A stretch of DNA of 64,000 bases. Origin: Spirosoma montaniterrae (GTDB lineage Bacteria; Bacteroidota; Bacteroidia; Cytophagales; Spirosomataceae). The first letter of the stretch is position 1. Each line of letters opens with the position of its first letter. The stretch is from NCBI RefSeq assembly GCF_001988955.1, contig NZ_CP014263.1, positions 186,001 to 250,000 on the forward strand. The letters run 5' to 3'. The position numbers were made by a program, and so were the translations under genes. The notes under the pieces are model-generated. The model was not told the origin of the DNA. It worked only from the letters and a program-made list of their open reading frames with translations, and ran no database searches. Below are positions 1-64,000 of the stretch, in pieces.

Positions 1-1696
1 GCGCGGGCCGGATTGTATCGGGATAGTTGCTGTTCAGGCCCGAAATCAGCGCGTCGGCCTCACCGTTTTCCACCATCATTACGCCGAAATAACTCCGTTG
101 CGACATGCGCCGGTGTGCCTCGCGCATCGAAATGCCTTTCCGGTAGCGTTTCTGGTAAAATAAGTCGGCGTAGGTCTGTACCGGCCCGGCCTGCTCTGGC
201 GAACGCGGGTCGATAATGGGGGAGTTGCCCAGATCAAGGTTATTCTGCGCCAGAATAGAGCGGATGAGGGCTTCGTTGCCAAGCAGAATAGGGTAGGCAA
301 TGCCTTCATCCAGCACTTGCTGGGCGGCTTTCAAAACAGTCGGATTTTCGGCATCGGCAAACACAACCCGGCCCGGATTCGACTTTGCCTTCGTATGCAC
401 GACCCGCGTTAGCCGATTGTCTTTACCCTGTCGCTGAGTTAGTTGCGTTTCGTAGGTGGCCCAATCGGTAATGGGTTGCCGCGCTACCCCCGACTCTATG
501 GCAGCCCGTGCTACTGCCGGAGCCACGTAGGTGAGCAAGCGCGGGTCAACGGGTTTCGGAATAATGTAGTTCCGGCCAAACATCAGATTGGCTTCGCCAT
601 AGGCTAAATTTACCAGATCGGGTACGGTTTTCTTAGCTAAGTCGGCCAGCGCATGAACAGCGGCTAATTTCATGGCTTCGTTGATTTCCGTGGCCCGAAC
701 GTCGAGTGCGCCCCGAAAAATATAGGGGAAACCCAGCACATTGTTCACCTGATTTGGATAGTCTGACCGGCCCGTTGCCATGACTACGTCGGGGCGGGCG
801 GCCATCGCGTCGTCGTAGCTGATTTCGGGCGTGGGGTTCGCCATCGCGAAGACAATCGGATTGTCGGTCATTGACTGCACCATTGCCTGATTCACGACAT
901 TGCCTTTCGAGAGACCCACAAACACGTCGGCCCCAACAAATGCTTCTTCGAGCGTTCGTAGATCGCGTGAGGTGGCAAAAACTGCTTTGCGGGCATCGAG
1001 ATCGGTACGGTCGGCCCGAATGACACCCTTGCTGTCGCACATGACGATATTTTCGAGTTTAGCCCCCAGCGACACGTACAGCTTCGTGCAGGAAATGGCC
1101 GACGCTCCGGCTCCATTGACCAGAATTTTTACCTTATCGATGTCTTTGCCAACCAGTTCGAGTGCGTTGAGCAGGGCAGCCGCGCTGATAATGGCCGTGC
1201 CGTGCTGATCGTCGTGCATGATTGGAATACTGAGTTCCTGCTTCAGCCGCTCTTCGATCTCGAAACATTCGGGGGCTTTGATGTCTTCGAGGTTAATGCC
1301 GCCGAAAGTAGGTTGCAGAATTTTCACCATCCGCACAAATTCATCGACGTCTTTGGTGTCCAATTCAATATCGAACACGTCGATGTCGGCATAAATCTTG
1401 AACAGCAGCCCTTTACCTTCCATAACGGGTTTGCTGGCTTCAGGGCCAATGTCGCCCAGACCCAGTACTGCTGTTCCGTTCGAGATTACGGCTACGAGGT
1501 TGCCTTTGGCCGTGTATTTATACACGTCTTCGATGTTGTCGGCAATGGCTAAGCACGGTTCGGCCACGCCCGGCGAGTAGGCAAGCGTCAGGTCGCGCTG
1601 GGTGTTGTAGGCTTTGGTGGGTACGACTTCTAATTTGCCGGGTCGTCCTTCGGCATGGTAGTTAAGGGCATCTTCGCGCCTAATCTTCTGGTTCAT
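1..1696 (-). CDS. maeB: NADP-dependent malic enzyme with phosphotransacetylase-like C-terminal domain (partial, 3' end outside window)
   Basis: Oxidative decarboxylation of malate to pyruvate with NAD(P) reduction, in the cytoplasm. The frame is open from the ATG at 1696 to the window edge (565 codons, so about three quarters of the usual ~760 residues). N-terminal malic domain: [10 protein letters not shown], then [22 protein letters not shown]. Rossmann domain: [12 protein letters not shown]. The last part ([20 protein letters not shown]) is the phosphotransacetylase-like domain that marks MaeB-type enzymes; in this class it is usually regulatory rather than a working acetyltransferase. A TACCTTTG box lies 7 bases before the ATG, so the mRNA is probably leaderless or nearly so. 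No other candidate product fits. Confidence 0.95.
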
Positions 1697-1702
1697 AGCG
1701 GG

Positions 1703-1710
1703 CAAAGGTA
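1703..1710 (-). promoter_or_regulatory. -7 promoter box (TACCTTTG) of maeB
   Basis: Matches the Bacteroidota TAnnTTTG -7 consensus on the minus strand. It is only 6 bases from the maeB ATG at 1696, which predicts a very short leader. No clear TTTG -33 element is at the expected spacing, so this is an inference from one box. Confidence 0.45.
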
Positions 1711-1744
1711 CTAATTGCCACGAAATTTGTTTTTCTGAACCTGC

Positions 1745-2368
1745 TCAGAACCGCACCCCTACCTGAACGGCTCCAACGTAGATGGGTGTTTCAGCCGTTT
1801 GCCCAACAATAGGATGCCGGTTCGACTGGTAGGCAACATAGGAAAAGCCGAGAGGTTGCAGATTGACATAGAGGGGCAGTTTTCGTTGCTCATTGAAACG
1901 AACGGTATAGCCTACCAGCACGCCCACTTCGTAATCAGTGCTGCGGTAGCTGCGGCCATCGACTACCGAACCTTCCAGCCGACCCGGCCCAATGGCGTTG
2001 TACCATTCGGCGTTCAGGCCCTTCCAGACGTATTGCCGGTAGCCAAACAGCAGGGCCGAGTTGGAAAAACGCCCTTCTTCTGCCCGAAATTCATAAGGTC
2101 GGTGCAGCAGACCCACGTAAGCTTCGCCAGCCGTTCGGCCTTTGCTGTAGAGGGTTCGCAATACTTTGGCCGAGTAGATGTTGCCCGGAAAAATGGGCCA
2201 GAGCAGGTTGGCTTCTACACTCCATCGGCGAACTGGCGCGGGCTGTTCGTTCGGTGTTGGGCGGCCCGGTTGAGGTGCTGAGTCGAGGGTTTGGGCGGGC
2301 GTTGCCGAGCAGGCAGCGAGGGCGAGCAGAACCGCAGTGGTCAGGTTGGGAAGCTGGCAGAATGACAT
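1745..2368 (-). CDS. Small outer-membrane beta-barrel-like protein, function unknown
   Basis: A 207-residue protein beginning with a signal peptide (MSFCQLPNLTTAVLLALAAC, cleavage near ATPAQ-TL). A start 34 codons further upstream is open, but the internal ATG at 2368 puts the signal peptide at the N-terminus and is preferred. The mature part alternates hydrophobic and polar residues (VEANLLWPIFPGNIYSAKVL, YEVGVLVGYTVRF) and ends in VQVGVRF, a terminal beta-strand ending in Phe typical of outer-membrane barrels. I do not recognise the family. It lies between maeB and a Crp-type regulator, all on the minus strand. Confidence 0.6.
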   Translation of the reverse strand: MSFCQLPNLTTAVLLALAACSATPAQTLDSAPQPGRPTPNEQPAPVRRWSVEANLLWPIFPGNIYSAKVLRTLYSKGRTAGEAYVGLLHRPYEFRAEEGRFSNSALLFGYRQYVWKGLNAEWYNAIGPGRLEGSVVDGRSYRSTDYEVGVLVGYTVRFNEQRKLPLYVNLQPLGFSYVAYQSNRHPIVGQTAETPIYVGAVQVGVRF

Positions 2369-2510
2369 CGTCTTGGCTTGTTTAAGTTGACGATACAAAG
2401 TTCGGCCCTCCGGCGTAGCGGCTCCTTGATGTACAATAGGAAGCGCGGGTAGAATGCTGACCTGCATCAAGAAAGAACGCCCAACCCTTGACCTGCATCA
2501 AGTGGCGGCT

Positions 2511-3101
2511 TCATTGGGCAGAAAAGTCAGTTTTAGCGATGTCCCGGCGCAGGCGGCTCAGGGCTTCGGGCGTGATGTTCAGGTAGGAGGCAATCATATG
2601 GAGCGGAACCCGGCTCATCACTTTCGGGCGTTCGTGCATGAGTGCAAGGTAGCGTTCTTTGGCCGAGGTTGTTGCCAGCTCAATGTTGCGGTTAATAACG
2701 AATATCGCCGTCTGATCGGACATGAGTTTGCCAAACTTCAGGAAACTCGCGCTTTTCTCGTATAGGTCGTTCAGGTCGGCATAGCTGATTGACAGGAGCT
2801 TACATGGCTCTACGGCGTCGATGTTGTAGCGCGATGGCTGCTGAGTCAGAAAGCTGCCGAGTTCGGTTACGAAGGCCCGCTCGAAGAAAAATTGACGACT
2901 TATGTCTTTGCCATCGTAGTTGAAGAAGATGCGCAAAGCCCCTTCCGCAATGAAGTCGATGGTATGGCAAACCTGCCCGGCCTGTAGTATCTGTTCGCCT
3001 TTTTTCACCGCCTGATACCGGAACATGGGTAGCATCAACGCCCATTCGGCTTCAGAAAGTGGCTGTACCGATTGAACCGTAGCTTTGAGCGTGTCGTACA
3101 T
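2511..3101 (-). CDS. Crp/Fnr-family transcriptional regulator
   Basis: A 196-residue regulator with an N-terminal cyclic-nucleotide-binding-like beta-roll (KKGEQILQAGQ ... FIAEGALRIFF ... GSFLTQQPS) and a C-terminal helix-turn-helix (MIASYLNITPEALSRLRRDI). This is the layout common in Bacteroidota Crp/Fnr homologues; the ligand is unknown and no Fe-S cysteine cluster is seen. The chosen ATG at 3101 gives the usual MYDTL-type start; an in-frame ATG at 3164 would add 21 unlikely residues and approach the divergent sulfatase gene. It may control the neighbouring barrel gene or the divergent locus, by position only. Confidence 0.85.
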   Translation of the reverse strand: MYDTLKATVQSVQPLSEAEWALMLPMFRYQAVKKGEQILQAGQVCHTIDFIAEGALRIFFNYDGKDISRQFFFERAFVTELGSFLTQQPSRYNIDAVEPCKLLSISYADLNDLYEKSASFLKFGKLMSDQTAIFVINRNIELATTSAKERYLALMHERPKVMSRVPLHMIASYLNITPEALSRLRRDIAKTDFSAQ

Positions 3102-3196
3102 GATAGCTGTTGCATTGACGATTGCCCGAAGATAGAGTATTCGGGCCATATTGGGTCTTTTCAATCAATAGCGAACAGGCTGAAGCATAAGAATCT

Positions 3197-4627
3197 ATGA
3201 AACAAACCGTTGTGTGTCTGATCCTGCTTGTCGGGCTGTCGGCAGCGTTGCCAACGATACCGCATACGCAACAGCGAACACCCCCGCCCAACATTATTTA
3301 CATCCTCATGGATGATCTGGGCGTTGAGGAGATCGAGATATATGGCCGAAATTTGCTTAAAACGCCCCACCTGAGCCGCATGGCCCGCGAAGGGTTAGTG
3401 TTTACGCAGCACTACGCCGGTACGTCGGTTTGCGCCCCGTCGCGCTGCGCCCTCATGACGGGGATGCACACCGGCCACTGTGAGGTGCGGGGCAACAAAC
3501 AATGGGAACCGTCGGGGCAAATGCCGCTCTCGCCCGAAACCGTTACGGTGGCGGAGGTATTGAAACAGGCAGGCTACGAAACGGCTTTGTTTGGCAAGTG
3601 GGGGCTGGGCAGCGAAGGCACTACCGGCGAACCAACCCGGCAGGGATTCGATCAGTATTATGGCTACTTAGATCAGGTGCTGGCTCATAACAACTTTCCG
3701 GCGTACTTAGTCCGTAACGGACAGCGCGAAAGCTTGCCTAACGAGGTGATTTGGGAGCCTAAAACGTCTTTTTTTAAAGGACTTGGCAGTTTTACGCCCC
3801 GGCCAACCGTGTATAGCAACGACCTGTTCACGAAAGAGGCCGTGACGTTTCTTCAGAAACGACGCCGAAATCAGCCATCGGAGAAGCCTTTTTTTCTGTA
3901 TCTGAGCTACACGCTGCCTCATAACAATGGCGAAGCTCCGAAAGAGCAGCGGTTTCAGGCACCAACGCTGACACCCTACGAAAACGAACCGCCCGGCGGC
4001 CCGGCCTGGACACTGCTCGAAAAGAACTATGCCGCTACTATTGCCCGCATGGACGATTACGTGGGGCAACTGATGACCACGCTCAGCCAGCAGGGGCTTG
4101 CCGAAAACACGCTGGTGCTGTTTAGCAGCGACAACGGCTCTACCGAAGACATACCGGCCCGATTTGCGGCCCGTAATCAACTGCGTGGCATGAAGCGCAG
4201 CCCCTACGAAGGCGGTATCCGCGCTCCGCTGATTGCCTGGTGGCCGGGGCAGGTAAAACCCGGTACGAGCGACCATCTTACCGGCCAATGGGATTTCTTC
4301 GCTACCGCAGCCGACCTGGCCCGAGTAAAGCCAGCCAGCAAAACCGACGGGCAGTCGATTGTGCCAACCCTGCTGCGTAGAAAGCAGACCCCGGCTCCGT
4401 ATCTTTATTGGGAATTTCACGAGCAGGGCGGCTGGCAGGCCATTCGGCAGGGGAATAACAAACTGATTTACAAGGTCCGGGCCGACGCGTATGAACTGTA
4501 TGACCTAAGCCGCGACCCCGCCGAGCAAACCAATCTGATTACCCATACCCCCGACGTAGCAGCCTATCTGAAAACGTTGCTGGCTTCGGCCCGAACCCCC
4601 TCCCGTGATTTTAACTTCGGCAAATAA
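3197..4627 (+). CDS. Secreted sulfatase (formylglycine-type, arylsulfatase A-like)
   Basis: Hydrolyses a sulfate ester, probably from a polysaccharide or glycoside, outside the cytoplasm. 476 residues with a signal peptide (MKQTVVCLILLVGLSAALP). Metal-binding DD at residues 39-40. The formylglycine motif CAPSR is at residues 79-83, so Cys79 should be converted by a sulfatase-maturating enzyme coded elsewhere. A further metal-site motif SSDNGS is in the second half and the C-terminal subdomain ends in YELYDLSRDPAEQTNL, typical of the family. The substrate cannot be read from sequence. Its 3' end overlaps the convergent AraC regulator by 64 bases. Confidence 0.92.
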   Translation: MKQTVVCLILLVGLSAALPTIPHTQQRTPPPNIIYILMDDLGVEEIEIYGRNLLKTPHLSRMAREGLVFTQHYAGTSVCAPSRCALMTGMHTGHCEVRGNKQWEPSGQMPLSPETVTVAEVLKQAGYETALFGKWGLGSEGTTGEPTRQGFDQYYGYLDQVLAHNNFPAYLVRNGQRESLPNEVIWEPKTSFFKGLGSFTPRPTVYSNDLFTKEAVTFLQKRRRNQPSEKPFFLYLSYTLPHNNGEAPKEQRFQAPTLTPYENEPPGGPAWTLLEKNYAATIARMDDYVGQLMTTLSQQGLAENTLVLFSSDNGSTEDIPARFAARNQLRGMKRSPYEGGIRAPLIAWWPGQVKPGTSDHLTGQWDFFATAADLARVKPASKTDGQSIVPTLLRRKQTPAPYLYWEFHEQGGWQAIRQGNNKLIYKVRADAYELYDLSRDPAEQTNLITHTPDVAAYLKTLLASARTPSRDFNFGK

Positions 4628-5499
4628 GGAGTGGTCCGGTTAAGTTGCTGTCGAAACACGAACGGGGTCTGCTGCTGACACCTCCGAAATGTTTGTACAA
4701 AGTGGGAGACATTGTCAAAGCCGACCCGCTCGCCCACTTCGGTCACGCTAAGGGAGGTACTGATCAGCAATTCTGCCGCATACCGAACCCGAAGATCGGT
4801 TACGAACCGGCCTAACGTGTACCCGGTTTGCTGGCGGAAATAGCGACAAAACGAAGCCGGATTCATGTTGGCTATACCGGCAACCTGCTCCAGTGAAATA
4901 GGCTCCGTAAAATGATCGTGCAGGTAGGCAATCACCTTGCTCATTCGTTCGCTCTGCTTTTGCCACTGCTGGGCAGACACGTAACCGGGCGACACGGCCA
5001 CCAAAGCCGTTGAGTGGGCCAGTTCATGCAACAGCGTCAGGAATGCCATCAGTTGAGAAAACCCGGACTGCTCCGTCAACGCCCACAATGTTTCGGCTAC
5101 TGAGGCCACCATTGGTTCGTTCACCTGCAATCCTACCACCGCCCGATCCAGCAGCCCTTGAATAGCCCGCGTTTCGGGCAGCGTAAAAAAGGAATCCCCG
5201 GCAAAATCAGGCCGGAATCGGACCACAATTGCTTCAGACAGTAGGCTACTATTAGGTTGGTAATGAACCGGGTCGCTTTTCCAATAGTGGGGTACGTTAC
5301 TGCCCAGCAACAGAATCTCCCCCGGCCCAAAGCGAGCTACGCTTTGCCCAATGAACCGTGTCCCCGTGCCGGCTACGATGTAGTTTAATTCCAGTTCGGG
5401 ATGGAAGTGCCAGGGATTGGTGAAGTAGGCCGATTGTTCGTGGCGCAGGTGGAAAGAGGCATCCGGGGGCTGGGGCACCGTCAGTCGGTTGGGGCGCAT
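4564..5499 (-). CDS. AraC-family transcriptional regulator with cupin sensor domain
   Basis: 311 residues. The N-terminal half is a cupin-like sensor (HFHPELELNYIVAGTGTRFIG, FGPGEILLLGSNVPHYW). The C-terminal ~100 residues hold the two AraC helix-turn-helices (ISLEQVAGIANMNPASFCRY and LSVTEVGERVGFDNVSHFVQ). It is convergent with the sulfatase and divergent from the DUF1080/Gfo-Idh genes, so it is the likely local regulator of this carbohydrate locus. A short palindrome ATTTGCAAAT lies just upstream of its start (about 5514-5523) and could be an operator; that is conjecture. Confidence 0.9.
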   Translation of the reverse strand: MRPNRLTVPQPPDASFHLRHEQSAYFTNPWHFHPELELNYIVAGTGTRFIGQSVARFGPGEILLLGSNVPHYWKSDPVHYQPNSSLLSEAIVVRFRPDFAGDSFFTLPETRAIQGLLDRAVVGLQVNEPMVASVAETLWALTEQSGFSQLMAFLTLLHELAHSTALVAVSPGYVSAQQWQKQSERMSKVIAYLHDHFTEPISLEQVAGIANMNPASFCRYFRQQTGYTLGRFVTDLRVRYAAELLISTSLSVTEVGERVGFDNVSHFVQTFRRCQQQTPFVFRQQLNRTTPYLPKLKSREGVRAEASNVFR

Positions 5500-5628
5500 A
5501 CAGATTGATATATGATTTGCAAATTATACCAAAGAACGATTTATCAGGCTAATTTCAGAACAGAAATGGCAAATTGACTATCAAAATAAGTAAAGTGAAA
5601 ACCGGAATTTTGCCAAAACGATGAATGT

Positions 5629-5949
5629 ATGCGGCTTTTGTTGATTACGCTTCTGGTGCAAATGACCTATGTTGGCCTGGCGCAACCCGTTAACACGCTC
5701 TCCGCCCTGGAGCGGCAGGAAGGCTGGCAACTGCTCTTCGATGGTAAAACGACGGCTGGCTGGCGCGGAGCCTATGCCAATACATTTCCCCGACAGGGCT
5801 GGCAGGTAGTCGATGGCGAACTGCGGGGTGAACATAGCAAATTCAACAACTACGCGGGCTTCGCCACCATCGCCGAAGGCCATATTCTGTTGCAGGATCA
5901 CGGCCATAACGTTGCCTTCCGAAACCTGAAAATCAAACCGTTACCATGA
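5629..5949 (+). pseudogene. Internally deleted DUF1080 (3-keto-disaccharide hydrolase-type) gene
   Basis: The 106-residue frame has a signal peptide (MRLLLITLLVQMTYVGLAQP), the family N-terminal signature (GWQLLFDGKTTAGWRGAY ... GWQVVDGEL) and then, abruptly, the family C-terminal signature (EGHILLQDHGHNVAFRNLKI). Complete DUF1080 proteins are about 200-260 residues; the central part of the jelly-roll between GEL and SKFNN is missing while the frame stays open. I infer an in-frame deletion of roughly 100-150 codons, so the product is unlikely to fold as the normal sandwich. Its TGA overlaps the ATG of the Gfo/Idh gene (ATGA), so it may persist as a translational lead-in. Confidence 0.75.
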
Positions 5950-7352
5950 ATCGTCGTCAGTTTCTCCAGACCGGTAGCGCAGCAGCTCTCACCGGACCAG
6001 CTCTCGGTTTTCCGACCATCATACCGGCTTCGGTGCTGACAGGCAACCGCACCGGTCGACCGGCTCCGTCGGATCGCGTGACCGTCGGATTAATTGGTAC
6101 CGGTCGGCAGGGGTATGGGCAAAATCTTCAGGGAGCCGACTTAAAAAGCATTGGTGCCCGCGTACCCGGCCTGCTCGACGTGCCCGAAGCCCAACTTGTC
6201 GCCATCTCCGACGTAGATAGCTGGCGCATGGCGAAGGCAAAAGCCACCATTGAGGGGCACTACGCCAAAGCAACGCCGGGTAGTAGCTTCAAGGGGCTAT
6301 CGGCTTACCGTGATTTTCGGGAGATCATCGCCCGTAAAGACATCGATGCCGTGATGATCTCAACCCCCGACCACTGGCACGTACCGATGGGCATACTGGC
6401 GGCCCGCGCCAAAAAACACGTCAGTTGCGAAAAACCCCTTAGCCTGAGCGTACAGCAGGGGCGACTGCTGGTCGATGCACTGACGAAGTACAACGTCGTT
6501 AACCGGACCGACAGTGAGTTTCGGTCTGTTCGCCCACAGAATCAGGCAGTTGAACTGGTGCGAAACGGGCGCATCGGGCAATTGCAGAAAATCGAGATTT
6601 CGTTCCCGTCCGACCCAACCCCCGTGCCTGCTCAGGCCGATATGCCCGTGCCGAAGGAGTTGGATTACGACCTGTGGCTCGGCCCGGCTCCCTACGTACC
6701 CTACACCGATATGCGGGTGCATACGCCTTTCGACATTCTGAAACGACCCAACTGGATGCGTGTAGACACCTATGCGCAGGGCATGATTGCCAACTGGGGT
6801 GCCCACTATTTCGACATGGCCCAGTGGGCCAACAACAGCGAATACTCGGGGCCGGTAGAGGTTTTTGGAAAAGGGGAGTTTCCGAAAAGTTTGTGGAACT
6901 CGATGATCAATTTCCAGGTAATGTATCGCTATGCCAACGGGGTTGAGATGACCTGCCAGCAAACGCTCACCAGTAAGCCGGGTATCAAATATACCGGTTC
7001 GACGGGCTGGATTCTGGTAGAAGGTTTTCCCGGCGTATTGACCAGCAGTAACCCGGCCCTGCTTACCTCAAAACCGCAGGAAGGCGAACTGGACCTCTCG
7101 AAAACGCTTTGGGACAAACCCGATTTTATCGACGCGGTGAAAACAGGCCGCAAAACGCTCGAACCCATCGAAGTGGGCCACCGAACCATTTCCATTTCGC
7201 AGATTGGTCTGATTGCCTGCCAATTAGGTGCGTCTACCGGCTCGCCGGGCGAGAAGTTAGTCTGGAATCCTGAGAAAGAGCAGTTTGTGGGCAACAACGC
7301 GGCCAACGCCCTACTGACCGCTCCGCTGGCCCGCAAAGAGTGGATCATGTAA
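5946..7352 (+). CDS. Gfo/Idh/MocA-family oxidoreductase with Tat signal
   Basis: 468 residues, predicted NAD(P)-dependent sugar or polyol oxidoreductase exported folded by the Tat pathway: MNRRQFLQTGSAAALTG has the twin-arginine plus hydrophobic region. Rossmann motif VGLIGTGRQGYGQN follows, then the family SCEKPLSL motif (Lys of the catalytic EKP) and a C-terminal alpha/beta domain (NWGAHYFDMAQWA). It overlaps the upstream gene by 4 bases and the downstream isomerase gene starts 11 bases after its stop, so these are co-transcribed. Gfo/Idh proteins paired with DUF1080 and xylose-isomerase-like proteins are common in glycan loci of this phylum; the true substrate is unknown. Confidence 0.92.
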   Translation: MNRRQFLQTGSAAALTGPALGFPTIIPASVLTGNRTGRPAPSDRVTVGLIGTGRQGYGQNLQGADLKSIGARVPGLLDVPEAQLVAISDVDSWRMAKAKATIEGHYAKATPGSSFKGLSAYRDFREIIARKDIDAVMISTPDHWHVPMGILAARAKKHVSCEKPLSLSVQQGRLLVDALTKYNVVNRTDSEFRSVRPQNQAVELVRNGRIGQLQKIEISFPSDPTPVPAQADMPVPKELDYDLWLGPAPYVPYTDMRVHTPFDILKRPNWMRVDTYAQGMIANWGAHYFDMAQWANNSEYSGPVEVFGKGEFPKSLWNSMINFQVMYRYANGVEMTCQQTLTSKPGIKYTGSTGWILVEGFPGVLTSSNPALLTSKPQEGELDLSKTLWDKPDFIDAVKTGRKTLEPIEVGHRTISISQIGLIACQLGASTGSPGEKLVWNPEKEQFVGNNAANALLTAPLARKEWIM

Positions 7353-7363
7353 CCCTGATAGTT

Positions 7364-8383
7364 ATGAGACGAATTCAATTGTTGCTCGGCCTGCTCATTG
7401 TCTGCCTGACAACGACTGCCCACCCGCCAAAACGGATAAAACGGGCTACCGAGTGTCGAACCGTTGAGCGTCGAACCGTCCCCAACGATTTTTTCGTATT
7501 GCACAATGCCATCCGGGGCGATTCGACGTACAAAACGTTCGATCAGCAAGTTGCGCTGATTAAAAGTCTCGGTTACGATGGCGTGGAGATCAACCAACTG
7601 GAGTCGTTCGAGGGCATGAAAACCGCGCTGGACAAGCACCGATTTACCGGCTCGTATTTCTACATCCGTGTCAACCTCGACCAGCCGGAGTTAGACCCGC
7701 GTATTGAACCCTACATCCGGGCGTTGGCCGGGAGCAAAACCATATTGGCCCCCTTCATCGTCGGCGATAAAACCCGGTTTCCTCCTGGGCGGCATTCCGC
7801 TGGGCGGCATTCCGCTGGGCGGCATTCCGCTGGGCGGCATCCCGCATCGTCAGGCGTGGCCGATAGCGTGGTGGTGCGGCACCTGCGGCAGATGGCCGAT
7901 TGGGCCAAAGCCGCCGGGCTGACAATTGCTCTCTATCCCCATGTAGGTTTTTATGTGGAACGGGCCGACCACGCTTTACAACTTGTGGAGCAGGTGGCTC
8001 GCCCAAACGTGGGACTGACTTTCAACCTCTGTCATTGGTTGGCCACGCGGGAAGGCGGACCGGTAGCTTTTCGTTACGACTGGAAGCCGCTGCTGGCCAA
8101 GCTGAAACCCCACCTGAAAATGATGACCATTTGCGGAGCCAACGATGTGCCGCTGACTCAGGCGGCAAAAGAGCCGGGCGGACTCTGGAACGACTATATC
8201 AAACTACTCGGAACGGGCAGCTTCGACACCTACGAACTGGTTCGATACGCCGTGCAGGAACTGGGATTTCGCGGCCCCATTGGGGTGCAGTTCTACGCGC
8301 TGAAAGGCGATAAACCCACCAACCTCCGCCAGACAATGGCGGTCTGGCAAGAATACCAAACCCGTTTCCCGCGACTTCGCTGA
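7364..8383 (+). CDS. Sugar phosphate isomerase/epimerase-like TIM-barrel protein with repeat insertion
   Basis: 339 residues from the ATG at 7364 (a GTG at 7340 would overlap the previous gene and spoil the signal peptide MRRIQLLLGLLIVCLTTTA). The body is of the xylose-isomerase-like TIM-barrel class: LIKSLGYDGVEINQLE, LTIALYPHVGFYVE, NVGLTFNLCHWL, and the final GFRGPIGVQFYAL. Predicted periplasmic isomerase or epimerase working with the oxidoreductase before it. Odd feature: about residues 142-163 are a GRHSA repeat coded by four 15-bp units, sitting in a loop between barrel strands. The rest of the protein looks intact. Confidence 0.85.
   Translation: MRRIQLLLGLLIVCLTTTAHPPKRIKRATECRTVERRTVPNDFFVLHNAIRGDSTYKTFDQQVALIKSLGYDGVEINQLESFEGMKTALDKHRFTGSYFYIRVNLDQPELDPRIEPYIRALAGSKTILAPFIVGDKTRFPPGRHSAGRHSAGRHSAGRHPASSGVADSVVVRHLRQMADWAKAAGLTIALYPHVGFYVERADHALQLVEQVARPNVGLTFNLCHWLATREGGPVAFRYDWKPLLAKLKPHLKMMTICGANDVPLTQAAKEPGGLWNDYIKLLGTGSFDTYELVRYAVQELGFRGPIGVQFYALKGDKPTNLRQTMAVWQEYQTRFPRLR
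7786..7845 (+). repeat. Four tandem 15-bp units inside the isomerase gene
   Basis: The unit TGGGCGGCATTCCGC is repeated four times without gaps; the last copy has one T-to-C change. It is a multiple of three, so the frame is kept and it reads as GRHSA repeats. The near identity of copies suggests recent slippage expansion. Confidence 0.97.
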
Positions 8384-8398
8384 CCATTTTTTGTCATT

Positions 8399-9187
8399 AT
8401 GTCGTTTACAACCGAACATCTGGAAACCTACCAGCGCGACGGTTACGTTATCGTCCGCAACCTGTTCTCACCCGCCGAAGTCGAGCGGCTTTACGCCGTA
8501 GCGGTGAGCGATGATGTGCTAAGCCAGAAAACCTACGCCCGTGTCGATGCATCGGGCCTGAAAACCCGGCTGGCTCTGTGGTACGCCTTAGACGACAGTC
8601 TGTACAGCAAATTTGCCCGCTCGGCCCGAATCGTGCAGGCTGTGGAGCAGATTCTGGGCGGTCGGGCTGCGCATTACCACTCCAAACTGATGCAGAAGGA
8701 ACCCCGCACGGGCGGTGCCTGGGAGTGGCATCAGGACTATGGCTACTGGTATAAAAACAACGGATTCCTGTTTCCCGATATGCTATCGGTGCTGACGGCC
8801 TTGACTCCGGCCACTAAGGAGAACGGCTGTCTGCAAATGATTAAAGGCTCCCACCGGATGGGCCGGGTCGAACATGGCTTCTCAGGTGGGCAGGTTGGGG
8901 CCGATATGGAAAAGGTGAACGAAGCCCTGAAAATCATGCCGCTGGAATACCTGGAGATGGAACCGGGCGACACGGCCTTTTTTCATTGCAATACCCTCCA
9001 TGCGTCAGCGGCCAACCTGTCGGACAAGCCCCGCTGGTCGATCATTACGGCCTATAATCTAATCAGCAACAAACCTTATAAAGACATTCACGAGAGTAGT
9101 TATATGCCAATCGAGCCATTCACGGGCGATCTGCTGACCGAAGCTAAAATGGGCATTACCGAAACCGCCGATTTCCTGGCTAAGTAG
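8399..9187 (+). CDS. Phytanoyl-CoA dioxygenase (PhyH) family protein
   Basis: 262 residues; predicted Fe(II)/2-oxoglutarate-dependent oxygenase. The metal triad is visible: His111 and Asp113 in WEWHQDYG and His201 in CNTLHASAAN, followed by Arg212 in KPRWSI as the likely 2-oxoglutarate ligand. The N-terminus (YQRDGYVIVRNLFSPAEVERL) is the family signature. It starts 16 bases after the isomerase gene on the same strand, so it belongs to the same transcript as the Gfo/Idh and isomerase genes. No signal peptide is seen, so it acts in the cytoplasm while its two upstream partners are exported. Substrate unknown. Confidence 0.88.
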   Translation: MSFTTEHLETYQRDGYVIVRNLFSPAEVERLYAVAVSDDVLSQKTYARVDASGLKTRLALWYALDDSLYSKFARSARIVQAVEQILGGRAAHYHSKLMQKEPRTGGAWEWHQDYGYWYKNNGFLFPDMLSVLTALTPATKENGCLQMIKGSHRMGRVEHGFSGGQVGADMEKVNEALKIMPLEYLEMEPGDTAFFHCNTLHASAANLSDKPRWSIITAYNLISNKPYKDIHESSYMPIEPFTGDLLTEAKMGITETADFLAK

Positions 9188-9469
9188 CAACCTCCGTTTC
9201 CAACGCCGATGTGTTGGCAGTTGGGTTGGCGGCTTTGATGCTCAGGGTTTGGTTAGTAAACATACCTACATAGGCTTATAGAGGGCTTTTCGCGACAGAT
9301 GCAATGCATCTATTAGTGACGAGCAGTTAATTCGTTTGTATGTAATAATTATTTTATTCTTGTCTATAGGCTGTCTAAATTTTATATTTCCCAGTCATCA
9401 AGGATGCGCCCCGCCGAAGCGTCGGCCCGGCCTAAAGGGGACTTCTACGGTCGCGCGAAGGCTCCCTTT

Positions 9470-9603
9470 AGGGGTGAGGTTTACCCACACTTTTATGCAA
9501 TCTATTCGTCGCGTAGCGACCTAATGTTTGTAGGCTATTGGCAAAATTAAGAAGCGTTCCGTCGCGTAGCGACCTAACAACCTTGTGGGTAAACCTCACC
9601 CCT
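9470..9603. repeat. 19-bp perfect inverted repeat around a 96-base spacer
   Basis: Left arm 9470-9488 AGGGGTGAGGTTTACCCAC, right arm 9585-9603 its exact reverse complement. The spacer carries the two GTCGCGTAGCGAC repeats. The arrangement could be the two ends of a small non-autonomous mobile element or a stem in RNA; no flanking target duplication was recognised. Confidence 0.85.
9507..9577. repeat. Direct repeat pair CGTCGCGTAGCGACCTAA
   Basis: Copies at 9507-9524 and 9560-9577, 18 bases each and identical. Each contains the short palindrome GTCGC-GTA-GCGAC, so each can form a 5-bp hairpin. Confidence 0.9.
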
Positions 9604-9775
9604 TTAGGCCGGGGGTAAAGTGCAACAACTGAAGAATGGCTAAAATGTAAACAGTCTTTTAGAATCCGAAAAAGAGCGTTATATTGAGATGTAAGCCGCT
9701 ACCGCTGTTTATCCGGTTTGCCACCCAGACCGTTGATTCTGATCTTGATAGACAGCTTTAACCCCGACAAAAACC

Positions 9776-10030
9776 ATGCAAGGACTATCAGTAATCAATG
9801 ACCCACAGGGCAACCCCAAGATTTTAACGCTTGACCTGCAACAGCATGACCAACAGCTAAACCCGTTGGTTGATACTCTGTTAAACCTTATTCGAGGTCA
9901 GCAGGAAGAAGCCGAGGAACGCGCTGAATGGCGGTTATTCAGTCATGCCGCGCTCAACCGCGCTTACGGCGAAGATGAACCCGATTATGACGACGTACCC
10001 GCCTTAGAACTCTCGAAAAATCATGAATGA
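9776..10030 (+). CDS. Small acidic protein, possible antitoxin of a type II toxin-antitoxin pair
   Basis: 84 residues, rich in Asp, Glu and Gln (QQEEAEERAEW, GEDEPDYDDVP). Its stop overlaps the start of a frame resembling the end of a PemK/MazF-type toxin, the classic antitoxin-toxin arrangement. The shape resembles small acidic antitoxin-like proteins found next to PemK-like toxins, but I cannot assign a named family; no clear DNA-binding motif is visible. The function call is mostly from context. Confidence 0.5.
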   Translation: MQGLSVINDPQGNPKILTLDLQQHDQQLNPLVDTLLNLIRGQQEEAEERAEWRLFSHAALNRAYGEDEPDYDDVPALELSKNHE

Positions 10031-10217
10031 GCAGATACCCGGCTTTGATGAGGTGCTAATCCCTACTTCTACCAACGCACTGAAACAAACGTCAGTCGTT
10101 CGATTAAGTAATCTGGTAGCTATTCCGCCCACTGATATAGTACAAATTATTGGCCGGGTGCCAGCCGCTACTCTATCGGCACTCAAACAGCGATTAGCCG
10201 ACCATCTGACCGGTTAA
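10023..10217 (+). pseudogene. Truncated PemK/MazF-like toxin, C-terminal part only
   Basis: 64 residues. ALKQTSVVRLSNLVAIPPTD followed by IIGRVPAATLSALKQRLADHL matches the pattern of the last strand and helix of PemK/MazF-type endoribonuclease toxins (typically LKxxSxVRxxKLxTI ... IGxL ... L). A full toxin is about 105-120 residues and its N-terminal half carries the RGD/RPAVVI catalytic parts, absent here; stops close the frame just upstream of 10023. It overlaps the antitoxin-like gene by 8 bases. Read as a decayed toxin, or a deliberately small protein; I favour decay. Confidence 0.5.
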
Positions 10218-10236
10218 TACCCTCAACAGGAAAAAC

Positions 10237-10461
10237 ATGAAAGACGAACTAACAGCAGCTATGCACGAAGAATTTAACCTTGACCCCGAAACCGAAAAGA
10301 AGCACATAGCCTTTGCCGTGTTCCGTATGCTAAATCTGGGTATGTCCCTTCCTGATGCTATGCGGAATTTTGGCGTTACGGACATGGAACAGTTGCGTCC
10401 CTACGTGACTGAATTTAACGGCATAGTATCGAAAGATGAACAGATAAAACTCTTTCGATGA
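10237..10461 (+). CDS. Hypothetical protein, 74 residues
   Basis: Not recognised. The middle (FAVFRMLNLGMSLPDAMRNF followed by GVTDMEQLRPYV) reads like two short helices in a helix-turn-helix-like arrangement, and the protein is acidic at its start. Its TGA overlaps the ATG of the 619-residue gene downstream (ATGATGA region), so the two are translationally coupled and probably act together. Confidence 0.55.
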   Translation: MKDELTAAMHEEFNLDPETEKKHIAFAVFRMLNLGMSLPDAMRNFGVTDMEQLRPYVTEFNGIVSKDEQIKLFR

Positions 10462-12317
10462 TGAGTAAATCAACAAAAAACTACCGAGACTTTATCAGGC
10501 AGTTTGGGCAAGTGAAATTCCCATTTAAGTCTCTTATCGAAAGCGATAGACAGTTCAGAAACGACCTTTATACTGAATTTATACAGACCGAGCAAAAGCC
10601 TGATAGTTACCTTTACACAGCACAGTATTTAACTGACAAGGAAATTAATAATGGGTTTGCAGAAGCGAACAAAAAAACTGCCGTTTCGAGTAGTCAGAAA
10701 GTTGTAGCGGCACAGTTTATACCAACCATCGACATTGAAAAGCGGCTATACGACATTGAAGCGGAATTTCACCAGAAGCTTAAGGAAGGGTTGTTGTCAA
10801 ACTCATTTTATAGCCATGACCTCAGCCAAACGCACAACGTCAAAACCCTGATTGAAATAGGCGAAAATTTCGACTTGTTACAGAAATTAGTTCTGAGTGA
10901 TTTTCACACAGAACAGTATGATAATAGACCGGATGCCAAATCGATTGCAGGTGATATATGCACCTTGCTTGCCCGGCTTAAAAGTCGGAATCTCACAAAC
11001 AACATTCGTAATACTATACTCGAAGACAGAGAAAATAGGCATTTAGCTATTGAATCTATTTTGGGTAATCAGAGCCCGATTGTAATCGAAAACTATAAAA
11101 CGAAGTACGCCATTCTGAAAACCCATTTTAATAAACATCTATCTAAATGTTCTCCCCCTCCTTCTCCCGCTATACCAGCCAGTACCACCCCGTACCTTGT
11201 GACACAATCTGTTAATTATAAGATGCAGCCGCAAGAACCTACCTACGATACCGAACGACTACGTACTGACCTCGCCTATCGTTATGCAATGGTTGATACA
11301 TTTACTGAGTACATGAACAGCCTTGATGAGGATGCTGACCGCACAGTTTACTATATTGATATGTGTCATGCAATGGGTTATCCCTTATATAATCCCCTGA
11401 TTTTATGCGGCTTTATAATACCTGAGAGACAATTTGTTGAGGGTTCTAATGGAGATACATTTTTTGATGAGGAAGGTAATGAAGTGCCATACAAACATTG
11501 GCACTTACCTGTATACAAGACAACTGAGGAAAAAGCCAACCGGAATAAGCTGTACTTTTTTCATTGCTTCCTGAAACAAAAGTTTATTATTCCGCTAAAC
11601 CGTCCCTTTCTCAAGCACCGCCCCGATTTTGACGAACTGAAAGCGGACTATCTGTCAAAGGAGCGAACCGAACGAAGCAGAGCAGTACACCTAAGTTGGG
11701 TAAGGGATGAGATTCAGGTAAATCAGACATTAGGTATTATGGATATGAAAAAGAATCCCATAATGCCTAATGTAAAAGAGCAGATAGAGAAAGCAACTAT
11801 TCTAATCGAACGGGAATTAGAGGGCATACACGCCATCAAATGGGGGGAGTTTTATAGAAGTCGTCAAATGGAAACGTTCGCTATGTTATGGGGACTGGTC
11901 GAGTTCAAGCGATTTTTAGAGCAAGAGCCAACACACACCATCCCGCCCCTGCAACCTGCCCCCGTATCGGATAAGCCGGATAAGCCATTACGAGACACAT
12001 TGGAAAAGTGCTTTGAGCATTCAAGCAAGTACGCTACTGTGATGGGTTTACTAGTTAAAAAGCAATGGTGCCAACCGGGTACGTTTTTATGGATTGACGA
12101 ATCAGTGGGAGCAAAAGGGACGTTAATAGCCCTGATAAAACATCTTCACGCGCAGGGCTTCTACCACAACAACACGAAGCCTTCAAACGCGCAAATTGTC
12201 AGCATAGCAAAAAATACATTTGGTCTTGACGTAAGCATAGACCTTGTAAAAAAGACAAAACTACAGACCGGCCATACAAATAACCTTGCCTTTATTCAGC
12301 CAGCAAGTACGTACTAA
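10458..12317 (+). CDS. Large hypothetical protein of the accessory patch, 619 residues
   Basis: Not recognised. Residues 1-230 are rich in charged residues and look helical; a Pro-rich linker (PPPSPAIPASTTP) follows; residues 245-440 look globular; another Pro-rich linker (IPPLQPAPVSDKPDKP) leads to a compact C-terminal region (IDESVGAKGTLIALIKHLHA then KPSNAQIVSIAKNTFGLDVS). That last part reminds me loosely of C-terminal regions in Bacteroidota mobile-element proteins such as the RteC group, but this is not firm. A/T content is higher than in the housekeeping genes. An inverted repeat follows the stop. Confidence 0.6.
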   Translation: MMSKSTKNYRDFIRQFGQVKFPFKSLIESDRQFRNDLYTEFIQTEQKPDSYLYTAQYLTDKEINNGFAEANKKTAVSSSQKVVAAQFIPTIDIEKRLYDIEAEFHQKLKEGLLSNSFYSHDLSQTHNVKTLIEIGENFDLLQKLVLSDFHTEQYDNRPDAKSIAGDICTLLARLKSRNLTNNIRNTILEDRENRHLAIESILGNQSPIVIENYKTKYAILKTHFNKHLSKCSPPPSPAIPASTTPYLVTQSVNYKMQPQEPTYDTERLRTDLAYRYAMVDTFTEYMNSLDEDADRTVYYIDMCHAMGYPLYNPLILCGFIIPERQFVEGSNGDTFFDEEGNEVPYKHWHLPVYKTTEEKANRNKLYFFHCFLKQKFIIPLNRPFLKHRPDFDELKADYLSKERTERSRAVHLSWVRDEIQVNQTLGIMDMKKNPIMPNVKEQIEKATILIERELEGIHAIKWGEFYRSRQMETFAMLWGLVEFKRFLEQEPTHTIPPLQPAPVSDKPDKPLRDTLEKCFEHSSKYATVMGLLVKKQWCQPGTFLWIDESVGAKGTLIALIKHLHAQGFYHNNTKPSNAQIVSIAKNTFGLDVSIDLVKKTKLQTGHTNNLAFIQPASTY

Positions 12318-12327
12318 TTGCACCAAA

Positions 12328-12358
12328 TACCCTGTTTACACCCGGTGCAAACAGGGTA
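12328..12358 (+). terminator. 10-bp stem inverted repeat after the 619-residue gene
   Basis: Arms TACCCTGTTT (12328-12337) and AAACAGGGTA (12349-12358), loop of 11. It follows the stop by 11 bases. There is no T run after it, so it may be a weak terminator or an operator for the next gene. Confidence 0.5.
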
Positions 12359-12424
12359 ACGCGCCCTTGCTTTTGTCGGTAAAATCACTACTTTATTTGT
12401 AGCCGAAACAAAAAAATATCGGCT

Positions 12425-12967
12425 ATGAACGACATTCTTTTAAGCCCCACACAGCTATCTGAGTTAGAAAACCTGATTGAGAAATCAGTATTACGGGCAA
12501 TGGCTAAAACCAGCCCAGCCGTTCTGCTCCCCACCGCCGATGCCGCGCCAGTCCTGAGCGAGAAGCAGGAGAAAGAAACTACGGATTGTTCTGAGGCCAA
12601 CGTTGCCCAGATGCCCGAAGGCGTTGTAATCAGGGGAAAATCAGAACGGCTTTTATTTAGCCGCGATGCCTTCAGCCGATGGGTAGATCGGATGCTGTCA
12701 ATGACCGAGATTGAAAGCATTCATCGGCGCGACATGGAAATGGCTTCAATAAAACGTCAATTCGGGCTGGCCCAACTTCGCGTCAGATTAGGGTTCGCTG
12801 CCATCTGTTTAGTCGTAGCCCTTTGCGGTTATCTTGTTTATGAGGGACACCCGACGGCTGCAGCCACAATTGCCTGTACGGTTTTAAGAGCGTTGGCCTA
12901 CGTCTTCCGAATCGGCCAAAAGCAAAAGGCTGACGAAGACTCAGACAAGCCAACTGAAAACGGGTAG
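12425..12967 (+). CDS. Hypothetical membrane protein, 180 residues
   Basis: Not recognised. The N-terminal ~110 residues are soluble and charged; two hydrophobic segments follow at about 118-138 (FAAICLVVALCGYLVYEG) and 140-156 (AAATIACTVLRALAYVF), making a helical hairpin at the membrane, with a charged C-terminal tail. An N-in, C-in topology is plausible. It is the last gene of the accessory patch, 126 bases before tRNA-Val. No partner suggests a function. Confidence 0.6.
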   Translation: MNDILLSPTQLSELENLIEKSVLRAMAKTSPAVLLPTADAAPVLSEKQEKETTDCSEANVAQMPEGVVIRGKSERLLFSRDAFSRWVDRMLSMTEIESIHRRDMEMASIKRQFGLAQLRVRLGFAAICLVVALCGYLVYEGHPTAAATIACTVLRALAYVFRIGQKQKADEDSDKPTENG

Positions 12968-13092
12968 GGCAGGTTGACATAGCCCGACTTCGGCGGCTCA
13001 TCTAACCGAAGCCAGCGCAACGCTATTTTGTATGCAGAATTGGCTAACAAAAAAGCACTTACCATTTCTGATAAGTGCTTGATTTTCAATGG

Positions 13093-13167
13093 TGGGAGTT
13101 GACGGGTTCGAACCGCCGACCCTCTGCTTGTAAGGCAGATGCTCTGAACCAGCTGAGCTAAACTCCC
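13093..13167 (-). tRNA. tRNA-Val (anticodon TAC)
   Basis: Full cloverleaf on the minus strand: acceptor GGGAGTT/AACTCCC, D arm GCTC/GAGC, anticodon stem TCTGC/GCAGA with loop CTTACAA (anticodon TAC, reads GTA), T arm GGCGG-TTCGAAC-CCGTC, discriminator A. CCA is encoded next to it (13090-13092). Its 3' end faces the accessory patch at 9.2-13.0 kb, the usual orientation for islands that use a tRNA 3' end, but I see no duplicated tRNA end and no integrase. Confidence 0.97.
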
Positions 13168-13210
13168 TTGTTTACTTTATTTTCCCGCCCGTTGTTGTCG
13201 TTTGGGAGTG

Positions 13211-13242
13211 CAAATATAGCAGGCTACTTTATCGTTTTGCAA
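13211..13242 (-). promoter_or_regulatory. Promoter of tRNA-Val (TTG-N21-TATATTTG)
   Basis: On the minus strand TTG at 13242-13240 is followed after 21 bases by TATATTTG (13218-13211), a good match to the Bacteroidota -33/-7 consensus, 43 bases before the tRNA 5' end. Confidence 0.6.
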
Positions 13243-13308
13243 GAAATCTGGCGAGAAATTTTCAAGTTTTTTGTAAGTCTTTGAAAACCAAACCATACGA
13301 AACAGCCA

Positions 13309-14043
13309 TTACTCAAAATTTAAGTAGAGCGTAACGGTGTGCGTGGTTAACCGGTCGATGCCGATACCGGCGGCATTGGTGGTGGGGCGATACAAATTGA
13401 CCAACCCATGCGAAAAGCGCAGTTCGGGTGCAAGTTTGAAGTACTCGAAAAACTGCTCGAAGCCGAGGCCGTACTCAACAGAGAAATCCATTGTACCCGT
13501 ACTGAGCCGACTGACACCGATGTTTTCTTTCCGGCGTACATTCGATTCAATGCTGAACATACCGCCCGCCAGCAAATACATCCGCGAGTTGTTTCGCCGT
13601 TCAGACTTGTATTTCAGCAGCAGTGGCAAATCGACCCAGGTCGATTCGCGCCGTTCAACCTTCGACGCGCTGTTCGGATAGTCATACTGTACCTCGCGGC
13701 TAAACAGTGATACCGAAGGCGTTAGCCGAACGTCGAAGCGGTCGTTGAGCCGGGCGTTAACCACAAAACCAACGCGGAAACTGCCTTTGTTGGGCGAGTA
13801 AATCCGGTAGGCCGAATCCTGCTGCATAAACGCCGGGCTGTGCCGAATGCTGAAGCGCGTAACGGGCAGTGCGAAGAAAAAGCCGTAGTGAATATCGCGG
13901 TCGTCGTAGCGTTCGAGGTGTTTGCGGACGTATTTGTAGCCCTGTGCCTGTGCCTGAAAACCCATCAGTGCCAATAGCCCGGCAAAGACTACCGTTTGTG
14001 GCCGATATAAATAGACGCAACGCCGAAGGTAAGCGGTATACAT
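13309..14043 (-). CDS. porT: PorT-family outer-membrane protein (type IX secretion/gliding)
   Basis: 244 residues with a signal sequence (VVFAGLLALMGFQAQAQ) and a repeating beta-strand pattern ending LTTHTVTLYLNFE, as in outer-membrane barrels. PorT-like proteins are needed for type IX secretion; the gene lies directly after ubiE/menG, an arrangement I know from other Bacteroidota, and the window codes at least two type IX cargo proteins. Start: the ATG at 14043 overlaps ubiE by 55 bases; no better ATG keeps the signal peptide, though a GTG a few codons inside (VYLYRPQ) is possible. The conserved position supports the name; similarity could not be searched. Confidence 0.75.
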   Translation of the reverse strand: MYTAYLRRCVYLYRPQTVVFAGLLALMGFQAQAQGYKYVRKHLERYDDRDIHYGFFFALPVTRFSIRHSPAFMQQDSAYRIYSPNKGSFRVGFVVNARLNDRFDVRLTPSVSLFSREVQYDYPNSASKVERRESTWVDLPLLLKYKSERRNNSRMYLLAGGMFSIESNVRRKENIGVSRLSTGTMDFSVEYGLGFEQFFEYFKLAPELRFSHGLVNLYRPTTNAAGIGIDRLTTHTVTLYLNFE

Positions 14044-14723
14044 TTCGTATTCGTAAAACCAGCCGCTTCGTAAATGCGCAGAAAGTCAGAACCGTCGGGA
14101 AACGCCTGCACCGACTCGGGCAGGTAGGTATAAGCCGACGAATCTTTACTGACCACGCGCCCAATGAGCGGCAGGATGGTTCGGGAGTAAAAACCGTATA
14201 GTTGTTTAAACGGAAACTGACGCGGGTTCGAGAACTCCAGCACCACACACACGCCACCGGGGCGCGTTACGCGGTGCATATCGGTCAGCCCTTTTTGCAG
14301 GTTCTCAAAGTTACGTACACCAAATGCAACGATGACAGCATCAAAATCATTGTCTGGCAGGGGTAAACCTTCTGAATCCCCCAGCCGCATCTCGATGATC
14401 TGATCGACCCCGCGTTTCTTCATTTTCTCCCGTCCTACGCTCAGCATGCCTTCCGAAATGTCCATGCCGACTATTTTTTCGGGCTTCAGCGCGAGGGCTT
14501 CCAGCGCGAAATCGCCGGTGCCGGTGGCAATGTCGAGTATGCGTTTGGGGGCGTTGGGTGCCAACGCTTTACGCAGTTCGCGGATGGCCCGTTTGCGCCA
14601 GAGAATGTCGATACCACCACTCAGAACATGATTTAACAGATCGTACTTCGGCGAAATATTGTCGAACATCTCGGCAACCTGCTCGCGCTTGGAGGTAGCT
14701 TTTTCTTTATAGGGAACTATCAT
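13989..14723 (-). CDS. ubiE: Demethylmenaquinone (ubiquinone/menaquinone) C-methyltransferase
   Basis: 244 residues. SAM-dependent methylation of demethylmenaquinone, the last step of menaquinone synthesis; in this menaquinone-using phylum the menG role is expected. Family marks: KREQVAEMFDNISPKYDLLN near the N-terminus, SAM loop RILDIATGTGDFALEA, and FGVRNFENLQKGLTDMHRV. The start at 14723 (MIVPYKEKA) is the normal N-terminus; the frame is open further upstream only because it reads through a GAAAGAGTGAAAGAGC repeat. It is followed in the same direction by porT with overlap. Confidence 0.95.
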   Translation of the reverse strand: MIVPYKEKATSKREQVAEMFDNISPKYDLLNHVLSGGIDILWRKRAIRELRKALAPNAPKRILDIATGTGDFALEALALKPEKIVGMDISEGMLSVGREKMKKRGVDQIIEMRLGDSEGLPLPDNDFDAVIVAFGVRNFENLQKGLTDMHRVTRPGGVCVVLEFSNPRQFPFKQLYGFYSRTILPLIGRVVSKDSSAYTYLPESVQAFPDGSDFLRIYEAAGFTNTKCIPLTFGVASIYIGHKR

Positions 14724-14822
14724 AAAGAGTGAAAGAGTGAAAGAGCGAAAGAGCGAAAGAGCGAGAGAGCAACTTCGTGACAGGCTCTTCCGCTCTTTCA
14801 CTCTTTCGCTCTTTCACTCTTT
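14724..14822. repeat. Inverted repeat of GAAAGAG(T/C)G words between ubiE and dipeptidase
   Basis: Left arm 14724-14761 and right arm 14785-14822, 38 bases with 35 matching, each built of 8-base words AAAGAGTG and AAAGAGCG. It starts at the base next to the ubiE ATG and lies in the divergent promoter region. Confidence 0.9.
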
Positions 14823-14920
14823 GCCCAAACCTCTTGTTTTGCAGGAAAGTTTCGGCAGACCGGACATTGCGTTTGGGGGCGGTTCTGCGTAGTTTGCTGA
14901 TGTCTTATACAATCAACGCA

Positions 14921-16093
14921 ATGCCGAACCCGATTCTGCCCCTGTTACTTTCTTTTCCGCTGCTACTGTTGCCCCCCAAAACCGTTCACCAGCGTATGCT
15001 TACGCTCGATACGCACGCCGACGCGCCAATTATGATGCAGAAACCCGGCTTCGACGTGGGGCAGCGGCACGATACCCGGCGCGACATGTCGCAGATTGAT
15101 TTTCCGCGCATGAAAGACGGCGGCATGGATGCCATGTTCTTCGCCGTGTACACCGCGCAGGGGCCGCGCACACCCGAAGGCCATGCCGAAGCCAAACGCA
15201 ATGCCCTGCACCAGTTCGAACTGATTCACGACGCCCTGAAAAAATATCCGAAACTGGCCGAACTCGCTACCACGCCCGCCGATGCGTACCGACTCGAAAA
15301 AGCCGGGAAACGCGCCATTTTTATTGGCATGGAAAACGGCTATCCGGTAGGCGAAGACCTGAGTCTGTTGAAGACCTACTACGATTTGGGATGCCGGTAC
15401 ATTACGTTGTCGCACTTCGCCAACAACGCCATCTGCGATTCATCGACCGATCCCGACGGGCCGGAACATAACGGCCTGAGCGCGTTTGGGCGGCAGGTGG
15501 TGCAGGAAATGAACCGGCTCGGTATTATGATCGATATTTCGCACACATCCGATAAAACGTTTTACGACGTACTCGAACTCTCCAAAGCTCCGGTGATAGC
15601 GTCGCATTCCAACGCCCGCGCTCTCTGCGATTTCCCTCGAAACATGACCGACGACATGATTCGGGCCATTGCTGCCAAAGGTGGGGTAGTGCAGGTCAAT
15701 TTCGTGAGCGATTATCTGCGTAAACCCTCCGAAGCGCACCGGCAGGCGTTAACCAAAATTCGGATGGCGAACGTAGGCCGTGTAGCCTCGCCCGAACAGG
15801 AGGCCCGGCAGCAGGCTCTGACCGACTCCGTGAAGCGCGTTTACGCCCAGGAACGCGCCAGCCTGACTGACATCGTCAACCACATCGATCACATTGTAAA
15901 GCTTACCAGCGTCGATAACGTGGGTATCGGGTCTGATTTCGATGGGGGCGGGGGCGTCAATGGTCTGGAAGACGTAAGCCAGATCGAAAACCTGACCGCC
16001 GAACTCCTGAAACGGGGCTATTCAGAAAAAGACGTCGCCAAAATCTGGGGCGGCAATCTACTGCGCGTGCTGAGTCAGGCGAAGCGGTTATAA
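14921..16093 (+). CDS. Membrane dipeptidase-type metallopeptidase (M19 family)
   Basis: 390 residues, predicted exported zinc dipeptidase of the renal dipeptidase family. Signal peptide MPNPILPLLLSFPLLLLPP. Zinc ligands in LDTHADAP (HxD), the bridging Glu in IGMENGYPV, and histidines in MIDISHTSD and VIASHSNARAL; SDFDGGGG near the C-terminus is also typical. The ATG at 14921 was chosen for the signal peptide; an ATG at 14900 would add seven residues, and the frame before that is repeat-derived. Its stop overlaps the convergent tgt gene by 6 bases. Confidence 0.92.
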   Translation: MPNPILPLLLSFPLLLLPPKTVHQRMLTLDTHADAPIMMQKPGFDVGQRHDTRRDMSQIDFPRMKDGGMDAMFFAVYTAQGPRTPEGHAEAKRNALHQFELIHDALKKYPKLAELATTPADAYRLEKAGKRAIFIGMENGYPVGEDLSLLKTYYDLGCRYITLSHFANNAICDSSTDPDGPEHNGLSAFGRQVVQEMNRLGIMIDISHTSDKTFYDVLELSKAPVIASHSNARALCDFPRNMTDDMIRAIAAKGGVVQVNFVSDYLRKPSEAHRQALTKIRMANVGRVASPEQEARQQALTDSVKRVYAQERASLTDIVNHIDHIVKLTSVDNVGIGSDFDGGGGVNGLEDVSQIENLTAELLKRGYSEKDVAKIWGGNLLRVLSQAKRL

Positions 16094-17218
16094 CCGCTGC
16101 ATCAGCCGGACCACCATCTCGTTTTTCCACGATATAAAATCGCCCGCTGCGATATGAGTTCGTGCCTGCCGAACCAACCAGAGATAGAAGGTCAGGTTTT
16201 GCAGACTGGCGATTTGCCCGCCCAGCAGTTCGTCGGCTTTGAACAGGTGGCGCAGATACGATTTGCTGTAAAACGTACTGGCATAGCCGCCCAACTCCGC
16301 GTCGATGGGGCTGTAATCACGGCTCCATTTTTCGTTTTTGATGTTGATAATGCCTGCTGTAGTGAACAACAGGCCGTGCCGGGCGTTGCGGGTTGGCATC
16401 ACACAATCGAACATATCGACGCCCCGCGCAATGGCTTCCAGAATGTTGGCGGGTGTGCCAACGCCCATCAGGTAGCGGGGTTTGTCGGCGGGCAGAATCT
16501 CGTTCACTAACTCAATCATGGCATACATTTCCTCGGCGGGTTCGCCCACGGCCAGCCCCCCAATGGCGTTGCCTTCGCGCTCTTTACTGGCGATGACTTC
16601 GGCAGACTGTCGGCGCAAATCGGGGTAGGTGCTGCCCTGCACAATCGGGAAGAGCGTTTGTCGATAGCCGTAATAGCCGTCGGTGCCGTCGAAGCGGGCA
16701 ATGCAGCGGTCGAGCCAGCGGTGCGTCATCTCCATCGACTGTCGGGCGTAGCCGTACTCACAGGGGTAGGGCGTACACTCGTCGAAAGCCATGATGATGT
16801 CGGCCCCGATTGTGCGCTGAATGTCCATAACTCCTTCGGGCGTGAAGCGGTGACTGGAACCGTCGATGTGCGATTTGAACGTAACGCCTTCTTCTTTAAT
16901 CTTGCGTGTATTCGACAGTGAATACACCTGATACCCACCCGAATCGGTCAGAATAGGCCGCTGCCAGCCGTTGAAGCCGTGCAGTCCACCGGCTCCGTTC
17001 AGCACGTCGAGGCCGGGGCGCAGATAGAGGTGGTAGGTATTGCCGAGGATGATTTCGGCGTTAACGTCGGTTTCGAGTTCGCGCTGATGAACGGCTTTTA
17101 CGGTTCCCGCCGTACCAACGGGCATGAAAATTGGTGTCTGAATTGGCCCGTGATCGGTGGTCAGCGTACCCGTGCGGGCCTTTGACTGCGGATCATGGGC
17201 AGTAATCGAAAAAGTCAT
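16088..17218 (-). CDS. tgt: tRNA-guanine transglycosylase (queuosine pathway), zinc-site cysteines absent
   Basis: 376 residues; exchanges G34 of tRNA with GUN anticodons for the queuine precursor preQ1. Motifs: IQTPIFMPVGTAGTVK, LGNTYHLYLRPG, LTDSGGYQVYSLS (catalytic Asp), AIGGLAVGEP, FDCVMPTRNARHG (second catalytic Asp). The usual zinc site CxCxxC...H is replaced by AELGGYASTFYSKSYLRHL, with none of its three cysteines; I recall the same in other Bacteroidota. The ATG sits 4 bases after a TATCTTTG box, implying a near-leaderless mRNA. Confidence 0.95.
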   Translation of the reverse strand: MTFSITAHDPQSKARTGTLTTDHGPIQTPIFMPVGTAGTVKAVHQRELETDVNAEIILGNTYHLYLRPGLDVLNGAGGLHGFNGWQRPILTDSGGYQVYSLSNTRKIKEEGVTFKSHIDGSSHRFTPEGVMDIQRTIGADIIMAFDECTPYPCEYGYARQSMEMTHRWLDRCIARFDGTDGYYGYRQTLFPIVQGSTYPDLRRQSAEVIASKEREGNAIGGLAVGEPAEEMYAMIELVNEILPADKPRYLMGVGTPANILEAIARGVDMFDCVMPTRNARHGLLFTTAGIINIKNEKWSRDYSPIDAELGGYASTFYSKSYLRHLFKADELLGGQIASLQNLTFYLWLVRQARTHIAAGDFISWKNEMVVRLMQRL

Positions 17219-17222
17219 AGCA

Positions 17223-17338
17223 CAAAGATAAGGATGGAACGCGGATGACGCGGATTGTGCGGATCTACACGAAATCGGTAAAATAAATCGGTGTAAATCT
17301 GTAACATCCGTCCAATCCGTGTTCCATCCTTATCTTTG
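17223..17338. promoter_or_regulatory. Symmetric inverted repeat with outward-facing -7 boxes between tgt and glycosyltransferase
   Basis: The 18-bp arms CAAAGATAAGGATGGAAC (17223-17240) and its exact complement GTTCCATCCTTATCTTTG (17321-17338) end in TATCTTTG boxes pointing outward on each strand. Imperfect pairing continues inward through CGGAT words. -33 elements are not clear. Position fits divergent promoters for tgt and the leader ORF plus glycosyltransferase. Confidence 0.6.
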
Positions 17339-17345
17339 CGGTTTC

Positions 17346-17393
17346 ATGCAGAAAATCAATCAACTACCGGGTAAACGTTTCCTCTTTTTGTGA
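17346..17393 (+). CDS. Possible 15-residue leader peptide (MQKINQLPGKRFLFL)
   Basis: ATG at 17346, 7 bases after a TATCTTTG box; the frame ends in TTGTGA, whose TGA overlaps the GTG start of the glycosyltransferase at 17390. This gives translational coupling of the membrane enzyme to a short leader. Its existence is inferred from start, stop and overlap only. Confidence 0.35.
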   Translation: MQKINQLPGKRFLFL

Positions 17394-18568
17394 TTACGGC
17401 ATTGCTGATCGCCTGGCTGGTGACACTGAGTGTCCAGCTCTTTTTTATTCTCTTTGTATTTTCCCGAACGGCTTTTTATAAACAACCGGAGTATGGGTCT
17501 GGCGAGTCCACGCCGGGCGAATCCACGCCGGGCATAACTGTGGTTGTTTGCGCCCACAACGAACTCGCTAACCTGACCGAACTGCTGCCGCTGCTGAATG
17601 CACAACAGTACCCAGAATTCGAGGTGCTGGTAATGGACGACCGCTCGACCGACGGCACCGATACCTACTTGGAAAACGAAGTTGCTGGCCTGGAACATGT
17701 CCGGTTTATTCATATCGATGGCGAGCATGAACACGTTACGCCCAAAAAATACGCGCTGACCATCGCGCTGAAAAAAGCCAGATACCCTACCGTACTGCTC
17801 ACCGACGCCGACTGCCGACCCGCGTCTGATGGCTGGCTGGCAGGTATGGTAGCCGGGCTGACCAATCCTGCTAAATCGCTGGTGCTGGGTTTTTCGCCCT
17901 ACGAACGTCGGGCTGGTTTGCTGAATCTGCTGATCCGGTCCGAAACGTTATTCACGGCGGTGCAGTATTTCTCGCTGGCACTGGCCGGTCGACCCTACAT
18001 GGGTGTGGGGCGCAATCTGGCGTATCGAACAAAATTATTCTTCGACAATAAAGGCTTTTATACCCACAAAAACGTACTCGGTGGCGACGACGATCTGTTT
18101 GTCAATGAGGTAGCTACGTCTCGAAATACTGCCGTTTGCCTCGACCCCGACACGTTTACGTGGTCGCAGCCGAAAGAGACCTGGGCCGCGTGGCGGACGC
18201 AGAAACGGCGGCACCTGAACGTAGGACAGTATTACAGACCCGGCCATAAACGGCGGCTTGGCCTGCTGGTTGGCTCGCACGTGTTGACGTGGGTGCTGGC
18301 GTTGGTTGCCGGGGTGGTGCTGCTGGTAAAAGAACTGCTCCAGCAACCGTTTACACCCGACGAATGGCTACTTTTGCTTATTGCAGCGGGCTTGTTCGCA
18401 TGTCGATGGCTATTATTCTGGGGTATCGTCGGGCGCATCAGCTACCGGCTGGCCCATACGGTTCACTGGGGGATCATGCCCGTTGTTGACACAATGCTTG
18501 CCATTTATTACGGTTTCGCCGGGCTGCGAACGCTATTTCGCCGAAAGAAGAAAAAATACGCCTGGTGA
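17390..18568 (+). CDS. Membrane glycosyltransferase family 2
   Basis: 392 residues with a GTG start that overlaps a short leader frame. One N-terminal membrane helix (LLIAWLVTLSVQLFFILFVF), then a GT-A domain: ITVVVCAHNELANLTELLP, VLVMDDRSTDGT, the metal-binding TDADCRP, and GGDDDLFVNEVA; the QTKRRHL-like acceptor motif appears as TQKRRHLNVG. Two or three C-terminal helices follow (HVLTWVLALVAGVVLLV, LLLLIAAGLFACRWLLFWGI). Probably transfers a sugar to a lipid or polysaccharide at the inner membrane. Odd: residues about 38-48 are a (G-E-S-T-P) tandem repeat between helix and catalytic domain. Confidence 0.9.
   Translation: MITALLIAWLVTLSVQLFFILFVFSRTAFYKQPEYGSGESTPGESTPGITVVVCAHNELANLTELLPLLNAQQYPEFEVLVMDDRSTDGTDTYLENEVAGLEHVRFIHIDGEHEHVTPKKYALTIALKKARYPTVLLTDADCRPASDGWLAGMVAGLTNPAKSLVLGFSPYERRAGLLNLLIRSETLFTAVQYFSLALAGRPYMGVGRNLAYRTKLFFDNKGFYTHKNVLGGDDDLFVNEVATSRNTAVCLDPDTFTWSQPKETWAAWRTQKRRHLNVGQYYRPGHKRRLGLLVGSHVLTWVLALVAGVVLLVKELLQQPFTPDEWLLLLIAAGLFACRWLLFWGIVGRISYRLAHTVHWGIMPVVDTMLAIYYGFAGLRTLFRRKKKKYAW
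17501..17533 (+). repeat. Tandem 15-bp repeat in the glycosyltransferase gene
   Basis: GGCGAGTCCACGCCG then GGCGAATCCACGCCG then GGC: two units and the start of a third, in frame, reading GESTPGESTPG. Another in-frame 15-bp expansion is in the isomerase gene at 7786-7845. Confidence 0.9.
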
Positions 18569-18595
18569 GGTAGCCAAATGTTTTGCTTTTACAAA

Positions 18596-19219
18596 ATGGA
18601 GTTGATCTTAAAATACTTCCCTAATCTAACCGAGCGGCAGCGTGAGCAGTTTGCGGCTCTCGATGGGCTTTACCGCGACTGGAACGCTAAAATCAACGTG
18701 ATTTCGCGGCAGGACATCGATGCGTTATACGAAAAGCATATAGTGCACTCGCTCGGTATCGCGAAGGTGGTTGCATTCAAGCCTGGCACCGAAGTGCTCG
18801 ATGTTGGTACAGGGGGCGGGTTTCCAGGCATTCCGCTGGCGATTCTATTTCCACTGGTCGATTTTCATCTGGTCGATAGCATCGGTAAGAAAATAAAGGT
18901 AGTGCAGGAAGTGTCCGATGCACTCGGTCTGACCAACGTAAAGGCCGAACAGGCCCGCGTAGAACAACTTGATACCACCTACGATTTTGTGGTAAGCCGG
19001 GCTGTTACGCGCCTGAAGCCGTTTCTGGGCTGGGTGCGGTATAAGATTCTGAAAAATGGCAACAACGACCGGCGGAACGGGGTTTTATACCTGAAAGGGG
19101 GCGATTTAGCTGAAGAACTCGCCGAAATACCCGACCGTTACCGGGTTTTCGAGCTTTCTGACTACTTTAGCGAACCGTTTTTCGAGACTAAAAAAGTGAT
19201 TTACATACCAAAAAAGTGA
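18596..19219 (+). CDS. rsmG: 16S rRNA (guanine527-N7)-methyltransferase
   Basis: 207 residues from the ATG at 18596 (MELILKYFPNLTERQREQF is the usual N-terminus; an ATG six codons upstream is less likely). SAM-binding VLDVGTGGGFPGIPLAI and the following HLVDSIGKKIKVVQ are diagnostic; VVSRAVTRLKPFLGW is the substrate-side motif. Acts on 16S rRNA in the cytoplasm. It starts 28 bases after the glycosyltransferase gene on the same strand. The stop TGA at 19217-19219 touches a 32-bp perfect inverted repeat. Confidence 0.96.
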   Translation: MELILKYFPNLTERQREQFAALDGLYRDWNAKINVISRQDIDALYEKHIVHSLGIAKVVAFKPGTEVLDVGTGGGFPGIPLAILFPLVDFHLVDSIGKKIKVVQEVSDALGLTNVKAEQARVEQLDTTYDFVVSRAVTRLKPFLGWVRYKILKNGNNDRRNGVLYLKGGDLAEELAEIPDRYRVFELSDYFSEPFFETKKVIYIPKK

Positions 19220-19322
19220 ACTGTGATTCGTGGGATTAGGCTGACTGACTTTGATTACTTCGCCTTCGGCGATGAATTGAAAATAATCAGAGTCAGTCAG
19301 CCTAATCCCACGAATCACAGTT
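19219..19322. repeat. 32-bp perfect inverted repeat filling the rsmG downstream gap
   Basis: Left arm 19219-19250, right arm 19291-19322, identical as reverse complements over all 32 bases (outer ends AACTGTGATTCGTGGGATTA). The 40-base spacer has its own hairpin TCGCC-TTC-GGCGA. It begins in the rsmG stop codon and ends 11 bases before the next ATG. It could act as a terminator or mRNA stem. Confidence 0.95.
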
Positions 19323-19332
19323 CGAGACACAT

Positions 19333-19665
19333 ATGAACGAGCGTTTTTCTTCCAGCAGTTTCAAGGACCCCATCCGGCGTGATGTGATTGAGTTTAACGA
19401 CAAGGGTGTTACGTTCCGCGTCAAAAAGCTCATTGGCGGTACCGACAACTTCGTGTTCTACTCCGACATTTCGGGCGTAGAAATCGACAATGGTATATTC
19501 TTTTCAACGATCCGCATCATTCCGCGTGCCCGGCCCGAAATTATCATCCAAAACTTCACCAAGGGCGATGCTCGCCGGGTAAAGGAACTGATTCTGCAAA
19601 ACGTACCGAGCAACCGCCCCGACGCATTCGGTGGCCCTACCAACGGCAATTATCCAGTCCGCTGA
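19333..19665 (+). CDS. Conserved hypothetical protein, PH-domain-like
   Basis: 110 residues without signal peptide or membrane helix. The pattern of beta-strands (DVIEFNDKGVTFRVKKLIGG, NFVFYSDISGVEIDNGIFFS, TIRIIPRARPEIIIQNF) and a last helix (TKGDARRVKELILQNV) looks like a small bacterial pleckstrin-homology-type fold. Function not known. The Shine-Dalgarno region is supplied by bases just after the large inverted repeat. Confidence 0.65.
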   Translation: MNERFSSSSFKDPIRRDVIEFNDKGVTFRVKKLIGGTDNFVFYSDISGVEIDNGIFFSTIRIIPRARPEIIIQNFTKGDARRVKELILQNVPSNRPDAFGGPTNGNYPVR

Positions 19666-19732
19666 TTGTCAGGCGCGTTGAAAGCTACCGGGTAAGTAAG
19701 CCCATTTTTTTATCATTTTTTGCGGGACAAAC

Positions 19733-19763
19733 TTGCGCAGTATCACTTTCAGCCCTACTTTTG
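19733..19763 (+). promoter_or_regulatory. Promoter of tRNA-Asn (TTG-N20-TACTTTTG)
   Basis: TTG at 19733-19735 and TACTTTTG at 19756-19763, 20 bases between, match the Bacteroidota consensus; the tRNA starts 22 bases later. Confidence 0.65.
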
Positions 19764-19784
19764 CACCCACATTAACCGACACAC

Positions 19785-19858
19785 TCCCGAATAGCTCAGT
19801 CGGTTAGAGCATCTGACTGTTAATCAGAGGGTCGCTGGTTCGAGCCCAGCTTCGGGAG
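19785..19858 (+). tRNA. tRNA-Asn (anticodon GTT)
   Basis: Acceptor TCCCGAA/TTCGGGA, D arm GCTC/GAGC, anticodon stem with CTGTTAA loop (anticodon GTT), T arm GCTGG-TTCGAGC-CCAGC, discriminator G. CCA is not encoded. A strong terminator follows, and then an A+T-rich gene that looks acquired, so the locus is a plausible insertion point. Confidence 0.97.
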
Positions 19859-19860
19859 CA

Positions 19861-19896
19861 AAAGCCGCAAAACAGCCTGTTTTGCGGCTTTTTTGT
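19861..19896 (+). terminator. Rho-independent terminator after tRNA-Asn
   Basis: Perfect 14-bp stem AAAGCCGCAAAACA / TGTTTTGCGGCTTT with a 3-base loop, continuing into TTTTT. It starts 3 bases after the tRNA. Confidence 0.9.
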
Positions 19897-19932
19897 GGTA
19901 CAATTGTAACATTTTTGTAGATCGATACTGAT

Positions 19933-21546
19933 ATGATTGTTAGCATAACCCCTGTTGTTGAGTTATTTGATAATTATGTTGGCGATCAATACAACAAGCG
20001 CATATTATTTTCAGGGAAATTTGGTTCAGGTAAATCTTACTTTCTAAAAAGTTTCTTTAACGAGCGCGAGCTTAAATATTCTTGCTTTTATATTTCTCCC
20101 GTTAATTATGTAGTTAGCGGGAATGAAAATATCTTTGAATACATTAAAATAGATATTGTTAATCAATTGTTAAGATACCCTTTACTTGTTGATAGTACGA
20201 AAATTAAATTAGGCGATGATAAATTTATTTATGAATACATAAAAAGCTCTCCTGTTAAGGCCGTTGAATTATTGTTGAGTATAGTCAGTCCAATAGTTCC
20301 ATTTGCGGAGAGTATTAAAGGTGGGCTTATAGGTCTAAAAGATGGCTTAGATAAATTTAATGAGTTCAAAAAGAAATTTGAGCCATTACATAAAACTGAT
20401 CTTAGTGTTATCGAAGATTATATAGACAACTCTATGCAGTTGAAGGGTAGTATTTATGAGGATGATATTGTGACAAAGATAATTCGAGGTTGTATTGAAT
20501 ATTTAAATTCCAAAAATCAAACTGTACTTATTATTGATGATTTAGATAGATTAGACCCTGAACACATTTTCAGAATTTTAAATATTCTTAGTGTTCATAA
20601 TGAGAACTTTGATTCTGATAATAAATTTGGTTTTAGTAAGGTAATCGTTGTGTGTGATATTGATAATATTAAAAAAATTTTTGAGCATAGATATGGAGCT
20701 GAAGTAGATTTTGAAGGCTACATTGACAAATTCTATTCGCAAGATATTTTTAGGTTTGACAACGAAAAGGCAGTAAACTTTTTCTGCGATAGCGTTATTG
20801 CTCCTTTGTTAAATGATGATGGATGTGAGTTTATTCTGAAATCAATTCTTAGAGAATTAGTCGCACAGGAGAAATTAACTGTGCGAAATCTAATCAAAGC
20901 GAAAGTATTCTTAAAAAAAGAACTTTTTGAACCTTTCGACATAACAAGAAATACTATTAACACTCGTTACCCTTTTCCGCGTAGTGAATCTGAAGGAATG
21001 TCCATTTTAAAGCTTGGAAGGGTAGCTAAAATCCTTGATGGTAAGACTGTTGGCTTATATGTTAGTTCAGGTGATCTGCCAATTTTGAAAGTTATAAAAA
21101 TGCTTTCAATAATGTGTGGTGATTACGTTAGATTGAAGAGAGATATTGAATATTTATCTAAAAATAATTCAAACGTAAGTTTTTGGGCGCAAGATGATAT
21201 TGATAAAATAATCAGTGTAGTGTGTATAGCGAGCAAAGTATTGTTTAACTTGCATAATCCTATTAATATTTTTTTTAACAACGATGCCGCAAGCTCCGGC
21301 GATCAGAATTCAATAGAAGATCCCAAAGCACATGTATTTAGCAATGTTATTGGTATTAGACTTGGTTGGCAGCAGTACGACAAAGATATATCGTATTATG
21401 CTAACGCCACGCATTTTATACCTGAATCAAGTGATTTAGGAAGAAAAGGCATAAAATTATGTGATATTTTAGATTTGATGAGTGCTTTCTTGTACAGCTT
21501 AGAAAAGCATGGTTTGCATAACAAATTAGGACTTAGTGGAAAGTAA
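19933..21546 (+). CDS. KAP-family P-loop NTPase, candidate phage-defence protein
   Basis: 537 residues. Walker A GKFGSGKS at residues 28-35 and Walker B TVLIIDDLDRLDP at 197-209, followed by ILNILSVHNENF and KVIVVCDIDNIKKIF: the KAP pattern (hhhhDDLDR). Residues about 108-138 hold a hydrophobic stretch (VELLLSIVSPIVPFAESIKG) where many KAP proteins have inserted membrane helices. KAP proteins include PifA of plasmid F, which excludes phage T7. Codon use and base composition are strongly A+T rich, unlike both neighbours, and it is a single gene placed after a tRNA: signs of transfer. Defence is inferred from family and setting. Confidence 0.8.
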   Translation: MIVSITPVVELFDNYVGDQYNKRILFSGKFGSGKSYFLKSFFNERELKYSCFYISPVNYVVSGNENIFEYIKIDIVNQLLRYPLLVDSTKIKLGDDKFIYEYIKSSPVKAVELLLSIVSPIVPFAESIKGGLIGLKDGLDKFNEFKKKFEPLHKTDLSVIEDYIDNSMQLKGSIYEDDIVTKIIRGCIEYLNSKNQTVLIIDDLDRLDPEHIFRILNILSVHNENFDSDNKFGFSKVIVVCDIDNIKKIFEHRYGAEVDFEGYIDKFYSQDIFRFDNEKAVNFFCDSVIAPLLNDDGCEFILKSILRELVAQEKLTVRNLIKAKVFLKKELFEPFDITRNTINTRYPFPRSESEGMSILKLGRVAKILDGKTVGLYVSSGDLPILKVIKMLSIMCGDYVRLKRDIEYLSKNNSNVSFWAQDDIDKIISVVCIASKVLFNLHNPINIFFNNDAASSGDQNSIEDPKAHVFSNVIGIRLGWQQYDKDISYYANATHFIPESSDLGRKGIKLCDILDLMSAFLYSLEKHGLHNKLGLSGK

Positions 21547-21549
21547 TTT

Positions 21550-21795
21550 TTATATAAAGAAGAACAAAACCCAATTGCAGCAACTCTGAGAGAAGAAGGC
21601 CGTATCAACCCGCTTTGCTTCAAAATTTCGCTCACAATACAGGTACTTTTGGGTGTAAAAGAAGTTTGTAAATTCTTGATACGAACCCGGAAACATCGGG
21701 TCGTAAATACGCTTACTTTTTACTTTACTGTTGGCCTGGCATAACTCAGCGAACTCGATCAGATTGAGATGGTATCTGAATCCAGTGGAGAACAA
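21550..21795 (-). CDS. Small unrecognised ORF, possibly a gene fragment
   Basis: 81 residues, tail to tail with the KAP gene. The sequence is not low-complexity (PMFPGSYQEFTNFFYTQKYL, YCERNFEAKRVDTAFFSQSC) and reads like part of a real protein, but I cannot place it, and the length and hydrophobic C-terminal end suggest a fragment. It may be the relic of a gene disrupted when the A+T-rich KAP gene arrived. Confidence 0.25.
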   Translation of the reverse strand: MFSTGFRYHLNLIEFAELCQANSKVKSKRIYDPMFPGSYQEFTNFFYTQKYLYCERNFEAKRVDTAFFSQSCCNWVLFFFI

Positions 21796-21811
21796 GATTG
21801 AATCAGCCTGA

Positions 21812-22393
21812 TTACTCCAACACGTTTTTCAACTGTTTTGCGCGGTCTTTGTGCGTGTTGTCGTCGGCCAGAATTTTCTTTGCTATGTCGCGAACCTGAT
21901 CGGTGGGAGCGTCGTCGCGCAGGTCTTTGGCAAGGTCGATGGTCTTGTTGTTAACGGTCCCCATCTCTTTGAGGTATTGAATATCGAAGGCAGTGCCTGC
22001 TTTTGTGTTCTGCAACTCGCTAACACGATCTTCGCCATCGTCCGACAGCCCGGCGGGCAGCGTCACGTTAAGTTGCCGGGCCGCGTCGCGCAGGCTTTTT
22101 TCGCTCTGCTGATGGGCGTTCATGGCCTGTTGCGCGTATGATCTGACTTCGGGGTTGGTAGCCTTCTGGAGGGCTATCTTGCTCAATTCATACTCGGTAA
22201 GGCCCATGCTGAACAAATCGACCATGTAGCCAGCTACTTGTTTGGCCTCTTTCTTGGCATCGTCGCTCATGGCCGTAGCCTGTTTGTCGATGCGGGCTTC
22301 GTTTTGTTCCTGCGCCTTGTCTTTGGCGTCATTGCCACAAGCCGTCAGTAAACACGCAGCCAATAATAGGGTTCCCGCTGTACTTGTTTTCAT
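21812..22393 (-). CDS. DUF4142-family lipoprotein
   Basis: 193 residues from the ATG at 22393 (MKTSTAGTLLLAACLLTACG, lipobox LTAC with Cys19). The rest is helical with the DUF4142 layout: SMGLTEYELSKIALQKATNP, VRSYAQQAMNAHQQSEKSLR, YLKEMGTVNNKTIDL, DNTHKDRAKQLKNVL. These proteins are ferritin-like helical bundles in the periplasm with no settled function, often linked to stress. Divergent from the hybrid sensor gene. Confidence 0.88.
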   Translation of the reverse strand: MKTSTAGTLLLAACLLTACGNDAKDKAQEQNEARIDKQATAMSDDAKKEAKQVAGYMVDLFSMGLTEYELSKIALQKATNPEVRSYAQQAMNAHQQSEKSLRDAARQLNVTLPAGLSDDGEDRVSELQNTKAGTAFDIQYLKEMGTVNNKTIDLAKDLRDDAPTDQVRDIAKKILADDNTHKDRAKQLKNVLE

Positions 22394-22538
22394 AGTCTGT
22401 TGATCTATTCGTAGAAAGAACGGTTTGCCCCGCGCGTTGTTCACCGACAAAGCCGCTTTTCAGTGGTGGGATACCGGAATAAGTTCTTAAATTTCTGTTA
22501 GTGAAGGGCTTTGTGTGCTACGGCCTTCGCTGACAGCT

Positions 22539-25500
22539 ATGCGTTTACGCCTATTTCTGGTAGTTTCCATTCTCGTCTGCGCCGGGGTTTCGTCGTTGCT
22601 GGCACAGCCTGATGCCGCACGGAATACAGTAGATCGGCACCTCGCACGAGCTGAGCAACTCACTTCTTCCCAACCCGAACAAGCCCTGACTGCTGCGAAA
22701 ACCGCCCTGACACTGGCAAAAAGAAATCACCTCGCATTATCTGAAGGGAAAGCGTACCAACTCCTGACTCGCATCCATGCCGAACGTAGTGAATATACCC
22801 GCGCCCTTGAAGCGAGCAAGGCGGGAATCGCTATTTTCATAAAGCTGGGCGAGCACAAGGAAACCTGCAAAATGTACATCGGGTTGGGCATCATAAACCG
22901 GTATCTCAAGCAGTATTCTGCCAGTGTCGAAGCCAACGTGCGGGCGGAAAAAATAGCGCAGGAGCATGGATTTAGCCCGCAATTAGCGGCTATTTATGGC
23001 AACCTCGGCAATGTTTACTTCGACCAGGAAGACTACGACCGTGCACTGCAATACCATCTGAAATCACTCCAGATCAATCAGACGCTCGGCGACGAACAGG
23101 GAGTGGGGAATACGTTCCATAACCTGGGCATGGTCTATCGTATCCGAAAGCAGTACGACAAAGCACTGGAGTACTACAACCGGTCGCTCGCCGTTGACCT
23201 TAAAAATAATGATAAGCGTAACATAGCCATTTCGTATCTCGACCTTACCCGGCTGTTTCTTGAGCAGAAACGCTTTGGGGAGGCACTGCCCTACGCACAG
23301 AAAGCGTTGACGACAGCCCGCCATTTCCAGGCGAAACACCTTGAAGAACAGGCACTATCGCTACTGCCTATTATCCACGCAGCCTTAAGCAATCAAGAAC
23401 AGGCCCTGAGCTTTTATGAGCTATATAACCACCTGTCAGACAGCTTACGGTCGGCGGAGTTATCAAAGCAGATTGCGGATATGCAGGCGCGATATCAGGG
23501 CGAACAGAAAGACCGCGAACTGAGCGTGCAGAAACTCCGTCTGGAAGCCCAGCAGGCGTCGCTCAGCCAGCAGCGCACGCTCATCGTCGCGCTCATTGCC
23601 TTAGCCCTGCTGAGTGGGCTGATTGGCTATCTGCTGTTTAATCGGTATAAGCTCCGGCAGCGCAATAAGCAACTTTTGCTGGAAAACGAACAATACCAGC
23701 TTTCGCGAAGTCTGCAACTCCGGCAGGAAGTTGACGAAACAATCAACTACTTCGCTACGTCGCTCTATGGCAAAAACACGGTAGACGAAATACTGTGGGA
23801 CGTGGCTAAAAACTGCATTGCCCGGCTGGGCTTCGTCGATTGCGTAATCTACCTGCTCAACGATGACCAAACGGCCCTCATTCAGAAAGCCGCCTATGGC
23901 AATAAAAACCCGGAAGCTTACGCTATTTTCAACCCGATAGAAATTCCGCTTGGCGAAGGCATTGTAGGGAGCGTAGCCCGAACGGGCAGGCCCGAAATTG
24001 TAGCTGATACTACGCATGACCCGCGCTATGTCGTGGACGACGAAATACGCTACTCGGAACTGGCCGTACCGCTGTTGCTTCAGAACAAGGTTATCGGCGT
24101 AATCGACTCGGAGCATCCTGAGAGAGGTTTTTTTAAGGAATACCACCGGGAAGCCCTGCAAACCATTGCGGCCATCTGTAGCAGTAAAATTGCGCAGGCT
24201 CTGGCCGATGAAGAAGCGAAAAAGGCCAAAATTCTGCAAATCGAAGCAGAATATATGCGGAAATTAGACCAGGTAAAGTCGCAGTTTTTTGCCAACATTT
24301 CGCACGAGTTTCGCACCCCACTTCAACTGATTCTGGCCCCGCTGCAAAAACGGGAAGCCATCAGCCCCGAAGAAACCCACATGATGGAACGTAACGCCAA
24401 CCGACTGCTCCGGTTGGTGAATCAACTGCTCGATCTGGCAAAGGCCGAAATGGGGATGCTCACCCTGAACCGGCAACGGGGTCATCTGATTCGCTTTCTT
24501 CGGCAGACGGCGCAGTACTTCCAGCCGATGGCTGCGAGTAAGCAGATAACGTATCAAATTGACTTGCCCGACACCGAATGGGTGGCGGATTTCGACCGCG
24601 ATAAGCTCGAAAAAATTGTGTATAACCTGCTGTCCAACGCCATCAAGTTTACCCCGGCGGGGGGAGGGGTAACGCTATCTGCCAACATAGAACCGGCTAC
24701 CGGCCTTCGGCTGGTGGTCAGCGACACGGGCATCGGCATTCCCGAATCGCTGCAAACCCGCATCTTCGACCGCTTCTACCAGGTTGATCCCTCACGAACG
24801 CGAACGTTTGAGGGTAGCGGCCTGGGGCTGGCGTTGACCAAAGAATTGGTCGATTTGTGCGAAGGCTCGATCAACGTAGCGAGTCAGCCCGGTCTGGGCA
24901 CCACCTTCGTAGTCTGGTTGCCGCTGAAAGGCGACGTAGCACAGGTGGCAGACGGCCTACAGGTAACGATGCCCGCTGCGTTTACCGGGCAACCCCTCCA
25001 CAGCGACGTAGCTGCTTCTGAATCATTGGCAGAGAACCAGCAAACCGATGTCAGTCAGGAGGATAAGCCCACGCTGCTGCTGGTGGAAGACCACCCTGAA
25101 TTGAACGATTACCTCCGCCAGCAACTCGCCGACCGTTTCCGGGTTGTGCAGGCCATGCGGGGCGACGAAGGATTGCAACTGGCTCGTCAGGTAATTCCCG
25201 ACCTGATTATCTCCGACGTAATGATGCCGGTGATGGACGGTTTTGCGATGACCCGTCACCTGAAAGAAGACGATCTCACCAGCCACATACCAGTTATTCT
25301 GCTGACGGCCAAAGACGATGTCGATTCGCGCAAAGAAGGCTTTGAGGGCGGGGCCGAGCAGTACTTAGCCAAGCCGTTTGCACTGGACGAACTGGTAGCC
25401 CGTATAAACAGCCTGCTTACCCAGCGCGATGTGTTGCGCAAGAAATACAGCCGGGAAGTGATCATGCAACCGACAGGCGCACCCATCCGCGACCGGGAGG

Positions 25501-25838
25501 CCGAGTTTCTGGAGAAAACCATCCGCATCATCGACGAACACATGGCCGATGAGCGGTTCAGCGTGGAGACCCTTCAGAGAGAAATGGGCATGAGTCGGAT
25601 GCAGTTGCACCGCAAGCTGAAGGCTCTCACCAACCAGTCGGCCTCCGATTTTATCCGCTACATCCGGCTTCAACGGGCCGCCGACCTGTTGAAGCAACCC
25701 GGCATTCAAATTACTGAAGCCGCTTATCTGTCTGGGTTCACGCACCTTTCCTACTTCGCCAAATGCTTTAAAGAACAGTTTGGTGTGTTGCCGTCTGAGT
25801 ACGTCAGGCAGAAGGAAGTGAAGGCTACAGATTTGTAA
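22539..25838 (+). CDS. Hybrid two-component system protein: TPR sensor, GAF, histidine kinase, receiver, AraC domain
   Basis: 1099 residues from the ATG at 22539 (signal MRLRLFLVVSILVCAGVSSL). Order: periplasmic TPR repeats to ~300 (IYGNLGNVYFDQEDYDRALQ), coiled coil, one membrane helix (LIVALIALALLSGLIGYLLF), cytoplasmic GAF domain (~390-540), dimerisation/phosphoacceptor domain with His589 in NISHEFRTPLQLIL, ATPase (NLLSNAIKFTPAGG, DTGIGIPES, GSGLGLALTKELV), receiver with Asp893 in LIISDVMMPVMDG, and AraC helix-turn-helix (MSRMQLHRKLKALT ... AAYLSGFTHLSYF). All four relay parts are complete, so a signal can pass from periplasm or GAF ligand to DNA in one chain. The GAF domain between membrane and kinase is a less common addition. 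Confidence 0.95.
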   Translation: MRLRLFLVVSILVCAGVSSLLAQPDAARNTVDRHLARAEQLTSSQPEQALTAAKTALTLAKRNHLALSEGKAYQLLTRIHAERSEYTRALEASKAGIAIFIKLGEHKETCKMYIGLGIINRYLKQYSASVEANVRAEKIAQEHGFSPQLAAIYGNLGNVYFDQEDYDRALQYHLKSLQINQTLGDEQGVGNTFHNLGMVYRIRKQYDKALEYYNRSLAVDLKNNDKRNIAISYLDLTRLFLEQKRFGEALPYAQKALTTARHFQAKHLEEQALSLLPIIHAALSNQEQALSFYELYNHLSDSLRSAELSKQIADMQARYQGEQKDRELSVQKLRLEAQQASLSQQRTLIVALIALALLSGLIGYLLFNRYKLRQRNKQLLLENEQYQLSRSLQLRQEVDETINYFATSLYGKNTVDEILWDVAKNCIARLGFVDCVIYLLNDDQTALIQKAAYGNKNPEAYAIFNPIEIPLGEGIVGSVARTGRPEIVADTTHDPRYVVDDEIRYSELAVPLLLQNKVIGVIDSEHPERGFFKEYHREALQTIAAICSSKIAQALADEEAKKAKILQIEAEYMRKLDQVKSQFFANISHEFRTPLQLILAPLQKREAISPEETHMMERNANRLLRLVNQLLDLAKAEMGMLTLNRQRGHLIRFLRQTAQYFQPMAASKQITYQIDLPDTEWVADFDRDKLEKIVYNLLSNAIKFTPAGGGVTLSANIEPATGLRLVVSDTGIGIPESLQTRIFDRFYQVDPSRTRTFEGSGLGLALTKELVDLCEGSINVASQPGLGTTFVVWLPLKGDVAQVADGLQVTMPAAFTGQPLHSDVAASESLAENQQTDVSQEDKPTLLLVEDHPELNDYLRQQLADRFRVVQAMRGDEGLQLARQVIPDLIISDVMMPVMDGFAMTRHLKEDDLTSHIPVILLTAKDDVDSRKEGFEGGAEQYLAKPFALDELVARINSLLTQRDVLRKKYSREVIMQPTGAPIRDREAEFLEKTIRIIDEHMADERFSVETLQREMGMSRMQLHRKLKALTNQSASDFIRYIRLQRAADLLKQPGIQITEAAYLSGFTHLSYFAKCFKEQFGVLPSEYVRQKEVKATDL

Positions 25839-26233
25839 TGAACCTATTTAGAATTATAGCATCTCGTAAGGAAATCTGTTAATGTATTATGCCGTATGTA
25901 TGGCTGGCGCAAAGGAGACGCAAAGGGTTGCGTCTGTACACGGGACGATCAAATGTAGAGACGCAACCCTTTGCGTCTCCTTTGCGTCAGCCATCATCCC
26001 CTTTGCGTCTCCTTTGCGTCAGCAACACGCCAGAGGTAGTTTAGCTGGATATAAAGTGTTAATAATCAGGTATTTATAATTATGAACTTCTCGTGTTACA
26101 TCCGTGCTATTTTTTGGGAAATCCGTGTTAGCCCCCGCCTGAGAGCTGGCAATACCTTTGTCACCGTAAGGTAATCGCCGAATCACCTGTAAGCAGAAGG
26201 CAGCTAATTTCTCGTTTTTTTACACACATTATC
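25839..26233. other. 395-base intergenic stretch, largely repeat
   Basis: The first third holds a full copy of the GTAGAGACGCAA palindromic element (25901-26023). The rest (26024-26233) is A+T-rich and I see no gene, RNA or clear promoter in it. Short frames here are translations of the repeat and should not be called as genes. Confidence 0.7.
25901..26023. repeat. GAGACGCAA palindromic element, complete copy plus extra half-unit
   Basis: Left arm 25901-25935 and right arm 25959-25993 are reverse complements at 34 of 35 positions (TGGCTGGCGCAAAGGAGACG at the left end). Each arm holds its own hairpin: GAGACGCAA-AGGG-TTGCGTCT and GAGACGCAA-CCCT-TTGCGTCTC. A further CTTTGCGTCTCCTTTGCGTC half-unit follows. 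Same family at 34.7, 36.0, 43.2, 57.5 and 61.6 kb. Confidence 0.95.
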
Positions 26234-26764
26234 ATGAAAGTTGTGAGAGTATCCATCGCTTTTTCGCTCTTGCTGATGGCACTCAGCGGATGCGAAGAAC
26301 GCTTTATCCAGCGACAAGACCTGACGGCACGGGCCGACGGGTTTGTGCCCAACACGCCCCCGGAAGGTCCCGGCGGCTACAAAGACAGTCCGGGAGGGCA
26401 ACCCCTGCCATACCCGACCATTACTAAGCAGACGTTTGTTCCTGAAGATAGTAAGTATGCCCAGCTCAAAACGCTCACCTGGCGGATCGAATGGCCGAAC
26501 TATCCGGGCGGTACCGACCAGAACAAGATTCCGACGGTGTTTACGCTATCGAACGGGGTGCTCAACAGTTTCGACTTCCTCAACAGCCGACCGGCTGCCA
26601 CTACGTATAAGACCAATTTCAATTTGTATCACAACACCAAATTAGAGACGTCTACTACGCTGCTGGACGAAATGCCTCGCGTGTGCTGTTCTGGTGGTCA
26701 AATGGAAGCCACCTGGTTCAACCAAGTCTATTTTTATAATCCGGTTCAGACCATCCAGCATTAG
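26234..26764 (+). CDS. Lipoprotein of unknown function
   Basis: 176 residues with a lipoprotein signal (MKVVRVSIAFSLLLMALSGC, Cys20). A Gly/Pro-rich linker follows (TPPEGPGGYKDSPGG), then a region of beta-strands (LKTLTWRIEWPNYPGG, VFTLSNGVLNSFDF). No family recognised. A GTG-started frame of 60 residues overlaps its stop codon and could be a frameshifted C-terminal part. Confidence 0.6.
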   Translation: MKVVRVSIAFSLLLMALSGCEERFIQRQDLTARADGFVPNTPPEGPGGYKDSPGGQPLPYPTITKQTFVPEDSKYAQLKTLTWRIEWPNYPGGTDQNKIPTVFTLSNGVLNSFDFLNSRPAATTYKTNFNLYHNTKLETSTTLLDEMPRVCCSGGQMEATWFNQVYFYNPVQTIQH

Positions 26765-26946
26765 TGACAGAGAGGCCAGATAAGTTTGAAACCTACTGGG
26801 TAGATAACAGCAACGAGCCTCCGGTGTATCAGCAGGGTGATTTATTCCTCTTCAAGCTGACTGAGCAGCATCTTTACGGCGGCATCCGCATCGTCTCCAT
26901 GACGCCCCGCATTATTGAGGTCTATCTGGCCGTACCGAACATCTGA
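26764..26946 (+). CDS. Small ORF overlapping the lipoprotein gene, possible frameshifted continuation
   Basis: 60 residues from a GTG at 26764 that overlaps the previous TAG by one base. The sequence (PVYQQGDLFLFKLTEQHLYG, GIRIVSMTPRIIEVYLAVPN) has beta-strand character and no signal peptide of its own. Either a coupled small gene or the end of the lipoprotein split by a single-base change; the second is attractive because a cytoplasmic product of this type is unexpected in this cluster. Confidence 0.4.
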   Translation: MTERPDKFETYWVDNSNEPPVYQQGDLFLFKLTEQHLYGGIRIVSMTPRIIEVYLAVPNI

Positions 26947-27059
26947 TTTGGCCTAACCGCCTTCCCACAACGTAGTAATGCCGTATGGCCGGAGCAGGAG
27001 TCTGCTCCGGGTTGGGGAAGCCATATCCTACATTTTCCAAACCAATACACTTAACAATC

Positions 27060-28355
27060 ATGCGTACTTCCTTTGCACACCTCTCTGTAAAAGTCTGTTT
27101 AGCAGGCTTTCTGTTCAACCCCACTCAACTGCTGGCCCAGCAATGGCAAACATCCGGCAATAACCTCTACACGGCGACCAATGTGAAAGTCGGTATCGGC
27201 CTCACCGGACCTGCGCGGAGCTTAGAATCATTTCAATTAGGAGAAAATTACATCCGCGTCACTTCCTATGGCGGTGCATCCCTCTCCAGTCACGCAGCAG
27301 GTCTCGAACTGCGACGAAGTTTAGGGGCAACGTCTAACATCTGGTCCATCAACAACGAAGACCACTTTCGCATCCGGCACAACGGCGACCTGATGTTTGC
27401 CATGTCCCCTGATATGGCCCGGTTGGGCATCAATCTCGACAACCCGGTCGAATTTACCATCTACGGAAAAAACGTGACCAAATCGGGCAATTCTGTGGTG
27501 GACGGTGCCCTGCGCCTGCACTCGCGAGTAGGCGGCAATATCCACATGCTGGCCCTCGATGGCAACCAGATGGAAAGCAGCGACCCGCTGTACCTGAATA
27601 ATGAGTCGGATAAAGACATCCTGCTGGCCAACGGCGGAGGGCGCGTGAAAGTCGGCACCACCGACAACGAAGCTCGGTTCAGCGTAGCGTCGGAGAGCGA
27701 TATGCAGTTGAAACTGATCAATCCCGGTGGCAGTGGAGCGGCCTGGCGGATTGGCGTGGCCAACAGCAACTGGGGGGCCGGTGCCGGTAAGCTGGTGTTC
27801 TCGAAAACGGCCAATTCCAGCGACGCCACAATGGTCATCACGCCCGCCGGGAACGTAGGTATCGGCCTCACAACGCCCTCTAAAACCTTGCATGTAAATG
27901 GTACGACCAGCACGAAAATCCTCGAAATTACGGGCGGTGCTGACTTTGCCGAACACTTCGATATCGAAGCAGACGAAACACTCGTGCCGGGCACGGTGGT
28001 CAGCATCGACCCTAACAAACCGGGGCAACTGCGAGTAGCGCGGCAAGCCTACGACAAAACGGTGGCCGGTATCGTGAGCGGTGCGGGCGACGTACAGCCT
28101 GGTATGCTGATGGGGCAGGCTGGTACGCTCGCCAGCGGGCAACACCCGGTGGCCCTGACGGGACGCGTTTATTGCCGGGTCGATGCGCAGTATGGAGCCA
28201 TCCGCCCCGGCGACCTGCTTACTACATCGCCCACGGCGGGCCATGCCATGAAGGCGTCGGACGGCGGGCGGGCGCAGGGGGCCATCCTCGGCAAAGCCAT
28301 GACGTCGCTGGAAACAGGTACGGGGCTGGTGCTGGTGTTGGTGAGTCTTCAGTAA
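27060..28355 (+). CDS. Secreted fibre-like protein with C-terminal processing-type domain
   Basis: 431 residues from the ATG at 27060, signal peptide MRTSFAHLSVKVCLAGFLFN ... LLAQ. The middle has VGIGLTGPARSLESF and GNVGIGLTTPSKTLHVNGTT motifs, the VGIGTxTPxxxLHVNG pattern seen in tail-fibre-like and collagen-like surface proteins of this phylum. The last ~150 residues (GADFAEHFDI, PGTVVSIDPN, AYDKTVAGIVSGAG, HPVALTGRVYCRVD, IRPGDLLTTSPTAGHAMKA) form a distinct domain I have seen at the ends of such proteins. No type IX sorting tail. Next to a type IX cargo gene 23 bases downstream. Confidence 0.65.
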   Translation: MRTSFAHLSVKVCLAGFLFNPTQLLAQQWQTSGNNLYTATNVKVGIGLTGPARSLESFQLGENYIRVTSYGGASLSSHAAGLELRRSLGATSNIWSINNEDHFRIRHNGDLMFAMSPDMARLGINLDNPVEFTIYGKNVTKSGNSVVDGALRLHSRVGGNIHMLALDGNQMESSDPLYLNNESDKDILLANGGGRVKVGTTDNEARFSVASESDMQLKLINPGGSGAAWRIGVANSNWGAGAGKLVFSKTANSSDATMVITPAGNVGIGLTTPSKTLHVNGTTSTKILEITGGADFAEHFDIEADETLVPGTVVSIDPNKPGQLRVARQAYDKTVAGIVSGAGDVQPGMLMGQAGTLASGQHPVALTGRVYCRVDAQYGAIRPGDLLTTSPTAGHAMKASDGGRAQGAILGKAMTSLETGTGLVLVLVSLQ

Positions 28356-28378
28356 GGTACGTTAACCACACAGCAATT

Positions 28379-30142
28379 ATGAATCCAATCAAACTCTTGC
28401 TCTTCATTCTGCTCTGCCCGGTCGGTGTGCCGGTGCTGGCTCAGAAAATGGTGCCGCATTCGTTTCGGTATCAAGCCGATACGTCGGACCGTGCCACGAC
28501 AGGCCGTGACCAACTCCGGTTTCTGACGCGGGTGACGCAGCCCAACACGACCTTTCTGCGGCTGTATTTTGCCGGTACGCAACTCGGCGAAGGCAGTTAT
28601 CTGGTGCTCGACGGCACCGATGGCACCCGGCAGGAACTCAGAAAACAGGACCTCGAAAACTGGCGGTACAGCTCGGCCTATTTCAACGGCCAATCGGTGA
28701 ATGTATCGTTGTTCACAGCTCCCGGCGACCAAAACATGGTCAGTATCAGTGGTATGAAAGTGAGCGACGAATTGGCACGCTTAGCCAGCAATGACCGTCA
28801 GCCAGCGCAAACGCAGCCGGGTGCGCGGCAGGCGGTTTCTACCCCGGCGAGCCTCACCGAAACCTACTCCCACGCAAAGGCCGTGGGGCGGTTTACTGAC
28901 GGGGTGGAGGCCGCCGGTACGGGCTGGATTGCGCCCAACGGGGCCATCGTGACCCTAAGTGGTGGCTACGATGTGATTGAATTCAACGTACCCCCTTCAG
29001 TTGGAACCACCGTCCAACACCCGGCCCCTCAGGACCAGTACCCGGTAAATTACGGTAATACCGCTGAAGGCACTCATAAGTTTGTCTTTAAAGGAGAGGG
29101 TTGGATCTCGAAAGTGAGTTGGAAAGTTGTGGAGGCACTTCCAAATAACATCACAGGGCTAAGGCCGGGCGAACGCCAACAGGAGTACTTTCGGATTGCC
29201 AAAAACCCAAGCAATTATATCCTTGACAAACTGAAGGACGCGTCGGTCGACCTGTTTCATTATGGAACTTACAATGGCCCTGTTCTGGAAGGCAATTTAA
29301 ATTTCAAAAATCTACAGTTGACGCAAACGTCCCTGCAGAAGCAGAACAACTCCCTGGACTATGACCTCCCCTACGCAAGTGACGACCGTGACCTGTTCGT
29401 GGTGTATTCCACGAATTACCTGGCCTATGGTGCTCCTATTGCTTACGAGGGTTCCAACGTAGCCATCGGTGTACACGACCGCAGCAACGAGGGAAAAAAT
29501 CCCGCCGTTGGCCCTGGTTTTCAGAGCGACAGTTTTCGGAATGGCCTCGCCCGGTTCTTTTCCGACAAATCAGCTTATGTGGACCTTGAAGGTCTATATG
29601 ACCAGCCTACGGGCGAGATTCACAGGCCCTACCTCACGGTGCAGCAGGCGGCTCAACACACACCCGACGATTATACAGTGTATATCGCCAAGGGTACGTA
29701 TCCGGGGGCGGTCACGTTCAACCAGCCCCTAACGCTACGGGCACCGGTCGGTAAGGTCGTCATCGGTTCGGCGAATGGCAGGGGTCGGCGGGCGGCTGAA
29801 TCATCCGTTGCCCGAAACGTAGCGATGGCTGAAAGCATGGGCAACCAGTCGCGGCTCGAAAACCCGGAAATGATTGCGCGGGTGCGGGCGTATCCGAATC
29901 CGTTCCGCGAGCAGACCGAAATAAAATACCCGTTTGCGGAGGGAGGCCCCGTTTCGGTGAACATACTCAATACGGCGGGTGTATCCGTCGCAACGTTCAA
30001 CCTCAGCAACGTAGCAACAGACTCGAATGGCGTACAATGGAACGGTACTGACCAACGTGGAATGCCAGTACCCGCCGGGTTGTATATCATTAACGTGAAC
30101 AACGGTCGTCAGACGTTCACGACCAAGGTACTTAAACAGTGA
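28379..30142 (+). CDS. Secreted protein with type IX sorting domain (type A)
   Basis: 587 residues from the ATG at 28379 (signal MNPIKLLLFILLCPVGVPVL). The last ~85 residues are a type A sorting domain: VRAYPNPFREQTEIKYPF, VSVNILNTAGVSVATFNLSN, GLYIINVNNGRQTFTTKVLK. The main part begins with a strand-rich domain (TFLRLYFAGTQLGEGSYLVL) and is not a recognised enzyme. It would be exported by Sec, moved across the outer membrane by the type IX machinery and anchored or released. The genes on both sides are on the same strand with gaps of 23 and 34 bases, so one transcript is likely. Confidence 0.85.
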   Translation: MNPIKLLLFILLCPVGVPVLAQKMVPHSFRYQADTSDRATTGRDQLRFLTRVTQPNTTFLRLYFAGTQLGEGSYLVLDGTDGTRQELRKQDLENWRYSSAYFNGQSVNVSLFTAPGDQNMVSISGMKVSDELARLASNDRQPAQTQPGARQAVSTPASLTETYSHAKAVGRFTDGVEAAGTGWIAPNGAIVTLSGGYDVIEFNVPPSVGTTVQHPAPQDQYPVNYGNTAEGTHKFVFKGEGWISKVSWKVVEALPNNITGLRPGERQQEYFRIAKNPSNYILDKLKDASVDLFHYGTYNGPVLEGNLNFKNLQLTQTSLQKQNNSLDYDLPYASDDRDLFVVYSTNYLAYGAPIAYEGSNVAIGVHDRSNEGKNPAVGPGFQSDSFRNGLARFFSDKSAYVDLEGLYDQPTGEIHRPYLTVQQAAQHTPDDYTVYIAKGTYPGAVTFNQPLTLRAPVGKVVIGSANGRGRRAAESSVARNVAMAESMGNQSRLENPEMIARVRAYPNPFREQTEIKYPFAEGGPVSVNILNTAGVSVATFNLSNVATDSNGVQWNGTDQRGMPVPAGLYIINVNNGRQTFTTKVLKQ

Positions 30143-30176
30143 ACTTTCCTCTTACTCTTTACAAAACAAAAAAATC

Positions 30177-30725
30177 ATGAAGAATTTAGTTGCAGTAGCT
30201 ATTTTGGGTGTCGCGCTGACGGGCGTGGCGTTTGCTCAGGCTCCGTCGAAAAAAGTGGTGGGAAACAACGACAGGACGCGGGTGGCGGTGGTCGAATTTA
30301 CGCCCGGCCCGAAGGCGTCGGGCATGTCGGCAGAGGCTAAGCGGCAGCTTCAGGCCAGCATTGCGTTCCGGCTTATGAAAACCAACCAGTTTGACATTTA
30401 CGATGTACGGCACACGAGGGAAGCGTCGCAGGCCGACCTGGAAGCGGTGAACGGTGCTTCGACAGCCGCTGCGGTGCGCGTTGGCAAGCAGCTTCAGGTC
30501 AGGTACGTGCTGACGGGGACAGTCGATGAATACAATACGCAAGGTTCCGCCACGCTCAAAACCCGGCTCGTGGAGGTGGCTACCGGCAAGGTCAAATACG
30601 CCGACGAGCTATCGCACCAAAGCACGAAAGAGATGCGCACGGGTGGAGATGTTGAAATGAAGACGAACGTACTGCTCCCCATAACGCTAAAGCTGGCTGA
30701 TACGCTCGCGGCAGAGGAGCTTTGA
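30177..30725 (+). CDS. CsgG/LpoB-like periplasmic protein
   Basis: 182 residues, signal MKNLVAVAILGVALTGVAFA. RVAVVEFTPGPKASGMSAEA, the LQASIAFRLMKTNQFDIYD segment, and VRYVLTGTVDEYNTQ are the pattern of the CsgG-type alpha/beta fold shared by CsgG, LpoB and relatives. No lipobox cysteine, so it is probably soluble in the periplasm rather than an outer-membrane pore. It follows the type IX cargo gene by 34 bases, hinting at a role in surface assembly; that is inferred. Confidence 0.7.
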   Translation: MKNLVAVAILGVALTGVAFAQAPSKKVVGNNDRTRVAVVEFTPGPKASGMSAEAKRQLQASIAFRLMKTNQFDIYDVRHTREASQADLEAVNGASTAAAVRVGKQLQVRYVLTGTVDEYNTQGSATLKTRLVEVATGKVKYADELSHQSTKEMRTGGDVEMKTNVLLPITLKLADTLAAEEL

Positions 30726-30749
30726 TGCTAATCACAAAACCCTATCCCG

Positions 30750-31205
30750 ATGAATGTCGAAATCAGAAAATTGATGCCCGATGACGTAGCGTCGTTTATG
30801 GAACTCATTCATCTGTTCCGCGACGTTCTCGAAACCGATAAAGTAACGAGTGCCCGGCCCGAACACCTACAACGTCTGTTGGCCCGCCCCGATTTTCTTG
30901 TTTTTGGGGCGTGGTCCGACAAGCAGGTCGTTGGTGGGCTAACGGCCTACGTACTAACGCAGTATTATTCGGAAAAGCCAGTGGTTTATCTGTATGATAT
31001 TGCCGTTAGCGAACCGTTTCAGCGGAAGGGAATTGCTACGGAGTTACTGACGAAGTTGACTCAATACTGCCGTAGTCTGGGTGTGGAGGAAGTATTTGTA
31101 CAAGCCTATCAGGAAGACACAGAGGCCGTTAGCTTTTACCGGGCAACGGGCGGTGCTGCCATGTCGGTCATTCATTTTACGTATCCACTGCATGAACATA
31201 TATAA
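30750..31205 (+). CDS. GNAT acetyltransferase, AAC(3)-I-like
   Basis: 151 residues. Acetyl-CoA site VSEPFQRKGIATELLTKL (Q/RxxGxA pattern) with strands VVYLYDIAVSEP before it and EVFVQAYQEDTEAVSFYRAT after. The overall pattern (GLTAYVLTQY ... YLYDIAV ... QAYQEDTEAVSFYRATGG) resembles aminoglycoside 3-N-acetyltransferases of class I. This does not show resistance; many chromosomal relatives have unknown substrates. It is 24 bases after the CsgG-like gene. Confidence 0.8.
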   Translation: MNVEIRKLMPDDVASFMELIHLFRDVLETDKVTSARPEHLQRLLARPDFLVFGAWSDKQVVGGLTAYVLTQYYSEKPVVYLYDIAVSEPFQRKGIATELLTKLTQYCRSLGVEEVFVQAYQEDTEAVSFYRATGGAAMSVIHFTYPLHEHI

Positions 31206-31280
31206 CTTCTCGTATTTTAAAGACGAACGCACAGCATAAGCCTGGTGAAAGCAGAGATATGCCTGTTCGGCCCTGGAAAA

Positions 31281-32171
31281 CTAAGCCGTAATCGACAGTA
31301 GCGTCAGCCACGCTTCCTGAACGTTGTTTTCGGCCAGCAACTGTTTAGCGCGAAGGTGCAGCAGGTCAGGGAGGTACTGACAACCCGTGCGGGCTTCGTC
31401 GAACAACTCGTTCAGCACACCCGATGCACGGTAGGCGGCTACGTCGTCGGCGGTGGGGAGTGTCCTGATGCTGCCGAGCTTACCGAGGTCGTTGCCGGTC
31501 AGAATGTTGCTTTGGCGGACGTTGGCGGGCAGGGCATCGACGCCTGCGCCCATCTGCGGGCGACCTACTTCAAACAGGGCGTCGTGGCTGGCCCGCACGT
31601 ACCAGTCGCCCCCAAGCCGCCCAACCAAATCGAGCCTGTGCGGGTCGATGGTGCCTTTCTCCGTTAAAATGGCGGGATTGACGTGCGCCAGTATCACCTC
31701 ACAGATGACGAGCGTTCCGGCACCGGGGCCGTCGCCTACCGGCAGCAACTGCCTCACCCGGCACTCGAACGACACGAGTGCTTCGGCCACGCGGGGCGGC
31801 TTCACGCGCTCAGAAGGCAGTTCGGTAAATCCGGCTTTGGTAAACTCGCTCACGTGCCGGTCGAATTCCGCGCTCGCCAGCGACGTTTGCTCTACCATTG
31901 CATGACTGACCACGTTGATAACCACTTCGGGTACTTCTTCGACGTTGAGCAACGAATGCTTCTTATGACCGTGCCGATTGCGGGTGGGCGAAAACACCAG
32001 AATCGGCGGGTTGAACCCGAACATATTAAAAAAACTGTACGGAGCCAGATTAACGTGTCCTTCCTGGCTAACGGTACTGACGAAGGCAATGGGCCGGGGA
32101 GCTACGGTACTGTTGAGCAGCCGATAAAATTCCTGCGGTTGTAAGTCGGCGGGGTCGATGGTTTGTGTCAT
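31281..32171 (-). CDS. Flavin reductase-like (FMN-binding split-barrel) protein, last gene of tyrosine operon
   Basis: 296 residues from the ATG at 32171 (MTQTIDPADLQPQEFYRLLN). The flavin reductase-like domain fills the first ~200 residues: STVAPRPIAFVSTVSQEGHV, NLAPYSFFNMFGFNPP, LVICEVILAHVNP. The C-terminal ~80 residues are an extension typical of this subgroup. It is 32 bases after fahA on the same strand, so it is part of the aromatic catabolic operon; whether it reduces flavin for an oxygenase or has another role is not known. Confidence 0.82.
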   Translation of the reverse strand: MTQTIDPADLQPQEFYRLLNSTVAPRPIAFVSTVSQEGHVNLAPYSFFNMFGFNPPILVFSPTRNRHGHKKHSLLNVEEVPEVVINVVSHAMVEQTSLASAEFDRHVSEFTKAGFTELPSERVKPPRVAEALVSFECRVRQLLPVGDGPGAGTLVICEVILAHVNPAILTEKGTIDPHRLDLVGRLGGDWYVRASHDALFEVGRPQMGAGVDALPANVRQSNILTGNDLGKLGSIRTLPTADDVAAYRASGVLNELFDEARTGCQYLPDLLHLRAKQLLAENNVQEAWLTLLSITA

Positions 32172-32203
32172 TACATTAGTTGGTGGATACAGCGAAAAAT
32201 GCA

Positions 32204-33415
32204 CTATTGGATAGCCTGTGGGTGTTTAGCAGGTCGAAACACAGGCAAAATACTACCTGTCACTTCGTCGAGGTCAATCCGAACCCCGTTTTTATTTCCC
32301 CAGCCGCGCAGCGTCACAGTGTCGCCGTCCTGCAAAAACGTGCGTTGTGAACCATCGGAGAGCCTGAGCGGGCGGTTGCCGTTCCAGCTTAGTTCAAGCA
32401 GCGAACCATAGCCGCCGGGGTCAGGGCCGGAGATAGTGCCGGTTGCCAGCACGTCGCCGATGTTCAGGTTGCAGCCGTTGACGGTATGGTGCGCCACCAT
32501 CTGCGCGAAACTCCAATACAGATGCCGGGTATTGGTACGACTGATTATCATTTCATCACCGTCCAATGGCCGGAGAGCTACTTCTACCTGTAAATCAAAA
32601 TGCCCGTCGCGGGCGGTTTGCAGGTAGGGTAGGGGCGTTGGCTCCTGCACGGGGCCAGCCACCCGAAACGGCTCCAGATCGATCAGCGGCACCACCCACG
32701 CCGACAAACTCGACCCGAAGTTTTTACCCAGAAACGGACCCAGCGGCTGATATTCCCACCGCTGAATGTCGCGTGCCGACCAGTCGTTGAACAGGGTAAT
32801 GCCAAAAATATAGTCTTCAGCTTCGGCAATCGGCACCGGCTCGCCCAGCGGGTTGCTTTTGCCAATAATCAACCCTACTTCCAGTTCGAAATCAAGAGCC
32901 TGAGATGGTCCGAAAACGGGTTGCCCATCAACCCCCGACATCTGCCCCGACGGTCGGCGTATGGGTGTGCCGGATACGACGATGCTCGATGCACGACCAT
33001 GATACGCCACAGGCAAATGCCGATAGTTGGGCAGCAGCGGTTCGCCGTTGGGCCGGAACATGCGGCCTACGTTTTCGGCGTGGTAGATACCCGCGTAAAA
33101 ATCAGTGTAATCGCCGATGCGAACCGGCAGGTGCAGCCGCGCCCGGTCTTCGTGAATTAGCACCTGCGCCCGAACGTCGTTCAGGGCCGACTCATCGTCG
33201 CTAAGCAGGTGCCGGATTCGTTCGCCCACGGCCTGCCAGATGGGTTTGCCCAACGCAATAAATTGGTTGAGTGCGGGCCGGGCAAATACTGCCGGGTCGA
33301 AACCGAGGTCTTTGAAAAACCCTAATAGCCCTACAATTTCCAGATCAAGAATCTGCTGACCGTGTTTATAGCCCACGCGCGGGCTGCCGATGTCGTAACT
33401 AAAAATGCCGTACAT
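32204..33415 (-). CDS. fahA: Fumarylacetoacetase
   Basis: 403 residues. Hydrolyses fumarylacetoacetate to fumarate and acetoacetate, the last step of tyrosine breakdown. Motifs: DYTDFYAGIYHAENVGRMFR (metal and catalytic Asp/His region), LPVAYHGRASSIVVSGTPI, DFELEVGLIIGKSN, LFNDWSARDIQRWEY, and SGPDPGGYGSLLEL near the end. Starts one base after the marR stop, so the two are tightly coupled. No maleylacetoacetate isomerase gene is in the window; it must be elsewhere or the step is carried out otherwise. Confidence 0.96.
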   Translation of the reverse strand: MYGIFSYDIGSPRVGYKHGQQILDLEIVGLLGFFKDLGFDPAVFARPALNQFIALGKPIWQAVGERIRHLLSDDESALNDVRAQVLIHEDRARLHLPVRIGDYTDFYAGIYHAENVGRMFRPNGEPLLPNYRHLPVAYHGRASSIVVSGTPIRRPSGQMSGVDGQPVFGPSQALDFELEVGLIIGKSNPLGEPVPIAEAEDYIFGITLFNDWSARDIQRWEYQPLGPFLGKNFGSSLSAWVVPLIDLEPFRVAGPVQEPTPLPYLQTARDGHFDLQVEVALRPLDGDEMIISRTNTRHLYWSFAQMVAHHTVNGCNLNIGDVLATGTISGPDPGGYGSLLELSWNGNRPLRLSDGSQRTFLQDGDTVTLRGWGNKNGVRIDLDEVTGSILPVFRPAKHPQAIQ

Positions 33416-33853
33416 TCACTCGCTAAAATTCTGATAAATCTGATCCATGATGCGTACAAAGTGCTGGTAATCATCGTCGCTTAGATCGCCCCAGCCTTTG
33501 CGCCGAATAGCCGATACCACGGGCAGCACCTCACTATATTTAGCCTCGCCCGCTTCGGTCAGATACACCGAAAACTTGCGCCGGTCGTCTTCGGCCATGC
33601 GCCGTTCGGTCAGGCCCTTCTGACTCAGCAGGTCGATGATGCGCGTTACCGTCGGCGCGTCTTTGGTGGTCATCTCGGCCAGCATATTCTGGCTGATACC
33701 GGGATTCCGGTAGAGGTGGTCGATTAATACCCACTGATCGACGGTCAGGTCGAAACCAGCGTCGTTAAACTGTTTTTGCAGGGCATTTCGAATTTTCTTG
33801 ATTGTGGTGTCAATCTTGAAAAAGTAGGCACGTTTGTCGGAGGGGTGCGTCAT
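33416..33853 (-). CDS. MarR-family regulator in the tyrosine operon
   Basis: 145 residues from the ATG at 33853. Winged helix with FDLTVDQWVLIDHLYRNPG, SQNMLAEMTTKDAPTVTRII (recognition helix) and the wing KGLTERRMAEDDRRKFSVYL. It lies inside the aromatic catabolic operon, between phhA and fahA, so control of that operon by an intermediate such as homogentisate is a fair inference. Direct repeats upstream of hmgA are a candidate operator. Confidence 0.88.
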   Translation of the reverse strand: MTHPSDKRAYFFKIDTTIKKIRNALQKQFNDAGFDLTVDQWVLIDHLYRNPGISQNMLAEMTTKDAPTVTRIIDLLSQKGLTERRMAEDDRRKFSVYLTEAGEAKYSEVLPVVSAIRRKGWGDLSDDDYQHFVRIMDQIYQNFSE

Positions 33854-33868
33854 TTCTGAGAACAGTAG

Positions 33869-33989
33869 GCAGCCAGCAGCCAACAGTGTTTGGCTATGAC
33901 TGAAATATTTTCAGCAAAGTAAGCATACAGAGCGGCACTTCAACGGTTACCTGTTAGCACTTAGATGTTCACTGTTGGTTGCTGGCTGT
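33869..33989. repeat. Inverted repeat between marR and phhA (AACAGCCAACAG type)
   Basis: Arms 33869-33888 (GCAGCCAGCAGCCAACAGTG) and 33970-33989, 18 of 20 matching. The right arm is inside the last codons of phhA and gives it a NSQQPTVNI tail. A related repeat ends rnpA. Confidence 0.8.
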
Positions 33990-34713
33990 TCACTGCTAAC
34001 TGTCTTTCAAGCGTTTCCTCAATTTCCGGGATGGAATGGAAGAGTTGTTCAAACGAGTCGATGACAAAATATCGCTCCTGAAAACGGTCGATGATGTACG
34101 GCGTTTGGAGCAGCGTTGCCACGTCATACGGGTGCCGCTTCGGCACGTCGCTTTCCAGACTATACACCGTCTCACCCGGCGACGACAGAATGCCCCCGCC
34201 ATAAATCCGCAGCCCCTCCGGTTCCCGAATCAGCCCGAACTCGACCGTGTACCAGTACAGCCGCGAAATCATGTCGATGGCGTCGGGGTTTTCAACGTGT
34301 CCGAGTGCGATACGGCTCAATTCCTGCAAGAAATCGCAGAAATGCTGATTCGTCAGTACCGGCACATGGCCGAAGGTGTCGTGAAACATATCGGGTTCGG
34401 GCAGGTAATCGAGCTGATCGCGGGTGCGGAGCCAGGTCGTGGCCGGAAACTTGCGGTCAGCCATCAGCTCGAAGAAATCGCGATTGGGAATCAGGCCCGG
34501 CACGGCCACCACCTGCCAGCCCGTAATGGGTTGCAAGCGCGGATTCAGCATATTCTCGAAATCGGGAATACGCACGTCCGGGAATCCCGACGCCAGAATC
34601 CCGTCCATGTATGTCTGACTCGCCCGCCCCGGCAGCAGTTCCATCTGCCGCTCGTAGAGCGTCCGCCAAACCGCCTGATCGTCGGCTGTGTATTTAGAAT
34701 AGTTTTGGATCAT
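33961..34713 (-). CDS. phhA: Phenylalanine 4-hydroxylase
   Basis: 250 residues from the ATG at 34713. Converts phenylalanine to tyrosine with O2 and a pterin. Iron ligands His111 and His116 in FHDTFGHVPVLT and Glu158 in YWYTVEFGL are all present. The C-terminal tail NSQQPTVNI is coded by the local repeat and not part of the family core. Start: an in-frame ATG at 34815 overlaps the hpd stop (ATGA) and would add 34 residues read from the palindromic element; MIQNYSKYT is the normal family start and is preferred. Confidence 0.95.
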   Translation of the reverse strand: MIQNYSKYTADDQAVWRTLYERQMELLPGRASQTYMDGILASGFPDVRIPDFENMLNPRLQPITGWQVVAVPGLIPNRDFFELMADRKFPATTWLRTRDQLDYLPEPDMFHDTFGHVPVLTNQHFCDFLQELSRIALGHVENPDAIDMISRLYWYTVEFGLIREPEGLRIYGGGILSSPGETVYSLESDVPKRHPYDVATLLQTPYIIDRFQERYFVIDSFEQLFHSIPEIEETLERQLAVNSQQPTVNI

Positions 34714-34724
34714 GGTATGTATTT

Positions 34725-34805
34725 GTAGAGACGCAACCCTTTGCGTCTCCTGTGCGTCAGCAACAACCCATCCGGTTGTAGAGACGCAAAATCTTGCGTC
34801 TCTAC
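34725..34805. repeat. GTAGAGACGCAA palindromic element between hpd and phhA
   Basis: Hairpin GTAGAGACGCAA-CCCT-TTGCGTCTC (34725-34749), loop segment with CCATCCGG, and perfect 12-bp stem hairpin GTAGAGACGCAA-AATC-TTGCGTCTCTAC (34778-34805). It fills almost the whole hpd-phhA gap and has no stop codon in the phhA frame. Confidence 0.95.
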
Positions 34806-34811
34806 GCGTGT

Positions 34812-35942
34812 TCATAACGTTCCTCGTAACGCCTGTTCGCGCTCGATGGCTTCGAAGAGGGCTTTGAAATTGCCTTTTCCGAACGAACGGGCACCTTTGC
34901 GCTGAATGATCTCGAAAAATAACGTCGGGCGTGGGCAGATTGGTTTGGTAAATATCTGGAGGAGGTAGCCCTCGTCGTCGCGGTCGACCAGCACACCAAG
35001 CGGACGGAGCGTAGCAATCTCTTCGTCGATTTGCCCAACGCGGTCGAGCAGATTGTCGTAATACGTGTCGGGGACGGTCAGAAATTCAACCCCCCGCTCG
35101 CGCAGCGTCAGCACGGTTTCCACGATATTGTCGGTTGCTACGGCGATATGCTGTACGCCCGGCCCGCCGTAGAAATCGAGGTATTCTTCGATTTGCGATT
35201 TCTTCTTGCCCTCGGCGGGTTCGTTGATCGGGAACTTCACGCGCCCGTTGCCGTTGCTCATCACCTTGCTCATCAGAGCCGTGTACTCGGTCGAAATGTC
35301 TTTGTCATCGAACGATACGAGTTGCTGAAAGCCCATTACGTCCTGGTAGAACTGCATCCACTGGTTCATCTCGTTCCAGCCTACGTTACCTACCATGTGA
35401 TCAACGTATTTCAAGCCTGCATCAGCGGGCCGGTACGTAGGATTCCAGGCTTCGTAGCCGGGCAGGAAAATCCCGTTGTATGCCCCGCGTTCCACAAAAA
35501 TATGCACCGTGTCGCCGTAGGTGTGAATGCCCGAACGCACTACGTAACCGTGCGTGTCTTCCTCACGCGTGGGCGGCATAAACGGTTTGGCTCCGCGTTT
35601 GGTGGTCTCGTCAAATGCCCGCGTGGCATCATCGACCCACAACGCCACCACCCGAACGCCATCGCCGTGCCGGTCGATGTGGCGACCAATTTCCGTATCG
35701 CCGTGCAGGGGCGAGGTTAGCACAAGCCGGATTTTGTCCTGCTGCACCATGAATGATTCGCGGTCGCGCAGGCCGGTCGATAGCCCTGCGTGGGCCACCG
35801 GCTGAAAGCCAAACGCGGTCTGAAAGTAGTGTGCCGACTGCCGGGCATTGCCTACGTACAGTTCGAGGTAATCGGTGCCATTGAGCGGCAGGAAATCAAT
35901 GCCTTCGGCGGATTGGGGTTTGAGAAGTTCGAGTGTTTCCAT
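34812..35942 (-). CDS. hpd: 4-Hydroxyphenylpyruvate dioxygenase
   Basis: 376 residues, two VOC-type domains. Forms homogentisate from 4-hydroxyphenylpyruvate. Iron ligands: His in KYVDHMVGNVG, His in GVQHIAVATDNI, Glu in LFFEIIQRKGARSFG. The last motif is diagnostic for this enzyme. It lies between hmgA and phhA, all minus strand, with palindromic elements in both gaps. Confidence 0.97.
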   Translation of the reverse strand: METLELLKPQSAEGIDFLPLNGTDYLELYVGNARQSAHYFQTAFGFQPVAHAGLSTGLRDRESFMVQQDKIRLVLTSPLHGDTEIGRHIDRHGDGVRVVALWVDDATRAFDETTKRGAKPFMPPTREEDTHGYVVRSGIHTYGDTVHIFVERGAYNGIFLPGYEAWNPTYRPADAGLKYVDHMVGNVGWNEMNQWMQFYQDVMGFQQLVSFDDKDISTEYTALMSKVMSNGNGRVKFPINEPAEGKKKSQIEEYLDFYGGPGVQHIAVATDNIVETVLTLRERGVEFLTVPDTYYDNLLDRVGQIDEEIATLRPLGVLVDRDDEGYLLQIFTKPICPRPTLFFEIIQRKGARSFGKGNFKALFEAIEREQALRGTL

Positions 35943-35960
35943 CGGTTAACAGTGTTATGT

Positions 35961-36065
35961 GTAGAGACGCAAGATTTTGCGTCTCGTTGGCGAGATTTTG
36001 CGTCTCGTTAATAGCAAGATTTAAAAAACCATCCGGTCATGAGACGCAAAATCTTGCGTCTCTAC
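35961..36065. repeat. GAGACGCAA palindromic element between hmgA and hpd
   Basis: Hairpin GAGACGCAA-GATT-TTGCGTCTC (35964-35985), a second half-copy, a loop with CCATCCGGTC, and a final hairpin GAGACGCAA-AATC-TTGCGTCTCTAC (36041-36065) that ends one base from the hmgA stop codon. It uses the GATT/AATC loop type. Confidence 0.95.
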
Positions 36066-36066
36066 G

Positions 36067-37236
36067 TTACAGCCACGACTGCCAATACTTTCCGTCGTCA
36101 ATTTTCAATGCCTGTTCGGTAAGCATCAGCGGGCGGAATGTATCGACCATTACGGCGTATTCTTCGGTGCCGGTTTTGCCAATGCTGCGTTCCATTGCGC
36201 CAGGTGCGGGGCCGTGCGGAATGCCGCCGGGGTGTAGCGTAATGTGGCCGGGGGCAATGTCGTTGCGGCTCATAAAATCGCCATCGACGTAGTAAATAAC
36301 CTCGTCGGAGTCGATGTTCGAGTGGTTGTAGGGAGCCGGAATCGCTTTCGGGTGGTAGTCGTACAGGCGCGGGCAGAACGAACACACCACAAACGTATCG
36401 GTCTGGAACGTTTGATGCACCGGGGGCGGCTGATGGACGCGACCCGTTATCGGTTCAAAATTCTGAATATTAAAGGCATACGGATAGTTGTAACCATCCC
36501 AGCCTACCACGTCGAACGGGTGCGTGGCATACACGAGCGTGTGCAATGAACCCTGTTTTTTGATTTTCATCACAAACTCGCCCGTCTCGTCGTGGGTTTC
36601 GAGGTTCTGCGGACGGCGGATGTCGCGCTCACAGAAGGGCGAATGTTCGAGCAGTTGCCCGAAATGGTTGCGGTAACGTTTGGGCGTGTAAATGGGCGAA
36701 TGCGACTCTACGTAGAGCAGCCGCGTGTCGGCATTCCCTGAAGCGGGCCGATCAAAATCAATCTGGTAAATCATCCCGCGCGGAATCACCAGATAATCGC
36801 CGTACCCGAATGGAATCTGCCCAAACAGTGTGCGCAGCGTACCCGACCCGCGATGCACAAACAACAGTTCGTCGGCGTCGGCGTTTTTGTAAAAATAAGC
36901 GGTGAGCGACTGGCGTGGAGACGCCACCCCTACGGTCAGGTCGTTGTTGAACAGCAATGGTACGCGACTATCTAAGAAATCATCTGCCGGTTCGGCCTGA
37001 AAACCAATCAGTTTACGAGCCAGCATATTCTTCTGCACAGCGGCTTTCGGTGCCACGTCTACGCTCTCCAGCACGGCCCGCACCTGTGTAGGGCGGTGAA
37101 CGTGATACAGCAGCGACGACATGCCATCGAAGCCAATGGTGCCGAACAACTGCTCGTAATACAGCCCCGAACCGTCTGGCTTCTCGAACTGCGTATGCCG
37201 CTTGGGCGGAATCTGACCGAGGGTATGGTAAAACAT
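36067..37236 (-). CDS. hmgA: Homogentisate 1,2-dioxygenase
   Basis: 389 residues, ring-cleaving step to maleylacetoacetate. Features: EKPDGSGLYYEQLFGTIGFD near the N-terminus, cupin core with RGSGTLRTLFGQIPFGYGDY, VVGWDGYNYPYAFNIQNFEP, and the iron-site region YNHSNIDSDEVIYYVDGDF ending HPGGIPHGP. First gene of the operon, with a good promoter in front of it. Confidence 0.96.
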   Translation of the reverse strand: MFYHTLGQIPPKRHTQFEKPDGSGLYYEQLFGTIGFDGMSSLLYHVHRPTQVRAVLESVDVAPKAAVQKNMLARKLIGFQAEPADDFLDSRVPLLFNNDLTVGVASPRQSLTAYFYKNADADELLFVHRGSGTLRTLFGQIPFGYGDYLVIPRGMIYQIDFDRPASGNADTRLLYVESHSPIYTPKRYRNHFGQLLEHSPFCERDIRRPQNLETHDETGEFVMKIKKQGSLHTLVYATHPFDVVGWDGYNYPYAFNIQNFEPITGRVHQPPPVHQTFQTDTFVVCSFCPRLYDYHPKAIPAPYNHSNIDSDEVIYYVDGDFMSRNDIAPGHITLHPGGIPHGPAPGAMERSIGKTGTEEYAVMVDTFRPLMLTEQALKIDDGKYWQSWL

Positions 37237-37242
37237 ATATTG

Positions 37243-37265
37243 TTGTTATGGCAACTATTGTTATG
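37243..37265. promoter_or_regulatory. Candidate operator: direct repeat TTGTTATG upstream of hmgA
   Basis: TTGTTATG at 37243-37250 and 37258-37265, 15 bases apart, between promoter and hmgA start. GCAACTA also occurs at 37251 and 37281. Placement fits binding by the operon's MarR protein, but there is no direct proof. Confidence 0.35.
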
Positions 37266-37267
37266 CG

Positions 37268-37300
37268 CAAAGTTATAATAGCAACTAAATGAATAGCAAA
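37268..37300 (-). promoter_or_regulatory. Promoter of the tyrosine operon (TTTG-N21-TAACTTTG)
   Basis: Read on the minus strand, TTTG (37300-37297), 21 bases, then TAACTTTG (37275-37268). Both boxes match the phylum consensus. hmgA begins 31 bases further on. Confidence 0.7.
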
Positions 37301-37425
37301 TTGTTGGGAAAATATTTAATGAAATGCTGATCGGGGAGATGAAAACGCACTTGGCTATCTTTCCATAGGCAACAGTCGGGCTTTTGCCTAATTTTGAACC
37401 GCACAGTTGACTGAACTCTGAAAAA

Positions 37426-38337
37426 ATGCAACCAACGCTTTTAATTCTGGCTGCCGGTATGGGTAGCCGCTACGGTGGGATTAAACAACTCGATCAGTTC
37501 GGGCCGAACGGCGAGACCATCATCGACTATTCGCTGTTCGACGCCATTCGGGCGGGCTTCGGTAAGGTCGTGTTTATTATCCGCGAAGAACTTCGCGCCG
37601 ACTTTGAGGAGATTTTCGCGCCGAAATTAGCCGGTAAAGTTGAGGTCGATTATGCTATTCAGGCACTTGATTCCTATGTTCCCGAAGAACTTGGCGAGGT
37701 GCGCCGAACCAAGCCCTGGGGTACGGGCCATGCCATGCTCTGTGCCAAAGACCACACACACACGCCGTTTGCGGTCATCAACGCCGATGATTTTTACGGT
37801 CTTGAAGCGTTTCAGCTTATCGGCGATTTCCTGACGACCGATACGCACGATGACCTGCACGCGATGGTAGGCTACGAAGTGCAGAAAACGCTGTCTGAAA
37901 ATGGCTCCGTATCGCGGGGCGTTTGCGCCGTTGATGCCTACGGCCATTTGACGTCGGTTATTGAACGGACGAAGATTTATGAAAAAGACAGCGGGCCGAC
38001 GGGTCGGCGCATCGTCTTTGAAGAAGGCGACGACCTAACGCCACTTTCGCCCGATACGCCCGTGTCGATGAACTTCTGGGGCTTCAAGCCATCGGTTTTT
38101 CCGCTGGTGCAGAAACAGTTCGAGAGCTACGCCATCGCCAACATCGATTCGCCCAAAGCCGAATTCTACATCCCAACCGTGATGACCAACCTGATTCAAA
38201 CTGAAACGGGCCGCTGCAAAGTTTTCCGCAGCGCATCAGAATGGTTCGGCGTCACCTACCCCGACGATAAGCCGACCGTACAGGCCGCGCTTGCCAAACT
38301 GCACGAAACGGGCGCGTATCCGGCGCAGTTGTGGTAA
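37426..38337 (+). CDS. Sugar nucleotidyltransferase-family protein
   Basis: 303 residues. N-terminal signature LILAAGMGSRYGGIKQLDQF is that of nucleotide-sugar pyrophosphorylases; KPWGTGHAMLCAKDH and FAVINADDFYGLEAF (metal-binding Asp) support it. The C-terminal part (FPLVQKQFESYAI, EWFGVTYPDDKPTVQAALA) matches a subgroup often annotated only as nucleotidyltransferase. Substrate unknown; a sugar-1-phosphate is expected. Divergent from hmgA. Confidence 0.88.
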   Translation: MQPTLLILAAGMGSRYGGIKQLDQFGPNGETIIDYSLFDAIRAGFGKVVFIIREELRADFEEIFAPKLAGKVEVDYAIQALDSYVPEELGEVRRTKPWGTGHAMLCAKDHTHTPFAVINADDFYGLEAFQLIGDFLTTDTHDDLHAMVGYEVQKTLSENGSVSRGVCAVDAYGHLTSVIERTKIYEKDSGPTGRRIVFEEGDDLTPLSPDTPVSMNFWGFKPSVFPLVQKQFESYAIANIDSPKAEFYIPTVMTNLIQTETGRCKVFRSASEWFGVTYPDDKPTVQAALAKLHETGAYPAQLW

Positions 38338-38398
38338 AATGGAACACGGAATCTTTTCGTAATTTCGGTGTTTGGTAAACAGACGATTACACGGAATC

Positions 38399-40300
38399 AT
38401 GATAGAACGACCCATTACCGACTGGCTCCCGCTGACCAAAGACGAAGTTGAAAAACGAGGCTGGGATGAAGTCGATATTATACTCGTTTCGGGCGATGCC
38501 TACGTCGATCATCCGGCGTTTGGCACGGCGGTAATTGGCCGCATCATGGAAAGCGAAGGATTCCGCGTTGCCATCATCGCCCAGCCCAACTGGCGCGACG
38601 ACCTGCGCGATTTCAAAAAATTTGGCCGACCCAAATATTTCTTCGGCGTAACGGCGGGCTGTATGGATTCGATGGTGAACCATTACACGGCCAACAAACG
38701 CCTGCGTTCCAACGACTCTTACACGCCCGGTGGCGAAGCCGGTTTCCGGCCTGATTACGCCACTACGGTATACAGCAAAATCCTGAAACAGCTTTATCCC
38801 GACGTGCCGGTGCTGCTTGGCGGCATCGAAGCGTCGCTGCGCCGGGTTACGCATTACGACTATTGGAAAGACGAACTGATGCCGTCTATTCTGGTCGATT
38901 CGGAAGCCGACATGCTTGTGTATGGCATGGGCGAGCAACCCCTGCGCGAGATTCTGAAACTGGCGCGGCAGGGCGTTCCGTTCTCGTCGATGCGCAACAT
39001 TAATCAGGTGGCGTTTCTGCACGACACCCGCACGGGCGACCTGCGCGACTACAACAACTGGGATACGGTTGAGCTGGCAAGCCACGAGGTTTGTTTGCAG
39101 GACAAAATCAGATATGCGGCCAACTTCAAAATCGTGGAAGTTGAGTCGAATAAGTGGCAGGCGAACCGGATTACGCAGCAGGTGAGCGATAAGGTGCTGG
39201 TCATTAATCCGCCGTTCAAAACAATGGACGAAGCCGAAATCGACAAGTCGTTCGATTTGCCGTATACGCGGATGCCGCACCCGAAATACAAAAAACGCGG
39301 GCCGATTCCGGCCTACGAAATGATCAAGTTTTCGGTGAACATGCACCGTGGCTGTTTTGGCGGCTGTAGTTTCTGCACCATTTCGGCGCATCAGGGCAAG
39401 TTCATTGCGTCGCGGTCGGAGAAGTCGGTGTTGCGCGAAGTAGACGAGATTACGAAGCACCCGGAGTTCAAGGGCTATATTTCGGATTTGGGCGGACCCT
39501 CGGCCAATATGTATAAGATGAAGGGTAAAGATGAGAGCATCTGCGCCCGCTGCCAAAGCCCAAGCTGCATTCACCCGGTTATCTGCTCAAACCTCGACAC
39601 GTCGCACAAGCCGCTGACGGAGCTTTACCGCAAGGTCGATGCGAATCCGAACATCAAGAAAGCGTTTGTAGGGTCGGGCGTGCGGTACGATTTGCTCGTT
39701 GACGATTTTAACAAGAACAACGAAGACGGCAACCACGACGAGTACATGGAGCAGTTAGTGACGCGCCACGTATCGGGTCGGTTGAAAGTTGCCCCCGAAC
39801 ACACCGCCGATGATACGTTGCGGGTGATGCGGAAACCGTCGTTCAAATATTTCAAGCAGTTCAAGAAAAAGTACGATCAGATTCAGGACAAGCACAACCT
39901 GAATCAGCCGCTGATTCCGTACTTCATCTCGTCGCACCCCGGCTGCGAAGAGGCCGACATGGCGAACCTTGCTGCCGAGACCAAAGACATGGGTTTTCAA
40001 CTCGAACAGGTGCAGGATTTTACGCCTACGCCCATGACGGTAGCCGAGGTGATCTACTATTCGGGCGTTCACCCGTATACGCTGAAGCCGGTGAAAACTG
40101 CCAAAACGCGCGACGAGAAATTAGCACAGAACCGCTATTTCTTCTGGTACAAACCCGAACATAAAGACTGGATTCGGAACCGGCTCACCAAGTTAAACCG
40201 CCCCGATCTGGTGGAGCGGCTGCTGGGTATGCCCAAGAAAAAAGCCAACGGCAAGCCTGATTATCAGAAGCATAAGCCGGGCTGGAAACGACGGCGGTAG
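38399..40300 (+). CDS. YgiQ-family radical SAM protein
   Basis: 633 residues from the ATG at 38399 (MIERPITDWLPLTKDE). N-terminal cobalamin-like fold region (DIILVSGDAYVDHPAFG, LLGGIEASLRRVTHYDYW), then radical SAM cluster motif CFGGCSFC in MHRGCFGGCSFCTIS, and a C-terminal part with extra cysteines (CARCQSPSCIHPVICSNL). All are marks of the YgiQ (UPF0313) family; its reaction is not established. It may be co-transcribed with the nucleotidyltransferase 61 bases upstream. Confidence 0.94.
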   Translation: MIERPITDWLPLTKDEVEKRGWDEVDIILVSGDAYVDHPAFGTAVIGRIMESEGFRVAIIAQPNWRDDLRDFKKFGRPKYFFGVTAGCMDSMVNHYTANKRLRSNDSYTPGGEAGFRPDYATTVYSKILKQLYPDVPVLLGGIEASLRRVTHYDYWKDELMPSILVDSEADMLVYGMGEQPLREILKLARQGVPFSSMRNINQVAFLHDTRTGDLRDYNNWDTVELASHEVCLQDKIRYAANFKIVEVESNKWQANRITQQVSDKVLVINPPFKTMDEAEIDKSFDLPYTRMPHPKYKKRGPIPAYEMIKFSVNMHRGCFGGCSFCTISAHQGKFIASRSEKSVLREVDEITKHPEFKGYISDLGGPSANMYKMKGKDESICARCQSPSCIHPVICSNLDTSHKPLTELYRKVDANPNIKKAFVGSGVRYDLLVDDFNKNNEDGNHDEYMEQLVTRHVSGRLKVAPEHTADDTLRVMRKPSFKYFKQFKKKYDQIQDKHNLNQPLIPYFISSHPGCEEADMANLAAETKDMGFQLEQVQDFTPTPMTVAEVIYYSGVHPYTLKPVKTAKTRDEKLAQNRYFFWYKPEHKDWIRNRLTKLNRPDLVERLLGMPKKKANGKPDYQKHKPGWKRRR

Positions 40301-40410
40301 CTGTTGGTGTTGTACTTTTCAGGGTTTGGCTGTGCTGGTGGAGGGTCGTACATCAGGAAATATTTTCATGACATAAAAAACGTCTATAAAACCGCCCTCC
40401 GAATAACACA

Positions 40411-40443
40411 ACGTCCGGCCACTTTTTGGAGATGGCCGGACGT
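40411..40443. terminator. Terminator between convergent YgiQ and VOC genes
   Basis: 11-bp perfect stem ACGTCCGGCCA / TGGCCGGACGT with 11-base loop. T-rich tracts are weak on either side, so it may be only partly efficient. Confidence 0.65.
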
Positions 40444-40486
40444 CGTACTTCTCCGCTGTTTTAAAAAGATACGGGAGAACTCTGTA

Positions 40487-40852
40487 TTATCCCATTGAAT
40501 GGAATCCAACTTTGTTTCCTTCTGTGTCGATAAAAAGTGCAATAAAGCCGTTGCCACCAATAGCAGTTTTCGGCAGAATAACTGTTCCACCGGCCCTTTC
40601 TATTCTGCCTAATGGAACTGAAAGGTCATTTCCGCCATCCAAGTAAACAGTTGTGCCGGTCATTGCAGGAACAAAGTTTTCACCACAAGCAATTGCTCCG
40701 CCAAATGCGCCTTTTTGTGGATCAGACGGTAAATAGGCATATTGCCTATTTGGGTCGTCATGAATTTGAGCATCTAACACTGTAGCATAAAATGCTTTCG
40801 CTCTGGCGAAATCTGTTGCCGGGATTTCAAACCAATTTAGAGAGTTTACCAT
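40487..40852 (-). CDS. VOC-superfamily (glyoxalase-like) protein
   Basis: 121 residues: NWFEIPATDFARAKAFYATV and GGNGFIALFIDTEGNKVGFH are the two halves of a VOC fold. Metal ligands cannot be assigned safely and no substrate is suggested. It is the last of three minus-strand genes (OsmC, quinone oxidoreductase, VOC) divergent from an HxlR regulator, which suggests a role in electrophile or aldehyde stress. The block has higher A+T than its surroundings. Confidence 0.85.
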   Translation of the reverse strand: MVNSLNWFEIPATDFARAKAFYATVLDAQIHDDPNRQYAYLPSDPQKGAFGGAIACGENFVPAMTGTTVYLDGGNDLSVPLGRIERAGGTVILPKTAIGGNGFIALFIDTEGNKVGFHSMG

Positions 40853-40887
40853 TTTATTAAAGTTTATTTGTTTTTGTTCCTTAGTTG

Positions 40888-41868
40888 TTAAGGAATTAGC
40901 ACAATTTTACCTGTTGTTTTTCTGTTTTCCATTTGTCTGTGTGCTTCGGCAGCGTCTTCCAAACTAAAGGTTTGCCCGATGTAAACCTTTAGTTTCCCAG
41001 TTGCAGCTTGCGAAAACAAATATTGATAAGCTTCCTGCATCAATTCTGGTTTTCCAAAATAAGGTGCTAATCCAAAAACCTGCAGTATGTTGCTGCCCAT
41101 CGCAAATAGTGAAAAGGGTTCTTCAATTGTTGTAGATCCACCACTACTTCCATAGATTACCAGCCTACTAAAGGGCGCAAGGCAACTAAAGCTATTTCGC
41201 AAAATTTCACCTCCTGTACCACTTAAGATTAAATCAACACCTTTTCCTCCTGTAGCGTCCTTCACTTTTTGAACCCATTCAGATTCCGTATAATTTATTA
41301 ATTCATCGGCACCCAATGATTTGGCGACAGCCAATTTTTCAGCATTACTTGCGGCTGCAATTACTTTACCTGCGCCCATTTGTTTTGCAATTTGAACGAG
41401 TAATGTACCCACACCACCCGCTGCTGAGTGTATCAGCACAGTTTGCCCAGCTTGTAGTTTCGCTCCGTCTTTCAACATCAGGTATGCGGTTAGTCCTTGA
41501 ACTTGCAATGCCAAAGATTCCTGGGCAGAGATAGTAGGCGGAATAACTGCTGCCAAAAAAGAGGGAGTAACAGCATATTGAGCATATCCTCCGCCCTCAG
41601 GAAGCATAGCAACTACACGATCTCCTAAGGAAATATTTTCGACACCTTTTCCAAGCTCGGTAACTATTCCTGCCACTTCATAGCCAAGTACATAAGGTAA
41701 AGGGGTGGGGAGTACATTTGTATTTTGTCTATGCAAGCTGTCAGAAAAATTCACCCCTGATGCTTCTACTTTAATTAGAATTTGCCCATCACCGGCAGAA
41801 GGCATTGGTGCATCCTGTAAAAGCAATTTTTCAGGACCGCCAAATTCATTTACTATTATCTGTTTCAT
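40888..41868 (-). CDS. NADPH:quinone oxidoreductase, zinc-independent MDR family
   Basis: 326 residues. GroES-like N-terminal domain (ILIKVEASGVNFSDSLHRQN), then VLGYEVAGIVTELGKGVENI, nucleotide-binding VLIHSAAGGVGTLLVQIAKQ (AxxGxG pattern), and DGGKGVDLIL-like TGGKGVDLILSGTGG. The catalytic zinc cysteines of alcohol dehydrogenases are absent, as in QorA-type enzymes. Probably reduces quinones or alpha,beta-unsaturated carbonyls. HxlR-type regulators of other bacteria (QorR, YodB) control such enzymes, which fits the divergent HxlR gene here. Confidence 0.92.
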   Translation of the reverse strand: MKQIIVNEFGGPEKLLLQDAPMPSAGDGQILIKVEASGVNFSDSLHRQNTNVLPTPLPYVLGYEVAGIVTELGKGVENISLGDRVVAMLPEGGGYAQYAVTPSFLAAVIPPTISAQESLALQVQGLTAYLMLKDGAKLQAGQTVLIHSAAGGVGTLLVQIAKQMGAGKVIAAASNAEKLAVAKSLGADELINYTESEWVQKVKDATGGKGVDLILSGTGGEILRNSFSCLAPFSRLVIYGSSGGSTTIEEPFSLFAMGSNILQVFGLAPYFGKPELMQEAYQYLFSQAATGKLKVYIGQTFSLEDAAEAHRQMENRKTTGKIVLIP

Positions 41869-41891
41869 TGTTTGCCTTGTTTTTACATGGA

Positions 41892-42320
41892 TTATTTCGC
41901 CAATACCACTTCTACGAGGATGTTTCCGCGGGTGGCATTAGAATAGGGGCATATCTGATGCGCCTTTTCTGCAAGCTCCTGAGCGAGGGCTTGCTCAACA
42001 CCTGGTATCTCTACTTCCAGGCGCACTGCAAGGCCAAAACCGCCCTCTGGCGTTTTACCAATGCTTACGTGTGAATGCACTTTAGGAGTACCGGTTTTAA
42101 CTTTAGCCGTTCCGATTACCACGTTCAGGGCTCCACCGAAACAGGCCGCATAGCCGGCTGCAAATAGTTGCTCCGGGTTGGTATAGGGGCCACCCGGGCC
42201 TCCAAATTCTTTAGGAACCCGTACCGGCAGGTCAAGTACATTGTCAGAGGAGCTTACATGTCCTTCTCTGCCGCCGATGGCAGTTGCCGATGCTGTGTAC
42301 AATTTTTCAATAGTGGTCAT
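41892..42320 (-). CDS. OsmC/Ohr-family peroxiredoxin
   Basis: 142 residues from the ATG at 42320 ([20 protein letters not shown]). The two redox cysteines are in [13 protein letters not shown] and [14 protein letters not shown], the Ohr pattern for organic hydroperoxide reduction. The frame stays open 30 codons upstream only because it overlaps a truncated SDR remnant in another frame. Same strand and 23 bases from the quinone oxidoreductase gene. Confidence 0.92.
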
Positions 42321-42459
42321 GATGCGCCTTGTTTTTGCCATTGGTATCCCGCATAGTGGCATATACTGTATGCCCATTTTTGGCAAGTAGTTTGGCGGTG
42401 AGGTTGCCAAAGCCTGTACTTGCTCCTGTGATTAAAATGATTTTACTTGGCCTATTCAT
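42307..42459 (-). pseudogene. N-terminal remnant of a short-chain dehydrogenase
   Basis: A 50-codon frame starting at ATG 42459: [20 protein letters not shown], then [20 protein letters not shown]. This is the complete first beta-alpha-beta of an SDR (TGxxxGxG) and then stops. A full SDR is 240-290 residues. The truncation joins directly to the start of the OsmC gene with 14 bases overlap. It is the first frame of the HxlR-divergent unit and now may act only as a leader. Confidence 0.8.
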
Positions 42460-42537
42460 TAGTTTTATTTAAATTTGTACTGCAAATATTCAGAGTTAAA
42501 GTAAATAAAGCAAGTAGGACGTTTAAAACGTGTAAGT

Positions 42538-42918
42538 ATGAAAAATAATACTAATATTGATAATCAAGAAGATAAAATCGGAAAAAATTTTGTTTTCGAT
42601 GAAAATTCTTGCCCCGTAACAGCTACAATGAAAGTTTTGGGCGGAAAATGGAAGCCAATACTTATTAATGCCATCTACCTAACTGCTCCTGCGAGGTTTG
42701 GGGAATTGAAGCGAAGTGTAAAGGGGATAACTCAATCTATGCTTACTCAGCAGTTGAGAGAGTTAGAAGATGATGGGTTAATAAGCAGAAAAATTTATGC
42801 AGAAATTCCCCCGAGGGTAGAGTACACATTAACCGAGTTTGGGCTTACGTTGTCGCCAATAATGCAGGCTATGGCGAAGTGGGGAGAAGAGTATAGAATA
42901 AATAAGCAAAAGGCGTGA
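42538..42918 (+). CDS. HxlR-family transcriptional regulator
   Basis: 126 residues, winged helix: CPVTATMKVLGGKWKPILIN, RFGELKRSVKGITQSMLTQQ, LISRKIYAEIPPRVEYTLTE. Cys25 in ENSCPV is the position of the redox-sensing cysteine of YodB-type regulators that respond to quinones and diamide. Divergent from the SDR remnant, OsmC, quinone oxidoreductase and VOC genes, so regulation of these by quinone or thiol stress is a good inference. Confidence 0.92.
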   Translation: MKNNTNIDNQEDKIGKNFVFDENSCPVTATMKVLGGKWKPILINAIYLTAPARFGELKRSVKGITQSMLTQQLRELEDDGLISRKIYAEIPPRVEYTLTEFGLTLSPIMQAMAKWGEEYRINKQKA

Positions 42919-43247
42919 AGTGCTAAAATTCCTAACGCTTTATGTAAGATTACGATATATAATTTTTTGCACCCTGACGTACTTAGAGACAATCAGAATA
43001 ATATTTGGCAACTCCGGCCAAAATGGACAAGCCACGGGCAGAGTTTTCGCCCGATTTGATCCGTTCCCAACAGTTAAGGCCCCTCGGTCTAATACCGTAT
43101 GAATTGTGATATATCCCGGCCTATTCTGCACACATACTGCGAAAAAAGGCGGCTGAACTCGTTATGGGTTCAGCCGCCTTTTTTCGCATGAACTTGGTGT
43201 TGTATTGGCGTATGGCTGGCGCAGGTGAGACGCAAAGGGTTGCGTCT
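42919..43247. other. 329-base intergenic stretch with terminator and half a palindromic element
   Basis: Between convergent HxlR and DUF937/OmpA genes. It has one strong bidirectional terminator and a solo arm of the GAGACGCAA element. Nothing else seen; the 42919-43130 part has no gene I can support. Confidence 0.7.
43138..43188. terminator. Bidirectional terminator, 21-bp perfect stem
   Basis: Arms 43138-43158 and 43168-43188 are exact complements (TGCGAAAAAAGGCGGCTGAA at the left), loop of 9, with A and T tracts placed to work in both directions for the two convergent genes. Confidence 0.92.
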
Positions 43248-43251
43248 CTAC
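43213..43251. repeat. Solo arm of the GAGACGCAA palindromic element at a gene end
   Basis: TGGCTGGCGCAGGTGAGACG with hairpin GAGACGCAA-AGGG-TTGCGTCTC (43227-43248). The TAG stop of the DUF937/OmpA gene (43250-43248) is the TAG of the GTAGAGACG motif. Confidence 0.92.
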
Positions 43252-44666
43252 TTCTTCGCTACCCGAACGGCAATCCGGCGATTTTGCTGACGACCTGCTT
43301 CAGTGTCGTTGCTGGCAACCGGGTGTTCGGGGCCGTAGCCTTCCGCTTCCAGCCGCGCCTTGGCGATGCCGCGCTTGATGATGCCATTCATAACCGTTTC
43401 GGCCCGGTCCTGCGATAGTTTTTTGTTTACGGCTGCACTGCCGGTGTTGTCGGTATAGCCACCGATTTTCAGGTTTACGTTCGGGTAGGCTTTCAGGATT
43501 TCGGCAATGTTGTCGAGTTCCTTGTCGGAGCCAGCTTGCAGCGTGCTCTTTCCGGTGTCGAACAGCAGGTTGTTGAAATTGAACCACGTCGTTTTGTCAA
43601 CCGGCTTGCTGGTATCTTCAATAAAGGTAATAAGCTGGTTTTCAATGCCCAGTTCAGGGATGTTCAGTTCAATGCCGTTGGGCAGTTTGCGCTTGAAGAA
43701 CGCGCCTAATTTGGCGGCTGCGTCGCTGACTGCACTACCCGCCGAATCCATTGCTGCTCCCAGTGCGCTACCTGCCGAATCGGCGGCTGCTCCCATACCC
43801 GACGCGGCTTCACCAGCGGCTGTGCCGATGCTGTCTGCCGTTGCAGAAGCAGTTTCTTTAGCTTTATCACCGTTGCACGAACGCAGCAGGAAGAACAGAC
43901 CCAGCACGCCGAGGGCCAGCAGCAGCCACGGCAACCACCGGTTTCCACTGCCCCGATTATCGTCGTCGCTGTAGACCGGCGAACTCACAGGCGGTATCGA
44001 TGCTGCCGGTTGCCGAACCGTAGCACCGGCACCCGCTACCGCGCTGCCCGCCAGACCACCCAGCAAACCCAGTCCCGGAATTCTACTGAGCAGTGTACCC
44101 AATCCTGTAGGCATAGCCCCCTGAATAGCCCCTGTCTGGCTGCTCAGCAAGCCCGCCAGACCCGAAACGCCCGTGCCTTCGTCGGCCATTTTCCGGCCCA
44201 GCACGGCCAGCAATACCGGCCCGGCCAGGCTCATCAGTGAGGATGCCGACGACTGCTTTACCCCGCCATACGACGCCAGCGCACTGGCAACACCACCGGC
44301 TTTTTCACCGAACAAACTCGAAACAACGCCTAATCCCATCGACAGTAAACTGTTTATCTGATTGGCCGACGCGTCTGAAGCACTGCCACCCGCCAAATTG
44401 CTGAGCTGCCCCAGAATGCCGCCTGCCGGTTCGATAACGTCGCCAGCGGCCCGGTTGGGGGTTGTTACCTGACCAATCAGATCCATGATGCTGCTGCTGC
44501 CACCCGGCTCCGACGATTTCTGTACCAATTGGCTCAGAATTGTGGGCAGAGTACCGTTGAGAGTCATCTGCGTATTGGCCTCGCTCTCGCCGAGCATGTT
44601 ACTAACGCGCTCTACAACGCCCTTGCTCAAGTAACCTTTAGCAAGGTCTAACAGGTTTGTGTTCAT
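43248..44666 (-). CDS. DUF937 and OmpA-domain membrane protein
   Basis: 472 residues. Residues 1-~190 are a DUF937 domain (LLDLAKGYLSKGVVERVSNM, GGVASALASYGGVKQSSASS). A transmembrane helix near 250-270 (WLPWLLLALGVLGLFFLLRS) follows, an Ala/Gly/Ser-rich linker, and an OmpA-type peptidoglycan-binding domain (LLFDTGKSTLQAGSDKELDN, IGGYTDNTGSAAVNKKLSQD, NRRIAVRV). The arrangement suggests an inner-membrane anchored, cell-wall binding protein. The stop codon is shared with a palindromic element. Confidence 0.9.
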   Translation of the reverse strand: MNTNLLDLAKGYLSKGVVERVSNMLGESEANTQMTLNGTLPTILSQLVQKSSEPGGSSSIMDLIGQVTTPNRAAGDVIEPAGGILGQLSNLAGGSASDASANQINSLLSMGLGVVSSLFGEKAGGVASALASYGGVKQSSASSLMSLAGPVLLAVLGRKMADEGTGVSGLAGLLSSQTGAIQGAMPTGLGTLLSRIPGLGLLGGLAGSAVAGAGATVRQPAASIPPVSSPVYSDDDNRGSGNRWLPWLLLALGVLGLFFLLRSCNGDKAKETASATADSIGTAAGEAASGMGAAADSAGSALGAAMDSAGSAVSDAAAKLGAFFKRKLPNGIELNIPELGIENQLITFIEDTSKPVDKTTWFNFNNLLFDTGKSTLQAGSDKELDNIAEILKAYPNVNLKIGGYTDNTGSAAVNKKLSQDRAETVMNGIIKRGIAKARLEAEGYGPEHPVASNDTEAGRQQNRRIAVRVAKK

Positions 44667-44785
44667 TTTGGAGTTTGTTTAATAGTGAACTTTTGGGAAA
44701 TAGTAAACGATTGATTACTAATAACTGATTAATTGATGAAGTGTCTTTTACGAGTGGGTTAGCGTTCACAAGAACCGCAAAAAAT

Positions 44786-44825
44786 AACTCCCGCTATGCG
44801 CCGGAAAACAGGCACAACGGGAGTT
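44786..44825 (-). terminator. Terminator of ribBA
   Basis: Stem AACTCCCG / CGGGAGTT. On the minus strand the stem is followed by ATTTTTTG, the expected T tract, 80 bases after the ribBA stop. Confidence 0.75.
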
Positions 44826-44904
44826 AAGACTAAGCCGCTCGGGTATGGTAACGGCCCTACTGCTATTTTTTGACTAAACTAATGCAGCGGTCATGCGTCA
44901 GAGA

Positions 44905-46182
44905 TTATTGCTCTTCATTGACCGGCTCGTTCAAAATGGTGTGACCCATTTTGTCGCGTTTGGTGCGCAGATACCGCTCATTGTGCGGGTTGGCAGGCAT
45001 CTCAAGCGCAACGGTCTCGACAATCTCCAGCCCGTAGCCCATCAGGCCCGCCCGTTTTTTCGGATTGTTCGAGATCAGCCGTAGTTTCCGAACGCCGAGG
45101 TCGCGCAGAATTTGCGCCCCTACGCCGTAGTCGCGGGCATCCATCGGCAAACCCAGGTCCAGATTGGCTTCGACCGTATCGCGTCCCATTTCCTGAAGTT
45201 TATAGGCTTTTAGCTTGTTAATCAGGCCAATGCCGCGTCCTTCCTGAAACATGTAGACCACTACGCCACGCCCTTCGGCTTCAACCATTTCCATAGCCGC
45301 GTGAAGCTGCCCCCCGCAGTCGCAACGGCACGATCCGAAAATGTCGCCCGTTACGCACGACGAATGGACGCGCACCAACACCGGCTCGCTCGGGTCCCAC
45401 TCGCCTTTCACTAATGCCAGATGCGTGTCGCCGGTGTTATTTTGTTTGAAGGCGATGAGATCGAAATGACCCCACTCGGTAGGCATGTCGACGCCAATTT
45501 CGCGACGGATGAGCGTTTCGGTACGTAGCCGGTACGAGATCAAATCCTGAATGCTGATAAGTTTCATACCGAAACGGTCGGCCATAACGCGCAACTGCGG
45601 CAGGCGGGCCATCGTTCCATCTTCGTTCAGCACTTCGATGAGCACCCCCACCGGCGACAGTCCGGCCAGCCGGGCCAGATCAACGGCGGCTTCCGTATGG
45701 CCTGCCCGCCTGATAACACCCCCCTCAACAGCCCGCAACGGGAAAATATGCCCCGGTCGGCCCAGATCGTCGGGCGTGGTGGTGGGGTCGACTAAAGCGC
45801 GAATGGTTTTGGAGCGATCAGAAGCTGAGATGCCCGTTGTGCAGCCGTGGCCGAGCAAATCGACCGAGACCGTAAACGGGGTAGTATGAACCGACGTGTT
45901 GCTAATCACCATCATATCGAGACCCAACTGATCGCAGCGTTCCTGCGTGAGCGGGGCACACATCAGACCGCGTGCTTCACGAATCATGAAGTTAACCATT
46001 TCGGGCGTGATCATTTCGGCGGCACAGATCATATCGCCTTCATTCTCACGATCTTCGTCGTCGACAACCAATATAATCTTGCCAGCTTTGATGTCGGCAA
46101 TGGCGTCTTCAACGGTATCGAGCCGAATGGGGGTTATTTCTTCAGGCGGTGGCGTATCGGATTTGGTACTATTATTGTTCAT
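44905..46182 (-). CDS. ribBA: Bifunctional 3,4-dihydroxy-2-butanone-4-phosphate synthase / GTP cyclohydrolase II
   Basis: 425 residues, riboflavin synthesis. First half is Rib[21 protein letters not shown], the [16 protein letters not shown] [34 protein letters not shown]. Second half is RibA: zinc cysteines in [38 protein letters not shown], and [20 protein letters not shown]. No FMN riboswitch was recognised in the 217-base upstream gap. Confidence 0.97.
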
Positions 46183-46399
46183 GGATTTGGTCGATGGGAA
46201 TCGACGGAATTATATTTGATAGCTCGTTGGCAGTTTGTGTGGTTCGGCAGCAGGAAAGCCTGTCTACAGAACCGATGCTACTGCAAGTTGAAAACTCTTT
46301 TTCAGAAAGATACGTTTCGCGGGGCGCGAAAATGTCCGACGACCCGTTTTAGGCATAGCAACCATCTGACTTACAGGAACGAAAAACTCTATACCCTCC

Positions 46400-48439
46400 G
46401 TGCGAATTTTACGATTGTGGCTGGCCGAAGCAGGGGCGAAAACCGGAAAACCGGTGCAGTGGCAGACTTTTTTAGGCGTACTTTTTCTGGCTTTAGCCGG
46501 GGCTATACCCGCCATAGCGCAGGACCCCAACAACAATTACTGCGAAAATAAACTGGGCTTAGAGACAGGTGGATTTTCGTTGAACAGAAGCACTATATGT
46601 GCGGGATCATCGGTTAGCATTGTTAGTGGTAGTGTTCCTTCTGCAATGAACAACACTGCTGGTTATGTTTCCGCATACAGCGGGAGAGGGTTACCATCGG
46701 TTTCGGAAACTTCTGGACCAAGTATTGCGTATTCCCGGCCTGGCTCCTATACAATATTACAGATTGGTCAGATAAATTCAAGACCCTCTGTCTTCTGCCA
46801 GACTGTTAGAGTGCTGCCGCTTGAACCGCTAAAATTCACTGCCAAAGCGTGTTCTGGTCGTGTTGCAACGCTTGACGTAACGCTCGATGCTAATACAGGA
46901 CAGTATGATAGTTTTATTGTGCGCTGGGGTGAGGGACTGCCTCAGGTCATTACAAGAGCCAACATCAATCAGGCTTCATATACGTATACTCGCACTGGAA
47001 ACTTTACAATCGAAATTCAAGGCCAATACGCGGGACAAAACGCTACTGATTGTATAACCCCAATTTCAAAAGCAACTATTACAGTTTCACAGGCGAACAG
47101 TCAACCCTCCATTACCCGCCTGACCACAACCAGCGACAACAGCATTAGCATTCAGTATCAGGCCAGTCCGGGGTCTACGGTGCAACTTCATCAGAAAGGA
47201 ACCGACGGCGTGTATGCACCGACAGGGCAAACCAGCACGGGCGCGCCGTTTGTAGTGCAAACAAACGCTAAACAAGTACAGTGTTTTCAGGTGGTGGCGC
47301 AGGATGCCTGCAACAACGCCGGGCAACGCTCCGACGAGGTTTGTAGCTTGGTAATCAACGCGCAGGCGGTTAACAAGCAGAACAATCTAAGCTGGCAACC
47401 GTATGCCGGTACAGTGTCGGGTACGCGTCCGTTTCGATTTTACCGACTAACGCGCAACGGCTCTCCAACCGGCGGCACAATCACGAATCGTAACACGGGT
47501 TCGTCAACGGATTTGAACGTGCAGTGTGGTGTGCAATACTGCTACGCCATAGAAGCCACCATCGACGGCACCAATGGCCTGCCGCAAACCGTTGTCGCGT
47601 CGGGACCGTCGTGCGTGACGGGCATCAACGGCGAAACGCCGGGCAGTTTTCGTAACACAACGGTATCAATCGAGAACGGGCGTCCGCGTTTGCAGGCGGG
47701 TTTGCCGTTAACAGGTACGTCGACCAGTTTCACGTTGGTTATCAATCGAAGCAGCGGCTCCGGCCCGGCGGAGACAATAGGAACGGTTACGAACCGCAAC
47801 ACATTTATCGACGAATCTGCCGATCCGAACGCCGGCTCGTACTGCTACACACTTACGTACATCAACAGTTGTGGCTTGAGTTCGCCCCCGTCGGCTCCGG
47901 TTTGTACGATACATTTAAGCTCAAAATCGAACGGTAGTATTGACTGGACCGCCGAGTCGCCGTTTTTGCCCGGCCCCGTGGCCGAGTATACGGTCGAGGT
48001 AATTGACTCGGTCAACAACACCAAGCGCGATATTCGGGTGGGCGGTAACACCCGCTACGAACCCGACCCCAACGACCCGAATCTGCAACAGCAGAAATAC
48101 CGGATTGTAGCCACAACAAGTACCGGTGCTGTTAGCTACTCAAACTTTTTTACCTTTCGGCGCGAAGCCAGTATTTTTGTGCCCGACGCGTTCACGCCCA
48201 ACGGCGACGGTATGAACGATGAGTTTCTGGCGAAGGGTATTTACGTCGATGCCTTTCGTATGACCATCTTCGACCGATGGGGTACGGTAGTGTATAGCAC
48301 GCCCTATAAAACCAAAGGCTGGGACGGTACGATAAACGGTCAGATAGCCATGCCGGGGCAATACATGTACCGCATCGAAATCGAAGACCTGACCGGCCAG
48401 AAAACTGTTCGTACCGGTGGCGTGTTGTTGATACGATAA
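46400..48439 (+). CDS. Secreted protein with gliding-motility C-terminal (CHU_C, type B sorting) domain
   Basis: 679 residues from a GTG at 46400; the N-terminus contains a late signal segment (FLGVLFLALAGAIPAIAQ). The middle has several immunoglobulin/PKD- and fibronectin-like repeats (GSYTILQIGQINSRPSVFCQ, TGNFTIEIQGQYAGQNATDC) rich in Ser/Thr/Asn with paired cysteines. The last ~90 residues are the CHU_C domain: FVPDAFTPNGDGMNDEFLAK, MTIFDRWGTVVYSTPYKTKG, GQYMYRIEIEDLTGQ. Export by the type IX system is expected. Adhesin role is a guess. Confidence 0.9.
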   Translation: MRILRLWLAEAGAKTGKPVQWQTFLGVLFLALAGAIPAIAQDPNNNYCENKLGLETGGFSLNRSTICAGSSVSIVSGSVPSAMNNTAGYVSAYSGRGLPSVSETSGPSIAYSRPGSYTILQIGQINSRPSVFCQTVRVLPLEPLKFTAKACSGRVATLDVTLDANTGQYDSFIVRWGEGLPQVITRANINQASYTYTRTGNFTIEIQGQYAGQNATDCITPISKATITVSQANSQPSITRLTTTSDNSISIQYQASPGSTVQLHQKGTDGVYAPTGQTSTGAPFVVQTNAKQVQCFQVVAQDACNNAGQRSDEVCSLVINAQAVNKQNNLSWQPYAGTVSGTRPFRFYRLTRNGSPTGGTITNRNTGSSTDLNVQCGVQYCYAIEATIDGTNGLPQTVVASGPSCVTGINGETPGSFRNTTVSIENGRPRLQAGLPLTGTSTSFTLVINRSSGSGPAETIGTVTNRNTFIDESADPNAGSYCYTLTYINSCGLSSPPSAPVCTIHLSSKSNGSIDWTAESPFLPGPVAEYTVEVIDSVNNTKRDIRVGGNTRYEPDPNDPNLQQQKYRIVATTSTGAVSYSNFFTFRREASIFVPDAFTPNGDGMNDEFLAKGIYVDAFRMTIFDRWGTVVYSTPYKTKGWDGTINGQIAMPGQYMYRIEIEDLTGQKTVRTGGVLLIR

Positions 48440-48458
48440 CCTAACCTGTGGAAGAAAG

Positions 48459-48791
48459 ATGAATATGATGGATATGTTTGGGAAGATGAAGGAAGTTCAG
48501 TCCCGAATGAAAGATGCGCAGGAAACTCTCCGAACCGTGACCGACACGGGCGAATCGGGGGCGGGTATGGTGCGCGTGACGGTCAACGGCCTGAAAAACG
48601 TGCTGTCGGTAGAGATTGACGTTGATTTGATGAAGCCCGACGACCGCGAAATGCTTCAGGACCTGATTGTGGCGGCCACCAACATTGCCATGCAGAATGT
48701 AGAAGTGAAAGCCCGCGAACACCTCCGTAAAGCCACCGAAGGACTGCTGCCCAACATTCCGGGCCTGAATCTGGACGGATTGATGAGTTAG
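48459..48791 (+). CDS. YbaB/EbfC-family nucleoid-associated protein
   Basis: 110 residues, DNA-binding homodimer: MFGKMKEVQSRMKDAQETLR and GMVRVTVNGLKNVLSVEIDV, LQDLIVAATNIAMQNVEVKA are the family pattern. Its usual neighbours (dnaX, recR) are not here. It starts 19 bases after the CHU_C gene and is followed after 17 bases by a glycosyltransferase gene. Confidence 0.93.
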   Translation: MNMMDMFGKMKEVQSRMKDAQETLRTVTDTGESGAGMVRVTVNGLKNVLSVEIDVDLMKPDDREMLQDLIVAATNIAMQNVEVKAREHLRKATEGLLPNIPGLNLDGLMS

Positions 48792-48808
48792 TTAGACTGT
48801 TTATCAAT

Positions 48809-49834
48809 TTGAGTACCCTCGCCATTGTTATCCTTACTTATAACGGTCAGAAGTTTTTAGCTGATTTCCTGCCTGCCGTACTGGCCCACGCCGACAGTAA
48901 CCCGGTATATGTGGCCGACAGTGCATCGACCGATAATTCCGTTCCATTTGTTCGGGCTAATTTTCCGGCTGTTCGCATCATCGAACTGCCCCGCAATGAG
49001 GGCTACGCGGGCGGCTATAACGCAGCCCTTGCTCATCTTCGGGCAAACTACGAATTGCCAACGTATTACGTGCTGCTCAACTCCGACGTGGAAGTAACGC
49101 CCGGCTGGCTGCGGCCCGTGCAGACGTTGATGGATACTAATCCGAACATTGTGGCCTGTCAGCCCAAAATCCGGTCGTATCAGCAGCGCGATTTATTTGA
49201 ACATGCCGGTGCTGCCGGTGGCTTTGTCGATTGGCTTGGCTACGTATTTTGCCGGGGTCGTGTGTTTGCTACGTTTGAAACCGACCACGGGCAGTACAAC
49301 GACAACCGACGCGTGTTCTGGGCCACGGGCGCGTGTTTGTTTGTGCGGGCCGACGTGTTCCACGAAACGGGTGGTTTCGATGCGTCGTTTTTCGCGCATA
49401 TGGAAGAAATCGACTGGTGCTGGCGGGTGCAGCGGCTCGGCTACGAGGTGTGGGCCTGTGGTGAATCGACCGTGTACCACGTTGGCGGAGGAACGCTTCA
49501 AAAATCGAACCCGCAGAAGACCTACCTTAACTACCGTAACAGCCTGCTCATGCTCTACAAAAACTGGCCCGCCGACGGCTGGCTGTGGGGCAAAATTCTG
49601 TTTCGACTACTGCTCGACGGAGCTTCGTCGGTGCTGTTTTTAAAAGCCGGGCAGTGGCGCGACGTGCTGGCAATCATCCGCGCTCACTTCGCTTTCTACG
49701 CCCGACTGCCGCAGCTACATCGCCAACGACGTGCGTTGCAACAGCAACAAACGGCTACCATTCAGCTTTTTGCCAAAAGTATCGTGTGGCAGTATTTTGT
49801 GAAGGGAAAGAAAACGTTCGGAGAGATTGTATAA
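48809..49834 (+). CDS. Glycosyltransferase family 2 (rhamnosyltransferase-like)
   Basis: 341 residues from a TTG start at 48809 (MSTLAIVILTYNGQKFLADF; no better ATG). GT-A motifs: VYVADSASTDNSVPFV, the GT2 NEGYAGGYNAALAH segment, YVLLNSDVEVTPGWL, HMEEIDWCWRVQRLGYEVW. This pattern is typical of WbbL-type enzymes in O-antigen or exopolysaccharide synthesis. A short hydrophobic segment near the end may bind the membrane. Confidence 0.9.
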   Translation: MSTLAIVILTYNGQKFLADFLPAVLAHADSNPVYVADSASTDNSVPFVRANFPAVRIIELPRNEGYAGGYNAALAHLRANYELPTYYVLLNSDVEVTPGWLRPVQTLMDTNPNIVACQPKIRSYQQRDLFEHAGAAGGFVDWLGYVFCRGRVFATFETDHGQYNDNRRVFWATGACLFVRADVFHETGGFDASFFAHMEEIDWCWRVQRLGYEVWACGESTVYHVGGGTLQKSNPQKTYLNYRNSLLMLYKNWPADGWLWGKILFRLLLDGASSVLFLKAGQWRDVLAIIRAHFAFYARLPQLHRQRRALQQQQTATIQLFAKSIVWQYFVKGKKTFGEIV

Positions 49835-49853
49835 AAATTATGCTGGGTAATAG

Positions 49854-49953
49854 GTTGTTACACAGAGATGCACTAAGAAAAAGAGATACCCAGAGATTCT
49901 TTTAAAACATTCTCCGTGTATCTCCTTTCCTCCGTGCATCTCTGTGTAATAAC
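49854..49953. repeat. Imperfect long inverted repeat after the glycosyltransferase gene
   Basis: Outer arms GTTGTTACACAGAGATGCA and TGCATCTCTGTGTAATAAC (one mismatch); pairing continues inward through AGAGATAC / GTATCTC. Lies between convergent genes, so probably acts as a terminator. Confidence 0.8.
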
Positions 49954-49973
49954 TTATCCACATACAGAAATTC

Positions 49974-50195
49974 TCAAAGTTCCCAGATTGTTGGGTGAGC
50001 GTGTCGGCGGAGGTGCTTATTCATCTCAAGCCAGAAGGCCATAATTAAATACAGCACAACGGGCGAGCCAAGCGTCAGAAATGACGTGTAGATAAAATAA
50101 AGCCGGATACTGCTCGCCGAGATATTCATTTTTTCACCCAACAGACTGCATACGCCGAATGCCTGCTTTTCAACGAAATATCTGATTCTGTACAT
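49974..50195 (-). CDS. PspC-domain membrane protein
   Basis: 73 residues: FGVCSLLGEKMNISASSIRL and one membrane segment (YFIYTSFLTLGSPVVLYLIM), then a positively charged tail. This is the stand-alone PspC domain of phage-shock-type envelope stress systems; no pspA or other partner is nearby. Confidence 0.85.
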   Translation of the reverse strand: MYRIRYFVEKQAFGVCSLLGEKMNISASSIRLYFIYTSFLTLGSPVVLYLIMAFWLEMNKHLRRHAHPTIWEL

Positions 50196-50533
50196 ACCGG
50201 TTTTTTTGTGAAGTGTACCTATATACGTCGAGTACGTCTGAGCAAAGCTAACGCCTATTACTGATATAATGTTTGCCGTTTACACAGAAAACAGGTATAA
50301 AATTAGTAAAAAGAGGTAAAAAAGTATTTTGTAGCTATTTTTAGTCGGAACATTTTTACTTTCTTTGTGTTGTAACGAGGTCGACATTATGAAAGTCTCG
50401 TCATATTCTCTTTTTAAACAAAGTCCGTTGACGCTCAATCCAATGACCCAGTAATGGGTGTGTGCTGGTGCCTGTTTCGCGCTCTTTGTTCCAACCCCTT
50501 GTGAATGTTTAATTGGTTAAATTTTCTCTTTTT
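50196..50533. other. 338-base stretch upstream of the cold-shock gene
   Basis: No gene is seen. A box similar to -7 elements (TACTTTCTTTG near 50358-50368) would give a leader of about 160 bases, the usual long 5' UTR of cold-shock mRNAs. No defined fold was worked out. Confidence 0.4.
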
Positions 50534-50740
50534 ATGCAAACAGGTGTAGTAAAATTCTTTAACGAAAGTAAAGGATACGGTTTCATCGTTGAAGACGACA
50601 CAAACCGGGACATTTTTGTCCACATTACCGGTCTGAACGGCATTACCATTCGGGAAAAAGATCGGGTTCAGTTTGAAGTGGTTGATGGTAAGAAGGGACT
50701 CAACGCCGTAAAGGTAAAGAAATTGGATTCGGACTATTAA
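50534..50740 (+). CDS. Cold-shock protein (CspA family)
   Basis: 68 residues from the ATG at 50534 (MQTGVVKFFNESKGYGFIVE). RNA-binding motifs KGYGFI (RNP1) and DIFVHI (RNP2) are intact. Single-stranded nucleic-acid chaperone. The seven residues further upstream in the same frame are not needed. A strong terminator follows. Confidence 0.96.
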   Translation: MQTGVVKFFNESKGYGFIVEDDTNRDIFVHITGLNGITIREKDRVQFEVVDGKKGLNAVKVKKLDSDY

Positions 50741-50767
50741 GCTCAGGCTTCCGAACATAAAAAATGA

Positions 50768-50800
50768 AACCCCCGCCCGATGCCAGGCGGGGGTTTTTTG
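50768..50800 (+). terminator. Terminator of the cold-shock gene
   Basis: 10-bp stem AACCCCCGCC / GGCGGGGGTT, loop of 8, then TTTTG. It starts 28 bases after the stop and may serve lysS from the other side too. Confidence 0.92.
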
Positions 50801-50829
50801 TCGAGCTGCCCTGCTGGGTCAGCTATACG

Positions 50830-52614
50830 TTATGCCACCCAACTCTTCACGTCGTCAACCTTCGGCATTATCACATCGGTCATTTTCAGCTTCTTGCGAA
50901 CACCACCGAGGTCGTTGAACAGTTTGTTTGGGTTGGTGGCTTTTAGCTGCTCAAGAGTCTGAATATTTAGCTGACGCAGAGCCGCAACCCACTCCGCCGG
51001 AACACCCGCCCCCGTAAAGTCGGCGTCGGTCGAAACGTCGGTCTTCTTTTCCGGGCGCATCTGCGGAAAAAATAGTACGTCCTGAATGCTTGGCTGATTA
51101 GTCATAATCATAGCCAGCCGGTCGATGCCCAGCCCAACGCCCGCCGTGGGAGGCATACCGTATTCCAGTGCCCGCAGGAAGTCTTCATCCAAGGCCATCG
51201 CTTCTTCGTCGCCCCGTTTGGCGAGTTCGAGTTGCTCCTCAAACCGTTCGCGCTGGTCGAGCGGGTCGTTTAACTCCGAGTAAGCATTAGCAATTTCTTT
51301 GCCGTTACAAATCGCTTCAAACCGCTCCACCAAACCCGCTTTGCTGCGATGCTTTTTGGTCAGGGGCGACATCTCGACGGGGTAATCGGTAATGAACGTC
51401 GGCTGAATCAGGTTAGGTTCGCAGGCATCGCCAAACAGTTCGTCAATCAGTTTCGACTTGCCCATGCTGGCGTCTGTCTGAATGCCCCGGCTTTCGGCTA
51501 CAGACCGCAGTTCGGCTTCGTCCATGTTCGAGACGTCGACGCCGGTATATTCCTGGATGGCCTCGAACATGGTCAGGCGTTTCCACGGGCGTTTAAAGTC
51601 GATCACATTCTCGCCTACGGTCACTTTGGTCGTTCCGGCTACGTCGATGGCTATTTTCTCAACCATCTCTTCGATGGTGTCCATCATCCAGAGATAATCT
51701 TTGTAGGCCACATAGAACTCTACCTGCGTAAACTCCGGGTTGTGGGTACGGTCCATGCCCTCGTTGCGGAAATCTTTCGCGAACTCAAACACGCCGTCGT
51801 AGCCACCCACGATGAGCCGTTTCAGATACAACTCGTTCGCAATACGCAGATACAGCGTCATGTCGAGCGTGTTGTGATGGGTTTTAAAAGGTCGGGCGGC
51901 TGCCCCGCCATGAATGGGCTGCAAAATGGGCGTTTCTACCTCCAGATACCCACGCTGACTCAGAAACTGCCGGATCGAATTAACCAACTTCGTGCGCTTC
52001 ACAAACACGTCGCGTACCTGCGGATTCACAATCAGATCGACGTACCGCTGCCGGTAGCGTTGTTCGGGGTCGGTGAAGGCGTCGTACACTTCTTTCTCGC
52101 CCGTTTGCTCATTCACCACTTCTTTCACCACCGGCAAAGGCCGCAGCGACTTGGTCAGGAGTTTGAACGATTTGACGTATACCGACAATTCGCCGGTTTG
52201 GGTTGTGAATACGTGGCCCTCGACGCCAATGATATCGCCAATGTCCAAGAGTTTCTTAAACACGGTGTTATACAGCGTCTTATCGTCGCCGGGGCAAAGG
52301 TCGTCGCGCCGGAAGTAGAGTTGCATACGGCCAGTGGCGTCCTGCATTTCGACAAACGATGCGCTGCCCATAATTCGGAAACCCATCAACCGGCCCGCCA
52401 GCCGGACTTGCCCGTACTGGGTATCGGACGAAAAATCGAGGTGGGATTCGTAGCCGCCCTGCGAGTCGGAACCGGCTTTGCTGGCGAAGGCATCGCGAAG
52501 CTGGGCGATGGTGTGGGTTACGTCGAAGAGGTCGGCGGGGTAGGGGTCAATGCCCATCCGCATCAGTTCTTCCCGTTTTTGTCGGCGGTTTATTTCTTGT
52601 TCGCTTAAGATCAT
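50830..52614 (-). CDS. lysS: Lysyl-tRNA synthetase, class II, with C-terminal extension
   Basis: 594 residues. OB-fold anticodon domain, then class II motifs: [20 protein letters not shown] (motif 1), [20 protein letters not shown] (motif 2), [20 protein letters not shown] (motif 3). Ordinary LysRS is about 500 residues; the last ~65 ([20 protein letters not shown] and after) look like a helical DNA/RNA-binding extension with a Lys-rich segment. I recall such extensions in other Bacteroidota LysRS. Confidence 0.97.
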
Positions 52615-52691
52615 CTGAACGGTCTGAACCGGGATTAGCCGGGATTATCAGGATTAAACACGATTGATTTTGTGCTCAGAAAATGAAACCG

Positions 52692-52699
52692 CAAAAATA
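52692..52699 (-). promoter_or_regulatory. -7 box (TATTTTTG) upstream of lysS
   Basis: Fits TAnnTTTG on the minus strand, 78 bases from the lysS ATG. The -33 element is not convincing. Confidence 0.3.
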
Positions 52700-52831
52700 A
52701 GGAAAAGGATTGGCGTTTGCAGAGGCAAGTCTGGAATTGCCGCTGATTGATTCGGCTAACCGTTCGTCTGATTTTTGACAAAATGTCTTTAGTGTTTGCT
52801 ATTATTGTGCTATCAAAATAATATCAAAGTC

Positions 52832-53686
52832 ATGAATGAAAAAACGCTTACCTCGATGTCGGGTTATCTGTTGTTGCTGATGGCCGTCGTGTGTTTGTTG
52901 GGAGCTGCCGCCGTTGGCGTGGCTCAGGTAGGCTGGCTTTTAGCTGGTCTGCTTTTCCTGATGTCAATGATTCTGTTTATGGGTATCACCGTCATCAATC
53001 CAAACGAAGCCGTAGCCTGCACGTTCTTCGGCGATTATGTGGGCACCATGAAACAGAATGGGCTGCGGTGGGTGAATCCGCTCTACAGCAAAACCAAAAT
53101 CAGCCTGCGGGCGCGTAACTTCAACGGGCAGCAGATTAAAGTGAACGACAAGATGGGCAATCCCATCGAGATTGCCGCCGTAGTGGTATGGCAGGTGGTC
53201 GATACGGCCAAAGCCCTGTTCGATGTTGACAGTTACCAGACATTCGTGCAGATTCAATCGGAAGCTGCCGTGCGGTTTCTGGCGAGTTCACATGCCTACG
53301 ACAACATGGAAGACGAAGACGAAACCGTGATTCTGCGCGATAATACGGGTCAGATCAATAGTTTTCTGGAGCAGGAACTGAACGAGCGGCTTGGTCAGGC
53401 GGGCGTTCGGGTGATGGAAGCGCGGATTAGCCACCTTGCCTACGCGCCCGAAATTGCAGGAGCCATGTTGCAACGCCAGCAGGCTACAGCGGTGGTATCG
53501 GCCCGGAAGCAGATTGTGGAGGGAGCCGTCGGGATGGTGGAGATGGCGCTGACGCGGCTGGCCGAAAAAGGCGTAGTGCAGTTAGACGAAGAGCGGAAAG
53601 CCGCCATGGTCAGCAACCTGCTGGTGGTGCTATGCGGTGAGAAAAACGTAAGCCCCGTAGTAAACGCCGGAACGCTTTATCCGTGA
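52832..53686 (+). CDS. SPFH (band 7/stomatin-like) membrane protein
   Basis: 284 residues from the ATG at 52832. Two N-terminal membrane segments ([40 protein letters not shown]) and an SPFH domain ([60 protein letters not shown]). Probably forms oligomeric membrane scaffolds. A short Arc-type DNA-binding gene follows, separated only by a perfect 31-bp inverted repeat that begins at this stop codon. I recall SPFH-Arc pairs in this phylum; their joint role is unknown. Confidence 0.9.
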
Positions 53687-53760
53687 TGAGTGATGAACGA
53701 TGAGTGATGAGTGGTTTACGCGCAGGCGACACTCATCACTCATCGTTCATCACTCATCAC
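53683..53760. repeat. 31-bp perfect inverted repeat made of GATGAGT words
   Basis: Arms 53683-53713 and 53730-53760 are exact complements (GTGATGAGTGATGAACGATG at the left end), spacer of 16. It starts at the SPFH stop codon and ends 10 bases before the Arc ATG, thus fills the whole gap. Confidence 0.97.
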
Positions 53761-53770
53761 TCAAAAACTT

Positions 53771-53962
53771 ATGGCTGAGAAAAAAGCATTTGTGTTGCGG
53801 ATTGCGCCCGAAACGCTGAAAGAACTGGAACGCTGGGCGCAGGAGGAGTTTCGGAGCGTGAACGGGCAGATCGAGTTTCTGCTCAACGACGCGCTCCGCA
53901 AACACCGGAAACGCAGCGCGTCGGAACCTGACGAAAACCAGCCGTCCGCGACAGACGAATAG
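53771..53962 (+). CDS. Arc-type ribbon-helix-helix DNA-binding protein
   Basis: 63 residues from the ATG at 53771: KAFVLRIAPETLKELERWAQ, EFRSVNGQIEFLLNDALRKH is a complete ribbon-helix-helix. The frame upstream of 53771 is the repeat, so longer starts are rejected. It is probably co-transcribed with the SPFH gene across the inverted repeat. Confidence 0.88.
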   Translation: MAEKKAFVLRIAPETLKELERWAQEEFRSVNGQIEFLLNDALRKHRKRSASEPDENQPSATDE

Positions 53963-53979
53963 AACCGGCTGACTAACTG

Positions 53980-54753
53980 TTAATTAGCCCCTCGTACCGA
54001 TTCGCCAATGAGCCGCACGCCCTCCAGCGTCAGCGAAGGTATAACCTCGGCAAACACATCGCGTAACGAAGGAATCTGCCCCGACAGGCCACCCGTTGCC
54101 ACGGCTATGCAGTCGCCGTTCAGTTCGGTGCGGATGCGCTCAACCAACGACCGAATCAGCCCTTCATAGCCCAGTACGACACCGGACTGAATGGCGTGCG
54201 TCGTGCTTAATCCTAATGCCGACGTGGGTACTTCAATGGGTACTTCGGGCAGTTGGGCCGTGTTGGCAAACAACGACCGAATAGCCGTTTTCAGCCCCGG
54301 TGCAATGGCGACGCCCAGAATTTTACCTTCCCCGGATACGGTCGTAAACGTTAGGGCGGTGCCAAAATCGACCACTACGCAGTTGCGCCGATAGCGCGTG
54401 TAAGCCGCCAGCGCATTGGCAACTAAATCGGCTCCAATTTCATGAGGGCGCAGAATTTCGAGCGGTAGCAACGGATAAACACCCGGCCCCACAACCACCG
54501 GTTCAGCCCCAAAAAGCTCGGTCAGCATCGTCCGCATGGTGGGCGTGAGGTCGGGCACAACGCTGCTGAGTACCGTGTGCGACACGCTGCTGAGTGGCGT
54601 CCCGGCTTCGAGGAGCCACAGCCGCAACCGTGCTTCGTAAGACTCGGCGGTTTCTTCGCGCCTTGCGGGTGTGCGCCAGACGTAAAGCCAGGAGGTTTGG
54701 TTGTATAAACCGAAAACGGCGTCGGTATTGCCGATGTCAATGATAATCTGCAC
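53980..54753 (-). CDS. coaX: Type III pantothenate kinase
   Basis: 257 residues, first step of coenzyme A synthesis. ATP-site MQIIIDIGNTDAVFGLY, VVVGPGVYPLLPLEILRPHE, catalytic/ATP motif CVVVDFGTALTFTTV, and IAPGLKTAIRSLFANTAQLP. CoaX-type rather than CoaA. Last gene of the rpmH-rnpA-ctpA-tsaB-coaX run; the gap from tsaB is 63 bases. Confidence 0.95.
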   Translation of the reverse strand: MQIIIDIGNTDAVFGLYNQTSWLYVWRTPARREETAESYEARLRLWLLEAGTPLSSVSHTVLSSVVPDLTPTMRTMLTELFGAEPVVVGPGVYPLLPLEILRPHEIGADLVANALAAYTRYRRNCVVVDFGTALTFTTVSGEGKILGVAIAPGLKTAIRSLFANTAQLPEVPIEVPTSALGLSTTHAIQSGVVLGYEGLIRSLVERIRTELNGDCIAVATGGLSGQIPSLRDVFAEVIPSLTLEGVRLIGESVRGAN

Positions 54754-54816
54754 AGGCGAGAGGAGAGAGGTTATCGGAGCGAAATAACGGCAAAATTGCC
54801 AGAATCCCGCAATCGG

Positions 54817-55530
54817 TCAGACCACCAGCCGCTTTGGCACCGTCGTCATAAACTCTTTGAGGTAATACGGCTCGAAGGTTGCCACGTTTTCAAACCGGCC
54901 TTCGGCAAAGGCTACGCTTGCCAGTGCGCCCACCGTGCGGGCCGAGGGCTGCACCACCTGATCGAGAAATTGGGCGTTGGGGTGGTTTCCCAGCACCGGG
55001 CGGCACTTGGCAGCCCCGTCGCCGAAAAACAGCACCGACCCGCGTTCGAGCCATTCGGCAAACGACTGTTCATCAATGATTTGGGCCGAGGTTGGCTGCA
55101 CTTCCCGCCCATCGGCATCGTACATAGCGCAGTAAACTTCCATCCGCCGGGCATCAATCATGGGGCAGTAAAAACCCCCCTCCCCTTGTTTTAAGGGGAG
55201 GGGTTGGGGGTGGGGTAAAAGCCGTACTTGTTCGGTAAGTGCTTGTAGGGTGTTGATGGCGAGCAGGGGCTTGTCGAGAGCGAAACACAAGCCTTTGGCG
55301 GTAGATACGCCAATTCGCAAACCCGTGTACGAACCCGGTCCTTTGGCAACGGCAATGGCATCCAACGCGCTCAGTTCGTGGCCCGTATGCCGAACTACGT
55401 TATCGATCAGCGTAGTCAGCATAGCCGCCGACGTGCGCTCGGTATATAGTTCGTAGCAGCCCAGCAGTTTGTCGCCCTCGTGCAGAGCAACCGAACAAAC
55501 GGTAGTAGAGGTATCGATGGAAAGAATCAC
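54817..55530 (-). CDS. tsaB: tRNA threonylcarbamoyladenosine biosynthesis protein TsaB, with palindrome insertion
   Basis: 237 residues. N-terminal ASKHA fold: MILSIDTSTTVCSVALHEGD and VAKGPGSYTGLRIGVSTAKG. TsaB supports TsaD in making t6A37. Oddity: residues about 105-119 (LPHPQPLPLKQGEGG) are coded by a G/C-rich palindrome at 55175-55216, between ALTEQVR and the conserved YCPMIDARRMEVY. Without it the length is about 222, normal for the family. Its ATG overlaps the ctpA stop by 4 bases. Confidence 0.93.
   Translation of the reverse strand: MILSIDTSTTVCSVALHEGDKLLGCYELYTERTSAAMLTTLIDNVVRHTGHELSALDAIAVAKGPGSYTGLRIGVSTAKGLCFALDKPLLAINTLQALTEQVRLLPHPQPLPLKQGEGGFYCPMIDARRMEVYCAMYDADGREVQPTSAQIIDEQSFAEWLERGSVLFFGDGAAKCRPVLGNHPNAQFLDQVVQPSARTVGALASVAFAEGRFENVATFEPYYLKEFMTTVPKRLVV
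55175..55216 (-). repeat. G-rich palindromic repeat inserted in frame in tsaB
   Basis: Stem CCCTCCCCTT (55178-55187) / AAGGGGAGGG (55193-55202), loop of 5, followed by a GTTGGGGGTGGGG tail. The insertion keeps the frame. The composition (long C and G runs) differs sharply from the rest of the gene. Confidence 0.9.
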
Positions 55531-57188
55531 TTTTTTAAAATGGCCTGATACCGGGTCATGTCTTTAAACAGATCGAGGGCAGCTTTCAGGTCGGGGTCGG
55601 TGGCAAAGGAGGCTTCTTTCAGACCGCGTTGCAGGTAATAATGCCCGGCAATTTCCTGTTCGAGCAAGGCTTTGATCTCGTTTTTAAACGTCAGCATATC
55701 GGCGTCTTTGCTGTGCGAAACTTTCGTTTTCAACGCCTTCAACTGATCCTGAATCTGATCGAAATACTTCTCTTTCTTTGCCGACGCTTCGAGGGTGCCG
55801 AGGTCTTTTTCAACCTGCGTGGTGTAGTCGTATTCTTTGTCTGACGCCCATTTCACAAACTCCTGGTATTCGGCATCGGTTAGCCTAAACTCGCGGGCGG
55901 GTTTAATGGTCGGGTGTTCGTGCCGATATTTCACGGCATAATCGAAAATCAAGCCTTTGTTGGTCAAACTCAGCGCAATGGGCGTGGGCGTAGGCGCTTC
56001 GGTTACAACGTCGGGCAGAACGCCCCCACCGTCGTAGACAACGCGCCCGGCTTTGGTTTTAAAAGCCGTTTTCAGCGAATCGGGCACTTTGCCTACGCTG
56101 CCATCGGGGTTGCGGTGGCTGTAGTCGATGGCCTGAATGCACCGCCCGCTCGGAATGTAATATTTGGCCGTCGTGATTTTCAGCTTGGTGTTGAACGACA
56201 GTTCGCGGGTGGTTTGCACCAATCCCTTGCCAAAAGTCCGTTGCCCTACCAAAACGCCCCGGTCATAATCCTGAATCACGCCCGACACAATCTCTGCCGC
56301 CGACGCACTGTGGTTATTGGTCAGCACCACAATCGGCATGTCCAGATCGAGGGGTGGATTCAGTGCCGTGTACGTCTTGTTCCACTCGGTCACTTTACCT
56401 TTGGTCGTTACCACTTCCGAATCTTTCGGGATAAAGATGTTGGAAATGTCAATAGCCATATTGAGCAGCCCACCCGGATTCTCGCGCACGTCGAGAATCA
56501 GTTTTTTCATGCCTTTGCCTTTCAGTTCCTGGTAAGCCGTGCGCACTTCGCGGGCGGCTGTAGCCGTAAAATCTTTGAGGTCGATGTACCCTACTTCGTC
56601 GCTAATCATGCCGTAATATGGCACATTGGTCATTTTTACCACGTCGCGCGTGACGCTGAGTTCGATAGGGTCTTTCTGCCCAAACCGCCGAACAGTCAGT
56701 TTCACCGCCGTGCCATTCTGTCCTTTCAGCAATTTTCCGGTATCGCCCGATCCGTCGCCACGATCTTTGCGATTTTTGAGATCAACGCCATCGATTTTCA
56801 GGATTTCGTCGCCAATACGCAGGCCCGATTTCTCGGCGGGGGTGCCTTCGTAAATCATTAGCACGATGTTGCGGTCCTGCCGGTTGCCAATGAGGGCACC
56901 AATGCCGTTGTATCGACCTGTAGTCATGGTGCGGTAATCCTCAATCTCGTCTTCGGCGAAGAAGTTGGTGTATGGGTCAAGTGCCTTCAGCATGGCGTCG
57001 ATGCTGGTTTTGACCATACGATTGGGATTGATCTCGTCTACGTAATACAGGTTCAGCTCTTTGAAAAGCGTAGCGTAGATGTCGAGGTTGCGGGCGATCT
57101 CAAAGAAACGGTCGTCGGTTTTAAACGAAAACAAACCGATACCGCCTGCTACTATAGCCGACGACGCGAGAAGGGTAAAACGTTTCAT
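55527..57188 (-). CDS. S41-family carboxyl-terminal processing protease
   Basis: 553 residues with an N-terminal membrane/signal segment (LLASSAIVAGGIGLFSF). PDZ domain at about 95-165 (GIGALIGNRQDRNIVLMIYE, GLRIGDEILKIDGVDL), then the S41 protease domain: nucleophile Ser296 in NNHSASAAEIVSG and Lys321 in RTFGKGLVQT, 25 residues apart as expected. Periplasmic processing or degradation. C-terminal ~120 residues are charged and helical. Between rnpA and tsaB. Confidence 0.95.
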   Translation of the reverse strand: MKRFTLLASSAIVAGGIGLFSFKTDDRFFEIARNLDIYATLFKELNLYYVDEINPNRMVKTSIDAMLKALDPYTNFFAEDEIEDYRTMTTGRYNGIGALIGNRQDRNIVLMIYEGTPAEKSGLRIGDEILKIDGVDLKNRKDRGDGSGDTGKLLKGQNGTAVKLTVRRFGQKDPIELSVTRDVVKMTNVPYYGMISDEVGYIDLKDFTATAAREVRTAYQELKGKGMKKLILDVRENPGGLLNMAIDISNIFIPKDSEVVTTKGKVTEWNKTYTALNPPLDLDMPIVVLTNNHSASAAEIVSGVIQDYDRGVLVGQRTFGKGLVQTTRELSFNTKLKITTAKYYIPSGRCIQAIDYSHRNPDGSVGKVPDSLKTAFKTKAGRVVYDGGGVLPDVVTEAPTPTPIALSLTNKGLIFDYAVKYRHEHPTIKPAREFRLTDAEYQEFVKWASDKEYDYTTQVEKDLGTLEASAKKEKYFDQIQDQLKALKTKVSHSKDADMLTFKNEIKALLEQEIAGHYYLQRGLKEASFATDPDLKAALDLFKDMTRYQAILKK

Positions 57189-57191
57189 AGT

Positions 57192-57291
57192 CAGTTATCA
57201 ATTAACAGCCAACAGCCAACAGTACGCAAAACAACCCCTTTGAACGCAGTTAGCGTTTAGCTGTTGGCTGTTGGCTGTTACCTGATAACTG
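57192..57291. repeat. Inverted repeat between rnpA and ctpA (AACAGCCAACAG type)
   Basis: Arms 57192-57222 and 57261-57291, 29 of 31 bases complementary (CAGTTATCAATTAACAGCCA at the left end). The right arm runs through the last codons of rnpA and gives it a GNSQQPTAKR tail, like the related tail of phhA. Confidence 0.92.
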
Positions 57292-57750
57292 TCTGAGGGC
57301 TAATTTCATGCCTTTTTCTATCTCTTCAAACGAAATTATTTGTTTGGCGGTATATAAAAACGCAATGTAAGCCGGGCGGGGGCTTTCGGCCCGGAGCAGG
57401 TGTTTATTAAGCCGATACGCTTCGCGCACGCGCCGACGAATCAGGTTGCGGTCGACGGCCCGTTTAAACATGCGTTTAGGTACAGTGATAACAATGGCGG
57501 GTACAGGTAGAGACGCGACCCTTCGCGTCTCCTGTGCGTCAGCAACCCTTTGCGTCTCGCTCGCGTCAGCAACAGCCATCCGGTCAGGAGACGCAACATC
57601 TTGCATCTGTACCTGTGTTGGCATATACAACACCCGAAACGGAAAAAGGTAGAACGTCTGAACCGACGGACTACCTTTCTTAAATAGTTCACCCAGAATC
57701 TTTTTGCTGCAAAGCCGCTCCGATTTGGTAAAGGTTTGCCGCATTGACAT
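57250..57750 (-). CDS. rnpA: Ribonuclease P protein component with ~38-residue palindromic insertion
   Basis: 166 residues; protein cofactor of the tRNA 5'-processing ribozyme. Core is intact: FTKSERLCSKKILGELFKKG at the N-terminus and RAVDRNLIRRRVREAYRLNK (RNR motif). Residues about 45-82 are not family sequence: they are the translation of a GTAGAGACGC palindromic element (contains DASETQRVADAQETRRVASL). The insertion falls between the strand FYLFPFRVLYMP and the strand AIVITVPKRMF. Without it the length is about 128, normal. The C-terminal SGNSQQPTAKR also derives from a repeat. rnpA is essential, so the insert must be tolerated. Confidence 0.95.
   Translation of the reverse strand: MSMRQTFTKSERLCSKKILGELFKKGSPSVQTFYLFPFRVLYMPTQVQMQDVASPDRMAVADASETQRVADAQETRRVASLPVPAIVITVPKRMFKRAVDRNLIRRRVREAYRLNKHLLRAESPRPAYIAFLYTAKQIISFEEIEKGMKLALRQLSGNSQQPTAKR
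57501..57617 (-). repeat. GTAGAGACGC palindromic element inserted in frame in rnpA
   Basis: Holds GTAGAGACGCGACCCTTCGC hairpin at 57507-57531, two GCGTCAGCAAC segments, the CCATCCGG loop piece and the closing half GAGACGCAACATCTTGCATC. It is more diverged from the hairpin consensus than other copies, and has no stop codon in the rnpA frame. Confidence 0.93.
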
Positions 57751-57757
57751 AGGCTTT

Positions 57758-57925
57758 TTAAATCTTGAACCGCTCGCCTTTTTTCTCGTCTGAAACGGTT
57801 AGTTTCCAGCGACCTTTGGCACGACGGCGGGCCAGCACCTGCCGGCCATTGGCGGTTGACATCCGCTCACGGAAGCCGTGCTTGTTTTTGCGCTTCCGGT
57901 TCGATGGTTGGTACGTTCTTTTCAT
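57758..57925 (-). CDS. rpmH: 50S ribosomal protein L34
   Basis: 55 residues: [20 protein letters not shown], then [20 protein letters not shown], the invariant L34 sequence, with a short C-terminal extension ending GERFKI. First gene of the rpmH-rnpA run, 7 bases before the rnpA ATG. Confidence 0.98.
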
Positions 57926-57966
57926 GATATATCTTGCCTAAAACCCTTGTTTTCCAAATGAGTCCG

Positions 57967-57997
57967 CAAAGATAGCAGAACCAAGTCAGTTTTACAA
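57967..57997 (-). promoter_or_regulatory. Promoter of rpmH (TTG-N20-TATCTTTG)
   Basis: Minus strand TTG (57997-57995), 20 bases, TATCTTTG (57974-57967). Excellent match, 41 bases from the rpmH ATG. Confidence 0.75.
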
Positions 57998-58161
57998 GTA
58001 CCGGTTATGTTCGATTTGATCCCCGGTAATGCAGCGTCAATGCAGTTATATCGTCAAACTGATCGTAGGTGCTGATGACTGTTTCCAGGAAGAAACGTTT
58101 TCCGGTACAAAATAGCGGTATCAAGTAAATAGGCTGCTAACGAGCAGACTGGCTAATACCC

Positions 58162-58995
58162 TTATACCTCTGGCTTATAGCCTTTTTCGACAACGCTTTT
58201 GACAATGCCATGAAACCACGATAGCGGCAAAATCCGACGCAGAAACAGCAATGCACCGGTTTGGCTGCTGCCCGTCACATATCGCAGCCGGAACGAGCGA
58301 TCATTAGCGGCTTTAAAAATGGTTTTGGCAACTACAATCGGGCCCGGCGCGTCGGCTCCGGCTTTCTGGGAGTTGGCGAGCGTAATACGCACATAGCCAT
58401 CGTAGGCAGTCAGGCCAGGCTTCTGGAGCAAGTCCTGCGAACGGTCGTAAAAATCGGTCTTGATGGCTCCCGGCTCTACATTTTTAATCCGAATGTTGAA
58501 TGGACGTACCTCAAAAGACAAGGCTTCAGCAAACCCTTCGACAGCCCATTTTGTGCCGTGATAGATGCTGTAAATTGGAAACGTGATTAGCCCGCCCATC
58601 GACGTCACGTTGATAATTGTGCCATCGCGTCGTTGGCGGAAGTAGGGTAGAATTTCGCGGATCACGTTCATGACGCCGAATACATTGGTATCAAATTGCC
58701 GTTGCACCTGTTCGGGCGTGGCAGCTTCAAACGGCCCGACGGCTCCATAACCAGCGTTGTTTACGATGACGTCGATATGACCAAAAGCCGCGCGGGTGTC
58801 GGCAATAGCCTGCCGGATACTGTCGCTATCCATGACGTCTAATCGAAATAGTTTCACATTGGGCAATTGACCGAGTTCGGTTTCTTTGGCGGGCGTACGC
58901 ATGGTGGCGGCAACGTTCCAGCCCTGTTCGGCGAAGTAACGTACCGTAGCCTTGCCAATACCCGACGACGTGCCGGTAATCAATACAGTTTTCAT
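58162..58995 (-). CDS. Short-chain dehydrogenase/reductase
   Basis: 277 residues. NAD(P) motif TGTSSGIG (7-14), VNNAGYGAVG, catalytic Ser (NVTSMGG) and YHGTK as the YxxxK motif. The C-terminal 50 residues have basic and hydrophobic character. Substrate unknown. It is followed upstream by a TetR gene on the same strand, so regulation by that protein is likely. Confidence 0.92.
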   Translation of the reverse strand: MKTVLITGTSSGIGKATVRYFAEQGWNVAATMRTPAKETELGQLPNVKLFRLDVMDSDSIRQAIADTRAAFGHIDVIVNNAGYGAVGPFEAATPEQVQRQFDTNVFGVMNVIREILPYFRQRRDGTIINVTSMGGLITFPIYSIYHGTKWAVEGFAEALSFEVRPFNIRIKNVEPGAIKTDFYDRSQDLLQKPGLTAYDGYVRITLANSQKAGADAPGPIVVAKTIFKAANDRSFRLRYVTGSSQTGALLFLRRILPLSWFHGIVKSVVEKGYKPEV

Positions 58996-59056
58996 GATTT
59001 TGTTTTTTTAAGGTGAAAAAATATTCATTTTAGTGCCAAAAAAAGGAGAGGCTATC

Positions 59057-59635
59057 TCACCGTTTAATACCGTCCCAGATTACGCCGAACGTGGTTTCCC
59101 AGTCTGCATCGGAGAGGGGTTGGCCCGTAAACGGCACCTGTTTAGCCAGTTCACTGAGCATACCGCAAACCAGTGTCACGAGCAAATCGGGGTTAGCATC
59201 TTTAATAATCGTTTCGCGCTGCCCCTGTACTACCAAGTCCAGGATCGGTTGTAACATAGCTTGTTCTTCGGCCCGTAAATCAGGCGTTTCAACTGCATAG
59301 GGAGACCGGAAATACTGTTCAAAAAATATGGTATATTCAGGGTGTTCTACGCAGTCGTTGAAGTAGTTACGGGCTATTTTCTGGAGCTTGATTCGTAGCG
59401 GATCACTGTCGCCAATACCCAGCGTAAGGTCGTTCAGGTTTTGCCGGAGCAGATACCGGTACAGCGTCTGAATCAGCGCGGGTTTATCGTCGAAATAAAC
59501 GTACAGCGTGCCAGTAGCTACGCCCGCTTCTTTCGCCAGGTCCGACATTTTCAGCCCAGCCATGCCAACGCGGGTAATTAGCTGGAGAGCCGTTTCCAAA
59601 ATCAGTTTTTCTTTCGCTTCGTCCTTTGTGCGCAT
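59057..59635 (-). CDS. TetR-family transcriptional regulator
   Basis: 192 residues. N-terminal helix-turn-helix (ALQLITRVGMAGLKMSDLAK, EAGVATGTLYVYFDDKPALI) and a helical ligand domain. Upstream of the SDR gene on the same strand; it may control that gene and itself. A good promoter is in front. Confidence 0.92.
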   Translation of the reverse strand: MRTKDEAKEKLILETALQLITRVGMAGLKMSDLAKEAGVATGTLYVYFDDKPALIQTLYRYLLRQNLNDLTLGIGDSDPLRIKLQKIARNYFNDCVEHPEYTIFFEQYFRSPYAVETPDLRAEEQAMLQPILDLVVQGQRETIIKDANPDLLVTLVCGMLSELAKQVPFTGQPLSDADWETTFGVIWDGIKR

Positions 59636-59657
59636 ACTGTTGAGCTAAGTACGCTGC

Positions 59658-59689
59658 AAAGATAAGTGAATAAAAATTCAATATCAAAT
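59658..59689 (-). promoter_or_regulatory. Promoter of the TetR gene (TTTG-N20-TATCTTTG)
   Basis: Minus strand TTTG (59689-59686), 20 bases, TATCTTTG (59665-59658). Very good match, 22 bases from the ATG. Confidence 0.75.
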
Positions 59690-59754
59690 CGAAAAAATAA
59701 TCCTTCATCTATTTGATCTGTAGTATCTGTGTTCGCCGTTCGTATCTTTAACCT

Positions 59755-61359
59755 ATGCACTACCGCTTGTCTGCTGATACCAATGCTGCGCATTACATCG
59801 CCGTTGAAGCCCATTTAACCAACATCGACACGCCGACCGTTGACCTGCAATTGCCTGCCTGGCGACCAGGACGCTATGAGTTACAGCCGTTTGCAAAAAA
59901 CATTCAACGGTTCGGGGTGGTCGATCAGGACGGAAAACCGTTGCCATGCCGGAAGATTTCAAAAGATCGCTGGCGGGTAGAAACCAACGGTGCTACTGAA
60001 CTTCGGGCCGTTTATAATTACTACGCATTACTCACTGCGCCCCATCAGCTTAACGCAGGCAGTAGCTTTATCAACGACACGTTGTTGTATGTTAACCCGG
60101 TAAATCTGTGTATCTACGCTGAAGGTCGCATCAACGAGCCGTGTTCGCTTGTTCTCGATGTGCCGACTAATTGGATGGTGGCCTGCGGGTTGCGGCAGGA
60201 GAGCGTTCGACGGTGGGTAGCGGCTGATTTTTACGAACTGGCCGACTGCCCGTTAATGGCCGCGCCCGTGCTGCAACACATTGGTTACGAAGTGAATGGC
60301 ATTAACGTTCACGTATGGATTCAGGGTGGTAGGCGCACCGATGGCGACCCGGTTTTCGACGCCCGGCAAATCACGGAAGACTTTACAAAGTTTTCGGTGA
60401 GTCAGATCGAACTGTTCGGCGAGTTTCCCGAACGCGACTATCACTTCCTGGTACTGGTGCTGCCTGTAGCCTATTATCATGGCGTTGAACACCGCAACAG
60501 CACGGTGCTGGTGCTCGGCCCCAACGACGAAGGGCCTGGCCTCTACGTCGATCTGCTGGGCGTGGCTTCGCACGAACTGTTTCATGCCTGGAATATCATC
60601 CGCATCCGGCCCATCGAACTGCTGCCTTACGATTTCACGCGGGAGATGTATTTCGAGACCTGTTTTGTGGCTGAGGGCGTAACAACCTACTACGGCGACC
60701 TGATACTGCGGCAGTCGGGCGTGTTTGACGATGAAGCGTATCTGAAAGAACTACAGGTGGTTATCAAACGCCATTTCGAAAACAATGGCCGGGCTGTGCA
60801 GTCGCTGGTCGAATCATCGTGGGATTTGTGGCTCGACGGCTACGAGAAGGGCGTTCCCGACCGTAAAGTGTCGGTCTATCACAAAGGTGCGCTGGTAGCT
60901 CTGATTTTGGACCTCCACATCCGCCGACAGACCAACCACACCCGTTCGCTCGACGACGTGATGCGGGCCATGTGGCATCAATTTGGCAAACCGTTTGTGG
61001 GCTACACCCTGGCCGATTACCGGGCTATTACCGAAGCCGTAGCGGGCCAACCGCTCGACTGGTATTACGAGTTGTGCATTTTCGGAAACCAGTCCATCGA
61101 ACCCATTCTGAACGAATACCTCGGCTGGGTAGGGTTGCAGGTGGTGTATGAACTGCCCGTTGGCGAACAGTCTGGTATGGATTCGCCCGGCGAATCTATC
61201 GGAACGCCAACCGCGCCGGGCGGCTACCGGCTGCTGGAACTGGACGAACCCAACGCCCTGCACCAACGCGCCCGCTGGTTCGGCCAGCCGCTCACCGAGC
61301 AACCGCACGAAGGCGTTGTGGAAGAAAAAACGGTTGGGAAAAATGTAGTGGCGAAGTGA
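59755..61359 (+). CDS. M61-family aminopeptidase (glycyl aminopeptidase-like)
   Basis: 534 residues. Zinc motif HELFH (His273-Glu274-xx-His277) in VASHELFHAWNIIRIRP with the third ligand Glu in ETCFVAEGVTTYYGDL. The N-terminal ~170 residues form the beta-rich domain of the family (PTVDLQLPAWRPGRYELQPF). It lacks a clear C-terminal PDZ domain and has no signal peptide, so probably cytoplasmic. A Gly/Pro/Ser insertion (GMDSPGESIGTPTAPGG) near residues 475-492 comes from a GATTCGCC-C-GGCGAATC palindrome. Confidence 0.92.
   Translation: MHYRLSADTNAAHYIAVEAHLTNIDTPTVDLQLPAWRPGRYELQPFAKNIQRFGVVDQDGKPLPCRKISKDRWRVETNGATELRAVYNYYALLTAPHQLNAGSSFINDTLLYVNPVNLCIYAEGRINEPCSLVLDVPTNWMVACGLRQESVRRWVAADFYELADCPLMAAPVLQHIGYEVNGINVHVWIQGGRRTDGDPVFDARQITEDFTKFSVSQIELFGEFPERDYHFLVLVLPVAYYHGVEHRNSTVLVLGPNDEGPGLYVDLLGVASHELFHAWNIIRIRPIELLPYDFTREMYFETCFVAEGVTTYYGDLILRQSGVFDDEAYLKELQVVIKRHFENNGRAVQSLVESSWDLWLDGYEKGVPDRKVSVYHKGALVALILDLHIRRQTNHTRSLDDVMRAMWHQFGKPFVGYTLADYRAITEAVAGQPLDWYYELCIFGNQSIEPILNEYLGWVGLQVVYELPVGEQSGMDSPGESIGTPTAPGGYRLLELDEPNALHQRARWFGQPLTEQPHEGVVEEKTVGKNVVAK
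61180..61196. repeat. Perfect palindrome GATTCGCCCGGCGAATC inside the M61 gene
   Basis: 8-bp arms around one C. The GGCGAATC word is the same as in the 15-bp tandem of the glycosyltransferase gene. In frame, codes for part of a loop. Confidence 0.8.
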
Positions 61360-61467
61360 GGGGAGTCTGAAATGAATGTTCTGGGCAGCGCGATTTTCTA
61401 TGACCGCCACTTCATACAGCATCCTGCATGGTATCAAAGCTGAACGCTAAACGACTCTCGAATGGCA

Positions 61468-61511
61468 TATCCGTATTGTATCCATATTGTATCCGTATTG
61501 TATCCGTAAAT
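61468..61511 (+). repeat. 11-bp tandem repeat TATCCGTATTG
   Basis: Three full units (one A variant) and one partial: TATCCGTATTG, TATCCATATTG, TATCCGTATTG, TATCCGTAAAT. Confidence 0.9.
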
Positions 61512-61562
61512 ACAGCGGATACGCATGTCAAAACGAGCCTTAGAACACAAAGATATCCAATG

Positions 61563-61737
61563 TGGCTGGCGCGTGTAGAGACGCAAAGGGTTGCGTCTCT
61601 ACAGGTGACCATCCGGCGTAGAGACGCAACCCTTTGCGTCTTTTTCGCGTCAGCCACGTTGGATGTCTCTTTCGCGCCAGCCATCACCCCCTTTGCGTCT
61701 CTTTCGCGTCAGCCATTACCCCTTCGCATCAGCCACA
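61563..61737. repeat. GTAGAGACGCAA palindromic element, largest copy
   Basis: Perfect 12-bp stem GTAGAGACGCAA-AGGG-TTGCGTCTCTAC (61575-61602), loop with CCATCCGG, complementary half GTAGAGACGCAACCCTTTGC from 61618, then two to three decaying CCTTTGCGTCTCTTTCGCGT half-units. The outer ends are TGGCTGGCGC and GCGTCAGCCA. Confidence 0.95.
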
Positions 61738-61891
61738 CGCCAATGCATCAACAGGGTTTATAGACTCATAAATAGGCACCCACGCCCTATTCAGGAAATA
61801 ATCAAAAAATTTATTCAAAAAGCGCAAGGGTAATCGGGTCGTGTAGGACTCTTCCCCATAGAAAGCCTATTCCTACTCCCAACGTCTGCCG

Positions 61892-62614
61892 ATGGACGCC
61901 CAATTTGACGCTGAACAACCCGACCGCATCCGGCCCCTGCGCCGGGCACCCAACATTGACCCGGCCAATGCCTCGCCCGACCCGGAACTGTTTATCCGGC
62001 AGGCGTTTGCCGAGCATCCCGAAAAGGGGTATGAACTGCTGTTTCGGCGGTATTACGCGCCCCTGTGCAGCCATGCGGCCCGCTTTATCTATGACCGGCA
62101 GGCCGCCGAAGACGTAGTGATCGACGTATTCTCGCAGTTCTGGCAGAAACGGCTCGACCTGTCAGTAACCACTTCGTTTCGGGCGTACCTATTTACCATT
62201 GTTAGGAATCGGGCGTTCTGGCATCTGCGCCGGGAGTTTGGCCGCGAACTGCCCACCGACAATCTACCCGACGAAGACTTCACCGACGCGTTGGCAACGC
62301 CCCTGCAAACGCTGCAATTCAGTGAGTTATACATCACCATCAACGACACCATTCGGTCGGCATCGGCCCATAGTCAGAAGGTGTTTGTGATGAGCCGGTT
62401 CGAGGGTAAGAAAAACGCGCAGATCGCCGAAGAACTGGGATTGTCGGTGAAAACCGTGGAAGGCCACATTACTAAAGTGCTCAACCTCTTGCGGCAGGTG
62501 TTGCGGCAAGACGGACTGATTTCGGTAGGGCTGCTGCTGGGTGGCTGGCTAAACGCGCAAGGGATAGACCACCTTTTTCGACTCATCGGTATAGCAACTA
62601 ATCTGAACGTATGA
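61892..62614 (+). CDS. ECF-type RNA polymerase sigma factor
   Basis: 240 residues. Region 2 (AFAEHPEKGYELLFRRYYAP, AAEDVVIDVFSQFWQKRLDL) and region 4 (AHSQKVFVMSRFEGKKNAQI, LSVKTVEGHITKVLNLLRQV). FecI-like group common in Bacteroidota; a long N-terminal extension of ~40 residues. Its stop overlaps the FecR gene start (ATGA). Confidence 0.94.
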   Translation: MDAQFDAEQPDRIRPLRRAPNIDPANASPDPELFIRQAFAEHPEKGYELLFRRYYAPLCSHAARFIYDRQAAEDVVIDVFSQFWQKRLDLSVTTSFRAYLFTIVRNRAFWHLRREFGRELPTDNLPDEDFTDALATPLQTLQFSELYITINDTIRSASAHSQKVFVMSRFEGKKNAQIAEELGLSVKTVEGHITKVLNLLRQVLRQDGLISVGLLLGGWLNAQGIDHLFRLIGIATNLNV

Positions 62615-63594
62615 AGCCCGATCAGTTTAAATCCGTAATTATCAGCTCGTTTGAGGGCCGAAATACCCCCCTGCAACAAACGCTGATTGCCGAATGGCTT
62701 CAACAACCGGCCAACCTGGAACTGTATTATCAATGGCTGGAGGAGTGGGAACGGGCCAATCCGCAATTTTTGCCCGATACTGACGTGGCTTTCCGGCGTT
62801 CGCTGCAACAGGCAGGCCCGGCTGAGGTGGCGCAGGTAGTGCCGATGCCCGGTCGGCAGTGGGGCCGCTGGCTTATGGCTGCATCGGTGCTGGTGGTTCT
62901 GTCAAGCATTGGCTGGCTACTCCGCGACAACATCCGTTACCGGAATGAGCAAACGGCCTACGGTGAACTTCGCACGCTTACCCTGCCCGACGGGAGCCGC
63001 GTAACGCTGAACGCCAACACCCGGCTGCGGTTGCCGCGCTGGCGGTTTGGCACTGGCTCACGCGAGGTGTGGCTAACGGGCGAGGCCGAATTTTCGGTAC
63101 AGCACCTGCCTGAACATCAGCCGTTTGTTGTGCATACGCCCGATGGCCTGAACGTACACGTGCTCGGCACCGAGTTCGTAGTTTACAGCCGGGCGCGGGG
63201 TACGAAAGTGGTCTTGACCAAAGGCCGGGTGCAACTCCAGAACGCCCGTGCCGATACCGCCAAACCGCTGCTGATGCTGCCCGGCGACGTAGTGATGCGT
63301 CCTGCCAATGGGCAGTTAACCCTGCGACACCGGCAGCCATTACCGGTGCATACGGTCTGGAAAAACCATCAGTTTGCATTCAACAATACCCCGGTGGCCG
63401 AGGTGGCCTATCGCATTCGGGAGCAATTCGGCGTAACCGTTATCCTTGCCGACACGGGCTTAGCCAACCGTCGGATTGGTGGTACGTTCAGCGCGCAAAC
63501 CGCCGACGAACTGCTGATCGTAGTGGCGCAATTGCTGGGTGCCGATGTCGTCAAGACCAATTCCCTTCAGTATCAACTTAGTACCAACCCCTAA
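62611..63594 (+). CDS. FecR-family anti-sigma factor
   Basis: 327 residues. N-terminal cytoplasmic anti-sigma domain (~1-85), one membrane helix (WLMAASVLVVLSSIGWLL), then the periplasmic FecR domain (TLPDGSRVTLNANTRLRLPR, GEAEFSVQHLPEHQPFVVHT) and the C-terminal STN-interacting domain. Transmits a signal from the TonB-dependent receptor encoded downstream to the sigma factor. Overlaps the sigma gene by 4 bases. Confidence 0.95.
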   Translation: MKPDQFKSVIISSFEGRNTPLQQTLIAEWLQQPANLELYYQWLEEWERANPQFLPDTDVAFRRSLQQAGPAEVAQVVPMPGRQWGRWLMAASVLVVLSSIGWLLRDNIRYRNEQTAYGELRTLTLPDGSRVTLNANTRLRLPRWRFGTGSREVWLTGEAEFSVQHLPEHQPFVVHTPDGLNVHVLGTEFVVYSRARGTKVVLTKGRVQLQNARADTAKPLLMLPGDVVMRPANGQLTLRHRQPLPVHTVWKNHQFAFNNTPVAEVAYRIREQFGVTVILADTGLANRRIGGTFSAQTADELLIVVAQLLGADVVKTNSLQYQLSTNP

Positions 63595-63621
63595 TCGTCT
63601 ATTCGTAAACCCAGTACTTCT

Positions 63622-64000
63622 ATGCACAAACTCCTACGCATTCCATTCGTGCTGACGACGGGTTGTTTGCTCAGTGTGCCCCCGTTGCATGCCCAGCTTT
63701 TGGCCCGGCAGTCGGTGGCCCGGCAGCAGGTGGTGGCCCAGCCCGAAACCGGTACGCTCCGGCTCCGCGATGCCATCATGCAACTCAAAAAGCAATATGG
63801 CGTCGATATAATTTTTGAAGAACGCCTGCTCGATGGCATTTCCATTCGGGCCGATCTGCTTACATCTGGTGGCAACGTAGAGCGCACACTGACTAACCTG
63901 CTGCGTTCGACGAAGCTGAGTTACAAACGCGTTCGTCGCGATGCGTTCGTGATTCTGAGTCAGAAATCTGAACAAAAAACCGAACAGAAAACCAGCTATC
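63622..64000 (+). CDS. TonB-dependent receptor with STN domain (SusC/FecA type), partial
   Basis: Open to the window end (126 codons). Signal MHKLLRIPFVLTTGCLLSVP and an STN domain (TLRLRDAIMQLKKQYGVDII, VERTLTNLLRSTKLSYKRVR, AFVILSQK). Placed after sigma and FecR genes as the outer-membrane signal-transducing transporter of the system. The substrate cannot be told; the barrel and plug are outside the window. Confidence 0.88.
   Translation, partial: MHKLLRIPFVLTTGCLLSVPPLHAQLLARQSVARQQVVAQPETGTLRLRDAIMQLKKQYGVDIIFEERLLDGISIRADLLTSGGNVERTLTNLLRSTKLSYKRVRRDAFVILSQKSEQKTEQKTSY

Follow-up and report, generated by a model that had tools for sequence, protein, structure and literature searches.

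RnpA is an essential protein, and the sole match to it in this single-contig Spirosoma genome of 5.80 Mb is encoded in the window (that is, the whole 64-kb stretch of DNA analysed here), a second hit corresponding to a repeat element only. Among named proteins, its best relatives come from Spirosoma species. The 166-residue product is matched by the Pfam family Ribonuclease_P (E 1.4e-10) and scores 32.9 bits with the NCBIfam rnpA model, under the model cut-off of 38.35. In window positions, the features of the locus are as follows:

57250-57750, reverse strand: rnpA, RNase P protein component, 166 aa in a single uninterrupted frame.
57758-57925, reverse strand: directly upstream neighbour of rnpA, which we take from its sequence to be rpmH (L34).
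57507-57612, reverse strand: in-frame palindromic element in rnpA, 106 nt, with outward-facing GTA ends; it extends from GTAG (57507) to TAC (57612).
57507-57531, no strand assigned: outer hairpin unit 1 of the element, GTAG-AGACGCGA-CCCT-TCGCGTCT.
57532-57587, no strand assigned: inner spacer of the element, GCGTCAGC and CATCCGG modules plus one extra sub-repeat.
57588-57612, no strand assigned: outer hairpin unit 2 of the element, AGACGCAA-CATC-TTGCATCT, then GTAC, with 2 mismatches relative to the core pattern.
57261-57294, reverse strand: arm of a second inverted repeat inside rnpA, CTGTTGGCTGTTGG.
57189-57222, forward strand: other arm of the second inverted repeat, outside rnpA.

The initial annotation had described a palindromic element read in frame at 57501-57617 (residues 45-82), which proved right to within a few positions: the element encodes residues 47-82 of RnpA (VQMQDVASPDRMAVADASETQRVADAQETRRVASLP). 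The copy is a composite, with a CCCT loop in one outer half, CATC in the other, and an extra inner sub-repeat. The second inverted repeat (57189-57294; AACAGCCAACAG / CTGTTGGCTGTT) is unrelated to the in-frame element and gives most of the C-terminal tail of RnpA, GNSQQPTAKR; a 12-mer of this repeat occurs 15 times in 2.064 Mb and 0 times in the reversed control, and the ORF at window 33961-34815 has a similar end (..NSQQPTVNI).

The rnpA element belongs to a large family. Allowing at most one mismatch, the pattern GAGACGCN8GCGTCTC is found at 209 places in the 5,797,678-bp genome, compared to 0 for the backward pattern; with at most two mismatches, 165 hairpin sites are present in the 2.064 Mb of genome that was read for copies (stretches partly picked for known sites), against 5 in the reversed sequence. 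The hairpin takes the form GTAG-AGACGCAA-N4-TTGCGTCT, with an 8-bp stem and a 4-nt loop, and one stem pair among 157 hairpin halves is A-T in 144, G-C in 12, and G-T in 1. Clusters, each having a half with at most one mismatch, were designated type A when the GTA ends point inward and type B when they point outward. The 2.064 Mb holds 89 such clusters (40 type A, 23 type B, 4 mixed, and 22 single hairpins), type A copies being mostly 71 nt long and type B copies 71-216 nt. At the same limit of one mismatch, at least one family match was detected in 31 of 36 Spirosoma genomes, this one included, and none in the other five (G003, G005, G006, G015, and G033); the non-zero counts in other Spirosoma genomes range from 1 (G001, where the control also gives 1) to 89, and the present genome has the most. 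Five further copies lie in the window:

25912-25982, no strand assigned: intergenic type A copy.
34725-34805, no strand assigned: type B copy at the 5' edge of an ORF presumed, by recall, to be phenylalanine-4-hydroxylase-like.
35961-36065, no strand assigned: intergenic type B copy.
43224-43251, no strand assigned: single hairpin unit.
61575-61645, no strand assigned: intergenic type A copy.

The window copies that the initial annotation had likened to the rnpA insert (at 25.9, 34.7, 36.0, 43.2, and 61.6 kb) thus all exist, but those at 25.9 and 61.6 kb carry GTA inward, whereas GTA in the rnpA copy points outward. Other long palindromes in the window, unrelated to the family, are located at 49850-49957, 19218-19323, 17223-17338, 14724-14822, and 53676-53767, and a 15-bp tandem repeat (CTGGGCGGCATTCCG) is present in four copies, the last with one change, at 7785-7844. 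Rfam identifies two tRNAs only in the 64-kb window.

None of the RnpA proteins of 35 other Spirosoma genomes contains the element, and all have a shorter loop at this place; conservation of the insert residues in other RnpA proteins, which would have counted against the initial annotation, is accordingly not seen among them. The segment that starts with YLFPFR and ends with the second strand (VPKR) has 60 residues here, compared to 29-33 in 33 of the 34 relatives compared as DNA and 43 in the remaining one (G002). No Spirosoma relative compared has a loop that differs solely by lacking the element, and since 106 nt exceeds the difference in loop length (27-31 residues relative to the 33 genomes), the old loop was either shorter or partly lost. 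Among 120 listed of 1,015 proteins, one other, P0002, encoded by a 2,099-bp NCBI record, carries VLYMPSAVQTQDVASLQMPA in the RnpA loop, with VQTQDVASLQ at the same place as the insert described here. Read from the protein alone, the P0002 loop would fit one single hairpin, and it is separated from the present RnpA by a gap of 26 residues in alignment. P0002 was considered as a sister sequence and rejected, as a tree of 105 core columns places P0070, whose loop is without the element, nearest to this RnpA (local support 0.94); because the core tree does not make P0002 the sister, the two inserts may be separate events. In one relative (G019), the RnpA match shifts frame near query residue 123-127, with the C-terminal part in another frame.

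The insert was also examined in a predicted structure. AlphaFold2 was run on RnpA with 66 sequences, and the best of five models reached a mean pLDDT of 76, the other four being poor (52-61). In the best model, ten-residue blocks of the core are mostly at pLDDT 78-94, residues 52-60 and 64-78 are below 50, and the insert is placed between strands 37-43 and 84-88, in agreement with the earlier suggestion that it falls between two core strands. The top solved-structure matches returned by Foldseek are the Thermotoga maritima RnpA structures 1nz0 (E 1.1e-3, probability 1.00) and 3q1q. The insert thus probably adds a floppy, mostly disordered segment of about 35 amino acids to RnpA, as judged from this model; RnpA appears to tolerate it because loop length varies among relatives and the surrounding fold is unchanged.

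The same behaviour is observed in other genes of the genome. In the 2.064-Mb sample, only type B copies and single hairpins were found inside genes: 4 of 23 type B copies lie wholly in frame within proteins, compared to 0 of 43 type A copies when three mixed clusters are counted as type A (Fisher p 0.012). The four coding type B copies are those of RnpA and of the following genes:

Genome 1273055-1274305: IscS-like cysteine desulfurase with in-frame type B copy.
Genome 3481146-3482333: second cysteine desulfurase with in-frame type B copy.
Genome 1878943-1882600: icmF, fused isobutyryl-CoA mutase, with in-frame type B copy.

Three single hairpins are likewise in frame, one near the N-terminus of a DUF1501 protein (after a signal sequence, as judged by eye), one in the C-terminal tail of HypD, and one in the tail of a small protein with a sub-threshold Pfam HHH_5 (helix-hairpin-helix) match. 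GTA is read as a codon in all seven in-frame copies, and most give V-E-T..A-S-L. The four coding type B copies share one phase and all have a length of 3n+1, compared to 5 of 19 non-coding ones (p 0.014). The icmF gene contains three palindromic inserts, which represent at least two kinds and end with a long CCCTCACCCCCGGCCCTCTCCC palindrome; since the rest of the mutase domain lies in another frame downstream of this palindrome, the gene is probably broken. Two groups of candidates were rejected: element marks near the starts of ORFs at window 33961-34815 and genome 609508 are probably upstream of the true start, and in-frame readings at genome 1536540 and 229224 are opposite to, or outside, called genes.

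Type B copies that are not coding tend to lie at gene ends. With gene calls made by a simple codon-usage caller built for this analysis, a gene stop was found within 20 nt of 17 of the 19 non-coding type B copies, compared to 2 of 40 type A copies (p 1e-10), and the element's own TAG serves as the gene stop in 8 of 19 and 0 of 40, respectively.

The desulfurase IscS-2 offers a second insertion site that can be followed among relatives. Matches of at least 76% identity were read as DNA in 18 of the 36 Spirosoma genomes, this one included, and aligned in 17 rows. Element marks are present at one site in 12 of the 18, in frame in 10 and frame-broken in 2, and absent from 6; in 11 genomes the mark is the 10-base end GCGTCTCTAC, allowing one mismatch, and in the twelfth (G012) it is a degenerate hairpin. 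The two genes out of frame at the element site are those of G004 (L338; site 119 nt) and G007 (L337; site 100 nt). The marked sites of G010 and G016 measure 96 nt, the length of most unmarked sites, indicating cases of replacement or of trimming at a later stage as well. At the matching place, the second desulfurase of the present genome has its own longer copy (133 nt). In the best IscS-2 model, residues 267-274, within the insert, are at pLDDT below 50 and lie between helices 247-265 and 276-293. Each genome contains 5-11 stretches matching IscS-2, so the desulfurase paralogues are probably dispensable. Away from the element site, the iscS-2 matches of G028 (L335) and G016 (L336) are split near residue 79-89.

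Taken together, we propose that the RnpA loop between two core strands would have received an insertion of a REP-type, GTAG-tagged element from this Spirosoma genome. Under this proposal, type B copies, with GTA outward, would lie within coding sequence or immediately next to it; an in-frame TAG of the element would end the protein, and GTA as a codon, combined with a total length that keeps the frame, would let the element be translated as a mostly unstructured, hydrophilic segment. Damaging copies would then be removed by selection, so that the remaining ones would be found in loops, linkers, and tails or at stop codons. The RnpA protein is presumably made and working, with a near-neutral insert. 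We regard this explanation as a whole—that is, GTAG-REP insertion followed by selection—as very probable, and it builds on few coding type B cases (four), one of which (icmF) is in a gene with a later frame break by a different repeat.

Palindromes unrelated to the Spirosoma family occupy the same RnpA loop in other genera. The loops of Fibrisoma montanum and F. limi measure 73-78 residues and are made up of palindromes around GGTCTGACGGTACGTCTGACC; the F. montanum loop has at least 57 matches in each Fibrisoma genome, rnpA loci included (40 of 61 first-look candidates being scored in each genome), and 0 in 8 others. In the Cytophagales bin L100, the loop consists of GGGATTGGGGATTGGG and its complement; its own genome has 101 matches, three others have 61, 11, and 4, and five have 0. 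Two loops from Arcicella-like genomes, L105 and L106, show strong palindromes (z -7.4 and -4.6) but little sign of being repeated: with self included, L105 has 6 matches in its own genome versus up to 3 in other genomes, and L106 has 3 versus up to 8. The loop of L102 is marginal (z -3.08), and that of a Saprospiraceae RnpA (L113; PLLPAGEGPGEG) was rejected as repeat-derived, matching only itself in its own genome. The recurrence is therefore observed in three lineages and suggested in two more, both Arcicella-like.

Across all loci, z falls below -3 in 6 of 20 distinct loops of at least 25 aa and in 0 of 119 shorter ones, a non-random set of 139 distinct loops among 173 (from 178 rows) made up of named best hits and mostly long-span picks; the loop of L089 (z -8.3) was left out of this count by a filter. 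In an even, order-wide sample of 148 genomes, 135 had an RnpA match, of which 50 were read as DNA (30 + 20 loci) and the other 85 judged by match span only; the span exceeded 400 nt in seven genomes, all of which were read. Among the loops scored in this sample, none had z below -3 except that of the present genome, and the pattern is thus not common across the order.

These loops bear on a functional reading, in which either the inserted peptide or the strong hairpin in the mRNA would have been co-opted to adjust RNase P activity or the amount of RnpA. RNA folding of the insert region gives a z of -3.99 (4 sd better than shuffles), palindromes recur in the same loop of other genera, and both Fibrisoma species maintain the frame despite a difference of 12 nt between their loops, all of which would suit such a role. 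Unrelated sequences at one place, however, point to tolerance over shared function, all 35 Spirosoma relatives do without the insert, and hairpins characterise the family in general; we therefore consider recruitment for a function unlikely.

It had also been suggested that the element spreads by being translatable, as a Rickettsia-like element with coding capacity maintained in the family and in-frame reading as its means of spread. Seven in-frame copies (four at internal positions of conserved genes, one near the N-terminus, and two in C-terminal tails), all using the GTA-as-codon phase, would agree with this suggestion, as would the number of open frames in type A copies (3.05 vs 2.49 in shuffles) and single copies (4.68 vs 3.93), which exceeds that of shuffles. 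The non-coding type B copies (n=19), however, average 1.26 open frames of six, compared to 1.32 (sd 0.20) for dinucleotide-shuffled sequences, and 32% of them have frame 0 open, indicating no general upkeep of open frames in type B; length modulo 3 varies among these copies (2 in 9, 0 in 5, and 1 in 5), with no preferred value. The openness of type A looks like a by-product of composition, given that type A is never coding. Spread by translatability is thus not borne out and, in our judgment, quite improbable: the coding type B copies are those that chanced to fit the frame, and mixed lengths among non-coding copies versus uniform lengths among coding ones fit selection after insertion.

An error of sequencing or assembly, or a miscalled rnpA, is the least credible alternative and can be set aside as extremely improbable, for although strong palindromes are error-prone in sequencing, the genome is a single contig, the rpmH-rnpA order is present, the reading frame continues undisturbed before and after the 106-nt insert, and the P0002 record, which is independent, has VQTQDVASLQ at the same place.

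Two wider ideas may be entertained, both tentative and rather doubtful at present: the strand-strand loop of RnpA could be a general Bacteroidota landing site that repeatedly captures unrelated selfish palindromes in frame, and the GTAG-out REP dimer could be specialised for coding sequence, acting by codon phase as a stop-codon donor or a read-through insert. Were the first true, RnpA, an essential ribozyme cofactor, would record the REP families of each genome. Independently of these ideas, the locus provides a clear case outside Rickettsia in which a mobile palindrome has become part of a core protein, with 35 Spirosoma genomes lacking it, and the desulfurase provides 18 genomes with one site unmarked, filled in frame, or broken. 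The cost of such inserts, and whether they are removed only on frame break, thereby become testable questions, and the stop-or-read-through choice of GTAG-out copies suggests a simple rule by which REPs shape protein ends.

With regard to known systems, REPIN/BIME doublets are known mainly as extragenic. Like them, the present family repeats two opposite REP units in a genome with a REP-type transposase; unlike them, some copies are in genes, and no clear element was found beside the transposase gene. The genome encodes one REP-associated tyrosine transposase (RAYT; NF047646, 94.5 bits vs a cut-off of 80) and two IS200-like Y1 genes. No clear element was found within 1.5 kb of any of these three genes, the one 3-mismatch hit by the RAYT gene being at chance level. 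Movement of the family by the RAYT is plausible.

The comparison with Rickettsia palindromic elements made in the initial annotation is supported in part, since other conserved genes also carry in-frame copies, but the GTAG-REP class is closer. The Rickettsia elements are palindromes of about 150 bp that lie in frame in unrelated genes and are read as added peptides (PMC10969869; PMC3733652); here, the phylum is another, a minority of copies is coding, and non-coding type B copies have no maintained frame.

As described in 2013, GTAG REPs carry GTAG at one end, next to a short-looped hairpin whose stem spans 6-13 bp, form dimers with GTAG outside (HH) or inside (TT), and occur by gene 3' ends, where the GTAG end can supply a TAG stop; some copies are in genes, more than half of those being dimers or groups, and REP-type transposases are present in many genomes with GTAG REPs (PMC3733652). 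The Spirosoma family fits this class in its GTAG end, hairpin, HH/TT dimers, stop supply, and 3'-end position. Alternative complementary stem bases are a further likeness, matched here by A-T, G-C, and G-T at one pair, as is the use of the repeat's TAG as a gene stop, seen here in the non-coding type B copies counted above. The same paper places GTAG REPs in Proteobacteria, Cyanobacteria, Chloroflexi, and PVC, with only CGTC repeats in Bacteroidetes (PMC3733652); a further difference is that GTA-out and GTA-in copies behave differently here. The terms rnpA, RNase P, and ribonuclease P are absent from the main text of that paper, and among the matches listed in a search of open-licence literature, none concerned Spirosoma palindromes of this family or palindromic inserts in RnpA. 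In-frame REPs, Rickettsia palindromes, and a recB insertion site shared by two Xanthomonas were already known (PMC3733652; PMC10969869); as far as searched, this Bacteroidota family, RnpA as a target, and the reuse of one loop by unrelated repeats are new.
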